From assembly GCA_021158345.1 (NCBI GenBank), contig JAGGUV010000097.1, forward strand, positions 1 to 56,999: DNA of 56,999 nucleotides, given 5' to 3'. The position numbers and the translations under genes were made by a program. Below, in pieces: positions 1-56,999 of the stretch. The notes under the pieces are model-generated. The model was not told the origin of the DNA. It worked only from the letters and a program-made list of their open reading frames with translations, and did no database searches. Within the stretch, counting starts at the first letter, position 1. Each line of letters opens with the position of its first letter. Source of the DNA: Bacteroidales bacterium (GTDB lineage: Bacteria > Bacteroidota > Bacteroidia > Bacteroidales > AUK083).

Positions 1-741
1 AAAAATTTATGGTATAATCCTGACAAAGACGGAGATTTTAATTTCAGAAAAGCATATTCAGATGAAAACACTTTAAATTCAATAAATAATATTGGTAGAA
101 AATGGGCTGCTATAAATATTCTATCAGCAAAAAAATATAATATTGATGATGAATTTCCTTTTGAGTTTAAGCCTGAGAAAAAAATTTCGAAACAATTGTT
201 AATGCAGGTTTTAAGAAACCACTACGAAGGTACTAAATATGAAATTACAGATAAAAATCCTCATAAAAATAAAATAGCAACAATCTGTTCAAATACAAAC
301 CAGTTTGCTTTTGTTGCCGAATTAAGAAATTTTATGCCTGTTGATATCGGAGTTGTTATGTGGGTTGCTCCCCGCAGACCCTGTACACAGGCTTTTATCC
401 CTTGGTATTGTGGAATTACGACAGTCCCTGAAAATTATTTTACTTATGATTTTAAATATGCTTCTGAAAATCATTTCAAAAAAAATGCTTTTAAAGATAT
501 TGAAAATCTTGCTTTTTTAAAATTTAAAAAATTTACTGAAGATATTGATAAAGATTATTTTAATTCAATTTCTGAAGAAAAACACAGTAATAAAATTTTT
601 GAAAATAAGCTTTTAAAAAAACAAGAAAAATTTGAACGTAAAGCATTAAAAATTTATCAGAAAGATAAAAGAAAAGCTAAAAAAATGTTGACAAGATATT
701 CAGAAAAAGCTGCTTTAAAAGCATTGAAAATAATAAATTAA
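1..741 (+). CDS. C69 family dipeptidase, C-terminal part (5' end outside the window)
   Basis: Frame 1 is open from base 1 (KNLWYNPDKDGDFNFRKAYS...) and continuous with ORF 196-741; motif NQFAFVAELRNFMPVDIGVVMWVAPRRPCTQAFIPWYCG is typical of peptidase C69 dipeptidases. Confidence 0.85.
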   Translation, partial: KNLWYNPDKDGDFNFRKAYSDENTLNSINNIGRKWAAINILSAKKYNIDDEFPFEFKPEKKISKQLLMQVLRNHYEGTKYEITDKNPHKNKIATICSNTNQFAFVAELRNFMPVDIGVVMWVAPRRPCTQAFIPWYCGITTVPENYFTYDFKYASENHFKKNAFKDIENLAFLKFKKFTEDIDKDYFNSISEEKHSNKIFENKLLKKQEKFERKALKIYQKDKRKAKKMLTRYSEKAALKALKIIN

Positions 742-805
742 AAGAAAATTGATTTTTTAGTAATTATCAACATTTTAAGCTCAACAGTAAAAATTTATTG
801 TGATA

Positions 806-849
806 AAAGAGTAATTCTGATATTTATCAGAATTACTCTTTGCTCTTTT
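806..849. terminator. Bidirectional rho-independent terminator between convergent genes
   Basis: Perfect 17-bp stem AAAGAGTAATTCTGATA / TATCAGAATTACTCTTT with a 2-nt loop, followed by a T-rich tract. Confidence 0.85.
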
Positions 850-850
850 T

Positions 851-1318
851 TTATATAAACTGAATATTTTCTTTTTTAGTAATTTTCTCACAATAATGAC
901 AATGAAGTTTAATGTCTTCCTTATCAATAACCTTAAATCTTGTAGTTACATTTTGGTTATTAGTGATACATTTAGGGTTAAAACATTTAACAATGCCTGT
1001 GATAGTGTCAGGGATTTCAACTTGTCTTTTCTCAATAACTTTATAATTTTTAATAACAATAAGAGTCGCTGACGGAGCCGCTAAAGCTATTTTGTTTATT
1101 TCTTCGCTTTTGAAATATTTATTGCTGACTTTTATAAGACCTTTATCGCCATATTTTTTACTGTCGAGATGTGTGCCGAAAAGTATTTGATTATCGATAT
1201 TATCAAGACCAAGAATTTTAATAACTCTGAAAACACTTTTTGAAGGAATATGGTCAATTACAGTACCATTTTCAATAGCAGTAACTTTTAGTTCTTTTCT
1301 TAACTGATTATCGTTCAT
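851..1318 (-). CDS. pyrI: Aspartate carbamoyltransferase regulatory subunit
   Basis: 155 aa; TAIENGTVIDHIPSKSVFRVIKILGL and C-terminal zinc Cys motif CFNPKCITNN...LHCHYCE. Confidence 0.95.
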   Translation of the reverse strand: MNDNQLRKELKVTAIENGTVIDHIPSKSVFRVIKILGLDNIDNQILFGTHLDSKKYGDKGLIKVSNKYFKSEEINKIALAAPSATLIVIKNYKVIEKRQVEIPDTITGIVKCFNPKCITNNQNVTTRFKVIDKEDIKLHCHYCEKITKKENIQFI

Positions 1319-1386
1319 TTGATTTTTTATTTATTAAAAATTTACTTTAATTATTTTATGTGTTCAAAATTGTTTTTCTGACACAT

Positions 1387-2295
1387 TTATTTTAAGCCTA
1401 AAATTGAAGCTATTAAAGCCTCACGAACGTAAACGCCGTTTAAAGCCTGCTGAAAATAATACGCTTTAGGATTTGTGTCAACATCTTCAGATATTTCATT
1501 TACTCGTGGCAGAGGATGAAGTATTTTAAGATTATCTTTTGAATTTTCAAGCATATCATTTTTGAGCACATAACTGTTTTTCACTCTTTCGTATTCAAGA
1601 GGGTCGGCAAAACGCTCGCGTTGTATTCTTGTCATATAAAGAATATCAACTTTAGGGATTACCTCATTAATATCAGTATATTGATAATATTTTAGATTTT
1701 TATCTTTAATAAATCTTTTTACAGAGCTTGGAAGTTTAAGCTCAACAGGTGAAACAAGATGGAAAGTGCAATTGCAATCACTCAAAGCAATAACAAGAGA
1801 ATGCACAGTTCTGCCATATTTAAGATCACCAACAAAAGCAACATTAAGATTATCGAGAGTTCCCTGTGTTTTTCTGATAGAATAAAGGTCGAGCAGGCAT
1901 TGAGTCGGATGTTGATTAGCTCCGTCGCCTGCATTTATAACAGGTACAGAAGCTACCTCACTGGCAAAGCGTGCACTGCCTTCAACAGGATGACGCATTA
2001 CTATCAAATCAGAATAATTGCTCACTGTTTTTATAGTGTCTTTTAATGATTCACCTTTTTTAACACTTGAACTTGAAGCATCAGTAAAACCGACAATATG
2101 CCCTCCAAGACGGTTTACTGCACTTTCAAAACTTAAACGTGTTCTGGTAGAAGGTTCAAAAAATAAACTCGCAATAACATAATCATTTAAAATGTTTTGT
2201 GTAGGTTGTTTTTCAAATTCTTCTGCAATATCTAATATTTTTAAATATTCTTCTTTTGAATAATCATTTATTGAAATCAGACTTTTATTTTTCAT
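1387..2295 (-). CDS. pyrB: Aspartate carbamoyltransferase catalytic subunit
   Basis: 302 aa; [41 protein letters not shown] motifs. Confidence 0.97.
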
Positions 2296-2398
2296 TTATT
2301 ATATTGTTAAATTGTTATGTTTTTTAACAGACTCGTTTTTTTATTTTTTAAACTTTTTACCCTTAACTTTTTTAATATCTGATAAAAATACAAAAAAA

Positions 2399-2428
2399 AA
2401 GCGACTTTTTTTAAAGTCGCTTTTCAAA
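2399..2428 (-). terminator. Rho-independent terminator after the cDPG-synthetase-like gene
   Basis: AAAAGCGACTTT-TTTT-AAAGTCGCTTTT hairpin with flanking A/T tracts. Confidence 0.75.
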
Positions 2429-2432
2429 AAAA

Positions 2433-3770
2433 TTATAGATTAAATTTTTTAACAAAATCACCGAGGATATCATTTAAATCAGGTTTTCCAATTTCCTGAA
2501 GATCATAATAAACACGTGTGTTTGGTTTTTTAATATTGATAATTCTGTTTAAGTCGATAGGAGTACCGATAATAACAGAATCACAATCAGTATTGTTAAT
2601 AGTAGTTTCTAAGTCTTTTAGTTGTTCTTTGCTGTATCCCATAGCAGGTAATAGAGTACCGATATTAGGATAAATTTTAAATGTTTCAGCTAATTTACCA
2701 ACAACAAAAGGTCTTGGGTCAACTTCCTCAGCAGCACCGAATTTACGGGCAGCAATAGTACCTGCACCTAATTTCATTTCACCGTGAGTTAAAGTAGGAC
2801 CATCTTCTACAACTAAAACTCTCTTACCTTTGATAACTTCAGGATTATCAACAGAAATAGGAGAAGCAGCATCAATAACCTGAGCTTTAGGATTAACTTT
2901 AGCAATGCTTTCTCTAACGGTTTGAATACCTTCAGGATAAGCAGAGTCCATTTTGTTAATAACAATAGCGTCAGCTAATCTCATATTAACTTCACCCGGA
3001 TAATAGCTTAATTCAGCACCTGGTCTGTGAGGGTCGGCAACAGTAATAGTAAGGTCAGGTTTGTAGAATGAGAAGTCGTTATTACCACCGTCCCAAAGAA
3101 TAACATCACAACCTGCAGGGTCTTTTTCGGCTGCTCTTAAAATAGCTTCATAGTCAACACCTGCATAGATAATGTTACCGCGAACAACATGAGGTTCGTA
3201 TTCTTCCATTTCTTCAACAGTACATTCATTTTTCTTCAAATCTTCGACAGTAGCAAATCTTTGAACAGCTTGTTTAGCAAGATCGCCGTAAGGCATAGGA
3301 TGACGGATAGCAATAACTTTAAGACCTTTTTCCATTAAGTATTCAATAACTTTTCTGGAAGTTTGTGATTTACCACAACCTGTTCTGGTAGCAACAACAG
3401 CAATAACAGGTTTTGTACTTTTAACCATAGTGTCATTAGGACCTAATAAAATAAAATTAGCACCGGCAGCATTTACTATGGAGCTAATATTCATAAGTCT
3501 TTTGTAAGGGACATCGCTGTAAGAAAAAACACAATCGTCAATGTTTTTCTCTTTAATAAGATTTGGTAAATCTTCTTCTGCAACAATTGGGATACCATTT
3601 GGATATAAGTCTTCACCTGCTAAAACAGCAGGATAAGCTCTTCCATCGATATCGGGAATTTGTGCGGCTGTAAAAGCCACTACATTATAGTTGACATTTC
3701 CACGATAATATGTGTTAAAATTATGGAAATCTCTTCCCGCAGCACCAATAATAATTACATTTTTTTTCAT
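2433..3770 (-). CDS. Cyclic 2,3-diphosphoglycerate synthetase-like P-loop GTPase/ATPase family protein
   Basis: 445 aa; N-terminal Rossmann-like MKKNVIIIGAAGRDFHNFN, P-loop ATRTGCGKSQTSRKV, DGGNNDFSFYKPDLTITV. Confidence 0.8.
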   Translation of the reverse strand: MKKNVIIIGAAGRDFHNFNTYYRGNVNYNVVAFTAAQIPDIDGRAYPAVLAGEDLYPNGIPIVAEEDLPNLIKEKNIDDCVFSYSDVPYKRLMNISSIVNAAGANFILLGPNDTMVKSTKPVIAVVATRTGCGKSQTSRKVIEYLMEKGLKVIAIRHPMPYGDLAKQAVQRFATVEDLKKNECTVEEMEEYEPHVVRGNIIYAGVDYEAILRAAEKDPAGCDVILWDGGNNDFSFYKPDLTITVADPHRPGAELSYYPGEVNMRLADAIVINKMDSAYPEGIQTVRESIAKVNPKAQVIDAASPISVDNPEVIKGKRVLVVEDGPTLTHGEMKLGAGTIAARKFGAAEEVDPRPFVVGKLAETFKIYPNIGTLLPAMGYSKEQLKDLETTINNTDCDSVIIGTPIDLNRIINIKKPNTRVYYDLQEIGKPDLNDILGDFVKKFNL

Positions 3771-3903
3771 TATTATTTCCCTTTAAAATTTATAAAATTA
3801 TTTAATTATATTATCAAATGCAAAGATAAAAGATTAAAATTCTTGAGCAAATTTTATAAAATAATTTTATAAAAAATTTTATTAACGGGATTTTAAACAG
3901 TCT

Positions 3904-5976
3904 CTATTCAGGATACTCAATTCTTATATGATGAATATTTAACAATCTCTTTTTAAAGACATTTTTAACTTTTGTAATGTCCTTAAAAGTAATATCAGAA
4001 TTAATAAATTGTTTTTCCTGAATTTGTTTATCAATAATATTGTCAACGAGGTCGTTAATTTTTTGTTCATCAGGTTCTTTAATACTGCGCGAGGCAGCTT
4101 CAACAGAATCAGCCATCATAAGAATAGCAGTTTCTTTTGAAAAAGGCAAAAGTCCATTATATGAAAAATCATCTTCGTTAATTGGTTCATCGGGGAAATA
4201 TTTTTTCTGTAGAGTATAAAAATATTCCACTTTTCTGGTGCCATGATGTGTCCTGATAAAGTCAATAATTTTTTCAGGAAGTTTATACTTTTTAGCCATT
4301 TCAATACCCTTAATAACATGGCTGATAATAATTTTTGCACTCTCTGCATAAGTATGGTCGTCATGAGGATTAGTACCTGATGATTGGTTTTCAATAAAAT
4401 ACATAGGCATATCCATTTTTCCTATATCATGATACAAAGCTCCTGTTCTTATCAGTAATGAATTACCTCCGATTTTGTAAATAGCTTCTTCTGCTAAATT
4501 TGAAACCTGCAGCGAATGTTGAAAAGTACCAGGTGCTTTCATTGATAATTGCCTTAAGAGTTTTGAATTTGAATCTGACAACTCCATTAAAGTAACATCA
4601 GTAATAAATCCAAATAATTTTTCATATAAAAATATTAATGGATATGAAAATAATGTTAAGATTGAACTTATTGCAAATAATCCGTAATTTATATATTTAA
4701 TATCTTCAAAATTTCCTTGTTGTATAAGTGATAAGGCTGTGTATATTAACGAATAAGATAAAAATATTAACACTGAAGTAAGGAAAAATTGTGAGCGATT
4801 TTGCAATTTTACTATGCTTAAGATGGTAACAATGCCTGTTATTAATTGCAGAAATATAAACTCGAAACTATTTGGTACAATAAGCCCGATTAAAACTATT
4901 GTGATAATGGTTACAAACAACGCCAGATTAGTATCAAAAAATGAACGTATAACAATTGGAACTAAACATATTGGCACAAGGTATATTAAACTGGGATTAT
5001 ATTTAACAGTTATTTTAGTCATAAAAACTGTTAAGATAATTGTAAATAAAATCAATATTAGTTTTTTGTTACTGTAAAAAATATCCTTTCTGAAAAACAG
5101 CAAAAACAAAATAAATACTGTAATAATAATTAACACTAATATTATTTGTCCTGTTAATATCAAATGATAATCAGAAGAATTGCCTATTTGATTTTCATAA
5201 TCTTTTTTTAAAGAATAAAGAATTTGAAATTTATTATTTGAAATAATATCCCCTTTTGAAATAATTTTTTCGCCTTTTTGAATCATACCATGCGATAAAG
5301 AAATTTTATTTAATGCTGCTTGTTTTGCTTTTAAAGTAAGATTTTCATCATATTTTACATTTTGAATAATACAATTTGTTAAAAGCCTTGTTAAAAGCGT
5401 AACATCAATATTATCATGTTCTTTTAATACCTTTTGAATATATATGTTAGCACTGTGAATTGTAAACAAATCTTTCAGCTCTTTTTTTTCTGCAACATTA
5501 TTTTTTAAAATATTGATATTATAATCATCAGGCTTATTTTCAATTGTTTTATGCACTTCAATTATCCCTTTTGATAATATAGTGTCATAAATTGAAACAC
5601 AAACCTCTCTGTTAAGATTTTTTAAATAATTGTTTGAGTCTTTATTCGGATATTTTTCATCCCATTTTAAATTAAAATTTTTAATAAGTTTATTTTTGTT
5701 TTGATCAGATGTGTCTTTTATGTATTTAAAATAAGGGTGTAAATTTTTTAAAATTTCCTTTTTTTCAACTTTTATTTCAGCATCTGATTTTAGTATCGCA
5801 AAATCAAAAGGCGCTATTAAATCTTCGTGCTGCCAAGGCTTGCCCTTTTGAAATTCATATTTGAATTTTAAATTCTTTGGAAAGAATGATAATAATATAA
5901 GTACTGTTACTGTGAATAAAAAATACTTGTATATTAAAAGATAATGTTCTCTAAAAAAAGATAAAATTTTTTTCAT
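3904..5976 (-). CDS. pgpH: 7TM-HD family phosphohydrolase (PgpH-like; putative cyclic-di-AMP phosphodiesterase)
   Basis: 690 aa; multiple TM helices then HD domain ...APGTFQHSLQVSNLAEEA...RTGALYHDIGKMDMPMYFIENQ...DDHTYAES. Confidence 0.85.
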   Translation of the reverse strand: MKKILSFFREHYLLIYKYFLFTVTVLILLSFFPKNLKFKYEFQKGKPWQHEDLIAPFDFAILKSDAEIKVEKKEILKNLHPYFKYIKDTSDQNKNKLIKNFNLKWDEKYPNKDSNNYLKNLNREVCVSIYDTILSKGIIEVHKTIENKPDDYNINILKNNVAEKKELKDLFTIHSANIYIQKVLKEHDNIDVTLLTRLLTNCIIQNVKYDENLTLKAKQAALNKISLSHGMIQKGEKIISKGDIISNNKFQILYSLKKDYENQIGNSSDYHLILTGQIILVLIIITVFILFLLFFRKDIFYSNKKLILILFTIILTVFMTKITVKYNPSLIYLVPICLVPIVIRSFFDTNLALFVTIITIVLIGLIVPNSFEFIFLQLITGIVTILSIVKLQNRSQFFLTSVLIFLSYSLIYTALSLIQQGNFEDIKYINYGLFAISSILTLFSYPLIFLYEKLFGFITDVTLMELSDSNSKLLRQLSMKAPGTFQHSLQVSNLAEEAIYKIGGNSLLIRTGALYHDIGKMDMPMYFIENQSSGTNPHDDHTYAESAKIIISHVIKGIEMAKKYKLPEKIIDFIRTHHGTRKVEYFYTLQKKYFPDEPINEDDFSYNGLLPFSKETAILMMADSVEAASRSIKEPDEQKINDLVDNIIDKQIQEKQFINSDITFKDITKVKNVFKKRLLNIHHIRIEYPE

Positions 5977-6372
5977 CTGTTAAATAATTTTATTTGATAA
6001 AAATCAAAGCTACAATTTATATTGAATTATTAAATAATACAAATTATTTTTTTATGTAAATTATAGCAAAAATACTATTTTTCTGTTTTTATTTACTAAT
6101 TTAATAAAAATCTATAAATTTTAAAATGATGGATTATTTTGTTTGATTTTTAATTTCGGATGCGGATAATACCTCTGTACACTTGTAGTTTTTTCTAACC
6201 GGAATCCTACAGGGATGTTAAATAAGATTTTTGCCAACACAGAAATTCCAACATAGAAAACTAAAAGAGCATAATCTCTCCATCCACAGAAAAAAAAAAG
6301 AAAAACAATTTTTTTATATATTGAAATATGATATATTTTATTTAAATTTGATGTTTCAATTCATACAAAAAT

Positions 6373-6540
6373 ATGAACAGAATAATATTAGTTTTGAAAA
6401 AAAAGAAATTAAGTAAAAGTGGCTTGCTGAGAAACTTGGTAAAAGTTATAATTTGATTAATGGTTATGTTCAAAACCTATAACAGCACTTACTTGAAGTC
6501 CTTTTTGAAATTAATAAAATGTTTACGGGATTATTTTATT
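6373..6540 (+). pseudogene. Frameshifted, stop-interrupted remnant of a small HTH (XRE-like) regulator
   Basis: MNRIILVLKKKKLSK, then a frame change into KWLAEKLGKSYNLINGYVQNL*QHLLEVLFEINKM; residues resemble a Bacteroidota XRE-type HTH. Confidence 0.45.
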
Positions 6541-6594
6541 TACCGGTATTAATAATAATCAATCCAAATAAATATTTAATAAAATAATTGAGAA

Positions 6595-6678
6595 AACTCC
6601 GTAGGAGTTAAATAATAATAACCGCAGGTGAAACCTGTGGTAATATGGATAAATAAAAATACAACTCCGAAGGAGTTG
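6595..6678. repeat. Cluster of three short palindromes (intergenic repeat cluster)
   Basis: AACTCC-GTA-GGAGTT (6595-6609), ACCGCAGGT-GAA-ACCTGTGGT (6621-6641), CAACTCC-GAA-GGAGTTG (6662-6678). Confidence 0.7.
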
Positions 6679-6848
6679 AACTAAAATAATTTATATTATT
6701 ATAAAACTTGCATTAATAGTTGTAAACAGCTCCAAACAATCCCATGATTCTCGCAAAAGTAAATCATAACTTTTGAAAAAAACGAGGCCTTTAATATTTA
6801 TTAAAAAATAATTTAAAAATTTCACCATAATCATAGCTTAAAATTTAT

Positions 6849-6856
6849 TATATTTG
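6849..6856 (+). promoter_or_regulatory. Bacteroidota-type -7 element TATATTTG for the NlpC/P60 gene
   Basis: Matches TAnnTTTG 22 bp before the ATG at 6878; argues against the TTG start in the ORF track. Confidence 0.45.
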
Positions 6857-6877
6857 AATAATAAAATTATAAAGATT

Positions 6878-7654
6878 ATGAAATTTGGTATATGTAATTT
6901 AAGCTCAGCACCTTTAAGAATCGAACCATCGCATAAATCAGAAATGGTAAACGAATTATTATTCGGTGAAACTTATAAGATTATTGAGAAATATGAAAAT
7001 TGGTATAAAATCATCTCTGATTTTGATGATTACCATGGGTGGATTAATGAAAATCAGTTTTGTAATATTGATGAAATGGAATACACAAGAATTAAAAAAT
7101 CAAAATTATTTTATACTAAAAACTTGTGTGAAAACATTTTCAATAAAACAAAAAATATAAAATCTCCTATTATAATTGGCAGCACTTTGCCGGCTCTTAA
7201 AAATAAAAGTTTTAAAATTAATAACGATTTTTATGAATTTTATGGTGATACATCTGATGAAAAATCAGACATAAGAGAATCACTGATAAAAACAGCTAAA
7301 AAATATTTGAATGCTCCTTATTTGTGGGGTGGACGTTCTCCTTTTGGTATCGACTGCTCAGGATTTACACAAATAGTATTTAAAATTCAAGGTATAGAAC
7401 TTTTCAGAGATGCTGCACAGCAGGCAACACAAGGTAAAAATTTAAATTTTATCTCCGAAGCAAAACCCGGCGACCTTGCCTTCTTTGATAATGAAGAAGG
7501 GGATATTGTGCATGTGGGAATTATTATGGAAAACAAAAAAATTATTCATGCTTATGGCTGTGTTCGTATTGACAATATTGACCATAACGGGATATTTAAC
7601 TCGGAATTAAATAAATACACTCACAATTTAAGATTGATAAAAAAAATAATCTGA
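6878..7654 (+). CDS. C40 (NlpC/P60) cell-wall peptidase with N-terminal SH3-like domains
   Basis: MKFGICNLSSAPLRIEPSHKSEMVNELLFGE (SH3) and YLWGGRSPFGIDCSGFTQIVFK...GDLAFFD...IVHVGIIME (NlpC/P60 Cys and His). Confidence 0.9.
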   Translation: MKFGICNLSSAPLRIEPSHKSEMVNELLFGETYKIIEKYENWYKIISDFDDYHGWINENQFCNIDEMEYTRIKKSKLFYTKNLCENIFNKTKNIKSPIIIGSTLPALKNKSFKINNDFYEFYGDTSDEKSDIRESLIKTAKKYLNAPYLWGGRSPFGIDCSGFTQIVFKIQGIELFRDAAQQATQGKNLNFISEAKPGDLAFFDNEEGDIVHVGIIMENKKIIHAYGCVRIDNIDHNGIFNSELNKYTHNLRLIKKII

Positions 7655-7681
7655 TTTTCTTTTTAAAATTAAAATAAAATA

Positions 7682-7689
7682 TAGATTTG
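7682..7689 (+). promoter_or_regulatory. Putative -7 element TAGATTTG upstream of the FMN riboswitch
   Basis: Matches TAnnTTTG about 45 bp before the aptamer start. Confidence 0.4.
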
Positions 7690-7733
7690 CAAATGCAATT
7701 TCAGAGAAAAAAATTCTCTATAATTGCAAAAAA

Positions 7734-7846
7734 TATCTTCAGGGCAGGGTGTAATTCCCGACCGGCGGTGATAGTCCGCGACTCCCTTTTGGGACTGATT
7801 TGGTGAAATTCCAAAGCCGACAGTAAAGTCTGGATGGAAGAAGATT
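7734..7846 (+). ncRNA. FMN riboswitch (RFN element)
   Basis: ATCTTCAGGGCAGGGTGTAATTCCCGACCGGCGGTGATAGTCCGCGACTCC...GGACTGATTTGGTGAAATTCCAAAGCCGACAGTAAAGTCTGGATGGAAGAAGAT is a near-consensus RFN sequence. Confidence 0.97.
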
Positions 7847-7892
7847 ATTAATGCGGTTTTTTATACGACATTATCCTTTTTTGAAATATATG

Positions 7893-7927
7893 CCCTGATG
7901 TTAATTTTTTACATCAGGGTTTTTTAT
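7893..7927 (+). terminator. Rho-independent terminator, likely the FMN riboswitch expression platform
   Basis: CCCTGATGT-TAATTTTTT-ACATCAGGG followed by TTTTTTATT, between aptamer and receptor start codon. Confidence 0.85.
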
Positions 7928-7971
7928 TGCCCTGAAATTTTTATTGTTAAATCTTTTAAAATTTTAAATTT

Positions 7972-10635
7972 ATGAAAAAGTTAATGTGTAAATTATTAAA
8001 AATTTTTTTCATAGCTATTTTTATGGTTATGACTTTAAGTACTATTAATGCTCAGAATGTAATAAGCGGAATAGTTAAAAATGAATCTAATAATATGCCT
8101 TTAGTCTTTGCTACGGTTTTTATTAAAGGTACTACAATTGGAACAACAACTGATAATAACGGGGCATTTAAATTAGAAGTTAAAAATCGTCCAAAATATG
8201 TTTATGTAAAATTTATTGGTTTTAAGACCAAAATAATAGAGACTAAATTTAATAATGATAATCAAGCTAATTTAGGTGAGATCTTTTTAATACCTGAATC
8301 AATAGGATTAAATGAAATAGAAGTCTTTTCTGATATAGCTATTGATAGAAAAACTCCTGTAGCTGTTTCTACTATTGGAATTAAAAAAATCGAAAAAGAA
8401 CTTGGCTTACAAGATTTTCCCGAGATAATGAAAAATGCACCCGGAGTTTATACCACAAGGCAGGGTGGGGGTTATGGCGACTCAAGAATAAATATCAGAG
8501 GCTTTGACCAAAAAAATATTGCTGTTTTGATTAACGGTATTCCTGTTAACGAAATGGAACAACAGGAAGTATATTGGTCAAACTGGGCTGGCTTGACTAA
8601 TGATACTCGTACTATACAAGTTCAAAGAGGCCTTGGTGCATCTAAACTTGCTATTAATTCTGTTGGTGGTACTATTAACATTATTACTAAAACTACAGAT
8701 ACACAAAAAGGTGGTAGCTTTCAGCAGTCATTTACTGATTATGGATTAAATAAAACTGTACTTAGTCTTTCAACCGGGTTAATGGAAAATAATATGGCTG
8801 TAAATTTTTCCGGTTCTCATACTTATGGAAATGGATATATAGATGCTACTCAGGTAAATGCCTGGAGTTATTTTTTATCTGTTAGCAAACAAATTAATAA
8901 AAAACATCAATTAATTTTAACCTTGTTCGGCACACCTCAAACTCACGGTCAGCGTTCTGTTAAAAAAATAGATATGATGACTAATGAAATTCATGATAAA
9001 TACGGAGTGAAATATAATAGAGATTGGGGCTATCTTGATGGTAAAATGCTAAATCGTAAAGAACATTTTTATCATAAACCACAAATTGCTTTAAATCATT
9101 ATTGGAAAATTTCAGATAAAACCTTTTTGTCTTCAAGTTTTTATGCTTCAATAGGTTATGGTAAAGGTGCTAATGTTGTTGGTCATGGTTATTATAAATA
9201 TAATGTTGATTACACTGATGATGGGAGACAAATAAATTGGAATATTGTTAGAGATATTAACGCTACAAACGTTGATACTCTGGCTGCAAGAGAAAACAAT
9301 TGGTATCAGGTAATTAATAATGACACGGTTTTTGAAAAAGAAAGTGTTCAGATTTTTCGTAATTCATGCCATAATCATAAATGGATTGGCTTATTATCAA
9401 CATTAAATTATGATATTAATGATTATCTGAAACTAATTGCAGGTGTTGATGTAAGATTGTATAAAGGAATACATTATGAGGAGGTTAGAGACCTTTTTGG
9501 CGGTGATTATTGGGACGACACTAAAAATATTTATAAAAATCAATATTATGATGCTAATCTTTTAAATAGAAGTAAGCATGCTAAAGTTGGTGATAAAATT
9601 AATTATAATTATCTCGGATATATAAATTATTACGGAGGCTTTTCGCAGATAGAATATACTAAGAATAATTTTTCAACATTCCTTGCTGTATCAGCTTTTC
9701 TAAAATCAAATAAGAGAAAAGATTTGTTTAGCTATTTCCCTGAAAATAATGAAACCAATTGGCAAAATTTTTTAGGCTATAATGCTAAAACAGGCCTTAA
9801 TTTTAATATTAACGAAGAAAATAATGTATTTGCTAATTTAGGTTATTACACCAAATCACCAACTTTTTATAATATTTTTATCAATTATTCAAATGAGATA
9901 AATAAGGATTATAAACCTGAAAAAGTAAAAGCTTTTGAACTGGGTTATGTTTATAAAACAGAAAATTTTATGATGCGTATAAATGCTTATTATACTAAAT
10001 GGGATGATCAATGGCTGGATGCTACTTATAGTTATTCTGAAAATAATATGATGAAATATCAAAATATTTATTTTAAAGGTTTAGATGAATTACATAAAGG
10101 TGTAGAAGTTGAGATTAATTCTAAAATTTTTAATAAACTTAGTCTAAGTATGAATTTTTCCCTTGGCGATTGGAGATATGAAAATAATGTTTCTGCTGAT
10201 GTATTTGATAAAATTAGCCATGAAAAAGTAGGGACATATAAAATTTACACAAAAAATTTAAAAGTTTATGATGCTCCTCAAACTCATTTTGGTATTGAAA
10301 CAGAATATAAAATTATTAAGAATATTGAAATAGGCGCTAATTGGATGTTTTTTGACAATTTATATAGCAAGTTCGATCCAACTGAAAGAACTAATCCTTT
10401 AGAAGAAGGCATACAATCGTATAAAATCCCGGCTTATAATATTTTAGATATGCGTGCTTCTTATTATTTTAAGATTAATGGTTTAAAATCTGTTTTTACA
10501 ATAAATTGTTATAATGCTTTAAACGAAGAATATATTTCTGAAGGTTATGATGGTATAAATCATGATGAAAATTCATTCGTAGGGTTTTGGGGCTTTAAAC
10601 GTAATTTTAATTTCTCGTTTAAAATGATGTTTTAA
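7972..10635 (+). CDS. TonB-dependent outer-membrane receptor with N-terminal carboxypeptidase-regulatory-like domain; candidate flavin receptor
   Basis: 887 aa; signal peptide, ISGIVKNESNNMPLVFATVFIKGTTIGTTTDNNGAF, plug domain DSRINIRGFDQKNIAVLINGIPVNEMEQQEVYWSNW...NSVGGTINIITK, C-terminal aromatic beta strand FNFSFKMMF; preceded by FMN riboswitch. Confidence 0.93.
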   Translation: MKKLMCKLLKIFFIAIFMVMTLSTINAQNVISGIVKNESNNMPLVFATVFIKGTTIGTTTDNNGAFKLEVKNRPKYVYVKFIGFKTKIIETKFNNDNQANLGEIFLIPESIGLNEIEVFSDIAIDRKTPVAVSTIGIKKIEKELGLQDFPEIMKNAPGVYTTRQGGGYGDSRINIRGFDQKNIAVLINGIPVNEMEQQEVYWSNWAGLTNDTRTIQVQRGLGASKLAINSVGGTINIITKTTDTQKGGSFQQSFTDYGLNKTVLSLSTGLMENNMAVNFSGSHTYGNGYIDATQVNAWSYFLSVSKQINKKHQLILTLFGTPQTHGQRSVKKIDMMTNEIHDKYGVKYNRDWGYLDGKMLNRKEHFYHKPQIALNHYWKISDKTFLSSSFYASIGYGKGANVVGHGYYKYNVDYTDDGRQINWNIVRDINATNVDTLAARENNWYQVINNDTVFEKESVQIFRNSCHNHKWIGLLSTLNYDINDYLKLIAGVDVRLYKGIHYEEVRDLFGGDYWDDTKNIYKNQYYDANLLNRSKHAKVGDKINYNYLGYINYYGGFSQIEYTKNNFSTFLAVSAFLKSNKRKDLFSYFPENNETNWQNFLGYNAKTGLNFNINEENNVFANLGYYTKSPTFYNIFINYSNEINKDYKPEKVKAFELGYVYKTENFMMRINAYYTKWDDQWLDATYSYSENNMMKYQNIYFKGLDELHKGVEVEINSKIFNKLSLSMNFSLGDWRYENNVSADVFDKISHEKVGTYKIYTKNLKVYDAPQTHFGIETEYKIIKNIEIGANWMFFDNLYSKFDPTERTNPLEEGIQSYKIPAYNILDMRASYYFKINGLKSVFTINCYNALNEEYISEGYDGINHDENSFVGFWGFKRNFNFSFKMMF

Positions 10636-10651
10636 TTGTATGAATAAATTA

Positions 10652-10690
10652 ATAATCCCCGGTATGTTTTATATATCGGGGATTTGTTTT
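10652..10690 (+). terminator. Rho-independent terminator after the TonB receptor
   Basis: AATCCCCG ... CGGGGATT followed by TGTTTT. Confidence 0.7.
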
Positions 10691-11171
10691 AATAAATTAT
10701 TTTATTTTTCTGTTTGCGCTTTATTGTTTCAATACATAGTTCAATAGCAGATATTATTTTTTCGGGATTTTTAGTTCCAATCCTAATAACAGACTTTCTA
10801 TCATTAAATTTTAATTCAACAGCTTTAAGACCTTTGATGTTATACAACCACCCGTTTTTTAGCATTCTTATTCCCCATCCGTAAAACCATTTATTTCTTA
10901 CAGGCTCAAGATGTTTGATGTTTTTAATATTTATCTTTTTACAGATTAAACCAATACCAAAAAATATTTTAATACAATCTTTGTCAACAATTGTTTGCAT
11001 TTTAAAAAACAACAACAAGCAGAGAGCAAGTAATGATAATATTATCAAAAATACCGTGCTGTCAAGAGGTTCGTCACCCCATTGAAAATAATATGATAAT
11101 GTTAATAATGTTATCATCGAAGTAAAAAAAAATATTAAAAACCAGCTAATTTGTTTCTCTATATATTTCAT
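10689..11171 (-). CDS. Two-TM membrane protein with PH-like C-terminal domain, uncharacterised
   Basis: 160 aa; two hydrophobic helices then ...GIGLICKKINIKNIKHLEPVRNKWFYGWGIRML...AVELKFNDRKSVIRIGTKNPEKIISAIE. Confidence 0.6.
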   Translation of the reverse strand: MKYIEKQISWFLIFFFTSMITLLTLSYYFQWGDEPLDSTVFLIILSLLALCLLLFFKMQTIVDKDCIKIFFGIGLICKKINIKNIKHLEPVRNKWFYGWGIRMLKNGWLYNIKGLKAVELKFNDRKSVIRIGTKNPEKIISAIELCIETIKRKQKNKIIY

Positions 11172-11316
11172 CTGTTTATATTTTTGTAGTTAACATATTA
11201 TTAAATATTTATCTTGTAAAAGTTTTATTAGTAATGTTAGAAATCAGATATTATATAGTGCTAAAAGGAATTTTTTTTAATTTCCAGTTTCCAATTTCAG
11301 AATTTAATCATTCACT

Positions 11317-11352
11317 TACTTACCCTGTAACGTTTGTGTACAGGGCTTGCCC
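11317..11352 (-). repeat. Single copy of the GGGCAAGCCCTGTACAC...GTTACAGGG repeat
   Basis: TTACTTACCCTGTAACGTTTGTGTACAGGGCTTGCCC; reverse-complement match to the 54020-54080 array. Confidence 0.75.
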
Positions 11353-11358
11353 AAATTT

Positions 11359-11393
11359 AAATCTAAAATCTAAAATCTAAAATCTAAAATCTA
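11359..11393. repeat. Tandem repeat, five copies of the 7-mer AAATCTA
   Basis: AAATCTA x5 read directly. Confidence 0.9.
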
Positions 11394-11581
11394 AATTCCA
11401 TTTAGTCATAGATATTTCATCTGTTTATATTTTTATGGTTTTTAAACAATTCTGTATTTTCAACTAAATAATGTCATTTAATAAACAAATATAAACATTT
11501 TATTAGATGTCTGAATAGAAACAAGGTATGCTTTGCCCTTATCTGATTTTTTTTATACTTTTGACATACAAATCAATACAC

Positions 11582-13018
11582 ATGAGCTGGCTTTTATTTT
11601 GGATAATAATTTATCTGACTGTAATAATTTTTTTAACGCTCAAGCATGTAAAATCTACAGATCTTGAGAATTATCTCGTTAACAACAGGAAAACAAAAAC
11701 ACTTCCTTTGGTATTTACCACGCTTGCAACTTTTGTAGGAGGAGGCACATCCATCGGATTAATGGCAATGGGTTACGAATCGGGGTTTGCAGGTGTAGGA
11801 ATAGGAATAGCGTATGTAATAGGTTTTTTTATCTTGTCATTTTTCGCATCTAAAATTCATAATTCCGGTAGAGAAAACAAAATATATTCTTTTCCTCAAT
11901 TTCTGAACAAAAAATATACAGAAGGAGAAAATTCATTTTTTTCTAAAATGTTTTCTTCAACTGTCACCGGAGTAAATATCTTCATTTTCTTTTTCCTTCT
12001 TGCAGCACAATTTGTAGGAATGGCTTCATTGCTGAGATATGCTTTTAATATTGGGTATCAGACTGCCGCAATAATTTCTTGTCTTACTGTAATTATTTAT
12101 ACTGCTTTTGCAGGATTGTCAGGAGTAATATTAACCGATGTGCTCCAGTTTATAATTATTATAATTATGATAATTTTAATCTTTATTCCCGGAGTTATTA
12201 CAGATACTAATTCATTAAGAGCTTTATCTGAATTACCTAAAAATATGCTTAACGGAACTTTTTACGGAATAGTTTTTTTAATAGCACTTCCTGTTTTTCT
12301 TGCACCTTCTGTCATGGTTCGTATGGATATCTGGCAAAGAGTACTTGCTGCAAAGAGTGGGAAAACAGCAAAAAAAGTCAGCATAATCTCCGGTCTTGGG
12401 ATGCTGCCGTTTTATTTTATTTTTCCCCTTGTCGGGATGTCTGTCAGAATAGCTCTCGGTAATAGTATTGACCCCAATGATGTACCTTATTTGTTTTTAG
12501 ACAGTCATTGTTCCGAGTTTGTTCTTGGCTTTGCAATAATTGGTTTATTATCTGCTTTAATGTCTTCAGGAGATAGTTTTTTAAATATTATTTCTATTTC
12601 TGCAGTTAAAGACTTTATAGGATGGAAAAAGAAAGAAATTTCAAATAAAAAAATACAATTACACATACGAATTACAACTATTATTTTTGGAATAATTGCA
12701 CTTTTTATGGCTATTTTTTTCCCAAAGGTTATTGATTTAATGGTCGTAGGACTGGCGACTATTGTAATATTTGTTCCTGTAACTTTTCTGGCTTTAATAA
12801 AAAAAGATGTTATCAAATATAAAGCAGTTGCTCTTGCAAGCATTTTTTCGGGATTTTTTGTTAATCTCGGATTTTTTATATGGGGAATAATATGTCCTAC
12901 GCAGTTTGAAGCAAAATCTTCGTTTGTCCCCGGATTTATTACTGCACTGATAGTTTTGTTGATTGGGGTTTTCATTAAAAAAAAATTGTTCAAATTTTCT
13001 CATAATATACAAATCTAA
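11582..13018 (+). CDS. Sodium:solute symporter (SSS) family transporter
   Basis: MSWLLFWIIIYLTVIIFLTLKH...NYLVNNRKTKTLPLVFTTLATFVGGGTSIGLMAMGYESG; ~13 TM helices; ATG at 11582 preferred over 11528. Confidence 0.88.
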   Translation: MSWLLFWIIIYLTVIIFLTLKHVKSTDLENYLVNNRKTKTLPLVFTTLATFVGGGTSIGLMAMGYESGFAGVGIGIAYVIGFFILSFFASKIHNSGRENKIYSFPQFLNKKYTEGENSFFSKMFSSTVTGVNIFIFFFLLAAQFVGMASLLRYAFNIGYQTAAIISCLTVIIYTAFAGLSGVILTDVLQFIIIIIMIILIFIPGVITDTNSLRALSELPKNMLNGTFYGIVFLIALPVFLAPSVMVRMDIWQRVLAAKSGKTAKKVSIISGLGMLPFYFIFPLVGMSVRIALGNSIDPNDVPYLFLDSHCSEFVLGFAIIGLLSALMSSGDSFLNIISISAVKDFIGWKKKEISNKKIQLHIRITTIIFGIIALFMAIFFPKVIDLMVVGLATIVIFVPVTFLALIKKDVIKYKAVALASIFSGFFVNLGFFIWGIICPTQFEAKSSFVPGFITALIVLLIGVFIKKKLFKFSHNIQI

Positions 13019-13156
13019 GAGAAAATCGTGAAGAAAATCAAAATGTTTTTTTTAAAAATCTTTATAGATTTTAAATTTTTTTTTATATTTGTAAGTAAAT
13101 AAATTTTTTATACGATTCCAACAATATAATTTATTAATTAAAAAAAGGAGATTATT

Positions 13157-14590
13157 ATGAAAATTACAAATTTTACGAAAATGTCAAGTATGTTTTTTCT
13201 TGGCATTTTATGTTTTCTCGGGACTATAAAAGCACAGGAGACTTTTTATAAAACTTTTAGTGGCAATGCCGATGATTTTGGGAATTTTGTAAGTACAACT
13301 AATGATGGCGGTTATATCATTGTGGGGAAAACGTCATCTTTTGGTGCTGGCAACTATGATGTATGGCTCATAAAAACTAATAGTGACGGAGATACTGTAT
13401 GGACAAAAACTTATGGAGGCGTGAATGGTGATGAAGGCAGATGTGTCAGACAGACCAGTGATGGCGGCTATCTTATAGCAGCTAATACGGGTTCATACGG
13501 AGCAGGCTACCAAGATGGTTGGATTTTTAAAACAGATGCATCTGGGAATATGGAATGGGATTTTACTTTTGGTGGTCCTTTAGCAGGAGATGGCTCTTCA
13601 TTTATTTTGCCTGTAGCAGACAACTATTTTATTATTTGCGGTGTTCTTGAAAGCAAATCTTATACATTTAAAATTGATGAAGAAGGTAATAAACTCTGGG
13701 AAAAGACATATTTTACTAATAACAGTAGTGGAGCAACAAGTATGTGTGCTGCTTCTAACGGTAATTATGCTGTAATTGGTGATTTTCAAATGTTTGCTGC
13801 AGGTCCCTGGTATCCCAATCTTTTTTTAATTGATGGCGAAGGAAATCTTATTTGGCAGATTACTTATACATCTAAAGATGGTTCACCCCGTTCTGTTTTA
13901 GTATCTTCTGATAATGGTTTTCTGATAACAGGTGCATGGAATGGTGCGCAGGCAGTAATGAAAACTGACAACAATGGTGTGCAATTATGGGAATATTTAT
14001 TCCCTTTTGGAGGATACTATACGTATGTTAATTCAGCTGTTGAAACTGATGACAATAATTTTGTTGTTACAGGCACTTTAGGTAATTATGGAAATATTGC
14101 AAAATTAAGTTCCCAGGGAGATACTTTATGGACACATGCTGTTCCTTCTCATGATAATTGTCCGCTATTTTCTTCTATGCAAAAAACTTCTGATGAGGGT
14201 TTTGTGATGACTGGTTGGAGTGGTGGTAGCGGGGAGCATTATGCTTGTCTGGCAAAGACTGATAATCAGGGTAATTTATTAGGTATTAATGAACAGGCTG
14301 CTTTACAGTCACAGTTAGTTCTACTTCAAAATTCGCCCAATCCTTTTATTAATAACACCAGCATTCAGTTTTCTCTCCCTGAAAAAGAGGTTATTGAACT
14401 TGCTATTTATGATACACGGGGAAATAAGATAAGAAGTTTAATGAATGGTGAATATGCTAAGAATACTTATAAAATATCATGGAATGGATTAGATGAGTCC
14501 GGTAGCCAATGTAGTAGTGGTATATATTATTATATTCTAAAAAATCAAATAGGGTTGAGGGCATGTCGTAAAATGTTGAAAATAAAATAG
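13157..14590 (+). CDS. Secreted repeat (beta-propeller-like) protein with T9SS type A sorting domain
   Basis: Repeats TNDGGYIIVGKTSSFGAGNYDVWLIKTNSDGDTVWTKTYGG; C-terminal LLQNSPNPFINNTSIQFSLPEKEVIELAIYDTRGNKI...GIYYYILK. Confidence 0.88.
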   Translation: MKITNFTKMSSMFFLGILCFLGTIKAQETFYKTFSGNADDFGNFVSTTNDGGYIIVGKTSSFGAGNYDVWLIKTNSDGDTVWTKTYGGVNGDEGRCVRQTSDGGYLIAANTGSYGAGYQDGWIFKTDASGNMEWDFTFGGPLAGDGSSFILPVADNYFIICGVLESKSYTFKIDEEGNKLWEKTYFTNNSSGATSMCAASNGNYAVIGDFQMFAAGPWYPNLFLIDGEGNLIWQITYTSKDGSPRSVLVSSDNGFLITGAWNGAQAVMKTDNNGVQLWEYLFPFGGYYTYVNSAVETDDNNFVVTGTLGNYGNIAKLSSQGDTLWTHAVPSHDNCPLFSSMQKTSDEGFVMTGWSGGSGEHYACLAKTDNQGNLLGINEQAALQSQLVLLQNSPNPFINNTSIQFSLPEKEVIELAIYDTRGNKIRSLMNGEYAKNTYKISWNGLDESGSQCSSGIYYYILKNQIGLRACRKMLKIK

Positions 14591-14604
14591 AATTATAAAA
14601 TTAA

Positions 14605-14636
14605 AAAAAAGACGAGGTATGCCTCGTCTTTTTTTT
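14605..14636. terminator. Bidirectional rho-independent terminator
   Basis: AAAAAAGACGAGG-TATG-CCTCGTCTTTTTTTT. Confidence 0.9.
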
Positions 14637-15276
14637 AATTTACTATAGCTGTGGCGCGGATAGGGGAGCCATCACCATCTTTAATTTTTAAAGGAAAAGC
14701 AAAAAACATAAAATCTTTTCCAATTAATTGAATAAGTGCTGTAAGATTTTCCACAATAATAATATTATTTTTCAGCAAAATATTGTGAATTTTAAAATCA
14801 ACAGAATCAATTTTGTCAACAGAAATACAGTCAATACCAATACCTTTTATTTTTGAATTAACTATAAATTTGGCAGTTTCGGGAGATAAAACAGGAAAAT
14901 TATTAAAATAATTTACTTTTCCCCAATATTTATCCCGGCCTGAATATAACAAGATATAATCTGATTTTTCAATTTTAGATTTAAATTTTTCAATGTCTTT
15001 TATTTTTATTTCATAATCAGGTTCGAACCTTGAAACATCAATTACAATGCCTTTGCCGTAAAATTTATCTATTGGCATATTATCCGTACAAAGCCCGTTT
15101 TTAATAATGTGTGCAGGACAGTCGAGATGAGTTCCTGCATGTGATTGCATATTTAGATTTGTTGTTTTAAAAGTATCTTTTTCAACTGTAGAAGTAATTG
15201 TAAAATTTAATTTTTCTGTCCCGGGATATACAGGTGTGGAATTTGAAAGCTTGTGAGTTAAATCAAATATTTTCAT
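14635..15276 (-). CDS. Cyclase family protein (kynurenine formamidase-like)
   Basis: MKIFDLTHKLSNSTPVYPG...QSHAGTHLDCPAHI...GIGIDCISVD. Confidence 0.88.
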   Translation of the reverse strand: MKIFDLTHKLSNSTPVYPGTEKLNFTITSTVEKDTFKTTNLNMQSHAGTHLDCPAHIIKNGLCTDNMPIDKFYGKGIVIDVSRFEPDYEIKIKDIEKFKSKIEKSDYILLYSGRDKYWGKVNYFNNFPVLSPETAKFIVNSKIKGIGIDCISVDKIDSVDFKIHNILLKNNIIIVENLTALIQLIGKDFMFFAFPLKIKDGDGSPIRATAIVN

Positions 15277-15351
15277 TTTTATAATTTTATTTTAATAATT
15301 ATTAATAATTCCTTTTTTTAATAACACTAAGATTCCCTTTATTATTTATTT

Positions 15352-17517
15352 TTAAAAAACTATTCTGTAAACAAATTTCATTACAGCACTTGTTGTTTGT
15401 GGTTTTAAATATTCTATTTGTTTAATAGGTTCTTCGTATCCTATATTATATACAAAATAAAAATCGGAGCCAATTTCAGGAATCCAATGTAATCTTATAT
15501 TATAATTCATAATTTCTTCCAGACTGTTATATTGAGCAAACAACGAAAAATTAAGTCTGGTAGTAAAAGCATAATTAACATAAGATGTAACCTCGTGAGT
15601 AATGATATTACCCTGTGGTAAATTAACCTTATTCCATGAATATGTCCCGTTAAAATTCAAATGTTTATTAAAATTAATACCTAATTCACTGTAAATAGTA
15701 TTGATGTTACCTGTATAAAAACTCCCAAAATTATACAATAACTCTATCCAAAGTTTACGTGAATGATAAGTTTCAAATTGCAATTCATATTTATACATCA
15801 TATATTCCCCTGTAGGAATACTAATATTATCAGTAATATCAAAATTGTTATCCAAGCGGTCGAAATTTTGTATAAAGTTAATCTCAAAGCGTTCACCCGA
15901 CTTAAATACAGCTCCAATAGGGCGGGTTTCATTTGAAAAACTTTCCAATTTGCCTGTTGAATGAGTTCTGTAAATAGTGAACCCCCATGGTTTAAGTGCC
16001 ATCTTTTTTACTCCTAATTTAGTGAACCACCTTGGTGTTAATCTAAAATACCAACTGTAAGAATCATAGTTTGTTCGTTGTATGTATCCTAATTCAGGAT
16101 AAAAATTCTTCTGCATGCTTTCAATTGACATAAAGTTATCGATTAAATCATTTGGATAATCAACAAAAAGACGGTAAGTGAGTGCATTTTTCTGTGGTTT
16201 AAAATCTTTTAAACTTGTTGAAATTTTCCCTGACACAGTAAGATTCTTATTTTTCAAAAATTCAGAAGTCTGATATGAAGCATCAATACCAAATACTTGA
16301 TTAGAATGTTCACTATTGACTACATTAGTAAATATTCCTCCAATAGAAGATTGTTTTCCAATGTCCCGTTTATAACGAAAGACAGTATTATTAGTTGAAG
16401 AAATAGTGTCAATTTTTGCTTCTTGAATATTCAGGAAACCAATATTATTTTTTCCAACTTTTCCAAATAAGCGGGCTCCTGCAATTATTGGTACTTGTTT
16501 ACCGTTTTCAATACCTATTTCACGCGAATAAAAAGCATTATTATTATGGCCAAGATTAAATTCGAATAAGTCGTAACCTTCAAGAAAAAATTGTCTTTTT
16601 TCAGGATAGTAAATACTAAACCTGGATAAGTTGACAGGAATTCTATCAGCCTCAACCTGAGCAAAATCTGTATAAGAAGTTAAGTTTAATTTAAGTGTAG
16701 GTGAGAGATTTACATTCAAATCGGCTCCAAGTTTGAGAGGAAAAGAATTACCATCGTTATCTGTGTACTGCCATCCGCCCGAAGCGTAAGGTTTAAATTC
16801 AAATTTTTTAGTATAAGAAATACCTGAAATACCTGTAAGTCTCCCTGCATTAACAACAGAAGTGATAGAATTATTTCTTGACCAACCTTGCCAAAGGGCT
16901 TGTTCGTTTTTTGAAACAATATCTCTTTCAAAATTTATTGCCCAATCAAATACAACATCATTTTTAAATTGTAAAGTGTTAAAAGGAATATAAACTTCTG
17001 CAAACCAACCTTTGTCATTAATTGAGGCCTTGGCATCCCACACACCATTCCAATCTTCGTTGCCATCTTCACTGCTAAAAATCTGAATATCAGTTCTTGC
17101 TGCATTTGGATTAATTATAAATAAATAACCTGTTCTATTATCATTAAACGGGCTAATCATTATTTGAAAATTATCATCTGACCGATAATTAAAATCCCTG
17201 TTCATATTTTTTGCAACAATTTTTGATGCATCTTTTTGAAAACACCATATTCCAAAATACAAAGCATTATTATTATAAATTACTGAAACTTCGGTATGTT
17301 CCGTTATTGGTTTTCCATAATCCAAATCCCGCTGTGTAAAGTTGCTGAAATGAGGAACTTCCTGCCATATAGAATCGGATAAATTACCATCAAATTTTAT
17401 CTTACCTTGAATTTTAAAAGCTTTAATTTTAGTTGGGTCTGAGTGTTGAGCAAATAATTTTTTTTGGGATAAAAACAAATTTGCAAAAACAAATAATACA
17501 AACAATATTTTTTTCAC
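15352..17517 (-). CDS. DUF5916 / CBM9-like outer-membrane protein
   Basis: 721 aa; signal peptide, IKFDGNLSDSIWQEVPHFSNFTQRDLDYGKPITEHTEVSVIYNNNALYFGIWC, C-terminal beta-barrel-like strands. Confidence 0.82.
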   Translation of the reverse strand: MKKILFVLFVFANLFLSQKKLFAQHSDPTKIKAFKIQGKIKFDGNLSDSIWQEVPHFSNFTQRDLDYGKPITEHTEVSVIYNNNALYFGIWCFQKDASKIVAKNMNRDFNYRSDDNFQIMISPFNDNRTGYLFIINPNAARTDIQIFSSEDGNEDWNGVWDAKASINDKGWFAEVYIPFNTLQFKNDVVFDWAINFERDIVSKNEQALWQGWSRNNSITSVVNAGRLTGISGISYTKKFEFKPYASGGWQYTDNDGNSFPLKLGADLNVNLSPTLKLNLTSYTDFAQVEADRIPVNLSRFSIYYPEKRQFFLEGYDLFEFNLGHNNNAFYSREIGIENGKQVPIIAGARLFGKVGKNNIGFLNIQEAKIDTISSTNNTVFRYKRDIGKQSSIGGIFTNVVNSEHSNQVFGIDASYQTSEFLKNKNLTVSGKISTSLKDFKPQKNALTYRLFVDYPNDLIDNFMSIESMQKNFYPELGYIQRTNYDSYSWYFRLTPRWFTKLGVKKMALKPWGFTIYRTHSTGKLESFSNETRPIGAVFKSGERFEINFIQNFDRLDNNFDITDNISIPTGEYMMYKYELQFETYHSRKLWIELLYNFGSFYTGNINTIYSELGINFNKHLNFNGTYSWNKVNLPQGNIITHEVTSYVNYAFTTRLNFSLFAQYNSLEEIMNYNIRLHWIPEIGSDFYFVYNIGYEEPIKQIEYLKPQTTSAVMKFVYRIVF

Positions 17518-17623
17518 ACTTTTTAATATTTAGCGGTTATCTTTGCAATGAATTAAGGTCACCTTCAATTTAATGTTAATTAATCTTTTATCTCCTTATT
17601 TAGATTGTTTCTAAATCTCAAAT

Positions 17624-17704
17624 TTATCTCATTTTTTTTGGAAACTCTTTTTTTATTTTTTTTAATGATTTTCCAATCGCTCCAACTGTTAATAATTGTA
17701 TCAT
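17624..17704 (-). pseudogene. Truncated 5' end of a second copy of the CEOS/alanine-dehydrogenase-like gene
   Basis: Minus strand from 17704: MIQLLTVGAIGKSLKKIKKEFPKKMR*, versus MIQLLTVGVIGKSLKENEKR at the intact gene start (20412). Confidence 0.75.
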
Positions 17705-18143
17705 ATTGATTTTTTTATTGTATAACGTTAGTCTGTCTAATAACCAAGTATTTAATTTATGGACAAATACTCAAATTAAATATAAGCTGATTTAAGCAGG
17801 CTTTAATAACATTTGTAAATGTTTTATCTAAGAATATGCCTATGTTAAATCGAATTAATTTGGCTCGTATTTGACGATATTATGACAAAGATAAACTAAA
17901 TAAGTATTTCTAAGTATTTATTTAGTTTATTTTTTTCTAAAATGTTCATTATCCGTCGAATATTATAAGCTACTTAGGTAATGTTATTACGACTTATCAT
18001 ATGACTGCTTTCAGACTCAGAAAGAGATACCTGATTTTTATCACTATCATTAATTGTAAATAGCAAATTTAATTTCACCGATTTTGTCTATAGATAGAAG
18101 CAAATTTTCAAATTTGTAAAATCTGAGGAATTATTAAAATCAC
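17658..18143. repeat. Long direct repeat, copy 1 (~486 bp)
   Basis: Base-by-base match to 20368-20853 with scattered substitutions, e.g. ATTTATGGACAAATACTCAAATTAAATATAAGCTGATTTAAGC and TTCATTATCCGTCGAATATTATAAGCTACTTAGGTAAT in both. Confidence 0.95.
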
Positions 18144-18187
18144 ATATCTTCTGAAATAGCCAACCCCGCTACTTTTGCTGTCGCCTT

Positions 18188-18210
18188 CCTGGCGTGCCTT
18201 GGCAGACAGG
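18188..18210. repeat. Short imperfect palindrome CCTGGCGTGCCTTGGCAGACAGG
   Basis: CCTG-TGCC / GGCA-CAGG stem with internal loop. Confidence 0.5.
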
Positions 18211-18277
18211 TTCAACAATGCATATAAAAACCATAGATGATAGCGCTACGGAGTTTTTATATACTTAGGTGTTATAC
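18210..18277 (-). repeat. 68-bp attC-like imperfect inverted repeat downstream of the methyltransferase
   Basis: Minus strand GTATAACACCTAAGTATATAAAAAC-TCCGTAGCGCTATCATCTATG-GTTTTTATATGCATTGTTGAAC; outer boxes resemble R''/R' core sites. Confidence 0.4.
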
Positions 18278-18303
18278 AATGTAATTTTTCGTCATAAAAT
18301 TCA

Positions 18304-18324
18304 TTAACGAAATTGATGTGGATA
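18304..18324 (-). pseudogene. Remnant of the 3' end of the CEOS-like gene (YPHQFR*)
   Basis: TTAACGAAATTGATGTGGATA matches the intact gene's 3' end TTAACGAAATTGGTGTGGATA at 19270; the following ~25 bp also match. Confidence 0.65.
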
Positions 18325-18326
18325 TT

Positions 18327-19172
18327 TTATCGAAGCAAACAAATAAATTTGTTAGCATTTTTTTTAAGTACTAATGCATATTCCATTTCATCAAGCCCTC
18401 TTTCAACAGGATAAATTTCTTTATCTGCTAAGGGTCTAAGACCTGCATTTTTAGCGTATATTTTTATTTCTCCCGGAGTAAACATCCGCATAGTATAGAC
18501 TATTCGCTGGTCTTTGCCATTCGTTAATGGACTTCCTTCTATTTTAGTAAAATATGCAACATATTTCCCATGATTACTATTGACCTCGTTGTAACGGTAA
18601 TGTTTAAGAAATTTCTGATCACTTCCAAGAACATCTATACAGAGAATGCCTCCATCTACGAGAGTCTGAGATAGATTATTAAAAGCTTGCTGTATCAACT
18701 TCTCCGATAAATGTCCAATAACGCCATACATACAGGTAACTAAATTGAATTCAGCCTGAAAAGGTAAATCAGTTATGTTTCCCCATGAAACGTTTGAATG
18801 TTCCAGAATTCCCTGTGCTTGCGCAACCATTTTTCTTGAGTAGTCGATTGCATTGAGTCTGTCAATTTGGCAAAAATCCTCCAGTTCGTTGGAAAACCTC
18901 TTAGTTCTTCTGCCATCTGCACAGCCAACATCTAAATAAGCAATTCTTTTGCCGCTGATTAATTTTCTTAGTTCTTCAAGAAAGAACCTGTCTGTTAAAG
19001 TAGTCTGATGTACCTTATCCGGCCTGCTTTGACTTTCTTTGCTATAATTGTCTGCCCTTATATCATATCCAACTTGTAACTGTTGAATATTAGCTATATC
19101 AGTAAATGCAACTCTATTTTTTTCGATTATTGTTCGTAATCTGTTAAGTTCTTTATTAATTCTTATGTCCAT
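18327..19172 (-). CDS. Class I SAM-dependent methyltransferase
   Basis: 281 aa; motif I YLDVGCADGRRTKRFS, post-I IDYSRKMVAQAQ, LVTCMYGVIGHLSE. Confidence 0.88.
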   Translation of the reverse strand: MDIRINKELNRLRTIIEKNRVAFTDIANIQQLQVGYDIRADNYSKESQSRPDKVHQTTLTDRFFLEELRKLISGKRIAYLDVGCADGRRTKRFSNELEDFCQIDRLNAIDYSRKMVAQAQGILEHSNVSWGNITDLPFQAEFNLVTCMYGVIGHLSEKLIQQAFNNLSQTLVDGGILCIDVLGSDQKFLKHYRYNEVNSNHGKYVAYFTKIEGSPLTNGKDQRIVYTMRMFTPGEIKIYAKNAGLRPLADKEIYPVERGLDEMEYALVLKKNANKFICLLR

Positions 19173-19269
19173 TATAAATATCCCCTGAAATTTTCTATAT
19201 CTTTTATTGTTTTACAAGTTTTCTTAAACCATATGTTTTACGATGTAATTTTCATCGTAATAGGATTTA

Positions 19270-20412
19270 TTAACGAAATTGGTGTGGATAATCTTTCTCT
19301 CGATTTTGGAAAGAAATAATTTTTTGATTTTGAATTATTCCATTATTTATTTCTATTGCTTTTGATATAGTTTTGTCGTTTTCCCATGCTTTTCGTCCCT
19401 TCATAACAATGGGAAGAAAAGGCAATAAGGCTTCTGAAATTTCCCATGAGGCAGAATTCCAATAATAACTTGGACTGTGGTCAACTGAATAATAAAATTT
19501 ACCATCAACATTAATTATCGGGTGTTTAAATGTTGTAGGTTTTGCACACCAAAAACCCATTCCTTCGTCACAGCTTATATCAATAATAAGCGTGCCATCC
19601 ATCAATTTATTAGCCTTATCTTTTGGAACGAACATTAATGGATGCTCAATATCTTGAAGAGTGCCATTAACAATTATTTGTACATCTGATAAAACATCTG
19701 ATATCTGCCGAGTGCTACCGTCAGGCTCCACTGACAGCAAGTTTCCTGAATCGTCATTAATCATTTGTTTAAAAATTACTGTAGGCAATTGAGCACCTAC
19801 ATCTGTTGGTTTTCGACGGGTATATACTGTAATGTCAGTTGCTCCCTGACCTTGTAACGCATAAACAGCTCCTCGACTTACAGAACCAAAGCTAAAGATT
19901 ACTGCTTTTCGTGGTTTCCCATAATTTCCTATAACACCAATAAGGCTTAAAGCATGATTTACACCGGCATAGCCTGCAATTTCATTATTTTTGTAAAAAA
20001 TATGCATGCTTTTGTCACCCGTTCTGCTCCAGTTATACATTTGTTCCCATGCAATAAGCGTTAATTTTCTTTCAATGGATATTTGAGTAATTTTTTTTTG
20101 TTGCACACAATGTGGCCAGCCCCAAACAATTGCACCTTTGTGCACCTGTGCCAAATCTTCAGGTAAAGGTTTAGGTATAATCACACAATCAAAATCCTTC
20201 AGTATTTCTTCTCGGGAAGCAACTCGTCCTGATGTAAGTTTGGCTATTGTGTTATCATCTATTCCAAATCTCATTCCATATCCCAATTCAAATGTAATTT
20301 GTTTTCTAAACCTCAGAGGAATACGTTTTATATGTTCAGGATGAATTGCTACTCGTTTTTCATTTTCTTTTAATGATTTTCCAATCACTCCAACTGTTAA
20401 TAATTGTATCAT
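19270..20412 (-). CDS. N5-(carboxyethyl)ornithine synthase / alanine dehydrogenase-PNT-like NAD(P)-dependent oxidoreductase
   Basis: 380 aa; GVIGKSLKENEKRVAIHPEHIKRIP (AlaDH/PNT N-terminus), IAGYAGVNHALSLIGVIGNYGKPRKAVIFSFGSVSRGAVYALQGQGATDITVYTRR, DHSPSYYWNSASWEISEALLPFL. Confidence 0.72.
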   Translation of the reverse strand: MIQLLTVGVIGKSLKENEKRVAIHPEHIKRIPLRFRKQITFELGYGMRFGIDDNTIAKLTSGRVASREEILKDFDCVIIPKPLPEDLAQVHKGAIVWGWPHCVQQKKITQISIERKLTLIAWEQMYNWSRTGDKSMHIFYKNNEIAGYAGVNHALSLIGVIGNYGKPRKAVIFSFGSVSRGAVYALQGQGATDITVYTRRKPTDVGAQLPTVIFKQMINDDSGNLLSVEPDGSTRQISDVLSDVQIIVNGTLQDIEHPLMFVPKDKANKLMDGTLIIDISCDEGMGFWCAKPTTFKHPIINVDGKFYYSVDHSPSYYWNSASWEISEALLPFLPIVMKGRKAWENDKTISKAIEINNGIIQNQKIISFQNREKDYPHQFR

Positions 20413-20853
20413 ATTGATTTTTTTTATTGTATAATGTTAGTCCGTCTATTAACTAAGCATTTAATTTATGGACAAATACTCAAATTAAATATAAGCTGAT
20501 TTAAGCGGGCTTTAATAACGTTTGCAAATGTTTTATCGAAGAATATGCCAATGTTAAAACGGATTAATTTGGCTCTTATTTGACGATATTTTGACAAAGA
20601 TAAACTAAATAAGTACTTGAAAGTACTTATTTAGTGTTTATCTTTTCCTAAAATGTTCATTATCCGTCGAATATTATAAGCTACTTAGGTAATATTATTA
20701 CGACTTATCATATGACTGCTTTCAGGCTCAGAAAGAGATACCTGATTTTCATTACTATCATTAATTGTAAATAGCAAATTTAATTTCACCAATTTTGTCT
20801 CAAGATAGAAGCAAATCTTCAAGTTTATAAAATCTGAGGAATTATTAAAATCA
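20368..20853. repeat. Long direct repeat, copy 2 (~486 bp)
   Basis: Pairs with 17658-18143; includes the first ~15 codons of the 19270-20412 gene and its upstream region. Confidence 0.95.
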
Positions 20854-20959
20854 GGATTAATAGGCAAAGATATATGGAGAAAGTCAGTTAGTTTTTTTCT
20901 GTTTACACAGCTTCGTCACGTAAGTTATATTTTTATTGCCAAATTTATGGATTATTTAT

Positions 20960-21101
20960 GAGTTCGGTCTAAAAAGGGTCTTTGCCGCCAAACTCGTCGT
21001 TGTCAAGATTTTTTCAATCCTCATTAACAACGAGTTAACTGCGGTTGCAAAATTCTCTCCGCCTTGATTTTGACGAAAATCTACCTTTTTAGACTCGACT
21101 C
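20960..21101. mobile_element. 142-bp foldback / MITE-like element
   Basis: Termini GAGTTCGGTCTAAAAAGG and CCTTTTTAGACTCGACTC are imperfect inverted repeats; nested inner arms CCGCCAAACTCGTCGTTGT / ACAACGAGTTAACTGCGG. Confidence 0.65.
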
Positions 21102-21137
21102 ATTTATTATTTCACCAAAATAATTTATCAAAAAAAA

Positions 21138-22007
21138 CTATTCTAAAGCTTTAAGAAAATGTTTTATTTCTCTCGCTTTATCATTTTCTCCAATTCTATT
21201 ATAAGCTAAAACCAAATTATGAATTAAACGTTTTATAAGCATAACATTACTGTATGCCTGATAGGATGATGTATCAACTTTATAATTTATTTGTTTGAAA
21301 AAAAGATTTATTTCTTTTTGGGTAAATATGGCACCATTGTAAAAAGGATTGATATAAAACATTATATTTTTATGAAATGCATTATCTTTTTCGGTTTTAG
21401 AAATATATGCAAGAATAAAATGCTTGGGTAAATTAACTCCATAAACAGGTAAGTCAAGTATTTGAGCTATAATAATATATAATAAACCTAAAGAAACAGC
21501 ATTGCCTTTTTTGTTTTCCAACACTTTGTTTATGAAAAGATTGTCAGTAGAATAGAAATTTTCTTTATCTCCTTTAAAAAAATATCTGTCATATAAAACA
21601 TAATTTAATATTTTAATTTTCTGCCAGGCATTATAATTATCATTAGATTCAATCCAGATATCTTTTGTGATATTGTTTATTTGGACTTTAATTTCATCAT
21701 CATTAATATCAGGATATTCATATTTAGAAATAAGAATATATGCGGAAAGAAGATTTTGTGAAGAGGAAAATTTCCATTTTTTTAAATTATTAATAATATC
21801 TTCATATTGAATAAGGTGAATAATGTTTTTAAGCCTGCTTCTCGAAAGGTTATTAAAAGTATTGTCTTTAACTTCTTTTAACAATGGCAGAACATCAATT
21901 CCATAAGTGATAATTTTTTTTTGTATCTGATCGAAAATGTTATTATCAGGTTCATCTAATAAATTTATTAAAGCATAAAACTCTTTATTTTTTTTGAAAT
22001 CAGACAT
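21138..22007 (-). CDS. SirB1 / transglutaminase-like family protein
   Basis: 289 aa; VLENKKGNAVSLGLLYIIIAQILDLPVYGVNLPKHFILAYI, C-terminal TPR-like segment. Confidence 0.82.
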   Translation of the reverse strand: MSDFKKNKEFYALINLLDEPDNNIFDQIQKKIITYGIDVLPLLKEVKDNTFNNLSRSRLKNIIHLIQYEDIINNLKKWKFSSSQNLLSAYILISKYEYPDINDDEIKVQINNITKDIWIESNDNYNAWQKIKILNYVLYDRYFFKGDKENFYSTDNLFINKVLENKKGNAVSLGLLYIIIAQILDLPVYGVNLPKHFILAYISKTEKDNAFHKNIMFYINPFYNGAIFTQKEINLFFKQINYKVDTSSYQAYSNVMLIKRLIHNLVLAYNRIGENDKAREIKHFLKALE

Positions 22008-22029
22008 CAGTATTTAATATGAATTATTT

Positions 22030-22899
22030 TCAAAGTTTATCTAATACATCTTTAATAAGGGCTTCAACATTTTGTTTGTAATCATTAATAAATTTTTTGC
22101 TAACTCTGTTTGCAATGGCAACGCAAATAGTAAGAGTGTTATGTCCCAACAAATTGCCAAGACCGTAAAGAGCAGATGTTTCCATTTCCATATTGGTGAT
22201 TTTCATTCCGTTGAAATGAAAAGACTCAATTTTTTTATTAATATCAGGGTTAGCAAGTTTCAGCCGCAAAACTCTTCCTTGAGGACCGTAAAATCCCGGA
22301 GCTGTTAATGTAATTCCTGTAGTTAAGCCCTCTCCGAGTTTATTTAAAAGTTCTTCGGAGCAAGGAGAAGCATAAGGTTTGGCAAGGGTTTTATCCCAGT
22401 TGCAATGTTTTTCAAAAGCTTCAGATAAATCATTGTTAAAGTTTTTTTTGTCTCCTGCATAAAAATTTAATAAACCGTCAATGCCAAGACCATATTTGCT
22501 TGCAATAAAAGCACCCGGTTTAATTTCATTTTGTAAAGCTCCTGATGTGCCTAATCGTATTATGTTTAAGGACTTATGTTCTGCTTTTTTTTGTCTTTTA
22601 TCTAAGTCAATATTTGCTAATGCGTCAAGTTCGTTAATTACAATATCAATATTATCAGGTCCCATACCTGTTGACAATACAGTAATCCGTTTGTTTTTAT
22701 AATATCCGGTATGTGTGTGTATTTCACGATTTTGTCTTTTCAGTTGAATAGTGTCAAAGTGTTTTGAAACCGTTGCTACTCTGTCAGGGTCGCCAACAAT
22801 TATTATTGTGTCTGCAATATCTTCAGGTTTAAGATGTAAATGGTAAACACTTCCATCATTATTTAATATCAATTCCGATTCTTTAATATATTCTTTCAT
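22030..22899 (-). CDS. Nucleoside phosphorylase (uridine phosphorylase-like)
   Basis: IIIVGDPDRVATVSKHFD, STGMGPDNIDIVINELDAL, IRLGTSGALQ, NMEMETSALYGLGNLLGHNTLTICVAIANR; start MKEYIKES preferred. Confidence 0.9.
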   Translation of the reverse strand: MKEYIKESELILNNDGSVYHLHLKPEDIADTIIIVGDPDRVATVSKHFDTIQLKRQNREIHTHTGYYKNKRITVLSTGMGPDNIDIVINELDALANIDLDKRQKKAEHKSLNIIRLGTSGALQNEIKPGAFIASKYGLGIDGLLNFYAGDKKNFNNDLSEAFEKHCNWDKTLAKPYASPCSEELLNKLGEGLTTGITLTAPGFYGPQGRVLRLKLANPDINKKIESFHFNGMKITNMEMETSALYGLGNLLGHNTLTICVAIANRVSKKFINDYKQNVEALIKDVLDKL

Positions 22900-23034
22900 A
22901 TTTTTATGATATTTTTTTAAGTTTAGATATATTTGCAATAAATACAAATATAAAAAAATTTTTTTGATTTTTTTTATTAAGATAATAATTTATAACGTTT
23001 TTATTAACATTTATTGTGAATAATTTGTAAGAAT

Positions 23035-24303
23035 ATGAATTCAATAATAATAACCATTGGTGATGAATTGTTAATAGGTCAGGTTGAGAATACCAATGCT
23101 TCGTGGCTTGCTAATCAGCTTTATAGTTTAGGAATAGAAGTAAAAAAATATATTACTATTCATGATGATAAAGAACAAATTCTCAGGACTTTAAAATTTG
23201 CGGAGCAGAATTCTGATATTGTTCTGATAACCGGCGGGTTAGGCCCTACAAATGATGACATCACAAAATTATGTCTTTGTGAATATTTTGATACAAAACT
23301 TAAGTTTGATGAAAAAGCTTATGAAAATATTAAGGAATTGTTTGCTATTCGGGGTTTTGAGGTTACTGAATTAAATAGAAATCAGGCTTTTTTACCTGAG
23401 GCATGTAAGCCTGTTTATAATAATTGTGGAACTGCTTCTGGAATGTGGTTTGAAAAATTATCCGAGAATAATTCTAAAAAAATATTTATTTCAATGCCGG
23501 GAGTGCCTTTTGAGATGAAGGAGATGTTTGAGCAGATTGCCATAAAATTGCAAAACAATGTATTAACAGGTGCTATGTTTCACAAAACTGTTCTAACTAT
23601 TGGTATGGGCGAATCTTTTCTTGCTGATTTTATTTCTGATTGGGAGAATTCATTGCCTGAGAATATGCAGCTTGCATATCTGCCACAACCCGGGATTGTC
23701 AGACTGCGACTAACTGCTAAGGGAAATAAAAAAAATGATTTAATTGCTGATGTCAATCATGAAATAAATAAGTTACAGAAAATTATCCCTGATCTTATTT
23801 TTGGTTATGATGACGACAGACTGGAAAAAATAATTGGTGATTTACTGATAAAAAATAATTTCTCTTTGTCGTGTGCAGAGAGCTGTACAGGTGGTAATAT
23901 ATCTCATCTTATTACATCAGTTCAGGGAAGTTCAAAATATTTTAAGGGTTCGGTAATTTCTTATTCTAATGAGATAAAAATCAAAGAATTGAATGTTAAA
24001 AAAGAAGTTTTAGAAAAATATGGGGCTGTCAGTGAGCAAGTAGTACGGCAAATGGCATTAGGAATAAGAGAAAAATATAATACTGATTTTTCTATTGCCA
24101 CTTCAGGAATAGCAGGCCCTGGCGGAGCTACTGATACTAAACCTGTTGGATTTACGTGGATTGCTGTTGCCTGTCATGATAAAGTTGTTGCCGAGAATTT
24201 TTTTTTCGGTGAACATCGTGGCAGAAATATTCAAAAAGCTTCTGTTGTTGCTCTTAATATGCTTAGAAAAATATTATTAAAATTGCTATCTGAAAAAAAA
24301 TAA
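23035..24303 (+). CDS. cinA: CinA family competence/damage-inducible protein A
   Basis: 422 aa; IITIGDELLIGQVENTNASWLANQL, ITGGLGPTNDDITK, SCAESCTGGNISHLIT, ATSGIAGPGGAT. Confidence 0.96.
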   Translation: MNSIIITIGDELLIGQVENTNASWLANQLYSLGIEVKKYITIHDDKEQILRTLKFAEQNSDIVLITGGLGPTNDDITKLCLCEYFDTKLKFDEKAYENIKELFAIRGFEVTELNRNQAFLPEACKPVYNNCGTASGMWFEKLSENNSKKIFISMPGVPFEMKEMFEQIAIKLQNNVLTGAMFHKTVLTIGMGESFLADFISDWENSLPENMQLAYLPQPGIVRLRLTAKGNKKNDLIADVNHEINKLQKIIPDLIFGYDDDRLEKIIGDLLIKNNFSLSCAESCTGGNISHLITSVQGSSKYFKGSVISYSNEIKIKELNVKKEVLEKYGAVSEQVVRQMALGIREKYNTDFSIATSGIAGPGGATDTKPVGFTWIAVACHDKVVAENFFFGEHRGRNIQKASVVALNMLRKILLKLLSEKK

Positions 24304-24368
24304 AAAAAACAGTAAATCTTAATGAAAATATAACGCGAACGCAGTGAACAAATAATAATTTAGAAAAA

Positions 24369-25454
24369 ATGATACAAAAACCAACTTTAATACTTGACAA
24401 AGGTAAATGTTTGCAAAACATTAAAAGGATGTCAGAAAAGGTAAATAAATCTAATGTAAATTTCAGACCTCATTTTAAAACACATCAATCGGCTGTAATA
24501 GCAAATTGGTATAAAAAATTTAACGTTAATTCAATAGCTGTTTCTTCAGTTGATATGGCTGTTTATTTTGCAGATAATGATTGGTCTGATATAACTATTG
24601 CATTTCCTGTCAACATACTGGAGATTGAAAAAATAAATATTCTTGCTAAAAAAATTGTTTTAAATCTTCTTGTTGAAAGTATTGATAGTGTGGTTTTTTT
24701 GAAGAATAATTTAAAACATAAAGTTGGTATTTTTATTAAAATTGATATAGGTTATCATAGAACAGGACTTGATGTAGATGATATTTCAACAATCGATAAA
24801 ATTATTGAAATTAGTGACAGCTCAGAAAATATTGAGTTAAAAGGTTTCCTTTCACATGCAGGTCATACTTATCATGCTAAAAGCAAAGAAGAAATAAAAA
24901 ATATTTATTATGAATCAGTATCAAAATTAAATGTTTTAAAAAAAAGATATAATAATAGAAATTTAATAATTTCTTATGGAGATACTCCATCGTGCAGTTT
25001 AATTAATGACTTTTCAGATGTTGATGAGATAAGACCAGGAAATTTTGTTTTTTATGATTTAATGCAATATAAATTACAATCGTGTACTTTTGATGATATT
25101 GCTGTTGTTATGGCTTGTCCTGTTGTGGCTAAACATAAAAAACGTAATGAGATAATTATTTATGGAGGAGCTGTTCATTTTTCTAAAGAGTATTTATTAC
25201 ACAATAATGAAAGATTTTATGGGTATCTTGTAAACTTTGATTTTAAAAATAAAAAATGGGATATAAAAAATCAAAAAAATTATTTAAGCTCGGTTTCTCA
25301 GGAACATGGTGTTTTAAAAGTTGAAGAAGAAGTTTTTGAAAATATTAATATTGGTAATATAATTGGAATTATTCCTGTTCATTCGTGTTTAACAGTAAAT
25401 TTAATGAAGAATTTAATGACTTTTGATAATGAGGTTATTGAAACAATGAGATAA
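24369..25454 (+). CDS. D-threonine aldolase/alanine racemase N-domain family PLP enzyme (D-TA family)
   Basis: PTLILDKGKCLQNIKRMSEK...NFRPHFKTHQS, KVGIFIKIDIGYHRTGL, SYGDTPSCSL, EIRPGNFVFYDL. Confidence 0.88.
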   Translation: MIQKPTLILDKGKCLQNIKRMSEKVNKSNVNFRPHFKTHQSAVIANWYKKFNVNSIAVSSVDMAVYFADNDWSDITIAFPVNILEIEKINILAKKIVLNLLVESIDSVVFLKNNLKHKVGIFIKIDIGYHRTGLDVDDISTIDKIIEISDSSENIELKGFLSHAGHTYHAKSKEEIKNIYYESVSKLNVLKKRYNNRNLIISYGDTPSCSLINDFSDVDEIRPGNFVFYDLMQYKLQSCTFDDIAVVMACPVVAKHKKRNEIIIYGGAVHFSKEYLLHNNERFYGYLVNFDFKNKKWDIKNQKNYLSSVSQEHGVLKVEEEVFENINIGNIIGIIPVHSCLTVNLMKNLMTFDNEVIETMR

Positions 25455-25488
25455 AAAAAAGCTGTGAATAGAATTTCTGTTCACAGCC
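25453..25488 (-). terminator. Rho-independent terminator downstream of tRNA-Pro
   Basis: Minus strand GGCTGTGAACAGAAATTCTATTCACAGC followed by TTTTTTTT. Confidence 0.75.
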
Positions 25489-25494
25489 AATATG

Positions 25495-25568
25495 TCGGAG
25501 TGGTGAGACTCGAACTCACGACCCCTTGCACCCCATGCAAGTACGCTAGCCAACTGCGCCACACCCCG
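25495..25568 (-). tRNA. tRNA-Pro (anticodon GGG)
   Basis: Minus strand CGGGGTGTGGCGCAGTTGGCTAGCGTACTTGCATGGGGTGCAAGGGGTCGTGAGTTCGAGTCTCACCACTCCGA: acceptor, D, anticodon (CTTGC-ATGGGGT-GCAAG) and T arms all fold; C1-G72. Confidence 0.93.
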
Positions 25569-25673
25569 ATATTCGCTGCAAAAATAATACTAATTTTATA
25601 TTTTAATACTAATATTTATATTTTTTTTGGCACAGTTTTTAATAATTATTTTACTTTTGAAAGGAATTTATAA

Positions 25674-26627
25674 ATGAAATTAAAAGAAAAGAAAATGGAA
25701 AAAGTAAAGTGCTTAATAATAGGCTCGGGTCCTGCAGGTTATACTGCTGCTATTTATGCATCAAGAGCTGATTTACATCCTGTTGTTTATCAGGGATTAC
25801 AAGCCGGCGGACAGCTTACAATAACAACAGAAGTAGAAAATTTCCCCGGATATCCTAAAGGTGTTGATGGAAAAGTAATGATGAAAGACATGGAAGATCA
25901 GGCAAAACGTTTCGGTGCTGACATAAGGTTTGGAATTGTAACAGATGTAGATTTATTAAAAAGACCTTTTACTGTTAAGGCTGATGATGGTAAGACAATA
26001 ATGGCAGAGACTGTCATAATTGCAACAGGTGCTTCTGCCAGGTGGCTTGGCTTGGAATCAGAGAAAAAATATATAGGTCAGGGCGTTTCTGCTTGTGCTA
26101 CTTGTGACGGATTTTTTTATAAAAATCAGGATGTCGCTGTCATAGGTGGTGGTGATACTGCTCTTGAAGATGCTTTATTTTTGACGAATGTTTGTAATAA
26201 AGTATATCTTGTTCACAGAAGAAATGAACTAAGAGCATCAAAAGCTATGCAGAAAAGAGTTTTTGATAACGATAAGATTGAAATCATCTGGGATAGCATT
26301 CCAAAAGAAGTGCTTGGAGATTTTTCAGGTGTTAACGGAGCTTTACTGACAAATGTTAAAACCAAGGAAGAAAGAAAAATTGATATTACAGGATTTTTTG
26401 TTGCCATAGGCCATAAACCAAATACTGACCTTTTTAAAGGAGTGATAGATTTGGATGAAAAAGGATATATAAAAACTCAACCCGACTCTACAAAAACAAA
26501 TATTGAAGGTGTTTTTGCTGCCGGTGATGTTCAGGATTCAGTTTTCCGTCAGGCTGTTGTAGCTGCAGGCTCAGGTTGTATGGCTGCTATTGAAGCCGAG
26601 AGATTTATTGCTTCTCAGAAAAAATAA
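25674..26627 (+). CDS. trxB: Thioredoxin-disulfide reductase
   Basis: LIIGSGPAGYTAAIYASRA, redox motif SACATCDGFFYKNQDVAVIGGGDTALEDALFL; start may be 25689 (MEKVKCL). Confidence 0.96.
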   Translation: MKLKEKKMEKVKCLIIGSGPAGYTAAIYASRADLHPVVYQGLQAGGQLTITTEVENFPGYPKGVDGKVMMKDMEDQAKRFGADIRFGIVTDVDLLKRPFTVKADDGKTIMAETVIIATGASARWLGLESEKKYIGQGVSACATCDGFFYKNQDVAVIGGGDTALEDALFLTNVCNKVYLVHRRNELRASKAMQKRVFDNDKIEIIWDSIPKEVLGDFSGVNGALLTNVKTKEERKIDITGFFVAIGHKPNTDLFKGVIDLDEKGYIKTQPDSTKTNIEGVFAAGDVQDSVFRQAVVAAGSGCMAAIEAERFIASQKK

Positions 26628-26692
26628 TTTGAAATAAAAATTTTGTGTAATTTTGTGCTTTAATAAAATAAAATAAATGTTGATTTTTTCAT

Positions 26693-26735
26693 AAGGTTGG
26701 TAAAGTTTTAAAAATTTGCCAACCTTATTTTTTGG
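26693..26735 (+). terminator. Rho-independent terminator after trxB
   Basis: AAGGTTGGTAAA...TTTGCCAACCTTATTTTTT. Confidence 0.8.
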
Positions 26736-26779
26736 AATAAATTTTAAAGTAAAATTGTCAAATAAAAAAGCAGATTTAA

Positions 26780-27322
26780 GTGATAGAATATAATAATTAT
26801 TCTGATATAGAATTAATAGATGAAATTATCAAAGGAGATAATTCTGCTTTTAGATATATTATTGCCAGGTATGAAGGACAGATAGCAAGGGTGGTAAAAG
26901 GTATGCTTGGTGAATGTGCTGAGGCTGAAGATATTGGGCAGGAGACTTTTATAAGATTTTATAAGTCTATAAATAAATTTAGAAATGAATCGCAGCTTGG
27001 CACTTATTTGACGCGAATAGCTATTAATCTTTCGCTTAATGAATTAAAAAAACGAAAGAAAAAACAAAAAATATTTTCTTCTGATGAGAATAAAATTTTA
27101 AAAATTTCTTCTAAGGAAGTAAATAATGATATTAATGAAATGGTTACAATAGCTTTGCAATCATTGGATGTAAAATACCGAAGTGTTATAGTTATGAGAA
27201 TGTTGCAAGGTTATGATACCAAAGAAACAGCACAAATTCTTAAAATACCCGTTGGAACTGTTTTGTCGCGATTGTCAAGAGCGCAGGATAAATTGAGAAT
27301 TTTACTTAAAGATTTTTTATAA
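26780..27322 (+). CDS. RNA polymerase ECF-type sigma factor
   Basis: AEAEDIGQETFIRFYKSI (region 2), RSVIVMRMLQGYDTKETAQILKIPVGTVLSRLSRAQDKLR (region 4). Confidence 0.93.
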   Translation: MIEYNNYSDIELIDEIIKGDNSAFRYIIARYEGQIARVVKGMLGECAEAEDIGQETFIRFYKSINKFRNESQLGTYLTRIAINLSLNELKKRKKKQKIFSSDENKILKISSKEVNNDINEMVTIALQSLDVKYRSVIVMRMLQGYDTKETAQILKIPVGTVLSRLSRAQDKLRILLKDFL

Positions 27323-27332
27323 TAGTATTATT

Positions 27333-27626
27333 ATGGATGAAAAAATAAATAAAATTATTAAGCAAAAAGATTATTCTTTTAGCCCTTATTTTGCTGATAA
27401 AATTATTGACAAAGTTAATGAGCTTAATAATAAAAGGTTTGTTTTCAGTGATTTGTTTATATCATTACCTTTATTATTAAAAAGGGTTTATTTGTTGGGA
27501 TTTGCTGCAATAATTATATTATTATTAGTTGCTTATTTTTTACAAGGAGATTTTTTAAGTACATATTTTGGACTTGAAAATGTCTCCACTGATGATTTGA
27601 TAGCTTATACAATTTATAACTTTTAA
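27333..27626 (+). CDS. Small single-TM protein, possible anti-sigma component
   Basis: 97 aa, 10 bp after the sigma gene; one TM helix VYLLGFAAIIILLLVAYFL. Confidence 0.55.
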   Translation: MDEKINKIIKQKDYSFSPYFADKIIDKVNELNNKRFVFSDLFISLPLLLKRVYLLGFAAIIILLLVAYFLQGDFLSTYFGLENVSTDDLIAYTIYNF

Positions 27627-27676
27627 AAAAATTAACAACGGGATATTAATATATCCTTGATATAAAAAGACAGAAA

Positions 27677-28072
27677 ATGAAAAAAAAATCAAAATCAATA
27701 TTGATAATTGTGATAACCTTAGTGATAGGCTTTATCCTGGGAGTTTTTTCTACATCACAATATTTGCATTATAAAAGAGAAAAGCTTTTTAGACGTAGCC
27801 CTGAAAAGGTCTTTAAGGAAAGATTTATAAGGGATTTTAAACCCAGTGATAAACAAATGAAACTTATAAATCCTATACTTGAAAAATATTCCAAGCGCGG
27901 AAGAACTATAAGTGAGACTTTTGGCAAAGAGTTTAAACTTATGCGCGATTCTTTTAATACTGAAATTGAACCTGTTCTTACTGAATCACAAAAAAAGAAA
28001 TTAAAGGAGATTAATGAAAGAAGAAGAAAATATTGGCAAAATAGAAGAAAAAATAAAAACGTAAAAAAGTAA
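27677..28072 (+). CDS. Spy/CpxP-like (heavy-metal-sensor-like) membrane-anchored protein
   Basis: 131 aa; N-terminal TM, helical FKPSDKQMKLINPILEKYSKRG...FNTEIEPVLTESQKKKLKEINERRR. Confidence 0.6.
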   Translation: MKKKSKSILIIVITLVIGFILGVFSTSQYLHYKREKLFRRSPEKVFKERFIRDFKPSDKQMKLINPILEKYSKRGRTISETFGKEFKLMRDSFNTEIEPVLTESQKKKLKEINERRRKYWQNRRKNKNVKK

Positions 28073-28116
28073 AAAAAATTGAGGAAGATTCTGCTAAAAA
28101 AAAATAAAGGAAATTT

Positions 28117-29754
28117 GTGAAAAAAAATATATCGTTAATATTAATTATTTTTCTTTTTTATTCATGCTCAAATGTTGAAAACAATAATGATAAAAGAAAA
28201 GTTTTTAAGTATAACGAATCAGCCGGAATAACATCTCTTGACCCTGCTTTTGCAAAAGACCAGGCTAATATTTGGGTGTGTAACCAAATCTATAACGGAC
28301 TTGTTCAGCTCGATGATAATCTTAATATTAAGCCATGTATTGCTAAAAAATGGGAAATTTCTGACAAGGGTTTGAAATATGTTTTTTATTTAAGAGACGA
28401 TGTTTTTTTTCATGGTAATAATAAGATTTTTAAAAAGGGTAGGAGAGTTGTAGCCAAAGATTTTGAATATAGTTTTAAACGTTTAGCAGATAAAAAGCTT
28501 GCCTCACCAGGTGCCTGGGTGTTTAATAATGTCTTGAAAAATAATGATGAATATTATTTTAAAGCTGAAAATGATACAACTTTGGTAATCAGACTAAAAC
28601 AAGCTTTCCCTCCTTTTCTCGGTATTTTATCAATGCAATATTGTTCGGTTATTCCTCACGAAGCTGTTGAAGTTTTTGGAAAGGATTTTAGCAGAAACCC
28701 TGTTGGCACAGGACCTTTTTATTTGAAAATGTGGGAAGAAGGTGTTAAAATGGTTTTGTTGAAAAACAATAATTATTTTGAATTTGACAAAAATAACAGA
28801 TTGCCTTATCTTGATGCTGTTTCAATAAGTTTTGTTATTGACAAACAAATTGCTTTCCTCGAATTTGTAAAGGGAAACCTGGATTTTATGTCAGGAATAG
28901 CACCTGATTATAAAGATGAATTATTATCCCGTTCAGGTAAATTAAATCCTAAATATAAGGACAAAATCAAAATGATTTCTATGCCGTATTTAAATACTGA
29001 ATATCTTGGTATTTTAGTTGACACTTCATTAGAATCAGACAAAAATCGTCCTTTAAAAACAAAAGCTATCAGACAAGCTATTAATTATGGCTTTGACAGA
29101 AAAAAAATGATAAAATATCTGAGAAACAACATTGGTTCTCCTGGTGTTTACGGCATTATACCTCTTGGCTTACCATGTTTTGACACATCCAAAATGATTG
29201 GCTATGAATATAATCCTGCTATGGCTAAAAAATTACTCCTTAACTCCGGCTATAAAAATATTGATGATATTCCTGAAATAACTTTATCGACAACTTCTTC
29301 GTATATTGATTTATGTCAATATATTCAGCATCAACTCAACTCTTTAGGTTTGAAAATTAATATTGAAGTTAATCCTCCTGCTACTTTGCGTGAAATGATT
29401 TCGCAGAGCAAACTGGAGTTTTTCAGAGGCTCGTGGATTGCTGATTATCCTGATGCTGAAAATTATCTGTCGCTTTTTTATTCTAAGAATTTTTGTCCCA
29501 AAGGTCCCAATTATACTCATTTTGCCAATAATAAATTTGACTCTCTGTATCTCAAAGCTCAACAAACTGTTAACGATTCTTTGCGATATAAATATTATAT
29601 TCAGATGAGTAATTTAGTAATGGAAGAGGCTCCTGTTGTAATTTTATATTATGACAAAGTCTTGCGTTTTACTCAGAAAAACATCTCTAACCTTGGTGTT
29701 AATCCGTTAAATTTGCTTATTCTGAAAAAGACACGAAAATTGGATACTCATTAA
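28117..29754 (+). CDS. ABC transporter substrate-binding lipoprotein, family 5 (peptide/OppA-like)
   Basis: 545 aa; lipobox FYSCSN; ITSLDPAFAKDQANIWVCNQIYNGLVQLDDNLNIKPCIAKKWEIS, ANNKFDSLYLKAQQ; GTG start. Confidence 0.9.
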   Translation: MKKNISLILIIFLFYSCSNVENNNDKRKVFKYNESAGITSLDPAFAKDQANIWVCNQIYNGLVQLDDNLNIKPCIAKKWEISDKGLKYVFYLRDDVFFHGNNKIFKKGRRVVAKDFEYSFKRLADKKLASPGAWVFNNVLKNNDEYYFKAENDTTLVIRLKQAFPPFLGILSMQYCSVIPHEAVEVFGKDFSRNPVGTGPFYLKMWEEGVKMVLLKNNNYFEFDKNNRLPYLDAVSISFVIDKQIAFLEFVKGNLDFMSGIAPDYKDELLSRSGKLNPKYKDKIKMISMPYLNTEYLGILVDTSLESDKNRPLKTKAIRQAINYGFDRKKMIKYLRNNIGSPGVYGIIPLGLPCFDTSKMIGYEYNPAMAKKLLLNSGYKNIDDIPEITLSTTSSYIDLCQYIQHQLNSLGLKINIEVNPPATLREMISQSKLEFFRGSWIADYPDAENYLSLFYSKNFCPKGPNYTHFANNKFDSLYLKAQQTVNDSLRYKYYIQMSNLVMEEAPVVILYYDKVLRFTQKNISNLGVNPLNLLILKKTRKLDTH

Positions 29755-29878
29755 AAAAATACGATTATCTAAAACTTTATCGGTTACCTGTCTATAATAT
29801 TTCCACCTTTTCAATAATAAAATAGATTTTTTCCCCGAATTTTTTAATTGTTCAATTTAAAATATGTATTTTTGATTT

Positions 29879-30421
29879 ATGTTTACTAAATTAAAAAAAA
29901 TTGGCGGAGAATATATTCTGAATAAAGAGTTTAAAAAAAATCATAGAAGTAAATTTTTTCAGAATATTAATGATATTAAAAGTATAGCTATTCTTTTTAA
30001 TATCAATAACGAAGAAGAATATAAGAACATATTAAAAATTGCAAAGACATTTCGAGCAGAGAAAAAAACTGTCTATATTGTTTCTTTTGTAAATGAAAAA
30101 GTAATTCCAAATTATATTACTCCAACCATTAATTTTGATGTAATTACATTAAAAAACCTTAATTTTTTTAATATACCAAAAAATAATTTTATTAATGATT
30201 TTATTAATAATGAATATGACCTATTAATAGATTTGAGCAATGATAATAATTTTATTTTTAAATATTTATTAGCTCTATCAAAGGCAAAATTAAAAATAGG
30301 CGATTTTTCTGAAGAAAAAAAAATGTATCTTGATCTAATGATTAAGAATACTGATAAAAAAGATGTGAAATTATTTGTAGAAAATATTAAACACTATTTA
30401 ACTGTTTTAAAAAAAATATAA
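29879..30421 (+). CDS. DUF6913-like hypothetical protein upstream of dapA
   Basis: 180 aa; ENIKHYLTVLKKI at C-terminus, gene 3 bp before dapA. Confidence 0.6.
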   Translation: MFTKLKKIGGEYILNKEFKKNHRSKFFQNINDIKSIAILFNINNEEEYKNILKIAKTFRAEKKTVYIVSFVNEKVIPNYITPTINFDVITLKNLNFFNIPKNNFINDFINNEYDLLIDLSNDNNFIFKYLLALSKAKLKIGDFSEEKKMYLDLMIKNTDKKDVKLFVENIKHYLTVLKKI

Positions 30422-30424
30422 GAG

Positions 30425-31318
30425 ATGAAAACTATACTAAAAGGAACAGGAGTAGCACTAATAACTCCATTTAGAAGATACGGGACAGTAGATTTTAATT
30501 CATTAAACAGATTAATAGAAAATGTGATAGATAATGGAGTAGATTTTCTTGTAGTAATGGGAACTACAGGCGAAGCTGCTACTTTATCGGAAGATGAAAG
30601 AAATGCTATAATTAGTTTTACTGTTGAAAATGTAAATAAAAGACTCCCAATAGTTCTTGGTGTTGGAGGGAATAATACTCAACATATTGTTGATGTATTA
30701 AAATCTGATGGTTTTAATGGAGTAGATGCTATTTTGTCTGTGGCACCGTATTATAATAAGCCCGGACAGAAAGGGATTTATTCGCATTACAAAGCAATAG
30801 CTGCTGCAAGCCATTTACCTGTTATTTTATATAATGTTCCCGGAAGAACAAGTGTAAACATTGAGGCAGATACATGTCTTAAACTTGCTAATGATTTTGA
30901 TAATATTATTGGAATAAAAGAAGCCTCGGGAAATATTTCTCAGTGTATGCAGATTTTAAAAAATCGTCCTAAAGATTTTCTATTGTTTTCAGGTGATGAT
31001 TTATTAACTTATCCTTTGATGGCTCTTGGTGCTGATGGAGTTATTTCTGTTGTTGCAAATGCTTTGCCTAAGCAATTCTCTGATATGGTTAATCTTATGC
31101 TTAAGAAAAATTATAATGATGCTCTTAAAATTCATTATAAACTTATTGATTTTATAAATTTACTTTTTGTGGAAGGCAATCCTGCCGGTGTTAAAGCTGC
31201 TCTTGAAATTCTTGGATTAATTAATAATAACTTACGCCTCCCTCTTACTAAAGTTAGTAAATTAACTTATTCTAATCTTTCTAATAGTATTAAAGAAATA
31301 TTAGATTCTGAAAAATAA
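30425..31318 (+). CDS. dapA: 4-hydroxy-tetrahydrodipicolinate synthase
   Basis: GTGVALITPF, VVMGTTGEAATLSEDE, PYYNKPGQKGIYSHYKAIA, LYNVPGRT, GIKEASGN. Confidence 0.96.
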   Translation: MKTILKGTGVALITPFRRYGTVDFNSLNRLIENVIDNGVDFLVVMGTTGEAATLSEDERNAIISFTVENVNKRLPIVLGVGGNNTQHIVDVLKSDGFNGVDAILSVAPYYNKPGQKGIYSHYKAIAAASHLPVILYNVPGRTSVNIEADTCLKLANDFDNIIGIKEASGNISQCMQILKNRPKDFLLFSGDDLLTYPLMALGADGVISVVANALPKQFSDMVNLMLKKNYNDALKIHYKLIDFINLLFVEGNPAGVKAALEILGLINNNLRLPLTKVSKLTYSNLSNSIKEILDSEK

Positions 31319-31372
31319 ATTTTTGAATCATTGAAAATAATGTTAAGACAGAATTTATTATATTAAATTATT

Positions 31373-33700
31373 ATGAAAAAATTACTTATAACTTTATTAT
31401 TTGTACTGTTATTATTTAATGCTTTCTCTCAAAATAATAATGTCCCACAGGAAAATCATTTAAATAATATTTTTAAAGAATTAGGGGAAACTTATTTTAA
31501 ATTTAAAATTCAAACAAAGAAAGATATCCCGTATTTGTCAAAAATAATTTCTATTGATAATATTAAAGATAATTATATTTATGCATATGCTAATAAAAAG
31601 GAATTTACTGAATTTTTGAAATTAAATTATAAATATACAATATTACCTCACCCGCGAATTCAAGGTGATGTAAATATGCTAAATTGGGAAGAAATACAAA
31701 AACGTAAGGACTGGGATTATTACCCTACTTACGAAGCATACGAATCTATGATGTATCAGTTTGAAGCAGACCATCCTGATATTTGTAAAATTTATACTAT
31801 TGCTACTCTACAAAGTGGCAGAAAATTATTAGTTGCAAAAATTTCTGATAATATTAATCAATCGGAAGATGAACCTGAATTTTTTTATACAGGTCAGATG
31901 CATGGTGATGAAATAGTGTGTTATATTTTGTTTTTGCATTTGATTGATTATCTTACAACTAATTATGGTAATATTCCTAAAGTTACAAATTTGGTTAATA
32001 ATATTGAGATATGGATAAATCCCCTTGCCAATCCTGATGGGACATATCACGGTGGTAATAATACTGTTAACGGTGCAATAAGGTATAATGCAAATTATGT
32101 TGATTTAAACAGAAATTTTCCTGATCCTGAAGATGGACCTCATCCTGATGGAAATGAATGGCAACCCGAGACAGAGGCTTTTATGTCGTTTGCTAATGCT
32201 CATAATTTTGTTATGTCCGCTAATACTCACTCTGGTGCTGAATTAGTTAATTATCCATGGGATACATGGAGCAAGCTTCATGCTGATAATGACTGGTGGT
32301 ATTATGTGTCACGACAATATGCTGACACTATACACGCTTATTCACCCAGTGGTTATTTTACAGGTCAGAATAACGGTGTTACTAATGGCTATCAATGGTA
32401 CACTATAAATGGCGGAAGACAGGATTATATGAATTATTTCCAACATTGCAGGGAGTTTACTGTTGAACAATCAAATGTTAAAATGCTTAATGCAAATCAG
32501 CTGCAGCAACATTGGGAATATAATTATAGGTCGTTTTTAGACTATTTGCAAGAATCTTTGTATGGTATCAGGGGAATAATTACAGACTCAATAACAGGAC
32601 AGCCTCTCAGAGCCAAGGTCTTTGTTTTGCAACATGATGTTGACAGCTCTTTTGTTTATTCTTCTTTGCCTGTGGGAAATTATCACAGACCTATCTCTCA
32701 GGGAATTTATTCTTTAAAGTTTTCTGCTCCAGGATATTTTGATAGAATTATTAATAATGTTTCTGTGTCAAATAAAGAAATTACAGTATTAAATATTAAA
32801 ATGGAATCCAGTGAATTAATTGCTGATTTTTCTGCTGATAAAACATTAATAAAACCAGGTGAAAGTATCAATTTTACAGACAATTCTTATGGAGATCCTA
32901 TTAGCTGGCTTTGGTCGTTTGAAGGTGGTACACCTGAGACATCATCTATTCAAAATCCTTTGGATATTGTTTACAATGATACTGGCAGCTTTTCGGTTTC
33001 TTTAACAGTTTATAATGAAAACGGCTTAAATAATACTATCACCAAAAATAATTATATCTCTGTGAAGAATTGGTATAATATGTCTAATTCCATTGAAAAT
33101 TGTTGCTCTGGAACTTTCTACGATTCAGGTGGTGAAAATTCTAATTATTCTGATTACGAAGATTATACTATGACTTTTTATCCAAAAGATGAAAATAAAA
33201 AATTAGTCTTTGACTTTATTGATTTTAATGTAGAATATCAAAGTAATTGTAATTATGATTTTTTGAATATTTATGATGGTATTAATACATCATCAGTCTT
33301 GATAGGCAAATATTGTGGCACTAATTCTCCAGGTATTGTTAAAGCTACTAATAGTTTTGGAGCTTTAACATTTGTTTTTCATTCTGACGGAGCTGAAAAT
33401 AAAACGGGTTGGAAAGCTAATATCAGTTGTGATACAGGTGTAGGAATAAATAATTTTTCTGATGATAATAATATCTCAATATTTCCTAATCCAATATCTG
33501 AAAATCAGTCTTTGATTATTAAATCCGATATCTTAATTAATGAAGTATCTGTTTTTAATGTTTTTGGTGAAAAGATTTTTTCTGATAATTTTTCTGATAA
33601 TAATCTGAAAATTAATTTAAAGAATATTAAAACAGGTATTTATTTTATAAAAATTAAAACATCAAAAGGATATAGTTTGAAAAAATTGGTAGTATTTTAA
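31373..33700 (+). CDS. M14 zinc carboxypeptidase with CarboxypepD_reg, PKD, CUB-like and T9SS type A sorting domains
   Basis: FFYTGQMHGDEIVCYILFLHLIDYL, NPDGTYHGGN, NANYVDLNRNFPDPEDG; PKD TDNSYGDPISWLWSFEGGTPETSS; C-terminal FPNPISENQSLIIKSD...GIYFIKIKTSKGYSLKKLVVF. Confidence 0.92.
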   Translation: MKKLLITLLFVLLLFNAFSQNNNVPQENHLNNIFKELGETYFKFKIQTKKDIPYLSKIISIDNIKDNYIYAYANKKEFTEFLKLNYKYTILPHPRIQGDVNMLNWEEIQKRKDWDYYPTYEAYESMMYQFEADHPDICKIYTIATLQSGRKLLVAKISDNINQSEDEPEFFYTGQMHGDEIVCYILFLHLIDYLTTNYGNIPKVTNLVNNIEIWINPLANPDGTYHGGNNTVNGAIRYNANYVDLNRNFPDPEDGPHPDGNEWQPETEAFMSFANAHNFVMSANTHSGAELVNYPWDTWSKLHADNDWWYYVSRQYADTIHAYSPSGYFTGQNNGVTNGYQWYTINGGRQDYMNYFQHCREFTVEQSNVKMLNANQLQQHWEYNYRSFLDYLQESLYGIRGIITDSITGQPLRAKVFVLQHDVDSSFVYSSLPVGNYHRPISQGIYSLKFSAPGYFDRIINNVSVSNKEITVLNIKMESSELIADFSADKTLIKPGESINFTDNSYGDPISWLWSFEGGTPETSSIQNPLDIVYNDTGSFSVSLTVYNENGLNNTITKNNYISVKNWYNMSNSIENCCSGTFYDSGGENSNYSDYEDYTMTFYPKDENKKLVFDFIDFNVEYQSNCNYDFLNIYDGINTSSVLIGKYCGTNSPGIVKATNSFGALTFVFHSDGAENKTGWKANISCDTGVGINNFSDDNNISIFPNPISENQSLIIKSDILINEVSVFNVFGEKIFSDNFSDNNLKINLKNIKTGIYFIKIKTSKGYSLKKLVVF

Positions 33701-33716
33701 TTTGAAAAACAATGAT

Positions 33717-33756
33717 AAAAAAACCTGATATTTAGAATAATATCAGGTTTTTTTTA
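33717..33756. terminator. Bidirectional rho-independent terminator
   Basis: AAAAAAACCTGATATT...AATATCAGGTTTTTTT. Confidence 0.88.
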
Positions 33757-33772
33757 TGCTTTAATATTTTAT

Positions 33773-35020
33773 TTAAATTTTAACATTGGCAAATTCTCCT
33801 GAAGAATATTTACCTTTTTTAAGATTTGTTTTAATATCAGAAAAAGCTTTTATGGTATATTCAACGTCTTCAATAGTATGAACTGCTGTAGGTATTAATC
33901 TTAACAAGATAACACCTTTTGGAACAACAGGATATATAACAATAGAGCAGAAGATATTATAATTCTCACGAAGATCAAGTGTGAGCTGAGTAGCTTCTGA
34001 AACTCCTCCCGAGAGATAAACCGGTGTAACTGGTGATTGAGTATTACCAATATTTAATCCTGCATTTCTTAAACCTTGCTGAAGGGCATTAACAATTATC
34101 CAGAGTTTTTTCTTGTATTCAGGATTGGTTCTGATTAATTCGAGTCTTTTTAAAGCCCCAAAAACCATTGGCATAGGTAGTGATTTGGCAAAAGTTTGCG
34201 AACGCATATTATATCTTAAATATTGAACAACTTCTTTTTTACTGCCGACAAAAGCTCCAATACCTGCCATTGACTTGGCAAAAGTGGCAAAATATACATC
34301 TATTTTATCCTGAACACCTAATTCTTCACCTGTACCTGCTCCTGTTTTTCCCATAGTACCAAACCCATGTGCATCGTCAACTAAAAGTCTGAAATTATAT
34401 TTTTCTTTTAAATTTGTTATGCCTATTAAATCTCCCAAATCGCCTGACATACCATAAACACCTTCGGTGATTACAAGAATTCCTCCATGAGTTTCATCAG
34501 TAATTTTTTTAGCTCTTTGTAATTGTTTCTCTAAGTTTTCAATATTATTATGAGGATAAACAAATCTTTTTCCCATATGAAGTCTTAGTCCATCAATAAT
34601 ACAAGCATGAGCTTCAGAATCATAAACAACAACATCTCTTCTGTCAACTAAAGAGTCTATTATTGATACCATACCCTGATATCCATAATTTAAAAGGAAT
34701 ACATCTTCCTTTTTAACAAAATTAGCCAGCTCGTTTTCAAGTTGTTCGTGATATTTTGTCTGCCCTGACATCATTCTGGCTCCCATGGGATAAGCAAGCC
34801 CCCATTGTTTGCATGCATCAGCATCTGCTTTTCTTACTATAGGATCGTTTGCTAATCCCAGATAATTGTTAATACTCCAAACTAATTGTTTTTTACCTTG
34901 AAAAATCATTTTGTTTGAAATTTCCCCTTCTAATTTTGGAAAAGAAAAATATCCGTGCGATTGTTTTGAATATTTGCCTAAAGGCCCCGGATTGTTGATT
35001 ATCTTATTAAAAATGTCCAC
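33773..35020 (-). CDS. Alpha-oxoamine synthase family aminotransferase (probable serine palmitoyltransferase)
   Basis: WSINNYLGLANDP, LNYGYQGMVSIIDSL, DSEAHACIIDG, LLVDDAHGFGTMGKTGAGTGEELG, FATFAKSMAGIGAFV. Confidence 0.85.
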   Translation of the reverse strand: MDIFNKIINNPGPLGKYSKQSHGYFSFPKLEGEISNKMIFQGKKQLVWSINNYLGLANDPIVRKADADACKQWGLAYPMGARMMSGQTKYHEQLENELANFVKKEDVFLLNYGYQGMVSIIDSLVDRRDVVVYDSEAHACIIDGLRLHMGKRFVYPHNNIENLEKQLQRAKKITDETHGGILVITEGVYGMSGDLGDLIGITNLKEKYNFRLLVDDAHGFGTMGKTGAGTGEELGVQDKIDVYFATFAKSMAGIGAFVGSKKEVVQYLRYNMRSQTFAKSLPMPMVFGALKRLELIRTNPEYKKKLWIIVNALQQGLRNAGLNIGNTQSPVTPVYLSGGVSEATQLTLDLRENYNIFCSIVIYPVVPKGVILLRLIPTAVHTIEDVEYTIKAFSDIKTNLKKGKYSSGEFANVKI

Positions 35021-35295
35021 AATATATGTTTTTTTGTTATTAAAAATTAATTTACAAATTTATAAAATTAATTTTTAACACAAAAAAAGAAATATTAAAT
35101 AATAAAATCAAACAATTTGAGTTATTTTAAAAACTTGATGTTTAGGAGATTTCTGTTAATTTATTAATGTTGAATAAAAAAAATTTTTCTTATTATATCT
35201 TTAATATTATAATCTTTAGTAAAATATCATACTATTATTTTGGTTTTCGATAAAAAAAATAATGATAGTTTTATAAAAAATTATATTTTTGCAAA

Positions 35296-36096
35296 ATGCT
35301 AAAAAAAGTAATTAATATATCTATTATTGTATTAATAATTAGTTTATTTTCATCTTGTAGTAGTTATCAAAAATTACTTAAGAGTGAAGATGATGCTTTA
35401 AAATATGAAAAGGCTATTTCATATTATAATGATGGAAATTATTATAAAGCTCTGCAATTGTTTGATCAATTAGTAACAGTGTACAGAGGAACAAGTAAAG
35501 CTGAAAAAATTTATTATTATTATGCTAACTGTTATTATCAGCAAAAAGATTATGTTCTTGCAAATTATTATTTTAATCGATATGCTAAAAATTATCCTAA
35601 AAGTCCTTTAACAGAGGAATGTTATTTTATGGCTGCATATTGTAAATTTCTCGATTCGCCGGCTTATAATCTTGATCAAGAGAGTACTTATGATGCTATT
35701 AAAGAGCTTCAGCTGTTTGTAAACAGGTATCCAAATAGCGATAGAGTAGAAGAATGTAATAAATATCTTGATATTTTAAGAGATAAGCTTGAGAAAAAAG
35801 ATTATAATATTGCAAAGTTATATTATAATATGTCAGAATATAAATCTGCGATTTGTGCTTTTAATAATCTTTTAAAGACATATCCTGACTCTAAGCATAA
35901 GGAAGAAATATTATTATATTTGATGAAAACATATTATTATTATGCAAATAATAGTATTACTTCAAAAAAGAAGTCGAGATATCAATCAGCGGAAGATGCT
36001 TATAACAGTCTTATAACATTATTCCCTACAACTAAATATATCAAAAGTGCAAACACAATACATAATAATATTTTAAAAGAACTTAAACAATTATAA
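35296..36096 (+). CDS. bamD: Outer membrane protein assembly factor BamD
   Basis: Lipobox LFSSCSSYQKLLKSED; TPR repeats YYNDGNYYKALQLFDQLVTVYRGTSKAEKIYYYYANCYYQQKDYVLANYYFNRYAKNYPKSP. Confidence 0.92.
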   Translation: MLKKVINISIIVLIISLFSSCSSYQKLLKSEDDALKYEKAISYYNDGNYYKALQLFDQLVTVYRGTSKAEKIYYYYANCYYQQKDYVLANYYFNRYAKNYPKSPLTEECYFMAAYCKFLDSPAYNLDQESTYDAIKELQLFVNRYPNSDRVEECNKYLDILRDKLEKKDYNIAKLYYNMSEYKSAICAFNNLLKTYPDSKHKEEILLYLMKTYYYYANNSITSKKKSRYQSAEDAYNSLITLFPTTKYIKSANTIHNNILKELKQL

Positions 36097-36100
36097 TTAT

Positions 36101-36442
36101 ATGGTGGGTTATAAAAAAATTAAATGCGAGAAAACTACTGTTACAAGAAAACTTTCTGATTTTAATACAAAAACAGGAAATATTTATGAAACAGTTGCTG
36201 CATTATCAAAGAGAGCAAATCAAATATCAAGTGAATTAAAAGAAGAATTAATTAAAAAGATTTCTGAATTTGCTTCTACAACTGATAATTTAGAAGAGAT
36301 TTTTGAAAACAGAGAACAAATAGAGATAGCAAAATATTATGAACGTTTGCCAAAACCTACATTAATTGCTATTCACGAGTATCTCGAAAATGAGCTTTAT
36401 TATAGAAATCCTCATAAAGATGCCGAAGGTCGTTTAATTTAA
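36101..36442 (+). CDS. rpoZ: DNA-directed RNA polymerase omega subunit-like protein (Bacteroidota type)
   Basis: TGNIYETVAALSKRANQISSELKEELIKKI...EYLENELYYRNP; between bamD and coaBC. Confidence 0.8.
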   Translation: MVGYKKIKCEKTTVTRKLSDFNTKTGNIYETVAALSKRANQISSELKEELIKKISEFASTTDNLEEIFENREQIEIAKYYERLPKPTLIAIHEYLENELYYRNPHKDAEGRLI

Positions 36443-36448
36443 AAAAAT

Positions 36449-37648
36449 ATGCTTAAAGGGAAAAAAATTCTTATTGGAGTAACTGCCAGTATTGCTGCAT
36501 ACAAGGCCATTTATTTAGTCAGGCTATTTATTAAAGAAGGTGCAGAGGTACAGGTTGTTATGACTCCGAATGCTAAGGATTTTGTTACTCCTTTGACATT
36601 ATCGGCTTTATCAAATCGTCCTGTATTAATTGAGCCTTTTAATCCTGACGATGGTGAGTGGAACAGTCATGTTGACTTAGGTAACTGGGCTGATATTATG
36701 ATTGTTGCACCTGCATCTGCTAATACATTGGCAAAAATGGCTAATGGTATTGCTGATAATTTGTTGCTAGCAACTTTTCTTGCTGCAAAGTGTCCTGTGT
36801 TTTTTGCTCCTGCTATGGACTTGGATATGTATAAACATCCTGCAACACAGAACAATGTAAAAAAGCTTATTGCTGATGGCTTTAATCTTATTGATAGTTC
36901 TGCCGGTGAGCTGGCTAGCGGTTTGGTAGGTCAGGGTCGTTTACAGGAACCTGAAATTATACTCCAGATTATTAAAGAGTTTTTTGCGAAAAAAAATGAT
37001 TTAAAAGGGAAAAATATTTTAATCACTGCCGGACCTACTTATGAAAATATCGACCCCGTTCGCTTTATTGGTAATTATTCTTCGGGTTTAATGGGCTTTT
37101 CTATTGCTAAAGAAGCTGTTAGCAGAGGTGGTAATGTTACTCTGGTCTCAGGCCCTGTTAATTTGAATATTGATTCTGTTAACAGAATTGATGTTGTTAA
37201 TGCTGACCAAATGTATAATGCTTGTCTTGAGAATTATTCCAAGGCTGATATTATTATTATGGCTGCTGCTGTTGCTGACTATACACCTATTAATTGCGAG
37301 AATTCTAAAATTAAAAAATATAAATCAAAGCTTTCTATTGATTTAAAACCTACTGTTGATATTTTATCTAAATTAGGTGAACTTAAATCTGATAAACAAA
37401 TTTTAGTGGGTTTTGCTCTGGAAACAGACAATGAGATTGAGAATGCTAAAAGTAAACTGAAAAAGAAAAATCTTGATTTTATAGTTTTAAATTCTCTTAA
37501 AGATAAAGGTGCAGGTTTTAAATATGATACTAATAAAATTTCTATTATTGATATTAATGATAACATTCAAAATTTTGAATTAAAATCAAAAAAAGATGTT
37601 GCCGTTGATATTATAGATAAATTAGTTGAGTATATAAATTCACATTAA
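36449..37648 (+). CDS. coaBC: Bifunctional phosphopantothenoylcysteine decarboxylase / phosphopantothenate-cysteine ligase
   Basis: ILIGVTASIAAYKAIYLVRLF, PAMDLDMYKHPATQNNV, ITAGPTYENIDPVRFIGNYSSGLMGFSIAKEA. Confidence 0.96.
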   Translation: MLKGKKILIGVTASIAAYKAIYLVRLFIKEGAEVQVVMTPNAKDFVTPLTLSALSNRPVLIEPFNPDDGEWNSHVDLGNWADIMIVAPASANTLAKMANGIADNLLLATFLAAKCPVFFAPAMDLDMYKHPATQNNVKKLIADGFNLIDSSAGELASGLVGQGRLQEPEIILQIIKEFFAKKNDLKGKNILITAGPTYENIDPVRFIGNYSSGLMGFSIAKEAVSRGGNVTLVSGPVNLNIDSVNRIDVVNADQMYNACLENYSKADIIIMAAAVADYTPINCENSKIKKYKSKLSIDLKPTVDILSKLGELKSDKQILVGFALETDNEIENAKSKLKKKNLDFIVLNSLKDKGAGFKYDTNKISIIDINDNIQNFELKSKKDVAVDIIDKLVEYINSH

Positions 37649-37653
37649 TTTAA

Positions 37654-38559
37654 ATGATTTTTCCCATGCGAAAATTAATAATATCTGTTTTTTTTCTTAT
37701 AATTTCATTTGTAGCTTCTGCTCAGGAATTTAATTGTGTTGTTAAAGTTATATCTCCGCAAGTGCAGGAAACCGATAAACACATTTACGAGTCATTGCAA
37801 AATGTTATTTTCGATTTTGTTAATAACAGAAAATGGTCGAATCATGTGTATGAAATGGAAGAAAGAATTGAATGTACTTTGATGCTGAATATTAAAAACA
37901 GGGATATGAACACTTTTAGCGGAGAATTAAATGTTATTTTACGAAGACCTATTTTTAATACTTCATATAATTCTATTTTATTTAATTATGTTGATAAAGA
38001 TATTCAATTTGAATATGTTGAAAATCAGCCTTTAGATTATGCTGATAACACCTTTTCGTCTAATCTTACTTCAGTATTAGCATATTATTCATATGTATTA
38101 TTAGGGCTTGATGGCGATTCATATTCTTCGTTGGGAGGTACAGATTATTATCAAAAAGCAAAAGCTGTTGTTGATGCGGCACAAAATGCAAAAGAACCTG
38201 GATGGCAGGCTTTTCAAAGTCAAAAAAACAGATTCTGGCTTATCGAAAATTTAATGAATAATAATTATTATCCAATACGGAATTGTATTTACGAATATCA
38301 CAGAAAAGGACTGGATACTATGTATGATAGACTTGAATCAGGCAGAAGTGTTATTGCAGGCAGCCTTATGCCTCTGAAGAAAGTTTATAATGACAGACCT
38401 AACCTTTTTCTTCTTCGTGTGTTTTTTGATGCTAAATCCGATGAATTGGTCGAGATATTTTCGCAAGCTACTTCATCCGAAAAAAATAAAGTTGTTAGTT
38501 TACTAAAAGAAATTGACCCTGCAAACGCATCTAAATATCAAAAAATTCTTAAAAAATAA
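37654..38559 (+). CDS. porD: DUF4835 family protein (PorD-like, T9SS-associated)
   Basis: QEFNCVVKVISPQVQETDKHIYESLQNVIFDFVNNRKW; between coaBC and recN as in other Bacteroidota. Confidence 0.78.
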   Translation: MIFPMRKLIISVFFLIISFVASAQEFNCVVKVISPQVQETDKHIYESLQNVIFDFVNNRKWSNHVYEMEERIECTLMLNIKNRDMNTFSGELNVILRRPIFNTSYNSILFNYVDKDIQFEYVENQPLDYADNTFSSNLTSVLAYYSYVLLGLDGDSYSSLGGTDYYQKAKAVVDAAQNAKEPGWQAFQSQKNRFWLIENLMNNNYYPIRNCIYEYHRKGLDTMYDRLESGRSVIAGSLMPLKKVYNDRPNLFLLRVFFDAKSDELVEIFSQATSSEKNKVVSLLKEIDPANASKYQKILKK

Positions 38560-38685
38560 TCATAGAAGAAGTTTATTTTTTTTATTTTATAATTGTTTTT
38601 TATTTTAATGATTAATTCAGAATTTCAGGATTATTAGTTTATCTTTTTTATATTTGTTCTGTATTTTTAATAAAATTTCAGGCTT

Positions 38686-40341
38686 ATGCTTTTGCATCTT
38701 TCAGTAGAAAATTATGTTTTAATTGAAAAACTTGATATTGATTTCAATAAAGGTTTTTCAGTAATCACAGGTGAAACAGGTGCCGGAAAATCAATATTGC
38801 TTGGTGCACTTTATCTCATCCTCGGTAAAAGAGCTGATAATAAAGTTTTGCTCGATAAAACAAAAAAATGTATTCTCGAAGGTACTTTTTATATTAAAAA
38901 TTATAATCTTAAAAATTTTTTTACTGATAATGACCTTGATTATGATGACACTGTTATCATAAGACGTGAGATAAATAGAACAGGCAAATCAAGAGCTTTT
39001 ATTAATGACACTCCTGTGAATCTTGGCTTACTTAAAAATTTTAGCACCAGACTTATTGATATTCATTCACAGAATAAGGTTGTTACTTTGAATAATTCTG
39101 ATTTTCAACTTGATGTTGTTGATAATTTTGCAAATCATAAGCCCTTGCTTGACAAATACAAAGCTGAGTATTTTAAGTTGAATCAGTTGAAATTAAAATT
39201 AATAGAATTAGAAAATACTGAAGAAAAATTAAAAAATGATCAGGATTATTATCAGTTTTTATATGATGAACTTGAAAAAGCTAATCTTCAAATTGATGAA
39301 GATGAACATCTTGAACAAGAAATAAAATTGCTTAATAATAGCGAGAAAATAAAAAACAATTTATTCAATGCTTCCAATGCTTTAAGCGATGCTGATGATA
39401 ATCTTTTAAACTCTTTGAATGATGTTTATCTGTTAATTAATCAGATTTCTGATGTTTTTCCTGATATCAGGGTTATTGAAGAAAGATTTAATTCAAATCT
39501 TATAGAGCTTAAGGATATTGCTTATGAAATTGATAAAATTTACGAACAAATTAATTTTGACCCTGAAAGAATTGATATTGTTAGTCAAAGACTTGATTTA
39601 ATATATCATCTCGAAAATAAACATAAAGTTGCTAATGTTTCTGAACTTTTGGAAGTAGAAAAAACATTAAATGAGAAATTGAAAAGTATTTCGAGTTTTG
39701 AAGAAGATATAAAAAATTTAAAAAAGGAAATTGAGGTTAAAACACTTTATCTGAAAGATTTATCAAATAAAATATCTGCAAATAGAAAAAAAGTAATACC
39801 TGATATTGAGAAAAAGATTGTTAACCTTTTAAAACAATTAGGGATTCCCGATGCTGAGTTTAAGGTTGAAATTAATCAATTGGAAACATTCACTAAAGAC
39901 GGTAGAGATAAGCTGAGGTTTTTGTTTAATGCAAATAAGGGGCTGAAAGTTATGGAAGTCTCTGAAATTGCTTCAGGTGGTGAGCTGTCGAGAATAATGC
40001 TTAGCATCAAATCGCTTATTTCAGAGAAAAATTTATTGCCTACAGTATTTTTCGATGAAATTGATAATGGCGTTTCAGGGAAAATTGCAGTAAAAGTAGG
40101 TCAGATTATGAAAAAAATGTCCAAAAATATGCAGGTATTTGCAATAACACATCTCCCACAAATAGCCTCACAAGGCGATTCACATTATTTTGTTTATAAA
40201 ACTGTTGAAGATGATATAACAAAATCAAAAATTAAATTATTAGATAATAATAACAGAACAAAAGAAATTGCCAAAATGCTTAGTGGTGAAAAAGTTACTG
40301 ATGCTGCTTTTCAAAATGCTAAAGATTTATTAAACAATTAA
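38686..40341 (+). CDS. recN: DNA repair protein RecN
   Basis: VITGETGAGKSILLGALYLILGKRAD, EIASGGELSRIMLSIKSLI, PTVFFDEIDNGVSG, FAITHLPQIASQGDSHYFV. Confidence 0.97.
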   Translation: MLLHLSVENYVLIEKLDIDFNKGFSVITGETGAGKSILLGALYLILGKRADNKVLLDKTKKCILEGTFYIKNYNLKNFFTDNDLDYDDTVIIRREINRTGKSRAFINDTPVNLGLLKNFSTRLIDIHSQNKVVTLNNSDFQLDVVDNFANHKPLLDKYKAEYFKLNQLKLKLIELENTEEKLKNDQDYYQFLYDELEKANLQIDEDEHLEQEIKLLNNSEKIKNNLFNASNALSDADDNLLNSLNDVYLLINQISDVFPDIRVIEERFNSNLIELKDIAYEIDKIYEQINFDPERIDIVSQRLDLIYHLENKHKVANVSELLEVEKTLNEKLKSISSFEEDIKNLKKEIEVKTLYLKDLSNKISANRKKVIPDIEKKIVNLLKQLGIPDAEFKVEINQLETFTKDGRDKLRFLFNANKGLKVMEVSEIASGGELSRIMLSIKSLISEKNLLPTVFFDEIDNGVSGKIAVKVGQIMKKMSKNMQVFAITHLPQIASQGDSHYFVYKTVEDDITKSKIKLLDNNNRTKEIAKMLSGEKVTDAAFQNAKDLLNN

Positions 40342-41586
40342 TCAGAAAAATTTTCCAATAATATTTTTTAATTCAAAAGGTTTGTATGGTTTGCTGATAT
40401 ATTCGTCCATACCTGCTTCAAGGCAATTTTTTCTGTCGTTTTCGAGTGCATAAGCTGTTACGGCAATTATTATTACTTTGTCTTTTGTGCCTCTTTGTTT
40501 TTCAATTTCCCTGATTTTTTTTGTTGCAATAATGCCGTCCATAATTGGCATTTGAATATCCATTAAAATTAGATCGTATTTTTTTTCTTTGAATTTTTTA
40601 ATGCCAATCTTACCATTTTCTGCAATATCATAATCATATCCTGCCTTTTTTAATATTGCTATTGCAAATTTTCTGTTCAACAAATTATCTTCAATAAGCA
40701 AAACACTCAATTTTTTTGAAGTGCCTTTTTGTGTTTCATCAGGCTTTGAAGGAATTATTTTTTTAAAGATTTTGTCAAATGTCAAATTAAAAGTAAATTC
40801 GGATTCATTTTCATTTTTATAGCCAAAACTTAATTCCTCATTAAAAAAATGTATTATTTCTTTTGAGTTAATAATATTAATTCCAATTAATGAATCAGGA
40901 AATGGATTTATTGGCTTTAAGCTTTCAATAACAGCTTTAATATTTTCGTTATTTTTATTTTTTAGTGAGATGCTATTGTTTGAAATTTTAAACTCAATTT
41001 TTTGTTTATTGATGTTACCGGTATTAACATTGCTTAATTCAATATTAATATTCCCATTTTTTGAATTGAAAATCAATACACTTAAAAGATTGTAAATAAT
41101 TTGTGTGAGATGATTAGCGTCACCTATTAATATGTCAGGTATTTTTTCATCTACTTTATACTTTAAATTAATATTTTTTTCTTTTGCATCAAGACTGAAA
41201 TGTTCAATTGAATCGGATATTAATTTTCTTATATTGAATTCTTTATTTTCAATTGTTATTGCTTTGTTTTCTATTAATAAATAATCGAAAATTTTATTAA
41301 TGGAGTTTAAAAGAGAATTTGATGAGTTTGTAATGATGTTAATATAATCTTTTTGTATTTCATTAACAGGTGTTTGTTTAAGCATTTCAGCCATACCAAT
41401 AATACCGTTTAATGAAATTCGTAAATTATGGCTTATGTTTTTAAAAAAATCAACTTTATCATTAGCAATTTTATTATAATTATTTTTTATCTGTTTTATT
41501 AAGTTTTCCAACTCAAGAATTTTATTCTGTAATTGATTATTATCCTCAATCAGTTGTTCTTTAGTTTTATCCGGATTATTTTGCAT
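40342..41586 (-). CDS. Hybrid kinase-like protein: degenerate HisKA/HATPase plus intact receiver domain
   Basis: FFKNISHNLRISLNGIIGMAEML (H-box, H followed by N), QIIYNLLSVLIFNSKNG (altered N-box), no recognisable G boxes; receiver LIEDNLLNRKFA...LILMDIQMPIMDG...AVTAYA...ISKP. Confidence 0.82.
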   Translation of the reverse strand: MQNNPDKTKEQLIEDNNQLQNKILELENLIKQIKNNYNKIANDKVDFFKNISHNLRISLNGIIGMAEMLKQTPVNEIQKDYINIITNSSNSLLNSINKIFDYLLIENKAITIENKEFNIRKLISDSIEHFSLDAKEKNINLKYKVDEKIPDILIGDANHLTQIIYNLLSVLIFNSKNGNINIELSNVNTGNINKQKIEFKISNNSISLKNKNNENIKAVIESLKPINPFPDSLIGINIINSKEIIHFFNEELSFGYKNENESEFTFNLTFDKIFKKIIPSKPDETQKGTSKKLSVLLIEDNLLNRKFAIAILKKAGYDYDIAENGKIGIKKFKEKKYDLILMDIQMPIMDGIIATKKIREIEKQRGTKDKVIIIAVTAYALENDRKNCLEAGMDEYISKPYKPFELKNIIGKFF

Positions 41587-41610
41587 AATAATAATTTTTA
41601 AATTAATATA

Positions 41611-43140
41611 TTAACGATTTAAGTTATTATTGATAATATTAAAGAGTTTACTTTGAGTGATAGGTTTAGAGATATAATCGTCGAAACCAGCCTCAATAAA
41701 ACGCTCTTTATCGCCACTCATTGCATAAGCAGTTTGAGCTATAAAAGGGACATCATTATATTTTTCCCATTTTTCTTTAATTTTTTTCATAACCATAATA
41801 CCGTCCCATGGTGATGGCAAATTAATATCAATAAGCATAACATCAAAATATTCACCTTTTTTGCTATATTTATTAATAATATTCATTGCATCGTCACCAT
41901 CAACAGAAGAAATTACTTCAGCTGTGTTTTGCAGCATCTTTTCCAATACCATTCTGTTCATTCTGTCATCTTCAACAATAAAAATTTTAAGGTTGTGTTT
42001 TTTTAGCTCTTTGTTTAAAGTGTCTTTATCTTTTATAAGTATTTTTTTAGGTGTAATATATTTTTTCTCTGTAATTGATTTAAGGAAAACAGTAACTACA
42101 GTGCCTTCACCTTTTGATGACTCTATTTTTATATCTCCATTCATAAGGTTAATTAAGCGTTTTGCTATTGGCAGTCCCAGACCTGCTCCTTGATAATTGC
42201 GAGAATAGCCTAAACTTTCTTGCCTGAACGCATCAAAAACATGAGGTAAATACGTTTCATCAATACCTACACCGGAATCTTTTATTCTTACAAAACATAA
42301 ATTGCTGTCTTCATCATATCCTGTTGAAATATTTATAAATCCTTTTTCAGTATATTTTAATGAGTTGTCAATAATATTTGATAATACTCTTGAAAGATTT
42401 TTTTTGTCTGCAAAAATTAATGGAATTTCTGTTAATTGAAGATTTACTTTTAATCCTTTTTCATTTGCTTTAAAAATAAATAATTCTGAAATTTCTTTTA
42501 TAATATCGTTTAATGAATGTTGTGAGATGTCTACTGAAATATCGTTAGCTTCTATTCTGCTGATGTCAATGATATTGGTTAGAAGATGTAATAATCTATC
42601 GCCACTTTGTTCTATGCCGTCTGCATAATCGTAAAGCTCCGAATCTTCCATTAATGACAATTCTGTTTTCAAAAGATTTGAAAAACCAATAATACCATTC
42701 AAAGGAGTTCTTATCTCGTGACTGATATTTGCTAAAAAAGCATTTTTAAGGTAATTTGCATCTTCGGCTTTTTTTAAGGCTTTTTTTAGCCTTGTATCCA
42801 TATTTTTATAGCTCTCTAATGTTTTTTCGTAATTTTTTATCTTTTCTGAAATTTTATCATTAATAATTTTCTCAGAATTTTTTATTTCTGTTTCAAGATT
42901 TTTTATTTTTTCTTGTTTTAAAGCTAATACTTTTTTGTTTTTTTTATTTGTTATGATGATTTGAATTACTAATAAACAAATGATTACTATTGATATTATT
43001 AGTGAAATCAAGCATAGATTATTATTTGAATTTATGCTGTTAGTCACTATAACTGACTGTGAATAGACATTATTAAACTGAAGAATAAAGATTAATAATA
43101 AAAAAATATTTAATGATATTTTATTAATAAATTTCTTCAT
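41611..43140 (-). CDS. Membrane hybrid histidine kinase / response regulator
   Basis: FLANISHEIRTPLNGIIGFSNLL, KDSGVGIDETYLPHVFDAFRQ...GAGLGLPIAKRLI, receiver FIVEDDRMNRMVLE...LIDINLPSPWDG...SKP. Confidence 0.92.
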   Translation of the reverse strand: MKKFINKISLNIFLLLIFILQFNNVYSQSVIVTNSINSNNNLCLISLIISIVIICLLVIQIIITNKKNKKVLALKQEKIKNLETEIKNSEKIINDKISEKIKNYEKTLESYKNMDTRLKKALKKAEDANYLKNAFLANISHEIRTPLNGIIGFSNLLKTELSLMEDSELYDYADGIEQSGDRLLHLLTNIIDISRIEANDISVDISQHSLNDIIKEISELFIFKANEKGLKVNLQLTEIPLIFADKKNLSRVLSNIIDNSLKYTEKGFINISTGYDEDSNLCFVRIKDSGVGIDETYLPHVFDAFRQESLGYSRNYQGAGLGLPIAKRLINLMNGDIKIESSKGEGTVVTVFLKSITEKKYITPKKILIKDKDTLNKELKKHNLKIFIVEDDRMNRMVLEKMLQNTAEVISSVDGDDAMNIINKYSKKGEYFDVMLIDINLPSPWDGIMVMKKIKEKWEKYNDVPFIAQTAYAMSGDKERFIEAGFDDYISKPITQSKLFNIINNNLNR

Positions 43141-43166
43141 GATAAAAGTATTGGTTTTTAATAAAA

Positions 43167-44000
43167 TTATGGTTTATGAACAATATAAATATTTTCTTCA
43201 GGGTTTACAGCATATTTTATAATATCATCTTCAGAAGTAAAAATATCTTTAACAGGGTTGAAAATTTCAACTTTAAAACCTGCTTCTTCTAACTTTTGTT
43301 TATAATCTTTGCCATAAATTCTAACATGGTCAAATTGGCCATAATATTTTTCTCTGTCTTTTGGAGTAATAATAGTATCGTCCTGGAATGTTTTATCAAG
43401 TTTTAATGAAATTGGCACTTGAAGCATAGCCCAGGCATTTGGCTTTAATACTCTGAAAATTTCCGATAAAGCTTTTTTGTCATCTATTATATGTTCTAAC
43501 ACATGGTTACAGATTATAATATCAAATTCATTATTTTTATATGGAATGTTAGTAACGTCCATCAGAATAACGTCATTTCTGTCGTAATAATAAGCATTAT
43601 AACCTTTTGTGAATTTATCGCCTGTATAATATTCAATATTTTTTTGTGAAAGCAATAATGCTTTTAAACATCCTTCAGGAGCTATGTGAAGAACTTTATA
43701 TTTTTTTTCAAAGATATCGGTTTTGTTTTTCAGAAACCAATATATCAAACGGTCTCTGTCAGTTGAAAAGCATCTGGGGCAAACATCGTTTTTTCTGTAA
43801 CCGCCACCAATAATATTTTTTTCTTTAATAACAGGGAAATCAAAACCTCCGGGCAGCATTTTTCTGAAACTTTTTTTACAATATGGACAAGTATATTTTG
43901 TGCCTTTATAATATACTGCCATAAGCTTTTGCCATCCCCCCCTGATTTTTACTCCAAGTTTGTAAGGTATTATTTTTTTTATTTTATTGCTTATTTTCAT
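43167..44000 (-). CDS. SAM-dependent methyltransferase with N-terminal zinc-ribbon-like Cys motifs
   Basis: YTCPYCKKSFR...NDVCPRCFSTDRDRLIYWFLKN then VLHIAPEGCLKALLL...FDIIICNHVLEHIIDDKKALSEIFRVLKP. Confidence 0.85.
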   Translation of the reverse strand: MKISNKIKKIIPYKLGVKIRGGWQKLMAVYYKGTKYTCPYCKKSFRKMLPGGFDFPVIKEKNIIGGGYRKNDVCPRCFSTDRDRLIYWFLKNKTDIFEKKYKVLHIAPEGCLKALLLSQKNIEYYTGDKFTKGYNAYYYDRNDVILMDVTNIPYKNNEFDIIICNHVLEHIIDDKKALSEIFRVLKPNAWAMLQVPISLKLDKTFQDDTIITPKDREKYYGQFDHVRIYGKDYKQKLEEAGFKVEIFNPVKDIFTSEDDIIKYAVNPEENIYIVHKP

Positions 44001-44024
44001 AATTATTAAATTGTTGTTTTTTTA

Positions 44025-45701
44025 TTATTTTTTATATATCATTACTTTTTTTGTGATATTTTCATTGTTTGTTTTATAATTTATAAAATAAATACCATCA
44101 GTTAAATCATCTGATTTAAAGATGATAATATGGTCTCCTTTGTTTTGGTTTTCATTAAGAATTTCTTTTACTTTTTGTCCTAAATTATTGAAAACAGAAA
44201 TATTTATAAAAGTACTAAAAAATAATGAATATTGAATTGTTGTTGATTTATTAAAAGGATTTGGGTATATATTTTTTATTTTAATGGAAGTTTTTTTATT
44301 ATAAGAATATTCATTGATGTTTTGAGTTTCAGGACTGTATTCAAAAGCTCCTATGTCAAAATTATCTCCGTAAGGCCTGGGATAGTTATAAATGTCAAAA
44401 TCAATACCATATTCAGAAAGGTTTAAACCCTGGTCGATAACAGGGGAGGAGCCTTGTAATGCGAAATTGTTTTCTTCGGGGTTAATAAATTTAATATCAT
44501 CAAAATCAGAATCTTTGTAATTATGTGATATGTCAATATCAATGCCTGGTGGTTGAGAGTAAATATACGCAGCATCACCATAAATATTTAAAGCACCCGG
44601 AGAAATAATAATATTATTATAAATTTTATTGTTTTTACTTTCTGTATTTCTAAATAATATGCCGTTAGTTTTTGGAGAAATAATTGTATTATTAAAAATA
44701 TTATAAAAAGCATTAGGTAAAGTGCTAAGATTTGTAATATAAATACCATGTTTTTGATATTGATTAACTGGAAGTTCAGGGTGATAATTTTTACCCGGAT
44801 TTATAATAAGATTATTAAAAATTTTTTCATTACCGAGACCTAATACATCAATACCATCGCCTTTGCCATCAACAATAATATTATTGTAACAATCGCATTT
44901 ACTACCACCGCCAATTAAAATACCACTCATCTGATTATAGGTTTCCGAATAGCTGTCGTTTGAAATGTAGTTGTTATATATGTTACAATCGGAAATTGCA
45001 GAACTCACCTGAATGCCGTCCCAACCTATATTTTTTAAAATATTATTGTAAACTTTAACTCCTTCAATCACATGAGGATAAATTAATGTGTCTTTGCCAT
45101 TGCAATTTAATGTCTTTCCTGTGTAAAAAGAGCTGCCAATGTACATACCCTCGTTTGCAATATCGTGCAGATAATTGTCGTGAATATAGATGTTATACAT
45201 TGTAAAACTATCTCTTACGGCAGTAAAAGAGCAGTCGGGATCGGTCTTTGCATATATTCCTGCAATGCTGGTATTAGCAATTTCTATATTTTCTATTTCA
45301 ACGTCAGTGCTTTTATTGTCAACAGAAATACCCGCTCCTTCGACTTTTAATATTTGTATCCCGTATTTTATGCTATCAATATATGCACCACTTAATTTTA
45401 TAAATGATGAAGACTCAAATTTTATCCCATAATAAAAGTTTGTGTCAATAATAACTTTTCCGTCATAATTTCTTATTGTTATCACACTGTCTTTATTCCC
45501 ATTTATATTTTTTAGTAATAAAAAATACCTGTGTCCTTTTAATAAATTAATTGTGTCGCCCGGTGAAATGTCTATGTTGAAGCCATCGATTACCGAGACT
45601 GTGCTGTCAAATTTAAAAATACAGTTCTGAGAATGAATATTCTCTGAGGAAAATATTGCAATAGAAAAACCAAGAAACAATATTTTTAAAAATTTATACA
45701 T
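44025..45701 (-). CDS. Right-handed parallel beta-helix repeat protein with T9SS type A sorting domain
   Basis: Repeats ILKNIGWDGIQVSSAISDCNIYNNYISN...GILIGGGSKCDCYNNIIVDGKGDGIDV; C-terminal IYPNPFNKSTTIQYSLFFSTFINISVFNNLGQKV...GIYFINYKT. Confidence 0.88.
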   Translation of the reverse strand: MYKFLKILFLGFSIAIFSSENIHSQNCIFKFDSTVSVIDGFNIDISPGDTINLLKGHRYFLLLKNINGNKDSVITIRNYDGKVIIDTNFYYGIKFESSSFIKLSGAYIDSIKYGIQILKVEGAGISVDNKSTDVEIENIEIANTSIAGIYAKTDPDCSFTAVRDSFTMYNIYIHDNYLHDIANEGMYIGSSFYTGKTLNCNGKDTLIYPHVIEGVKVYNNILKNIGWDGIQVSSAISDCNIYNNYISNDSYSETYNQMSGILIGGGSKCDCYNNIIVDGKGDGIDVLGLGNEKIFNNLIINPGKNYHPELPVNQYQKHGIYITNLSTLPNAFYNIFNNTIISPKTNGILFRNTESKNNKIYNNIIISPGALNIYGDAAYIYSQPPGIDIDISHNYKDSDFDDIKFINPEENNFALQGSSPVIDQGLNLSEYGIDFDIYNYPRPYGDNFDIGAFEYSPETQNINEYSYNKKTSIKIKNIYPNPFNKSTTIQYSLFFSTFINISVFNNLGQKVKEILNENQNKGDHIIIFKSDDLTDGIYFINYKTNNENITKKVMIYKK

Positions 45702-45795
45702 TGATATTTTTATAAATAAATTTTAATTAATATTTGTCAATAATATGGTATCCCAATAACCATAAATCTAAAATCATAAATCTAAAGTCTAAAAT

Positions 45796-46992
45796 CTAAT
45801 TAGCATTTCCACGTTTTGCTCTTTCCCAGTTAACAGACTGGCTTCCTTTTAAATATCTTTTTAATCCGAGATACACAGATAAATTCATAATAAAGAAATA
45901 ATAAGGAACAAAAAATAGCTTAATTTTTAATTTTTTATTTTCAAAATACCATCCTGTCAAAGCAAATATATAAAATAATATCTGACACGCAAATAATATG
46001 GGATAAAAGGCGAAATGGAATAAGCCTTGATTAATTGCAATTATCATATTAAAAATAAATATCAGAGGTAATGATAAAGGTGCCAGTGTCCATCTGAGCA
46101 CTCTGTGTGAAATATATTGAAACGAAAGCACTCCATATTTAAATGGATTTAATAATTCTTTTAATCTGACAATTGACTGTATTCCTCCTGCAGAGATTCT
46201 TATTTTTCTTTTTAATTCTTCTTTGACATTTGCAGAGGATGCCTCAATAGCATAAGCATTTGGATTATATTGAATAGTGTACCCTTTTTTAGCAATTCTG
46301 AGTGAAATAATAAAATCGTCAAGGAGTGTATCTTTTTCTACTTCTTCGAATAATTCGGTACGTATAGCAAAGAGCTCGCCGGCAGCACCGACAACAGAAT
46401 AAAGTTCAGCATCCCATTTTTTTAATGTTGATTCGTATTTCCAGTAAATGCCTTCGCCGGCACCTGCAGCAGTATCTTTTTCCTTATTAAAAATACGTTT
46501 CTCGCCGGAAACACAGCCTACTTTCGGGTCTTTAAAAAGTTCCACAATCTCTTTGATAGAGTCTTTGCCAAGCATTGTGTTGCCATCCGAAAAAATAACA
46601 ATTGGCGTTTTCACAAATTTCATCCCTCTGTTTAAAGCCCCAATTTTTCCGCCTCTTTCAGGTTTATGATATACTTCTACGTTTTTATATTTTTTTAGCA
46701 ATTCAGGTGTCCCGTCGTCAGAGCCATCTGTTACCCAAAGATGTTTGACTTTTTCCTGTGGATAATCCAAAGAAAAAGAATTTTTGATTTTTTCGTCAAC
46801 AAAGTCTTTTTCATTATAAGCGGCAACAAATAATGTTACTTCGGGTTTATAATCGTTATTATTGTTTTTATCAGGCGTTTTTTTTACGATTCTTTTAATT
46901 TTTATAATAACAAATAATAAAATTCCATATCCAATGTATGCATAAAATACAATGAACAGAAATACCCAGAATAAAATTTTTATTGTTAGCAT
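45796..46992 (-). CDS. Glycosyltransferase family 2
   Basis: PEVTLFVAAYNEKDFVDEKIKNSFSLDYPQEKVKHLWVTDGSDDGTPELL, VIFSDGNTML, C-terminal TM helices. Confidence 0.92.
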   Translation of the reverse strand: MLTIKILFWVFLFIVFYAYIGYGILLFVIIKIKRIVKKTPDKNNNNDYKPEVTLFVAAYNEKDFVDEKIKNSFSLDYPQEKVKHLWVTDGSDDGTPELLKKYKNVEVYHKPERGGKIGALNRGMKFVKTPIVIFSDGNTMLGKDSIKEIVELFKDPKVGCVSGEKRIFNKEKDTAAGAGEGIYWKYESTLKKWDAELYSVVGAAGELFAIRTELFEEVEKDTLLDDFIISLRIAKKGYTIQYNPNAYAIEASSANVKEELKRKIRISAGGIQSIVRLKELLNPFKYGVLSFQYISHRVLRWTLAPLSLPLIFIFNMIIAINQGLFHFAFYPILFACQILFYIFALTGWYFENKKLKIKLFFVPYYFFIMNLSVYLGLKRYLKGSQSVNWERAKRGNAN

Positions 46993-47033
46993 ATTATTAT
47001 TTTCTGTTAATTTTTTTAATAATTAATAAAAAT

Positions 47034-47660
47034 TTAAGATTCAACTTTTTCCCATACTTTAGTATCAAAGTTGTATTTTTTAATGACTCTTGCCGGATTT
47101 CCAACAGCAACAGAATATGGAGGTATGTCTTTAGTTACAACACTTCCCGCAGCAATTACAGCATGTTTTCCAATAGTTACACCTGCAATTACAGCACTGT
47201 TGGCACCTATCCATGCTTCGTCTTCAACTTTAATTTCCGAGATTGTTACTTCCTGCATTCTCGGAGGCGCTGTTACATTTTGATATCCGTGATTTAGCCC
47301 CGACAAAATAATGTGTTGTCCCATCCTGACTTCATTGCCAATAGTTACAGGGCCAATTAATATATTTGATATTCCAATTCTTGTATTATCGCCAATAACA
47401 ACATCTCCAACTCCATTATTGATAGTTGAAAAATCTTCAACTGTAGAATTTCTACCGAGATAAAACCTATTATAAGGCATAAGATCCATTCTGGTTTTTT
47501 TTCTTATTAATGAACCTCTTCTTTTTTTTATTTTCGGACTTAGAGGGTTTACAATAAGTTTTATCCATAATCTTGGCCTTGCCTGATTTTTTGGCATTAG
47601 CAGTCTTAACGCTAATTTTTTTAATTTCGGATTAGATTTAATTTTTTCAGCAATACTCAT
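47034..47660 (-). CDS. Hexapeptide-repeat acyltransferase
   Basis: VVIGDNTRIGISNILIGPVTIGNEVRMGQHIILSGLNHGYQ...DEAWIGANSAVIAGVTIGKHAVIAAGSVVTKDIPPYSVAVGNPARVIKKY. Confidence 0.93.
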   Translation of the reverse strand: MSIAEKIKSNPKLKKLALRLLMPKNQARPRLWIKLIVNPLSPKIKKRRGSLIRKKTRMDLMPYNRFYLGRNSTVEDFSTINNGVGDVVIGDNTRIGISNILIGPVTIGNEVRMGQHIILSGLNHGYQNVTAPPRMQEVTISEIKVEDEAWIGANSAVIAGVTIGKHAVIAAGSVVTKDIPPYSVAVGNPARVIKKYNFDTKVWEKVES

Positions 47661-47673
47661 CTTATATACTTAT

Positions 47674-48873
47674 TTAAAGTTTATTAATAAATTTGTTTAT
47701 TCTTTTGTATATTTCTGATACATTGTTTTCCCATGTATGTGTTCCTGCAAATTTCTCTCTTGCTTTTTCTTTTTCAGGTGAATTTTCGTTTAAAGCTTTT
47801 TCAATAAAGTAAATATATTCATCATTATTTTTAGCAAGATAACAATGTTCTGAAAATTTTTCCATAGTTTTCGTTTTTGTAGCCACAACAGGTTTTCCCA
47901 TTGACAGATATTCGTCAATTTTACGTGGATAATTGCCAATGGTAATTTCATTTAATATTTGTGGATTTATGGCTACGTCAAAAGCAGCAATATACGCAGG
48001 TATTTCATCAGGTTTTTTATTGCCTAAAAAATATACATTTTTAAGCTCATGTAATTTGCTGTTCTTAAAATTATCATCTTCAGGACCTACTAAAACTATG
48101 TTCCATTCAGGTTTGGCTTTTGCAATATGTATTAATAGATTAATGTTTAATCTTAAACTTTTTAGCGCTCCGGCATAACCAATTACAGGCTTTTTAATGT
48201 CTTTAATATCAACAGGCGGGTTTTTTATTAAATCAATATTAAATTTTTTTAAATCACAACCCTGTCCAACATCAAAAGAATTTTTATTGAATTGCTTTGC
48301 ATAATCAGCGAGATACGATGAGTTGGTAACAATAATATCTGCTTTTTCAATTAGTTTTTTTTCATATTCATGACCGTGTTTTTTGTAATAATCGCATACT
48401 ATTAAATTGTCTCTGATATAATAAACATAAAGCTGAGGCTTAAGCATTTCTTTAAGATAGAAACTCCTGTAAAAGTCACTATCATTAAAAAGGATGTAGT
48501 CTTTGAAATTCAATCTTTTAATAGCAGCCTTTATTTGCTTAGCGTATCTTTTATTATTGATTTTATTTAGATAATCGAAAACAAAGTCAGGCTTAATTTG
48601 GTTTATTGATTCTAAAATTGTTCTGGGATAAAAAGTCCAAAGATTTTCATTAATTTTAATAATGTCCTGAGCAAGTCCCTTATTAATTTTTTTTCGTTTT
48701 ATTATTACAGGATTATTTTTTTGTTTTATTGCTGTTAATCTGTCAAGCGGGTAATTTACATATAATACCCTGTTTTGCTTTGAAAATTCCAAAGCAATGT
48801 TTATTGCATTGCTACCAATCTTACTGTCCCAGCCTTGCAAACCTGTAATTATTATATCTTTGTTTTTTATCAT
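47674..48873 (-). CDS. Glycosyltransferase (GT-B, group 1-like), paralogue A
   Basis: GQGCDLKKFNIDLI...KPVIGYAGALKSLRLNINLLIHIAKAKPEWNIVLVGPEDDNFKNSKLHELKNVYFLGNKKPDEIPAYIAAFDVAINP. Confidence 0.87.
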   Translation of the reverse strand: MIKNKDIIITGLQGWDSKIGSNAINIALEFSKQNRVLYVNYPLDRLTAIKQKNNPVIIKRKKINKGLAQDIIKINENLWTFYPRTILESINQIKPDFVFDYLNKINNKRYAKQIKAAIKRLNFKDYILFNDSDFYRSFYLKEMLKPQLYVYYIRDNLIVCDYYKKHGHEYEKKLIEKADIIVTNSSYLADYAKQFNKNSFDVGQGCDLKKFNIDLIKNPPVDIKDIKKPVIGYAGALKSLRLNINLLIHIAKAKPEWNIVLVGPEDDNFKNSKLHELKNVYFLGNKKPDEIPAYIAAFDVAINPQILNEITIGNYPRKIDEYLSMGKPVVATKTKTMEKFSEHCYLAKNNDEYIYFIEKALNENSPEKEKAREKFAGTHTWENNVSEIYKRINKFINKL

Positions 48874-48882
48874 TAAAAAAAA

Positions 48883-50100
48883 TTAGTTGTTTTTTTTATT
48901 TTCAAGTTCTTCAATATAATTATAAATTTTGTCGACAAAATTTTTCCAACTGTGAGTAGAAGCAAAAGCAATTCTTTGTTTTGCTTTTTCAGGAGTGTTT
49001 TCTTCAATAGCCAGTTTCAGATATTTTATATATTCTTCTTTATTAGAAGGGAGATATACATATCCTTTAAAGTAAGACATAAAAGTTGTTTTTGTTGCAA
49101 CTGCAGGTTTTCCCATTGCAAGATATTCATCAATTTTTAAGGGATAATTAATATCAGTGATTTTGTTAATTTTTTGGGGATTTATTGCAACATCAAAACC
49201 CTTGATATATCCGGGAAGTTGTTCAGGGTCTTTACGTCCGAGGAAAAATACATTTTTCAAATTATGTAATTCACTTTTTACAAATTCTTCTTCTTCAGGA
49301 CCAACCAATACCAAATTCCAATCAGTGAGTGTTTTTGCAATATGCACCAAAATGTCAATATCTAAACGTAAAGCTGTTAACACACCTGTATATCCAATTA
49401 TTGGTTTTTTCAAATCAATAATTTTTTGGAGTTCCTCTGGAATAGTTATTTTGCCATCTTTATCATTATACATAGTTAAATCGCAACCCTGGCCTATCAT
49501 GTGTGAATTAGAATTGAATTGTTTAGCATAGTTTTCAAAATAATATGAATTTGTAACTACAAGGTCAACTTTTGAAATCAATTGTTTTTCTAATCTTTGT
49601 CCATGTTTTTTATGATAAGCTACTTCTGTTACGGCATCTCTTAAGAGATAAATATAATATTCAGGCTTTAAAAGCTCTTTTAAATAATAGCCTATTATCA
49701 TTGAATTATCATTAAAAATAATGTAATCCTTAAAGTTTAATTTTTTTATTGCCTTTTTAATCCAATAAGCAAATCTTTTTTCATTAATTTTATTAAAGAA
49801 ATCAAATATCTTAGGAGAATTTATCCAGTTAATTGATTCAATAATTGTTCTGGGATAAAGAACCCAGAGTCTATCGTTAATTTTTTCAAGCTCAGGTTCT
49901 TTTCCTTTAATTATTCTAAGACGTTTCCTTGTCATAGGATTTTTTCTGTCTAAAAGAAAATTTTTTCTGTTTAAAGGATAGTTGACAAAAAGTATGTTGT
50001 TTTTTTTAGACAGCTCGATTGCTGTGTATTTACAAGTGCTTCCAATGTCAACGTCAAAAGGTTGAAGCCCAAAAACAATGATGTTTCTATTTTCTATCAT
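48883..50100 (-). CDS. Glycosyltransferase (GT-B, group 1-like), paralogue B
   Basis: Aligns end to end with the neighbour: GQGCDLTMYN...KPIIGYTGVLTALRLDIDILVHIAKTLTDWNLVLVGPEEEEFVKSELHNLKNVFFLGRKDPEQLPGYIKGFDVAINP. Confidence 0.87.
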   Translation of the reverse strand: MIENRNIIVFGLQPFDVDIGSTCKYTAIELSKKNNILFVNYPLNRKNFLLDRKNPMTRKRLRIIKGKEPELEKINDRLWVLYPRTIIESINWINSPKIFDFFNKINEKRFAYWIKKAIKKLNFKDYIIFNDNSMIIGYYLKELLKPEYYIYLLRDAVTEVAYHKKHGQRLEKQLISKVDLVVTNSYYFENYAKQFNSNSHMIGQGCDLTMYNDKDGKITIPEELQKIIDLKKPIIGYTGVLTALRLDIDILVHIAKTLTDWNLVLVGPEEEEFVKSELHNLKNVFFLGRKDPEQLPGYIKGFDVAINPQKINKITDINYPLKIDEYLAMGKPAVATKTTFMSYFKGYVYLPSNKEEYIKYLKLAIEENTPEKAKQRIAFASTHSWKNFVDKIYNYIEELENKKNN

Positions 50101-50102
50101 AA

Positions 50103-51266
50103 TTATTGTAATTTATTATTATCTAAATAAATTTCATTGTAAAGTTTAAGAACGTTTTCAGCCATTGCTTTCCATGTAAATTTTGCTGCTTGTTGATATC
50201 CTTTGGCAATTAATTTCTCAGATAATTTTTCATCTGAATATAATTTTTCAATAGCATTAGTAATTTCATGAGGTTTAAAAGGGTCAATAATCAGAGCAGC
50301 ATCACCAGCAATTTCCGGCATTGATGAAGTGTTAGAAGTGATAACAGGAGTTCCGCATGCCATAGCTTCTAACATAGGTATCCCAAAGCTCTCACGCAGC
50401 GACGGATAAAGGAATATTTTGCAGAGGTTGTAAATTGCAGGTAAGTCGCTGTTAACAACATAACCTGTTAATATTATATTGTTGATTAATTCTTTAGCGT
50501 TAATTTCCGAAAGCAGTTTTAATAATTCAGACTTGTCGTAATCTAACATTACAAGAGGGATATTAATATTTTTTTCTTTTACAAGATTTGAGTATGCCTG
50601 TAATACGCCTTTAGTATTTTTTTTAGGGTCAGTATTTCCGAGAAAGAATAAAAATTCGTCAGGGAGATTGTATTTTTTCTTTACATCTTCAAAAATTTTT
50701 TTATCATCAATATGTTTAAAATGCTCTCCAACGCCATTATAAACAGCATTAAGTTTGTTTCTATCATTGTCTTTAAATTTAAAAAAATTATTAATTCTGT
50801 TTTTTTCAAATTCTGACACAGTGATAATTTTCTTACTTTTTTTTACAACTTTAGGCACAACATATCTTCTGTACATATTTCCAAATTTTTGATACCATGT
50901 ACCTTCTTTTTTGAAAATGCTGATGCTCTCAAGATAAATGATGTCGTGAAGTGTGATAATTAAAGGTGTTTTTGTGTTAATAGGAGCAGTGTTGCTGGTA
51001 CAGTGAAGTATGTTACAATTTTCTCTTCTAACAGCTTTAGGAAGTGCAAATTGTTCCCACAAAGGATAAGCTCCGCCTTTTAATTCAATGATTTTAAAAT
51101 TAGAAGTTTCTTTTAAACAATTTTTATCAACATCGGGTTTAACAAAAATTACATATTCATTTTTTTTGTCAATTTTTTGAAGATTGTTAATAAGTTCCAG
51201 GGCAACCATGTCCATTCCGTGTTTTTTCTTGCGAAATAATCTTTGTCCTTCAATGCCAATTTTCAT
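50103..51266 (-). CDS. Glycosyltransferase family 4 (group 1)
   Basis: KIGIEGQRLFRKKKHGMDMVALEL, FFLGNTDPKKNTKGVLQAYSNL, YPSLRESFGIPMLEAMACGTPVITSNTSSMPEIAGDAALIIDP. Confidence 0.93.
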   Translation of the reverse strand: MKIGIEGQRLFRKKKHGMDMVALELINNLQKIDKKNEYVIFVKPDVDKNCLKETSNFKIIELKGGAYPLWEQFALPKAVRRENCNILHCTSNTAPINTKTPLIITLHDIIYLESISIFKKEGTWYQKFGNMYRRYVVPKVVKKSKKIITVSEFEKNRINNFFKFKDNDRNKLNAVYNGVGEHFKHIDDKKIFEDVKKKYNLPDEFLFFLGNTDPKKNTKGVLQAYSNLVKEKNINIPLVMLDYDKSELLKLLSEINAKELINNIILTGYVVNSDLPAIYNLCKIFLYPSLRESFGIPMLEAMACGTPVITSNTSSMPEIAGDAALIIDPFKPHEITNAIEKLYSDEKLSEKLIAKGYQQAAKFTWKAMAENVLKLYNEIYLDNNKLQ

Positions 51267-51272
51267 AATAAT

Positions 51273-52838
51273 TTATTTTATTTTATAAAATATTTCAGTA
51301 AACAAAGGATAAAGTCCCAATTTACGTAATTTAAGTTTTAATTTATTTTTTTTAGTTTGTTTATGAGGGTTAATAGGTTCAGAGAGAGTCTCAGGCCAAA
51401 GATATTTAGCAATGGCTCTGTATAAAGGATAATCGGGGGGCTTTCTGTATTTATCGTCAACAGCAAGCATTGTAGTTATAAGTTCACGGCAATTGTAAGG
51501 GACAATGTTTTCCTGAACAATATCCCATTCTAATTGTGTCATTGCCTGCCATTTTCCTGTTTGCTGCTCCCAGCCAAAAAGTTCAAAAATGTTAACATTA
51601 TATTTTTCTGAATATTCTTTAGCTTCTGCAACCCATTTATCAAAATGTTTAATGGCAAATTTATTATTATTAAAATTTGCTATTTGTGCAAAGGTCTTTC
51701 CACAGGGCTTTCTTACTTTGTCAATATATTGTTCGCGAATAATTTCACTGCTTACAGTACCTCTTACACAAATTTTATTATCATCATAATTATTAAATAA
51801 TCCTTCTACAATATTCCCGTTAGAGATATGAGCTGTTACAACATTTTTAGTATAAAGTTCTTCAAACTCTTTACTCATTTTAACAGGACATTTAATGATT
51901 TCATGTTTTAATCCGAATTTTTCTAATAGTTTTGAGGAGATTGTAACATCAGGAGCTTCTTCCGATAAATTCCAATATATTAATGTTAAAAATGGATATT
52001 TGTTACTGATATCTTTACTTGCGGCTAACAATATCCTTGTGTCGTATCCAGAAGTGAGTGTGAATACAAGGTCGAACCTTTTGGTTGCACATTCAATAAT
52101 GTTTTTTATTATTTCTGCACTTTTTTTTACTCCTTGTTCAAGAGAAATAGGTTTTAATATTTTATCAGGCCAGAATCTGTGTACTGTATTATTTTTTAAG
52201 TCAAGATAATGATTAGGTAATAGTTGGTCTATCTCTTTGTATGGAGTTGTAGCTCCTGGCCATAAATATTCTTTATTGTTTTTAAACTGAGGCGAATTTA
52301 TAAAATCATCTATAACTTCTTTATCAAAATTCAGCTTGTTTTCATCAGCAATAATACCGGGTTGTGAAGCACACCAGATATTATCTTTATCTAATAAAGA
52401 ATTTGAATGACATATTTGTCTTAATCCTGAGGCATCACTAAATAAAATAATATCATCATTGTTATTGAAAATTATTATCCATCTCCCACCCATTGAATTA
52501 GTATGCTCGAAAATATCATTTGAGCTTTGACATTTTTTATGTAAGTCTTCTATGATGTCTTTATCTGTAGCATCAATATTGTATGGGTCTAATATAAATC
52601 CAAGTAAAGTTAAGGATTTTTTATTGTCTTTAATTTGCAATAGTTGTAAATCGGGATGAACAGTAAGAAAATATTTGTTGTTAATATTTGCTTTTTGCCA
52701 ATTTTTAAATTTATTTATGTAATGTGGCGCTAAAATAAATTGTCTTCTGTAAAGAAGATCCCCGTATTTATGATTTATGTTTTTCACGATAAAAATAATT
52801 TTATCAAATATACAAATAATAAAAAATAATTTTATCAA
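51273..52838 (-). CDS. Asparagine synthetase-like ATP-pyrophosphatase protein without recognisable N-terminal glutaminase Cys
   Basis: GGRWIIIFNNNDDIILFSDASGLRQICHS (AsnB N-half-like), PP-loop LVFTLTSGYDTRILLAAS. Confidence 0.75.
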   Translation of the reverse strand: MIKLFFIICIFDKIIFIVKNINHKYGDLLYRRQFILAPHYINKFKNWQKANINNKYFLTVHPDLQLLQIKDNKKSLTLLGFILDPYNIDATDKDIIEDLHKKCQSSNDIFEHTNSMGGRWIIIFNNNDDIILFSDASGLRQICHSNSLLDKDNIWCASQPGIIADENKLNFDKEVIDDFINSPQFKNNKEYLWPGATTPYKEIDQLLPNHYLDLKNNTVHRFWPDKILKPISLEQGVKKSAEIIKNIIECATKRFDLVFTLTSGYDTRILLAASKDISNKYPFLTLIYWNLSEEAPDVTISSKLLEKFGLKHEIIKCPVKMSKEFEELYTKNVVTAHISNGNIVEGLFNNYDDNKICVRGTVSSEIIREQYIDKVRKPCGKTFAQIANFNNNKFAIKHFDKWVAEAKEYSEKYNVNIFELFGWEQQTGKWQAMTQLEWDIVQENIVPYNCRELITTMLAVDDKYRKPPDYPLYRAIAKYLWPETLSEPINPHKQTKKNKLKLKLRKLGLYPLFTEIFYKIK

Positions 52839-52991
52839 ATATACATAAAATTAAAAGTAGTTCATAAAAGATTTAATGCTTTTTTAATTTTTTATGAAAA
52901 AAATAAGCAAATAATGTAAATTTTTATAGTTTATTTTGAAATTGATGAAAAAATAAGTATTTTTATAACGAATTTAAAAAAAACATATAAA

Positions 52992-54002
52992 ATGTATAAA
53001 AACATATTTAAAAATTTAATTGCAATAGTTATAGGCGTTTTTATTTTCTTTATTATAGGAGAAATATATTTTCGTTTTATTAATCCACAGGATAATATGG
53101 AGTTTGTTGGAGATAAAAAATTATACTGGATAGCAAAACCAAACCAGAAATCCCGTATCTTAATGGGCAATGGTTCACATTGGTCGCCTTTAACAACAGT
53201 AAATTCAATGGGATTACGTGGTGACGAAATAACAATTAAACCTAATGAAAAAAGAATACTTTTTTTAGGTGATTCTTTTACATTTGGCGAAGGTGTTGGA
53301 GATGATGAAACTACTCCAAGCTGGTTTCTAAAGATTTTAAATAAAAATAATATTAATGGTTACAGAATTATTAATGGAGGCATGAGAGGGTGGGGGGTCT
53401 TTCAAATGCAAAGATTACTCTATAATAATTTTAATAAATTTGATCCAAATATTGTTGTTCTAATTTATAAGGAAAGTGATGAACTCAGGCAACCTTTTAA
53501 AACCGATTTGGAAGTTGAACAATATTTAAAAAAGCATCGTTTTCAACGACAAATTAGAAAAATTTCAAAATTTGTTACTTGGATTTACCGCAAAATTGTT
53601 GTTATAAAATTGCAAAGGCAACATAAAGGTGCTGAAAATTATATTAGTGAAGCTGATGCTCTTGAAAGAGAAAAATTAATTTCCACTGATATTATACGTT
53701 TACATTCAATAAATGAATTTTGTAAAAAAAATAATACTTATTTTTTACTCGTAGGATGGCTCGAAGGAAATCAATCTGAAATGTTTAAAAAGAAATTAGA
53801 GGAAATTAGTGAAATTGATAATATCCCTTTATTATTAACAGGTGATTCTTTATTCCCTAAAAAATATTCTACCAATGATTTAAAAATTGTTAATGACGGG
53901 CATCCTACTGCTTTGGCTCATAAAATTAATGCTCAAATGATTTTTGATAAGATTAAGCAATTGAATTGGTTTGATGAAACATCTTTTACTAAAGGGAATT
54001 GA
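52992..54002 (+). CDS. SGNH/GDSL-like hydrolase, membrane anchored
   Basis: N-terminal TM; ILFLGDSFTFGEGVGDDETTPSWFLKIL, RIINGGMRGWG, IVNDGHPTALAHKINAQMI (GDS and DxxH motifs). Confidence 0.85.
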   Translation: MYKNIFKNLIAIVIGVFIFFIIGEIYFRFINPQDNMEFVGDKKLYWIAKPNQKSRILMGNGSHWSPLTTVNSMGLRGDEITIKPNEKRILFLGDSFTFGEGVGDDETTPSWFLKILNKNNINGYRIINGGMRGWGVFQMQRLLYNNFNKFDPNIVVLIYKESDELRQPFKTDLEVEQYLKKHRFQRQIRKISKFVTWIYRKIVVIKLQRQHKGAENYISEADALEREKLISTDIIRLHSINEFCKKNNTYFLLVGWLEGNQSEMFKKKLEEISEIDNIPLLLTGDSLFPKKYSTNDLKIVNDGHPTALAHKINAQMIFDKIKQLNWFDETSFTKGN

Positions 54003-54019
54003 GATTTTAGATTTAATTT

Positions 54020-54080
54020 GGGCAAGCCCTGTACACATACGTTACAGGGCAAGCCTTGTACACATACGTTACAGGGCAAG
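54020..54080 (+). repeat. Two 27-bp tandem units GGGCAAGCCYTGTACACATACGTTACA plus a partial third
   Basis: Copies at 54020-54046 and 54047-54073, partial at 54074-54080; reverse-complement match at 11317-11352. Confidence 0.9.
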
Positions 54081-54171
54081 TAAGGGAATGGTTTTATGTT
54101 CAGATTGATAAATGAATCTAAAAAAAAATAGAAGAAAAAAGAAGAAAATTTAAGATAGAATATTTATGAAA

Positions 54172-54204
54172 AAAAAAAGACCGTAATTCTACGGTCTTTT
54201 TTTA
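54172..54204. terminator. Rho-independent terminator
   Basis: AAAAAAAAGACCGTA-ATTC-TACGGTCTTTTTTT. Confidence 0.88.
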
Positions 54205-54232
54205 AATTATTTTTTTAAGGTTAAATTTTTCC

Positions 54233-55651
54233 TTAGGCTTTTTTAATTTTATTAGGTAATTCAAGACCGAAGCCGGAAACTTTATCTTCGCGTTTAAGTA
54301 AGAAAGCAAAAACCAAGCCTAAAATACCTGTAGCAGTAAATACTAACATTGGAATTGTATAATTATAATGAGCTCCTGCAACACCATTTCTTATTTGTTC
54401 GGTAATACCGGGATTTACTTTGTCTAATAACCAACCGATAAATAAAGGCATTCCCCATAAGCCCCAATTTTGTACCCAGAAAATTAATGAGTAAGCAGTT
54501 CCAAGATATCTTTCATCAACAATTTTTGGTACAGAAGGCCACATTGCAGCTGGTACTAACGAAAAGGCTACTCCTAATATTAACATTAATCCTATTGCTA
54601 ATGGCTGAGAAGCAGGACCGTATGCAAAAACTAAATGAACAAAAATTAATAAAATTGAACCAAGAATCATAATGCTCGCACTCTTACCTTTATAATCAAG
54701 GAAAAGACCAAAAATCGGTGTTAAAATCATAGTTCCTAAAGGTAATATACTTGGAATATCACCCGCTGTTTTAGCAAGAACACCAAATTTGTTTACCATT
54801 AGGTCTGGTGCATATTTCATAAATGGAAATACTGCTGAATAAAATAATACGCATAATAATGCAATATAAATATATGATCTGTTTGTAAATAATTTTCCAA
54901 TATCAGAAAATTTAAATTTTTCTTCCTCTACTGTAATATTTTCTTTGATTCTCAAATTAGCAGCTTGTCTGTCAAATTTAGTATCCATAAAAGTATAAAC
55001 CAAAAAAGTAGCAAAACCAATTATCATAAGTAAAATACCAAAAGCAACAGGGCGTGTAATAATGTGTGCATCACCTGCTAAACGGGGAGAACTGTAAAAT
55101 ACCAAAAGCATTCCCATACGTGCTATTGCTACTTGTAAAGCCATAGCTGTTGCCATCTCTTTTCCCTTAAACCATTTTACTATTGTTCGTGATGCTGTAA
55201 CACCTATTATTTCGATACCTACACCAAACAAGGCAAATCCAAATGATGCTAATTTTAAAGATGGTGATATGTTTGTTAAAAATGAATTTAAAAATGCATA
55301 TCCCGGACCTCCATTTAAAAAAGTATCTGTTAATGCATAATAATTTAATGATCCTCCTATTACCATTAATAATGAAAAAGATAATCCTGTGAATCTTATG
55401 CCTGATTTGTCAAGGATAATTCCCCCAATTATCAACATGCCGAAAAATACATTAAACCATGAATATGCACTTGTGTACATTCCATAACCTGTATTGCTCC
55501 AGTTTAATTTTGCATTTTCTATTATCATTGATTTTAACGGCGAGAGTACATCTGCAAAATAATACCCTGCAAACATAGTTAGCGATACAAGAATTAATGC
55601 TGTCCATCTTGCTAATGCTGAATCTTTTAAAAGACTTTTTGTTTTATTCAT
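54233..55651 (-). CDS. MFS transporter
   Basis: 472 aa, ~12 TM helices; ARWTALILVSLTMFAGYYFADVLSPLKSMI...GTMILTPIFGLFLDYKGKSASIMILG. Confidence 0.88.
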   Translation of the reverse strand: MNKTKSLLKDSALARWTALILVSLTMFAGYYFADVLSPLKSMIIENAKLNWSNTGYGMYTSAYSWFNVFFGMLIIGGIILDKSGIRFTGLSFSLLMVIGGSLNYYALTDTFLNGGPGYAFLNSFLTNISPSLKLASFGFALFGVGIEIIGVTASRTIVKWFKGKEMATAMALQVAIARMGMLLVFYSSPRLAGDAHIITRPVAFGILLMIIGFATFLVYTFMDTKFDRQAANLRIKENITVEEEKFKFSDIGKLFTNRSYIYIALLCVLFYSAVFPFMKYAPDLMVNKFGVLAKTAGDIPSILPLGTMILTPIFGLFLDYKGKSASIMILGSILLIFVHLVFAYGPASQPLAIGLMLILGVAFSLVPAAMWPSVPKIVDERYLGTAYSLIFWVQNWGLWGMPLFIGWLLDKVNPGITEQIRNGVAGAHYNYTIPMLVFTATGILGLVFAFLLKREDKVSGFGLELPNKIKKA

Positions 55652-55752
55652 GTGATTTATGTTTTTTATAAGTAAATTTTAAGTACGCAAAAATACAATT
55701 ATTATGATAAAATAAAAATTATTTTGTCTTTATCAAATATTTTTATTTCAGC

Positions 55753-55889
55753 TTAAATCCGCAAATTATTTCTGTGTGCGTCTTAGCACAGTGAAGAGCA
55801 TCGCAAGCATAGCCATTGTTGGTCTGAGCAAATATTTATAACAATGGCGTGGACTTAGGATATATATAAAATTGAGTTTGCGAATTTAA
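55753..55889. mobile_element. 137-bp foldback / MITE-like element
   Basis: Terminal inverted repeats TTAAATCCGCAAATT / AGTTTGCGAATTTAA (13 of 15 pair); inner perfect arms CCATTGTT (55813-55820) / AACAATGG (55840-55847). Confidence 0.55.
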
Positions 55890-56002
55890 AATTCTATGTT
55901 TTTAAAAAAAATTTTTTGTTTTTATTATTAAATTTTTATAATTTTGAAAGATATTAAATTAAACAAAAATATATACAAATATTGCCTGTAAATTGTATTA
56001 TT

Positions 56003-56743
56003 ATGGATGAAATTAAAGTAATTATAGTTGACGATGAGCTAATAGCCATAAGGATTCTTAAACAATTATTAAAAAAATATAAGGAAATTAATATTGTTGC
56101 CACTGCCCAAAATATTGATGATGCCAAAAATTTAATTATTCAATATCAACCTGATATTGTTTTCCTTGATATTCAGTTGCCGGGGAAAAATGGCTTTGAT
56201 TTAATAAATGATATTAAAGATTTCAATATTAAACCTGCAATTATTTTTGCTACTTCTTATGATAAATATGCAATTAAAGCTATTCAGCATTCTGCTTTTG
56301 ATTATTTATTGAAGCCTATTGATCCCGTTGAATTAAATAGAGCTATTACAAAATACATTTCTTTGAAAAAAGAAACTAATGAGACTAAACAGGAGAATTT
56401 TGATAAAAATTCTAATTTGTCTCCTAAAATTCAATTTAAAACCCGTACATCTTTAGTATTTATTAATACTGATGATATTATTTATGTTAGTGCTGAGGGC
56501 AATTATTCTGATATTTTTTTGAAAAATAATAAACATTTCATAGTAACTTCTTATCTTTCTGTTGTACTTGAAAAATTGCCTTCAAATACTTTTGCTCGTA
56601 TTAGCCGTTCAGTTGTTATTAATTTGAATTTTCTTGAAAAAATTATCAGAAAAAAGAAATTATGTATTGTTGAATGTGAAAATAAAAGGTATGAATTTAA
56701 AATAACACCTTTATATTTTAAAAATGTTTGCAAAGAAAAATAA
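56003..56743 (+). CDS. LytTR family response regulator
   Basis: KVIIVDDELIAIRILKQLL...DIVFLDIQLPGKNGFDLI...FDYLLKPIDPVEL; LytTR VFINTDDIIYVSAEGNYSDIFLKNNKHFIVTSYLSVVLEKLPSNTFARISRSVVINLNFLEKI; ATG at 56003 preferred over 55982. Confidence 0.93.
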   Translation: MDEIKVIIVDDELIAIRILKQLLKKYKEINIVATAQNIDDAKNLIIQYQPDIVFLDIQLPGKNGFDLINDIKDFNIKPAIIFATSYDKYAIKAIQHSAFDYLLKPIDPVELNRAITKYISLKKETNETKQENFDKNSNLSPKIQFKTRTSLVFINTDDIIYVSAEGNYSDIFLKNNKHFIVTSYLSVVLEKLPSNTFARISRSVVINLNFLEKIIRKKKLCIVECENKRYEFKITPLYFKNVCKEK

Positions 56744-56999
56744 AAAAAATGTTTTTTTCACCTTTTAATATACCCGTTTCACCATAAAATTTCATATGTT
56801 AACATAATAAGTGCCTTAAAATTAGGAATAACCTAATATATGTATTATATTTGTTGCTTTAAAAAACAAAATTGTTTTTATCAAATTTTTTAAGCTTTTC
56901 AGTTGAAAATATATTGAAATGTTTTTTTTAATTTGTTAAATAAAAATTTGCTTTTTTTAAAAAAATGTTTTAAATTGCCGTTTTTATTTTATATTTTAT

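Follow-up and report, generated by a model that had tools for sequence, protein, structure and literature searches.

An FMN riboswitch directly before a TonB-dependent receptor gene in Bacteroidales points to a candidate outer-membrane flavin receptor

The known flavin importers are inner-membrane proteins, which raises the question of how flavins pass the outer membrane in Gram-negative riboflavin auxotrophs. RibU, RibM/PnuX, RibN/ImpX, RibXY, RibZ and RfnT are riboflavin importers linked to FMN riboswitches, partly in auxotrophs (PMC4418817, PMC6593275), but they all belong to the inner membrane. The locus described here places an FMN riboswitch before an outer-membrane receptor, P0001. It lies in a stretch of 56,999 nucleotides of a Bacteroidales genome, all of which we analysed and refer to as the window. 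In the literature that we searched, neither an outer-membrane flavin receptor nor an FMN riboswitch with a TonB-dependent receptor had been described; most subscription papers were outside this search and priority is not established. A 2015 survey of riboflavin transporters mentions neither TonB nor the outer membrane, a 2024 review of TonB-dependent substrates does not mention flavin, and in a 2026 preprint about the riboflavin genes of Bacteroidales the transporters named are of other types, with no mention of TonB.

The riboswitch and the receptor gene

The earlier note had proposed a near-consensus RFN aptamer at 7734-7846. The covariance model of the FMN riboswitch (RF00050) matched in full length (1-138) on the plus strand at 7731-7849, scoring 120 bits where the gathering threshold is 66.2 (E 1.7e-27, cmscan). 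At 95.5% completeness, the 2.47 Mb genome has no other RF00050 match. The aptamer and the two switch strands described below are intact in DNA of about 23-31% GC. TAnnTTTG is the Bacteroidota -7 promoter consensus, and a possible box of this type, TAGATTTG, can be read from the sequence on the plus strand at 7682-7689. The leader at 7687-7729, 5' of the aptamer, looks capable of forming a hairpin (TTGCAAATGCAATTTCAGAGAA...TTCTCTATAATTGCAA).

Script and folding both recovered the strong intrinsic terminator that had been claimed at 7893-7927, and placed it at 7892-7925 on the plus strand. Its stem of 10 pairs (5 G-C) with a loop of 9 occupies 7892-7920 and is followed by the T run. A strand inside the aptamer, TCAGGGCA (7739-7746), is the exact complement of TGCCCTGA (7891-7898), and the latter, the antiterminator partner, also contributes to the terminator's 5' arm; both lie on the plus strand. 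The minimum-energy fold of the 7731-7900 transcript contains the antiterminator and that of the 7731-7925 transcript contains the terminator, so these two folds give the element an expression platform of mutually exclusive structures, with energies that leave out FMN and timing. The leader is therefore a possible terminator/antiterminator switch. When the transcript ends at 7940, the aptamer is able to pair in the fold with a second copy of the complement at 7927-7936. A second hairpin at 7914-7935 (TCAGGG...CCCTGA) overlaps the terminator and carries in its 3' arm a repeat of the antiterminator complement.

The same design was found in relatives. A terminator lies within 170 nt after the RFN element in 26 of 40 RFN-receptor loci, against 1.3 expected from simple shuffles, and follows it in 23 of 48 loci where RFN precedes rib genes, against 1.4 expected in the same way. 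Antiterminator-like pairing akin to that of the window was seen in most relatives.

The open reading frame at 7972-10635 (plus strand) encodes P0001, 887 aa long. It carries CarboxypepD_reg-like (PF13715), Plug (PF07715) and TonB-dependent beta-barrel (PF00593) domains, all above the Pfam cut-offs, and its AlphaFold2 model has the TBDT fold and matches solved TonB-dependent receptors. With plug and barrel both present we assign P0001 to this class. No rib gene stands between riboswitch and receptor, as the earlier note had stated. A terminator-like hairpin of 14 pairs with a T-rich tail at 10654-10684 (plus strand) closes the unit, which on this account looks monocistronic, and the next gene 3' of it lies on the opposite strand. 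As sequence features, the riboswitch and its position before the receptor are near certain.

Upstream and outside the unit, Pfam identified an NlpC/P60 gene at 6854-7654 (plus strand), a conserved upstream neighbour of RFN-receptor loci that also occurs at L163, L165, L171, L172, L179, L182 and L184, and a 7TM-HD phosphohydrolase gene at 3904-5976 (minus strand), a conserved synteny marker whose homologues adjoin RFN-receptor loci elsewhere. Downstream, 0.9 kb from P0001 and on the same strand, 11528-13018 encodes an SSF-family symporter that is PanF-like below the cut-off. It could conceivably be an inner-membrane flavin importer but is unconvincing as one, with a terminator and an opposite-strand gene in between.

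P0001 falls outside the named receptor families that we tried. It scored 57.9 against the 368 bits needed for SusC/RagA (TIGR04056), over the N-terminal part only, and 41 against 600 bits for BtuB (TIGR01779). The AlphaFold2 models of a main-clade receptor (see below) and of the window receptor, with pLDDT of 85 and 84, both resemble solved TonB-dependent receptors generally. PqqU with PQQ is the first and second fold match of the two models. A substrate could not be read from the structure search, in which many solved receptors match about equally and no match names one.

Riboflavin synthesis and the riboswitch-receptor pairing

Profiles of ribH (PF00885) and ribB (PF00926) each matched in 14 of 14 control genomes and found nothing in the window genome, where flavokinase (PF01687) is kept. 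Since both synthesis genes are absent, the organism must on this evidence be a riboflavin auxotroph that depends on imported flavin. This puts P0001 in the putative flavin receptor class, defined as RFN-controlled and carried by a riboflavin auxotroph. The window genome contains no main-clade RFN-linked receptor and no nucleotide pyrophosphatase of the receptor-associated kind.

We then took a census of 393 genomes of the order, each at least 85% complete. Among 89 readable RFN elements, 40 precede a receptor homologous to P0001, 2 an unrelated barrel and 47 ribD or ribBA. While ribH is present in 316 of the 393 genomes, it is missing from 39 of the 40 RFN-receptor genomes and from both with the unrelated barrel; it is retained in 315 of 353 genomes outside the RFN-receptor set and in all 47 RFN-rib genomes. 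For the association of RFN-receptor with ribH loss, Fisher's test gives p = 4.6e-31, and 4e-4 when a single genome represents each family; neither value is corrected for kinship. The 40 RFN-receptor genomes are spread over 15 families, and three families (f9, f74, f113) hold both states, each tracking ribH loss. Not every genome without ribH has the pairing: 38 of 77 lack an RFN element before a P0001-family receptor (e.g. G003, G016, G034, G048).

The sole RFN-receptor genome with ribH, G201, has two RFN elements, one heading a rib operon and one before a receptor. The gene of that receptor (L172:3971-5235, contig G201:C51) is disrupted by a frameshift and by a large deletion within it, and most of the barrel is gone. 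A broken receptor beside a rib operon, here in one draft genome, is what would be expected if only cells without synthesis need the receptor.

Beyond the census, the receptor alignment was matched against public sequences; among the 80 best hits, 26 have an RFN element before the receptor, including Lentimicrobium and Marinilabiliaceae, and all 26 are metagenome assemblies. Outside the order, none of 24 classifiable RFN loci in a sample of the phylum precedes a receptor; all precede ribBA or ribD. Twenty other homologue loci had no riboswitch or other Rfam regulatory RNA. Since the riboswitch thus marks the receptors of organisms that do not make riboflavin, these patterns strongly suggest that RFN-linked receptors take up flavins in a TonB-driven manner.

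In two ribH-less genomes the unrelated barrel lies directly behind an FMN riboswitch (the one of these tested was PF25183), and in a third genome it comes immediately after ribH. This PF25183 barrel with CarboxypepD_reg is larger than P0001 and dissimilar to it (L113:545-3778 in G383, G140:C157, L277:781-4047 in G302). Proteins resembling it come after the first RFN-linked receptor in L163, L164 and L168.

Origin of the window receptor

In a tree of 161 receptors, 63 RFN-linked receptors formed one fully supported clade; in its sole member without an RFN link, 237 bases separate the start from a contig end. This main clade is like the window unit in its riboswitch, switch design, receptor family and auxotrophy. 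However, P0001 is a separate branch: its placement within the clade was rejected by the tree and by the AU test (p 0.002). The question whether RFN elements regularly precede the clade of this receptor thus has a divided answer. Across the order they precede related receptors (40 loci, 39 of them in ribH-less genomes, and the clade of 63), but P0001 itself stands outside. It has its own long branch, in a group with a paralogue from the same genome (53% identical, without riboswitch) and with tandem second receptors that follow the first RFN-linked receptor (G201/L172, L179). It is a member of a sister lineage which elsewhere stands second in a locus of riboswitch, receptor, receptor and nucleotide pyrophosphatase.

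The barrel residues also set P0001 apart from the main clade. In window numbering, all 89 non-RFN relatives have Q323, N467, D493 and H501, and nearly all have Y497 and G499. In the RFN clade they are replaced by E, A, H and L, and by F and S, respectively. Five of the six residues sit on two neighbouring barrel strands and four alternate along one strand, which suggests a single lumen-facing patch and a change of ligand in the RFN clade. At the positions of the main-clade replacements E316, A445, H471, F475, S477 and L479 (G276 numbering), P0001 has Q, H, D, Y, G and H; it retains the older Q323, D493, Y497, G499 and H501, and N467H is its sole change. Because P0001 lies outside the main clade and keeps older residues, its substrate is less certain than that of the main clade.

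Gene order offers an account of how this receptor came under the riboswitch. The NlpC/P60 and 7TM-HD upstream neighbours are common to the window and to loci with RFN and two receptors. The simplest reading is that loss of receptor 1 by deletion put receptor 2 behind the riboswitch in the window lineage, and G201 looks like an intermediate of such a loss.

Receptors near the P0001 branch stand in tandem after RFN-receptor 1; in a single case such a receptor comes after an RFN-ribD-ribE-ribBA-ribH operon. A gene for a nucleotide pyrophosphatase lipoprotein, assigned to PF01663 in the two tested, lies 57-104 nt downstream of the receptor in eight loci, of which five are behind RFN-receptor 1. 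Three of these loci continue with a further gene, a PhoD-like phosphatase in the two tested. Outside the cytoplasm, enzymes of these two kinds might turn FAD into FMN and riboflavin. The locus with the rib operon (L175:1-9259), from a riboflavin-synthesizing genome, encodes in order the RFN element, ribD-ribE-ribBA-ribH, a receptor of the wider P0001 family, the nucleotide pyrophosphatase and the PhoD-like phosphatase. It is possibly a combined synthesis and salvage operon; 20 other RFN-rib operons had no P0001-family receptor downstream, which makes it a single case.

The wider family without RFN has other company. An unnamed lipoprotein is linked in 39 loci and an Endonuclease_1 protein in some. 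In L193, L202, L214 and the 36 others, the lipoproteins tested had no Pfam match, and sometimes an Endonuclease_1 protein with a type IX secretion tail is present. These loci look as if they serve the scavenging of nucleic acid or phosphate.

A candidate flavin-scavenging switch

We consider it likely that the window unit is a flavin-scavenging switch. At high FMN, FMN would hold the aptamer and free TGCCCTGA, and the terminator would stop transcription before the receptor gene. At low FMN, the aptamer strand would pair with TGCCCTGA and the receptor would be made. The receptor would then use TonB energy to carry a flavin, be it riboflavin, FMN or FAD, through the outer membrane, and the cell, lacking riboflavin synthesis, would use its kept flavokinase to turn imported riboflavin into FMN and FAD. 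For the window unit we infer FMN binding, TonB dependence and the substrate from the features above, and the receptor would presumably work with an inner-membrane flavin importer. No generally linked importer was identified at RFN-receptor loci; an MFS gene was discarded as such, being near only one group of 8 loci and no operon partner.

The main competing reading is that the riboswitch was inherited from a lost receptor 1, while receptor 2 still imports the substrate of the wider family, which might be a nucleotide or another phosphodiester; flavins would then take a different route into the cell. The grouping of P0001 with tandem second receptors, the shared upstream neighbours, the decay in place of receptor 1 in G201, the linkage of the wider family to the lipoprotein and sometimes an Endonuclease_1 gene, and the older barrel residues all agree with it. 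However, the window genome has no main-clade receptor, riboflavin synthesis genes were not found in it and it needs some flavin entry route, the aptamer and switch strands have stayed intact in AT-rich DNA, and P0001 has its long branch and a histidine at a site (467) that is invariant in all 89 non-RFN relatives. We regard this reading as unlikely.

Even less probable is that the receptor imports another substrate for which the demand follows flavin status (iron, haem or some other cofactor, for instance), with FMN only as the signal. Several bacteria couple the regulation of iron and of riboflavin (PMC6041382), and the fold is equally close to siderophore receptors, but an iron receptor would not be expected to coincide so nearly perfectly with the loss of riboflavin synthesis. 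In what we hold to be the most improbable reading of all, gaps in metagenome assemblies would mimic the auxotrophy. Most genomes are drafts with an estimated completeness of 92-99%; yet ribB is found in 1 of the 42 genomes with an RFN-linked receptor or barrel, 41 of 42 lack ribH as well as ribB, flavokinase is present in 42 of 42, and a genome in one contig with 99% completeness (G209) has the same pattern.

RFN-linked receptors are therefore strong candidates, on genomic grounds, for the first outer-membrane flavin receptors. Main-clade members very probably import flavins; the window receptor probably does too, with less certainty because of its separate origin. The flavin-receptor prediction of the earlier note thus gains from the order-wide match between RFN-receptor pairing and ribH loss and from the loss of ribB and ribH in the window genome, while it is weaker for P0001 itself and concerns an inferred uptake. 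More tentatively, and with some doubt, the FMN riboswitch may have recruited outer-membrane receptors more than once in riboflavin-losing Bacteroidales: the main clade, the window sister receptor linked elsewhere to the pyrophosphatase and PhoD-like phosphatase, and the PF25183 barrel. Together they might form an outer-membrane flavin-nucleotide salvage system, in which the flavin specificity of the window receptor would be independent of the main clade.

Vitamin riboswitches on such receptors have precedents. BtuB is a TonB-dependent receptor under a cobalamin riboswitch. It shares with P0001 this arrangement and the fold (1nqe), but has another ligand and a family model that P0001 is far from reaching. 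In Bacteroides thetaiotaomicron, a TPP riboswitch lies directly before OMthi (BT2390), a putative TonB-dependent outer-membrane thiamine transporter (PMC5613172). Here too, a vitamin riboswitch is immediately 5' of a TonB-dependent receptor gene in Bacteroidales; the differences are that the vitamin is thiamine, that the host makes it, and that the gene of the inner-membrane PnuT has its own TPP riboswitch. The E. coli PQQ receptor PqqU (YncD) lets cells that do not make this small redox cofactor scavenge it in a TonB-dependent way (PMC12124388). With 12-15% identity and a fold match without strong discrimination, it is a suggestive analogue. To our knowledge, PqqU has no riboswitch.

The recurring pairing of riboswitch and receptor points to concrete proteins for the outer-membrane step of flavin import. 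If our reading is true, flavins would join cobalamin, thiamine and PQQ as cofactors imported by TonB-dependent receptors, and the pairing would be a genomic mark of flavin cross-feeding.
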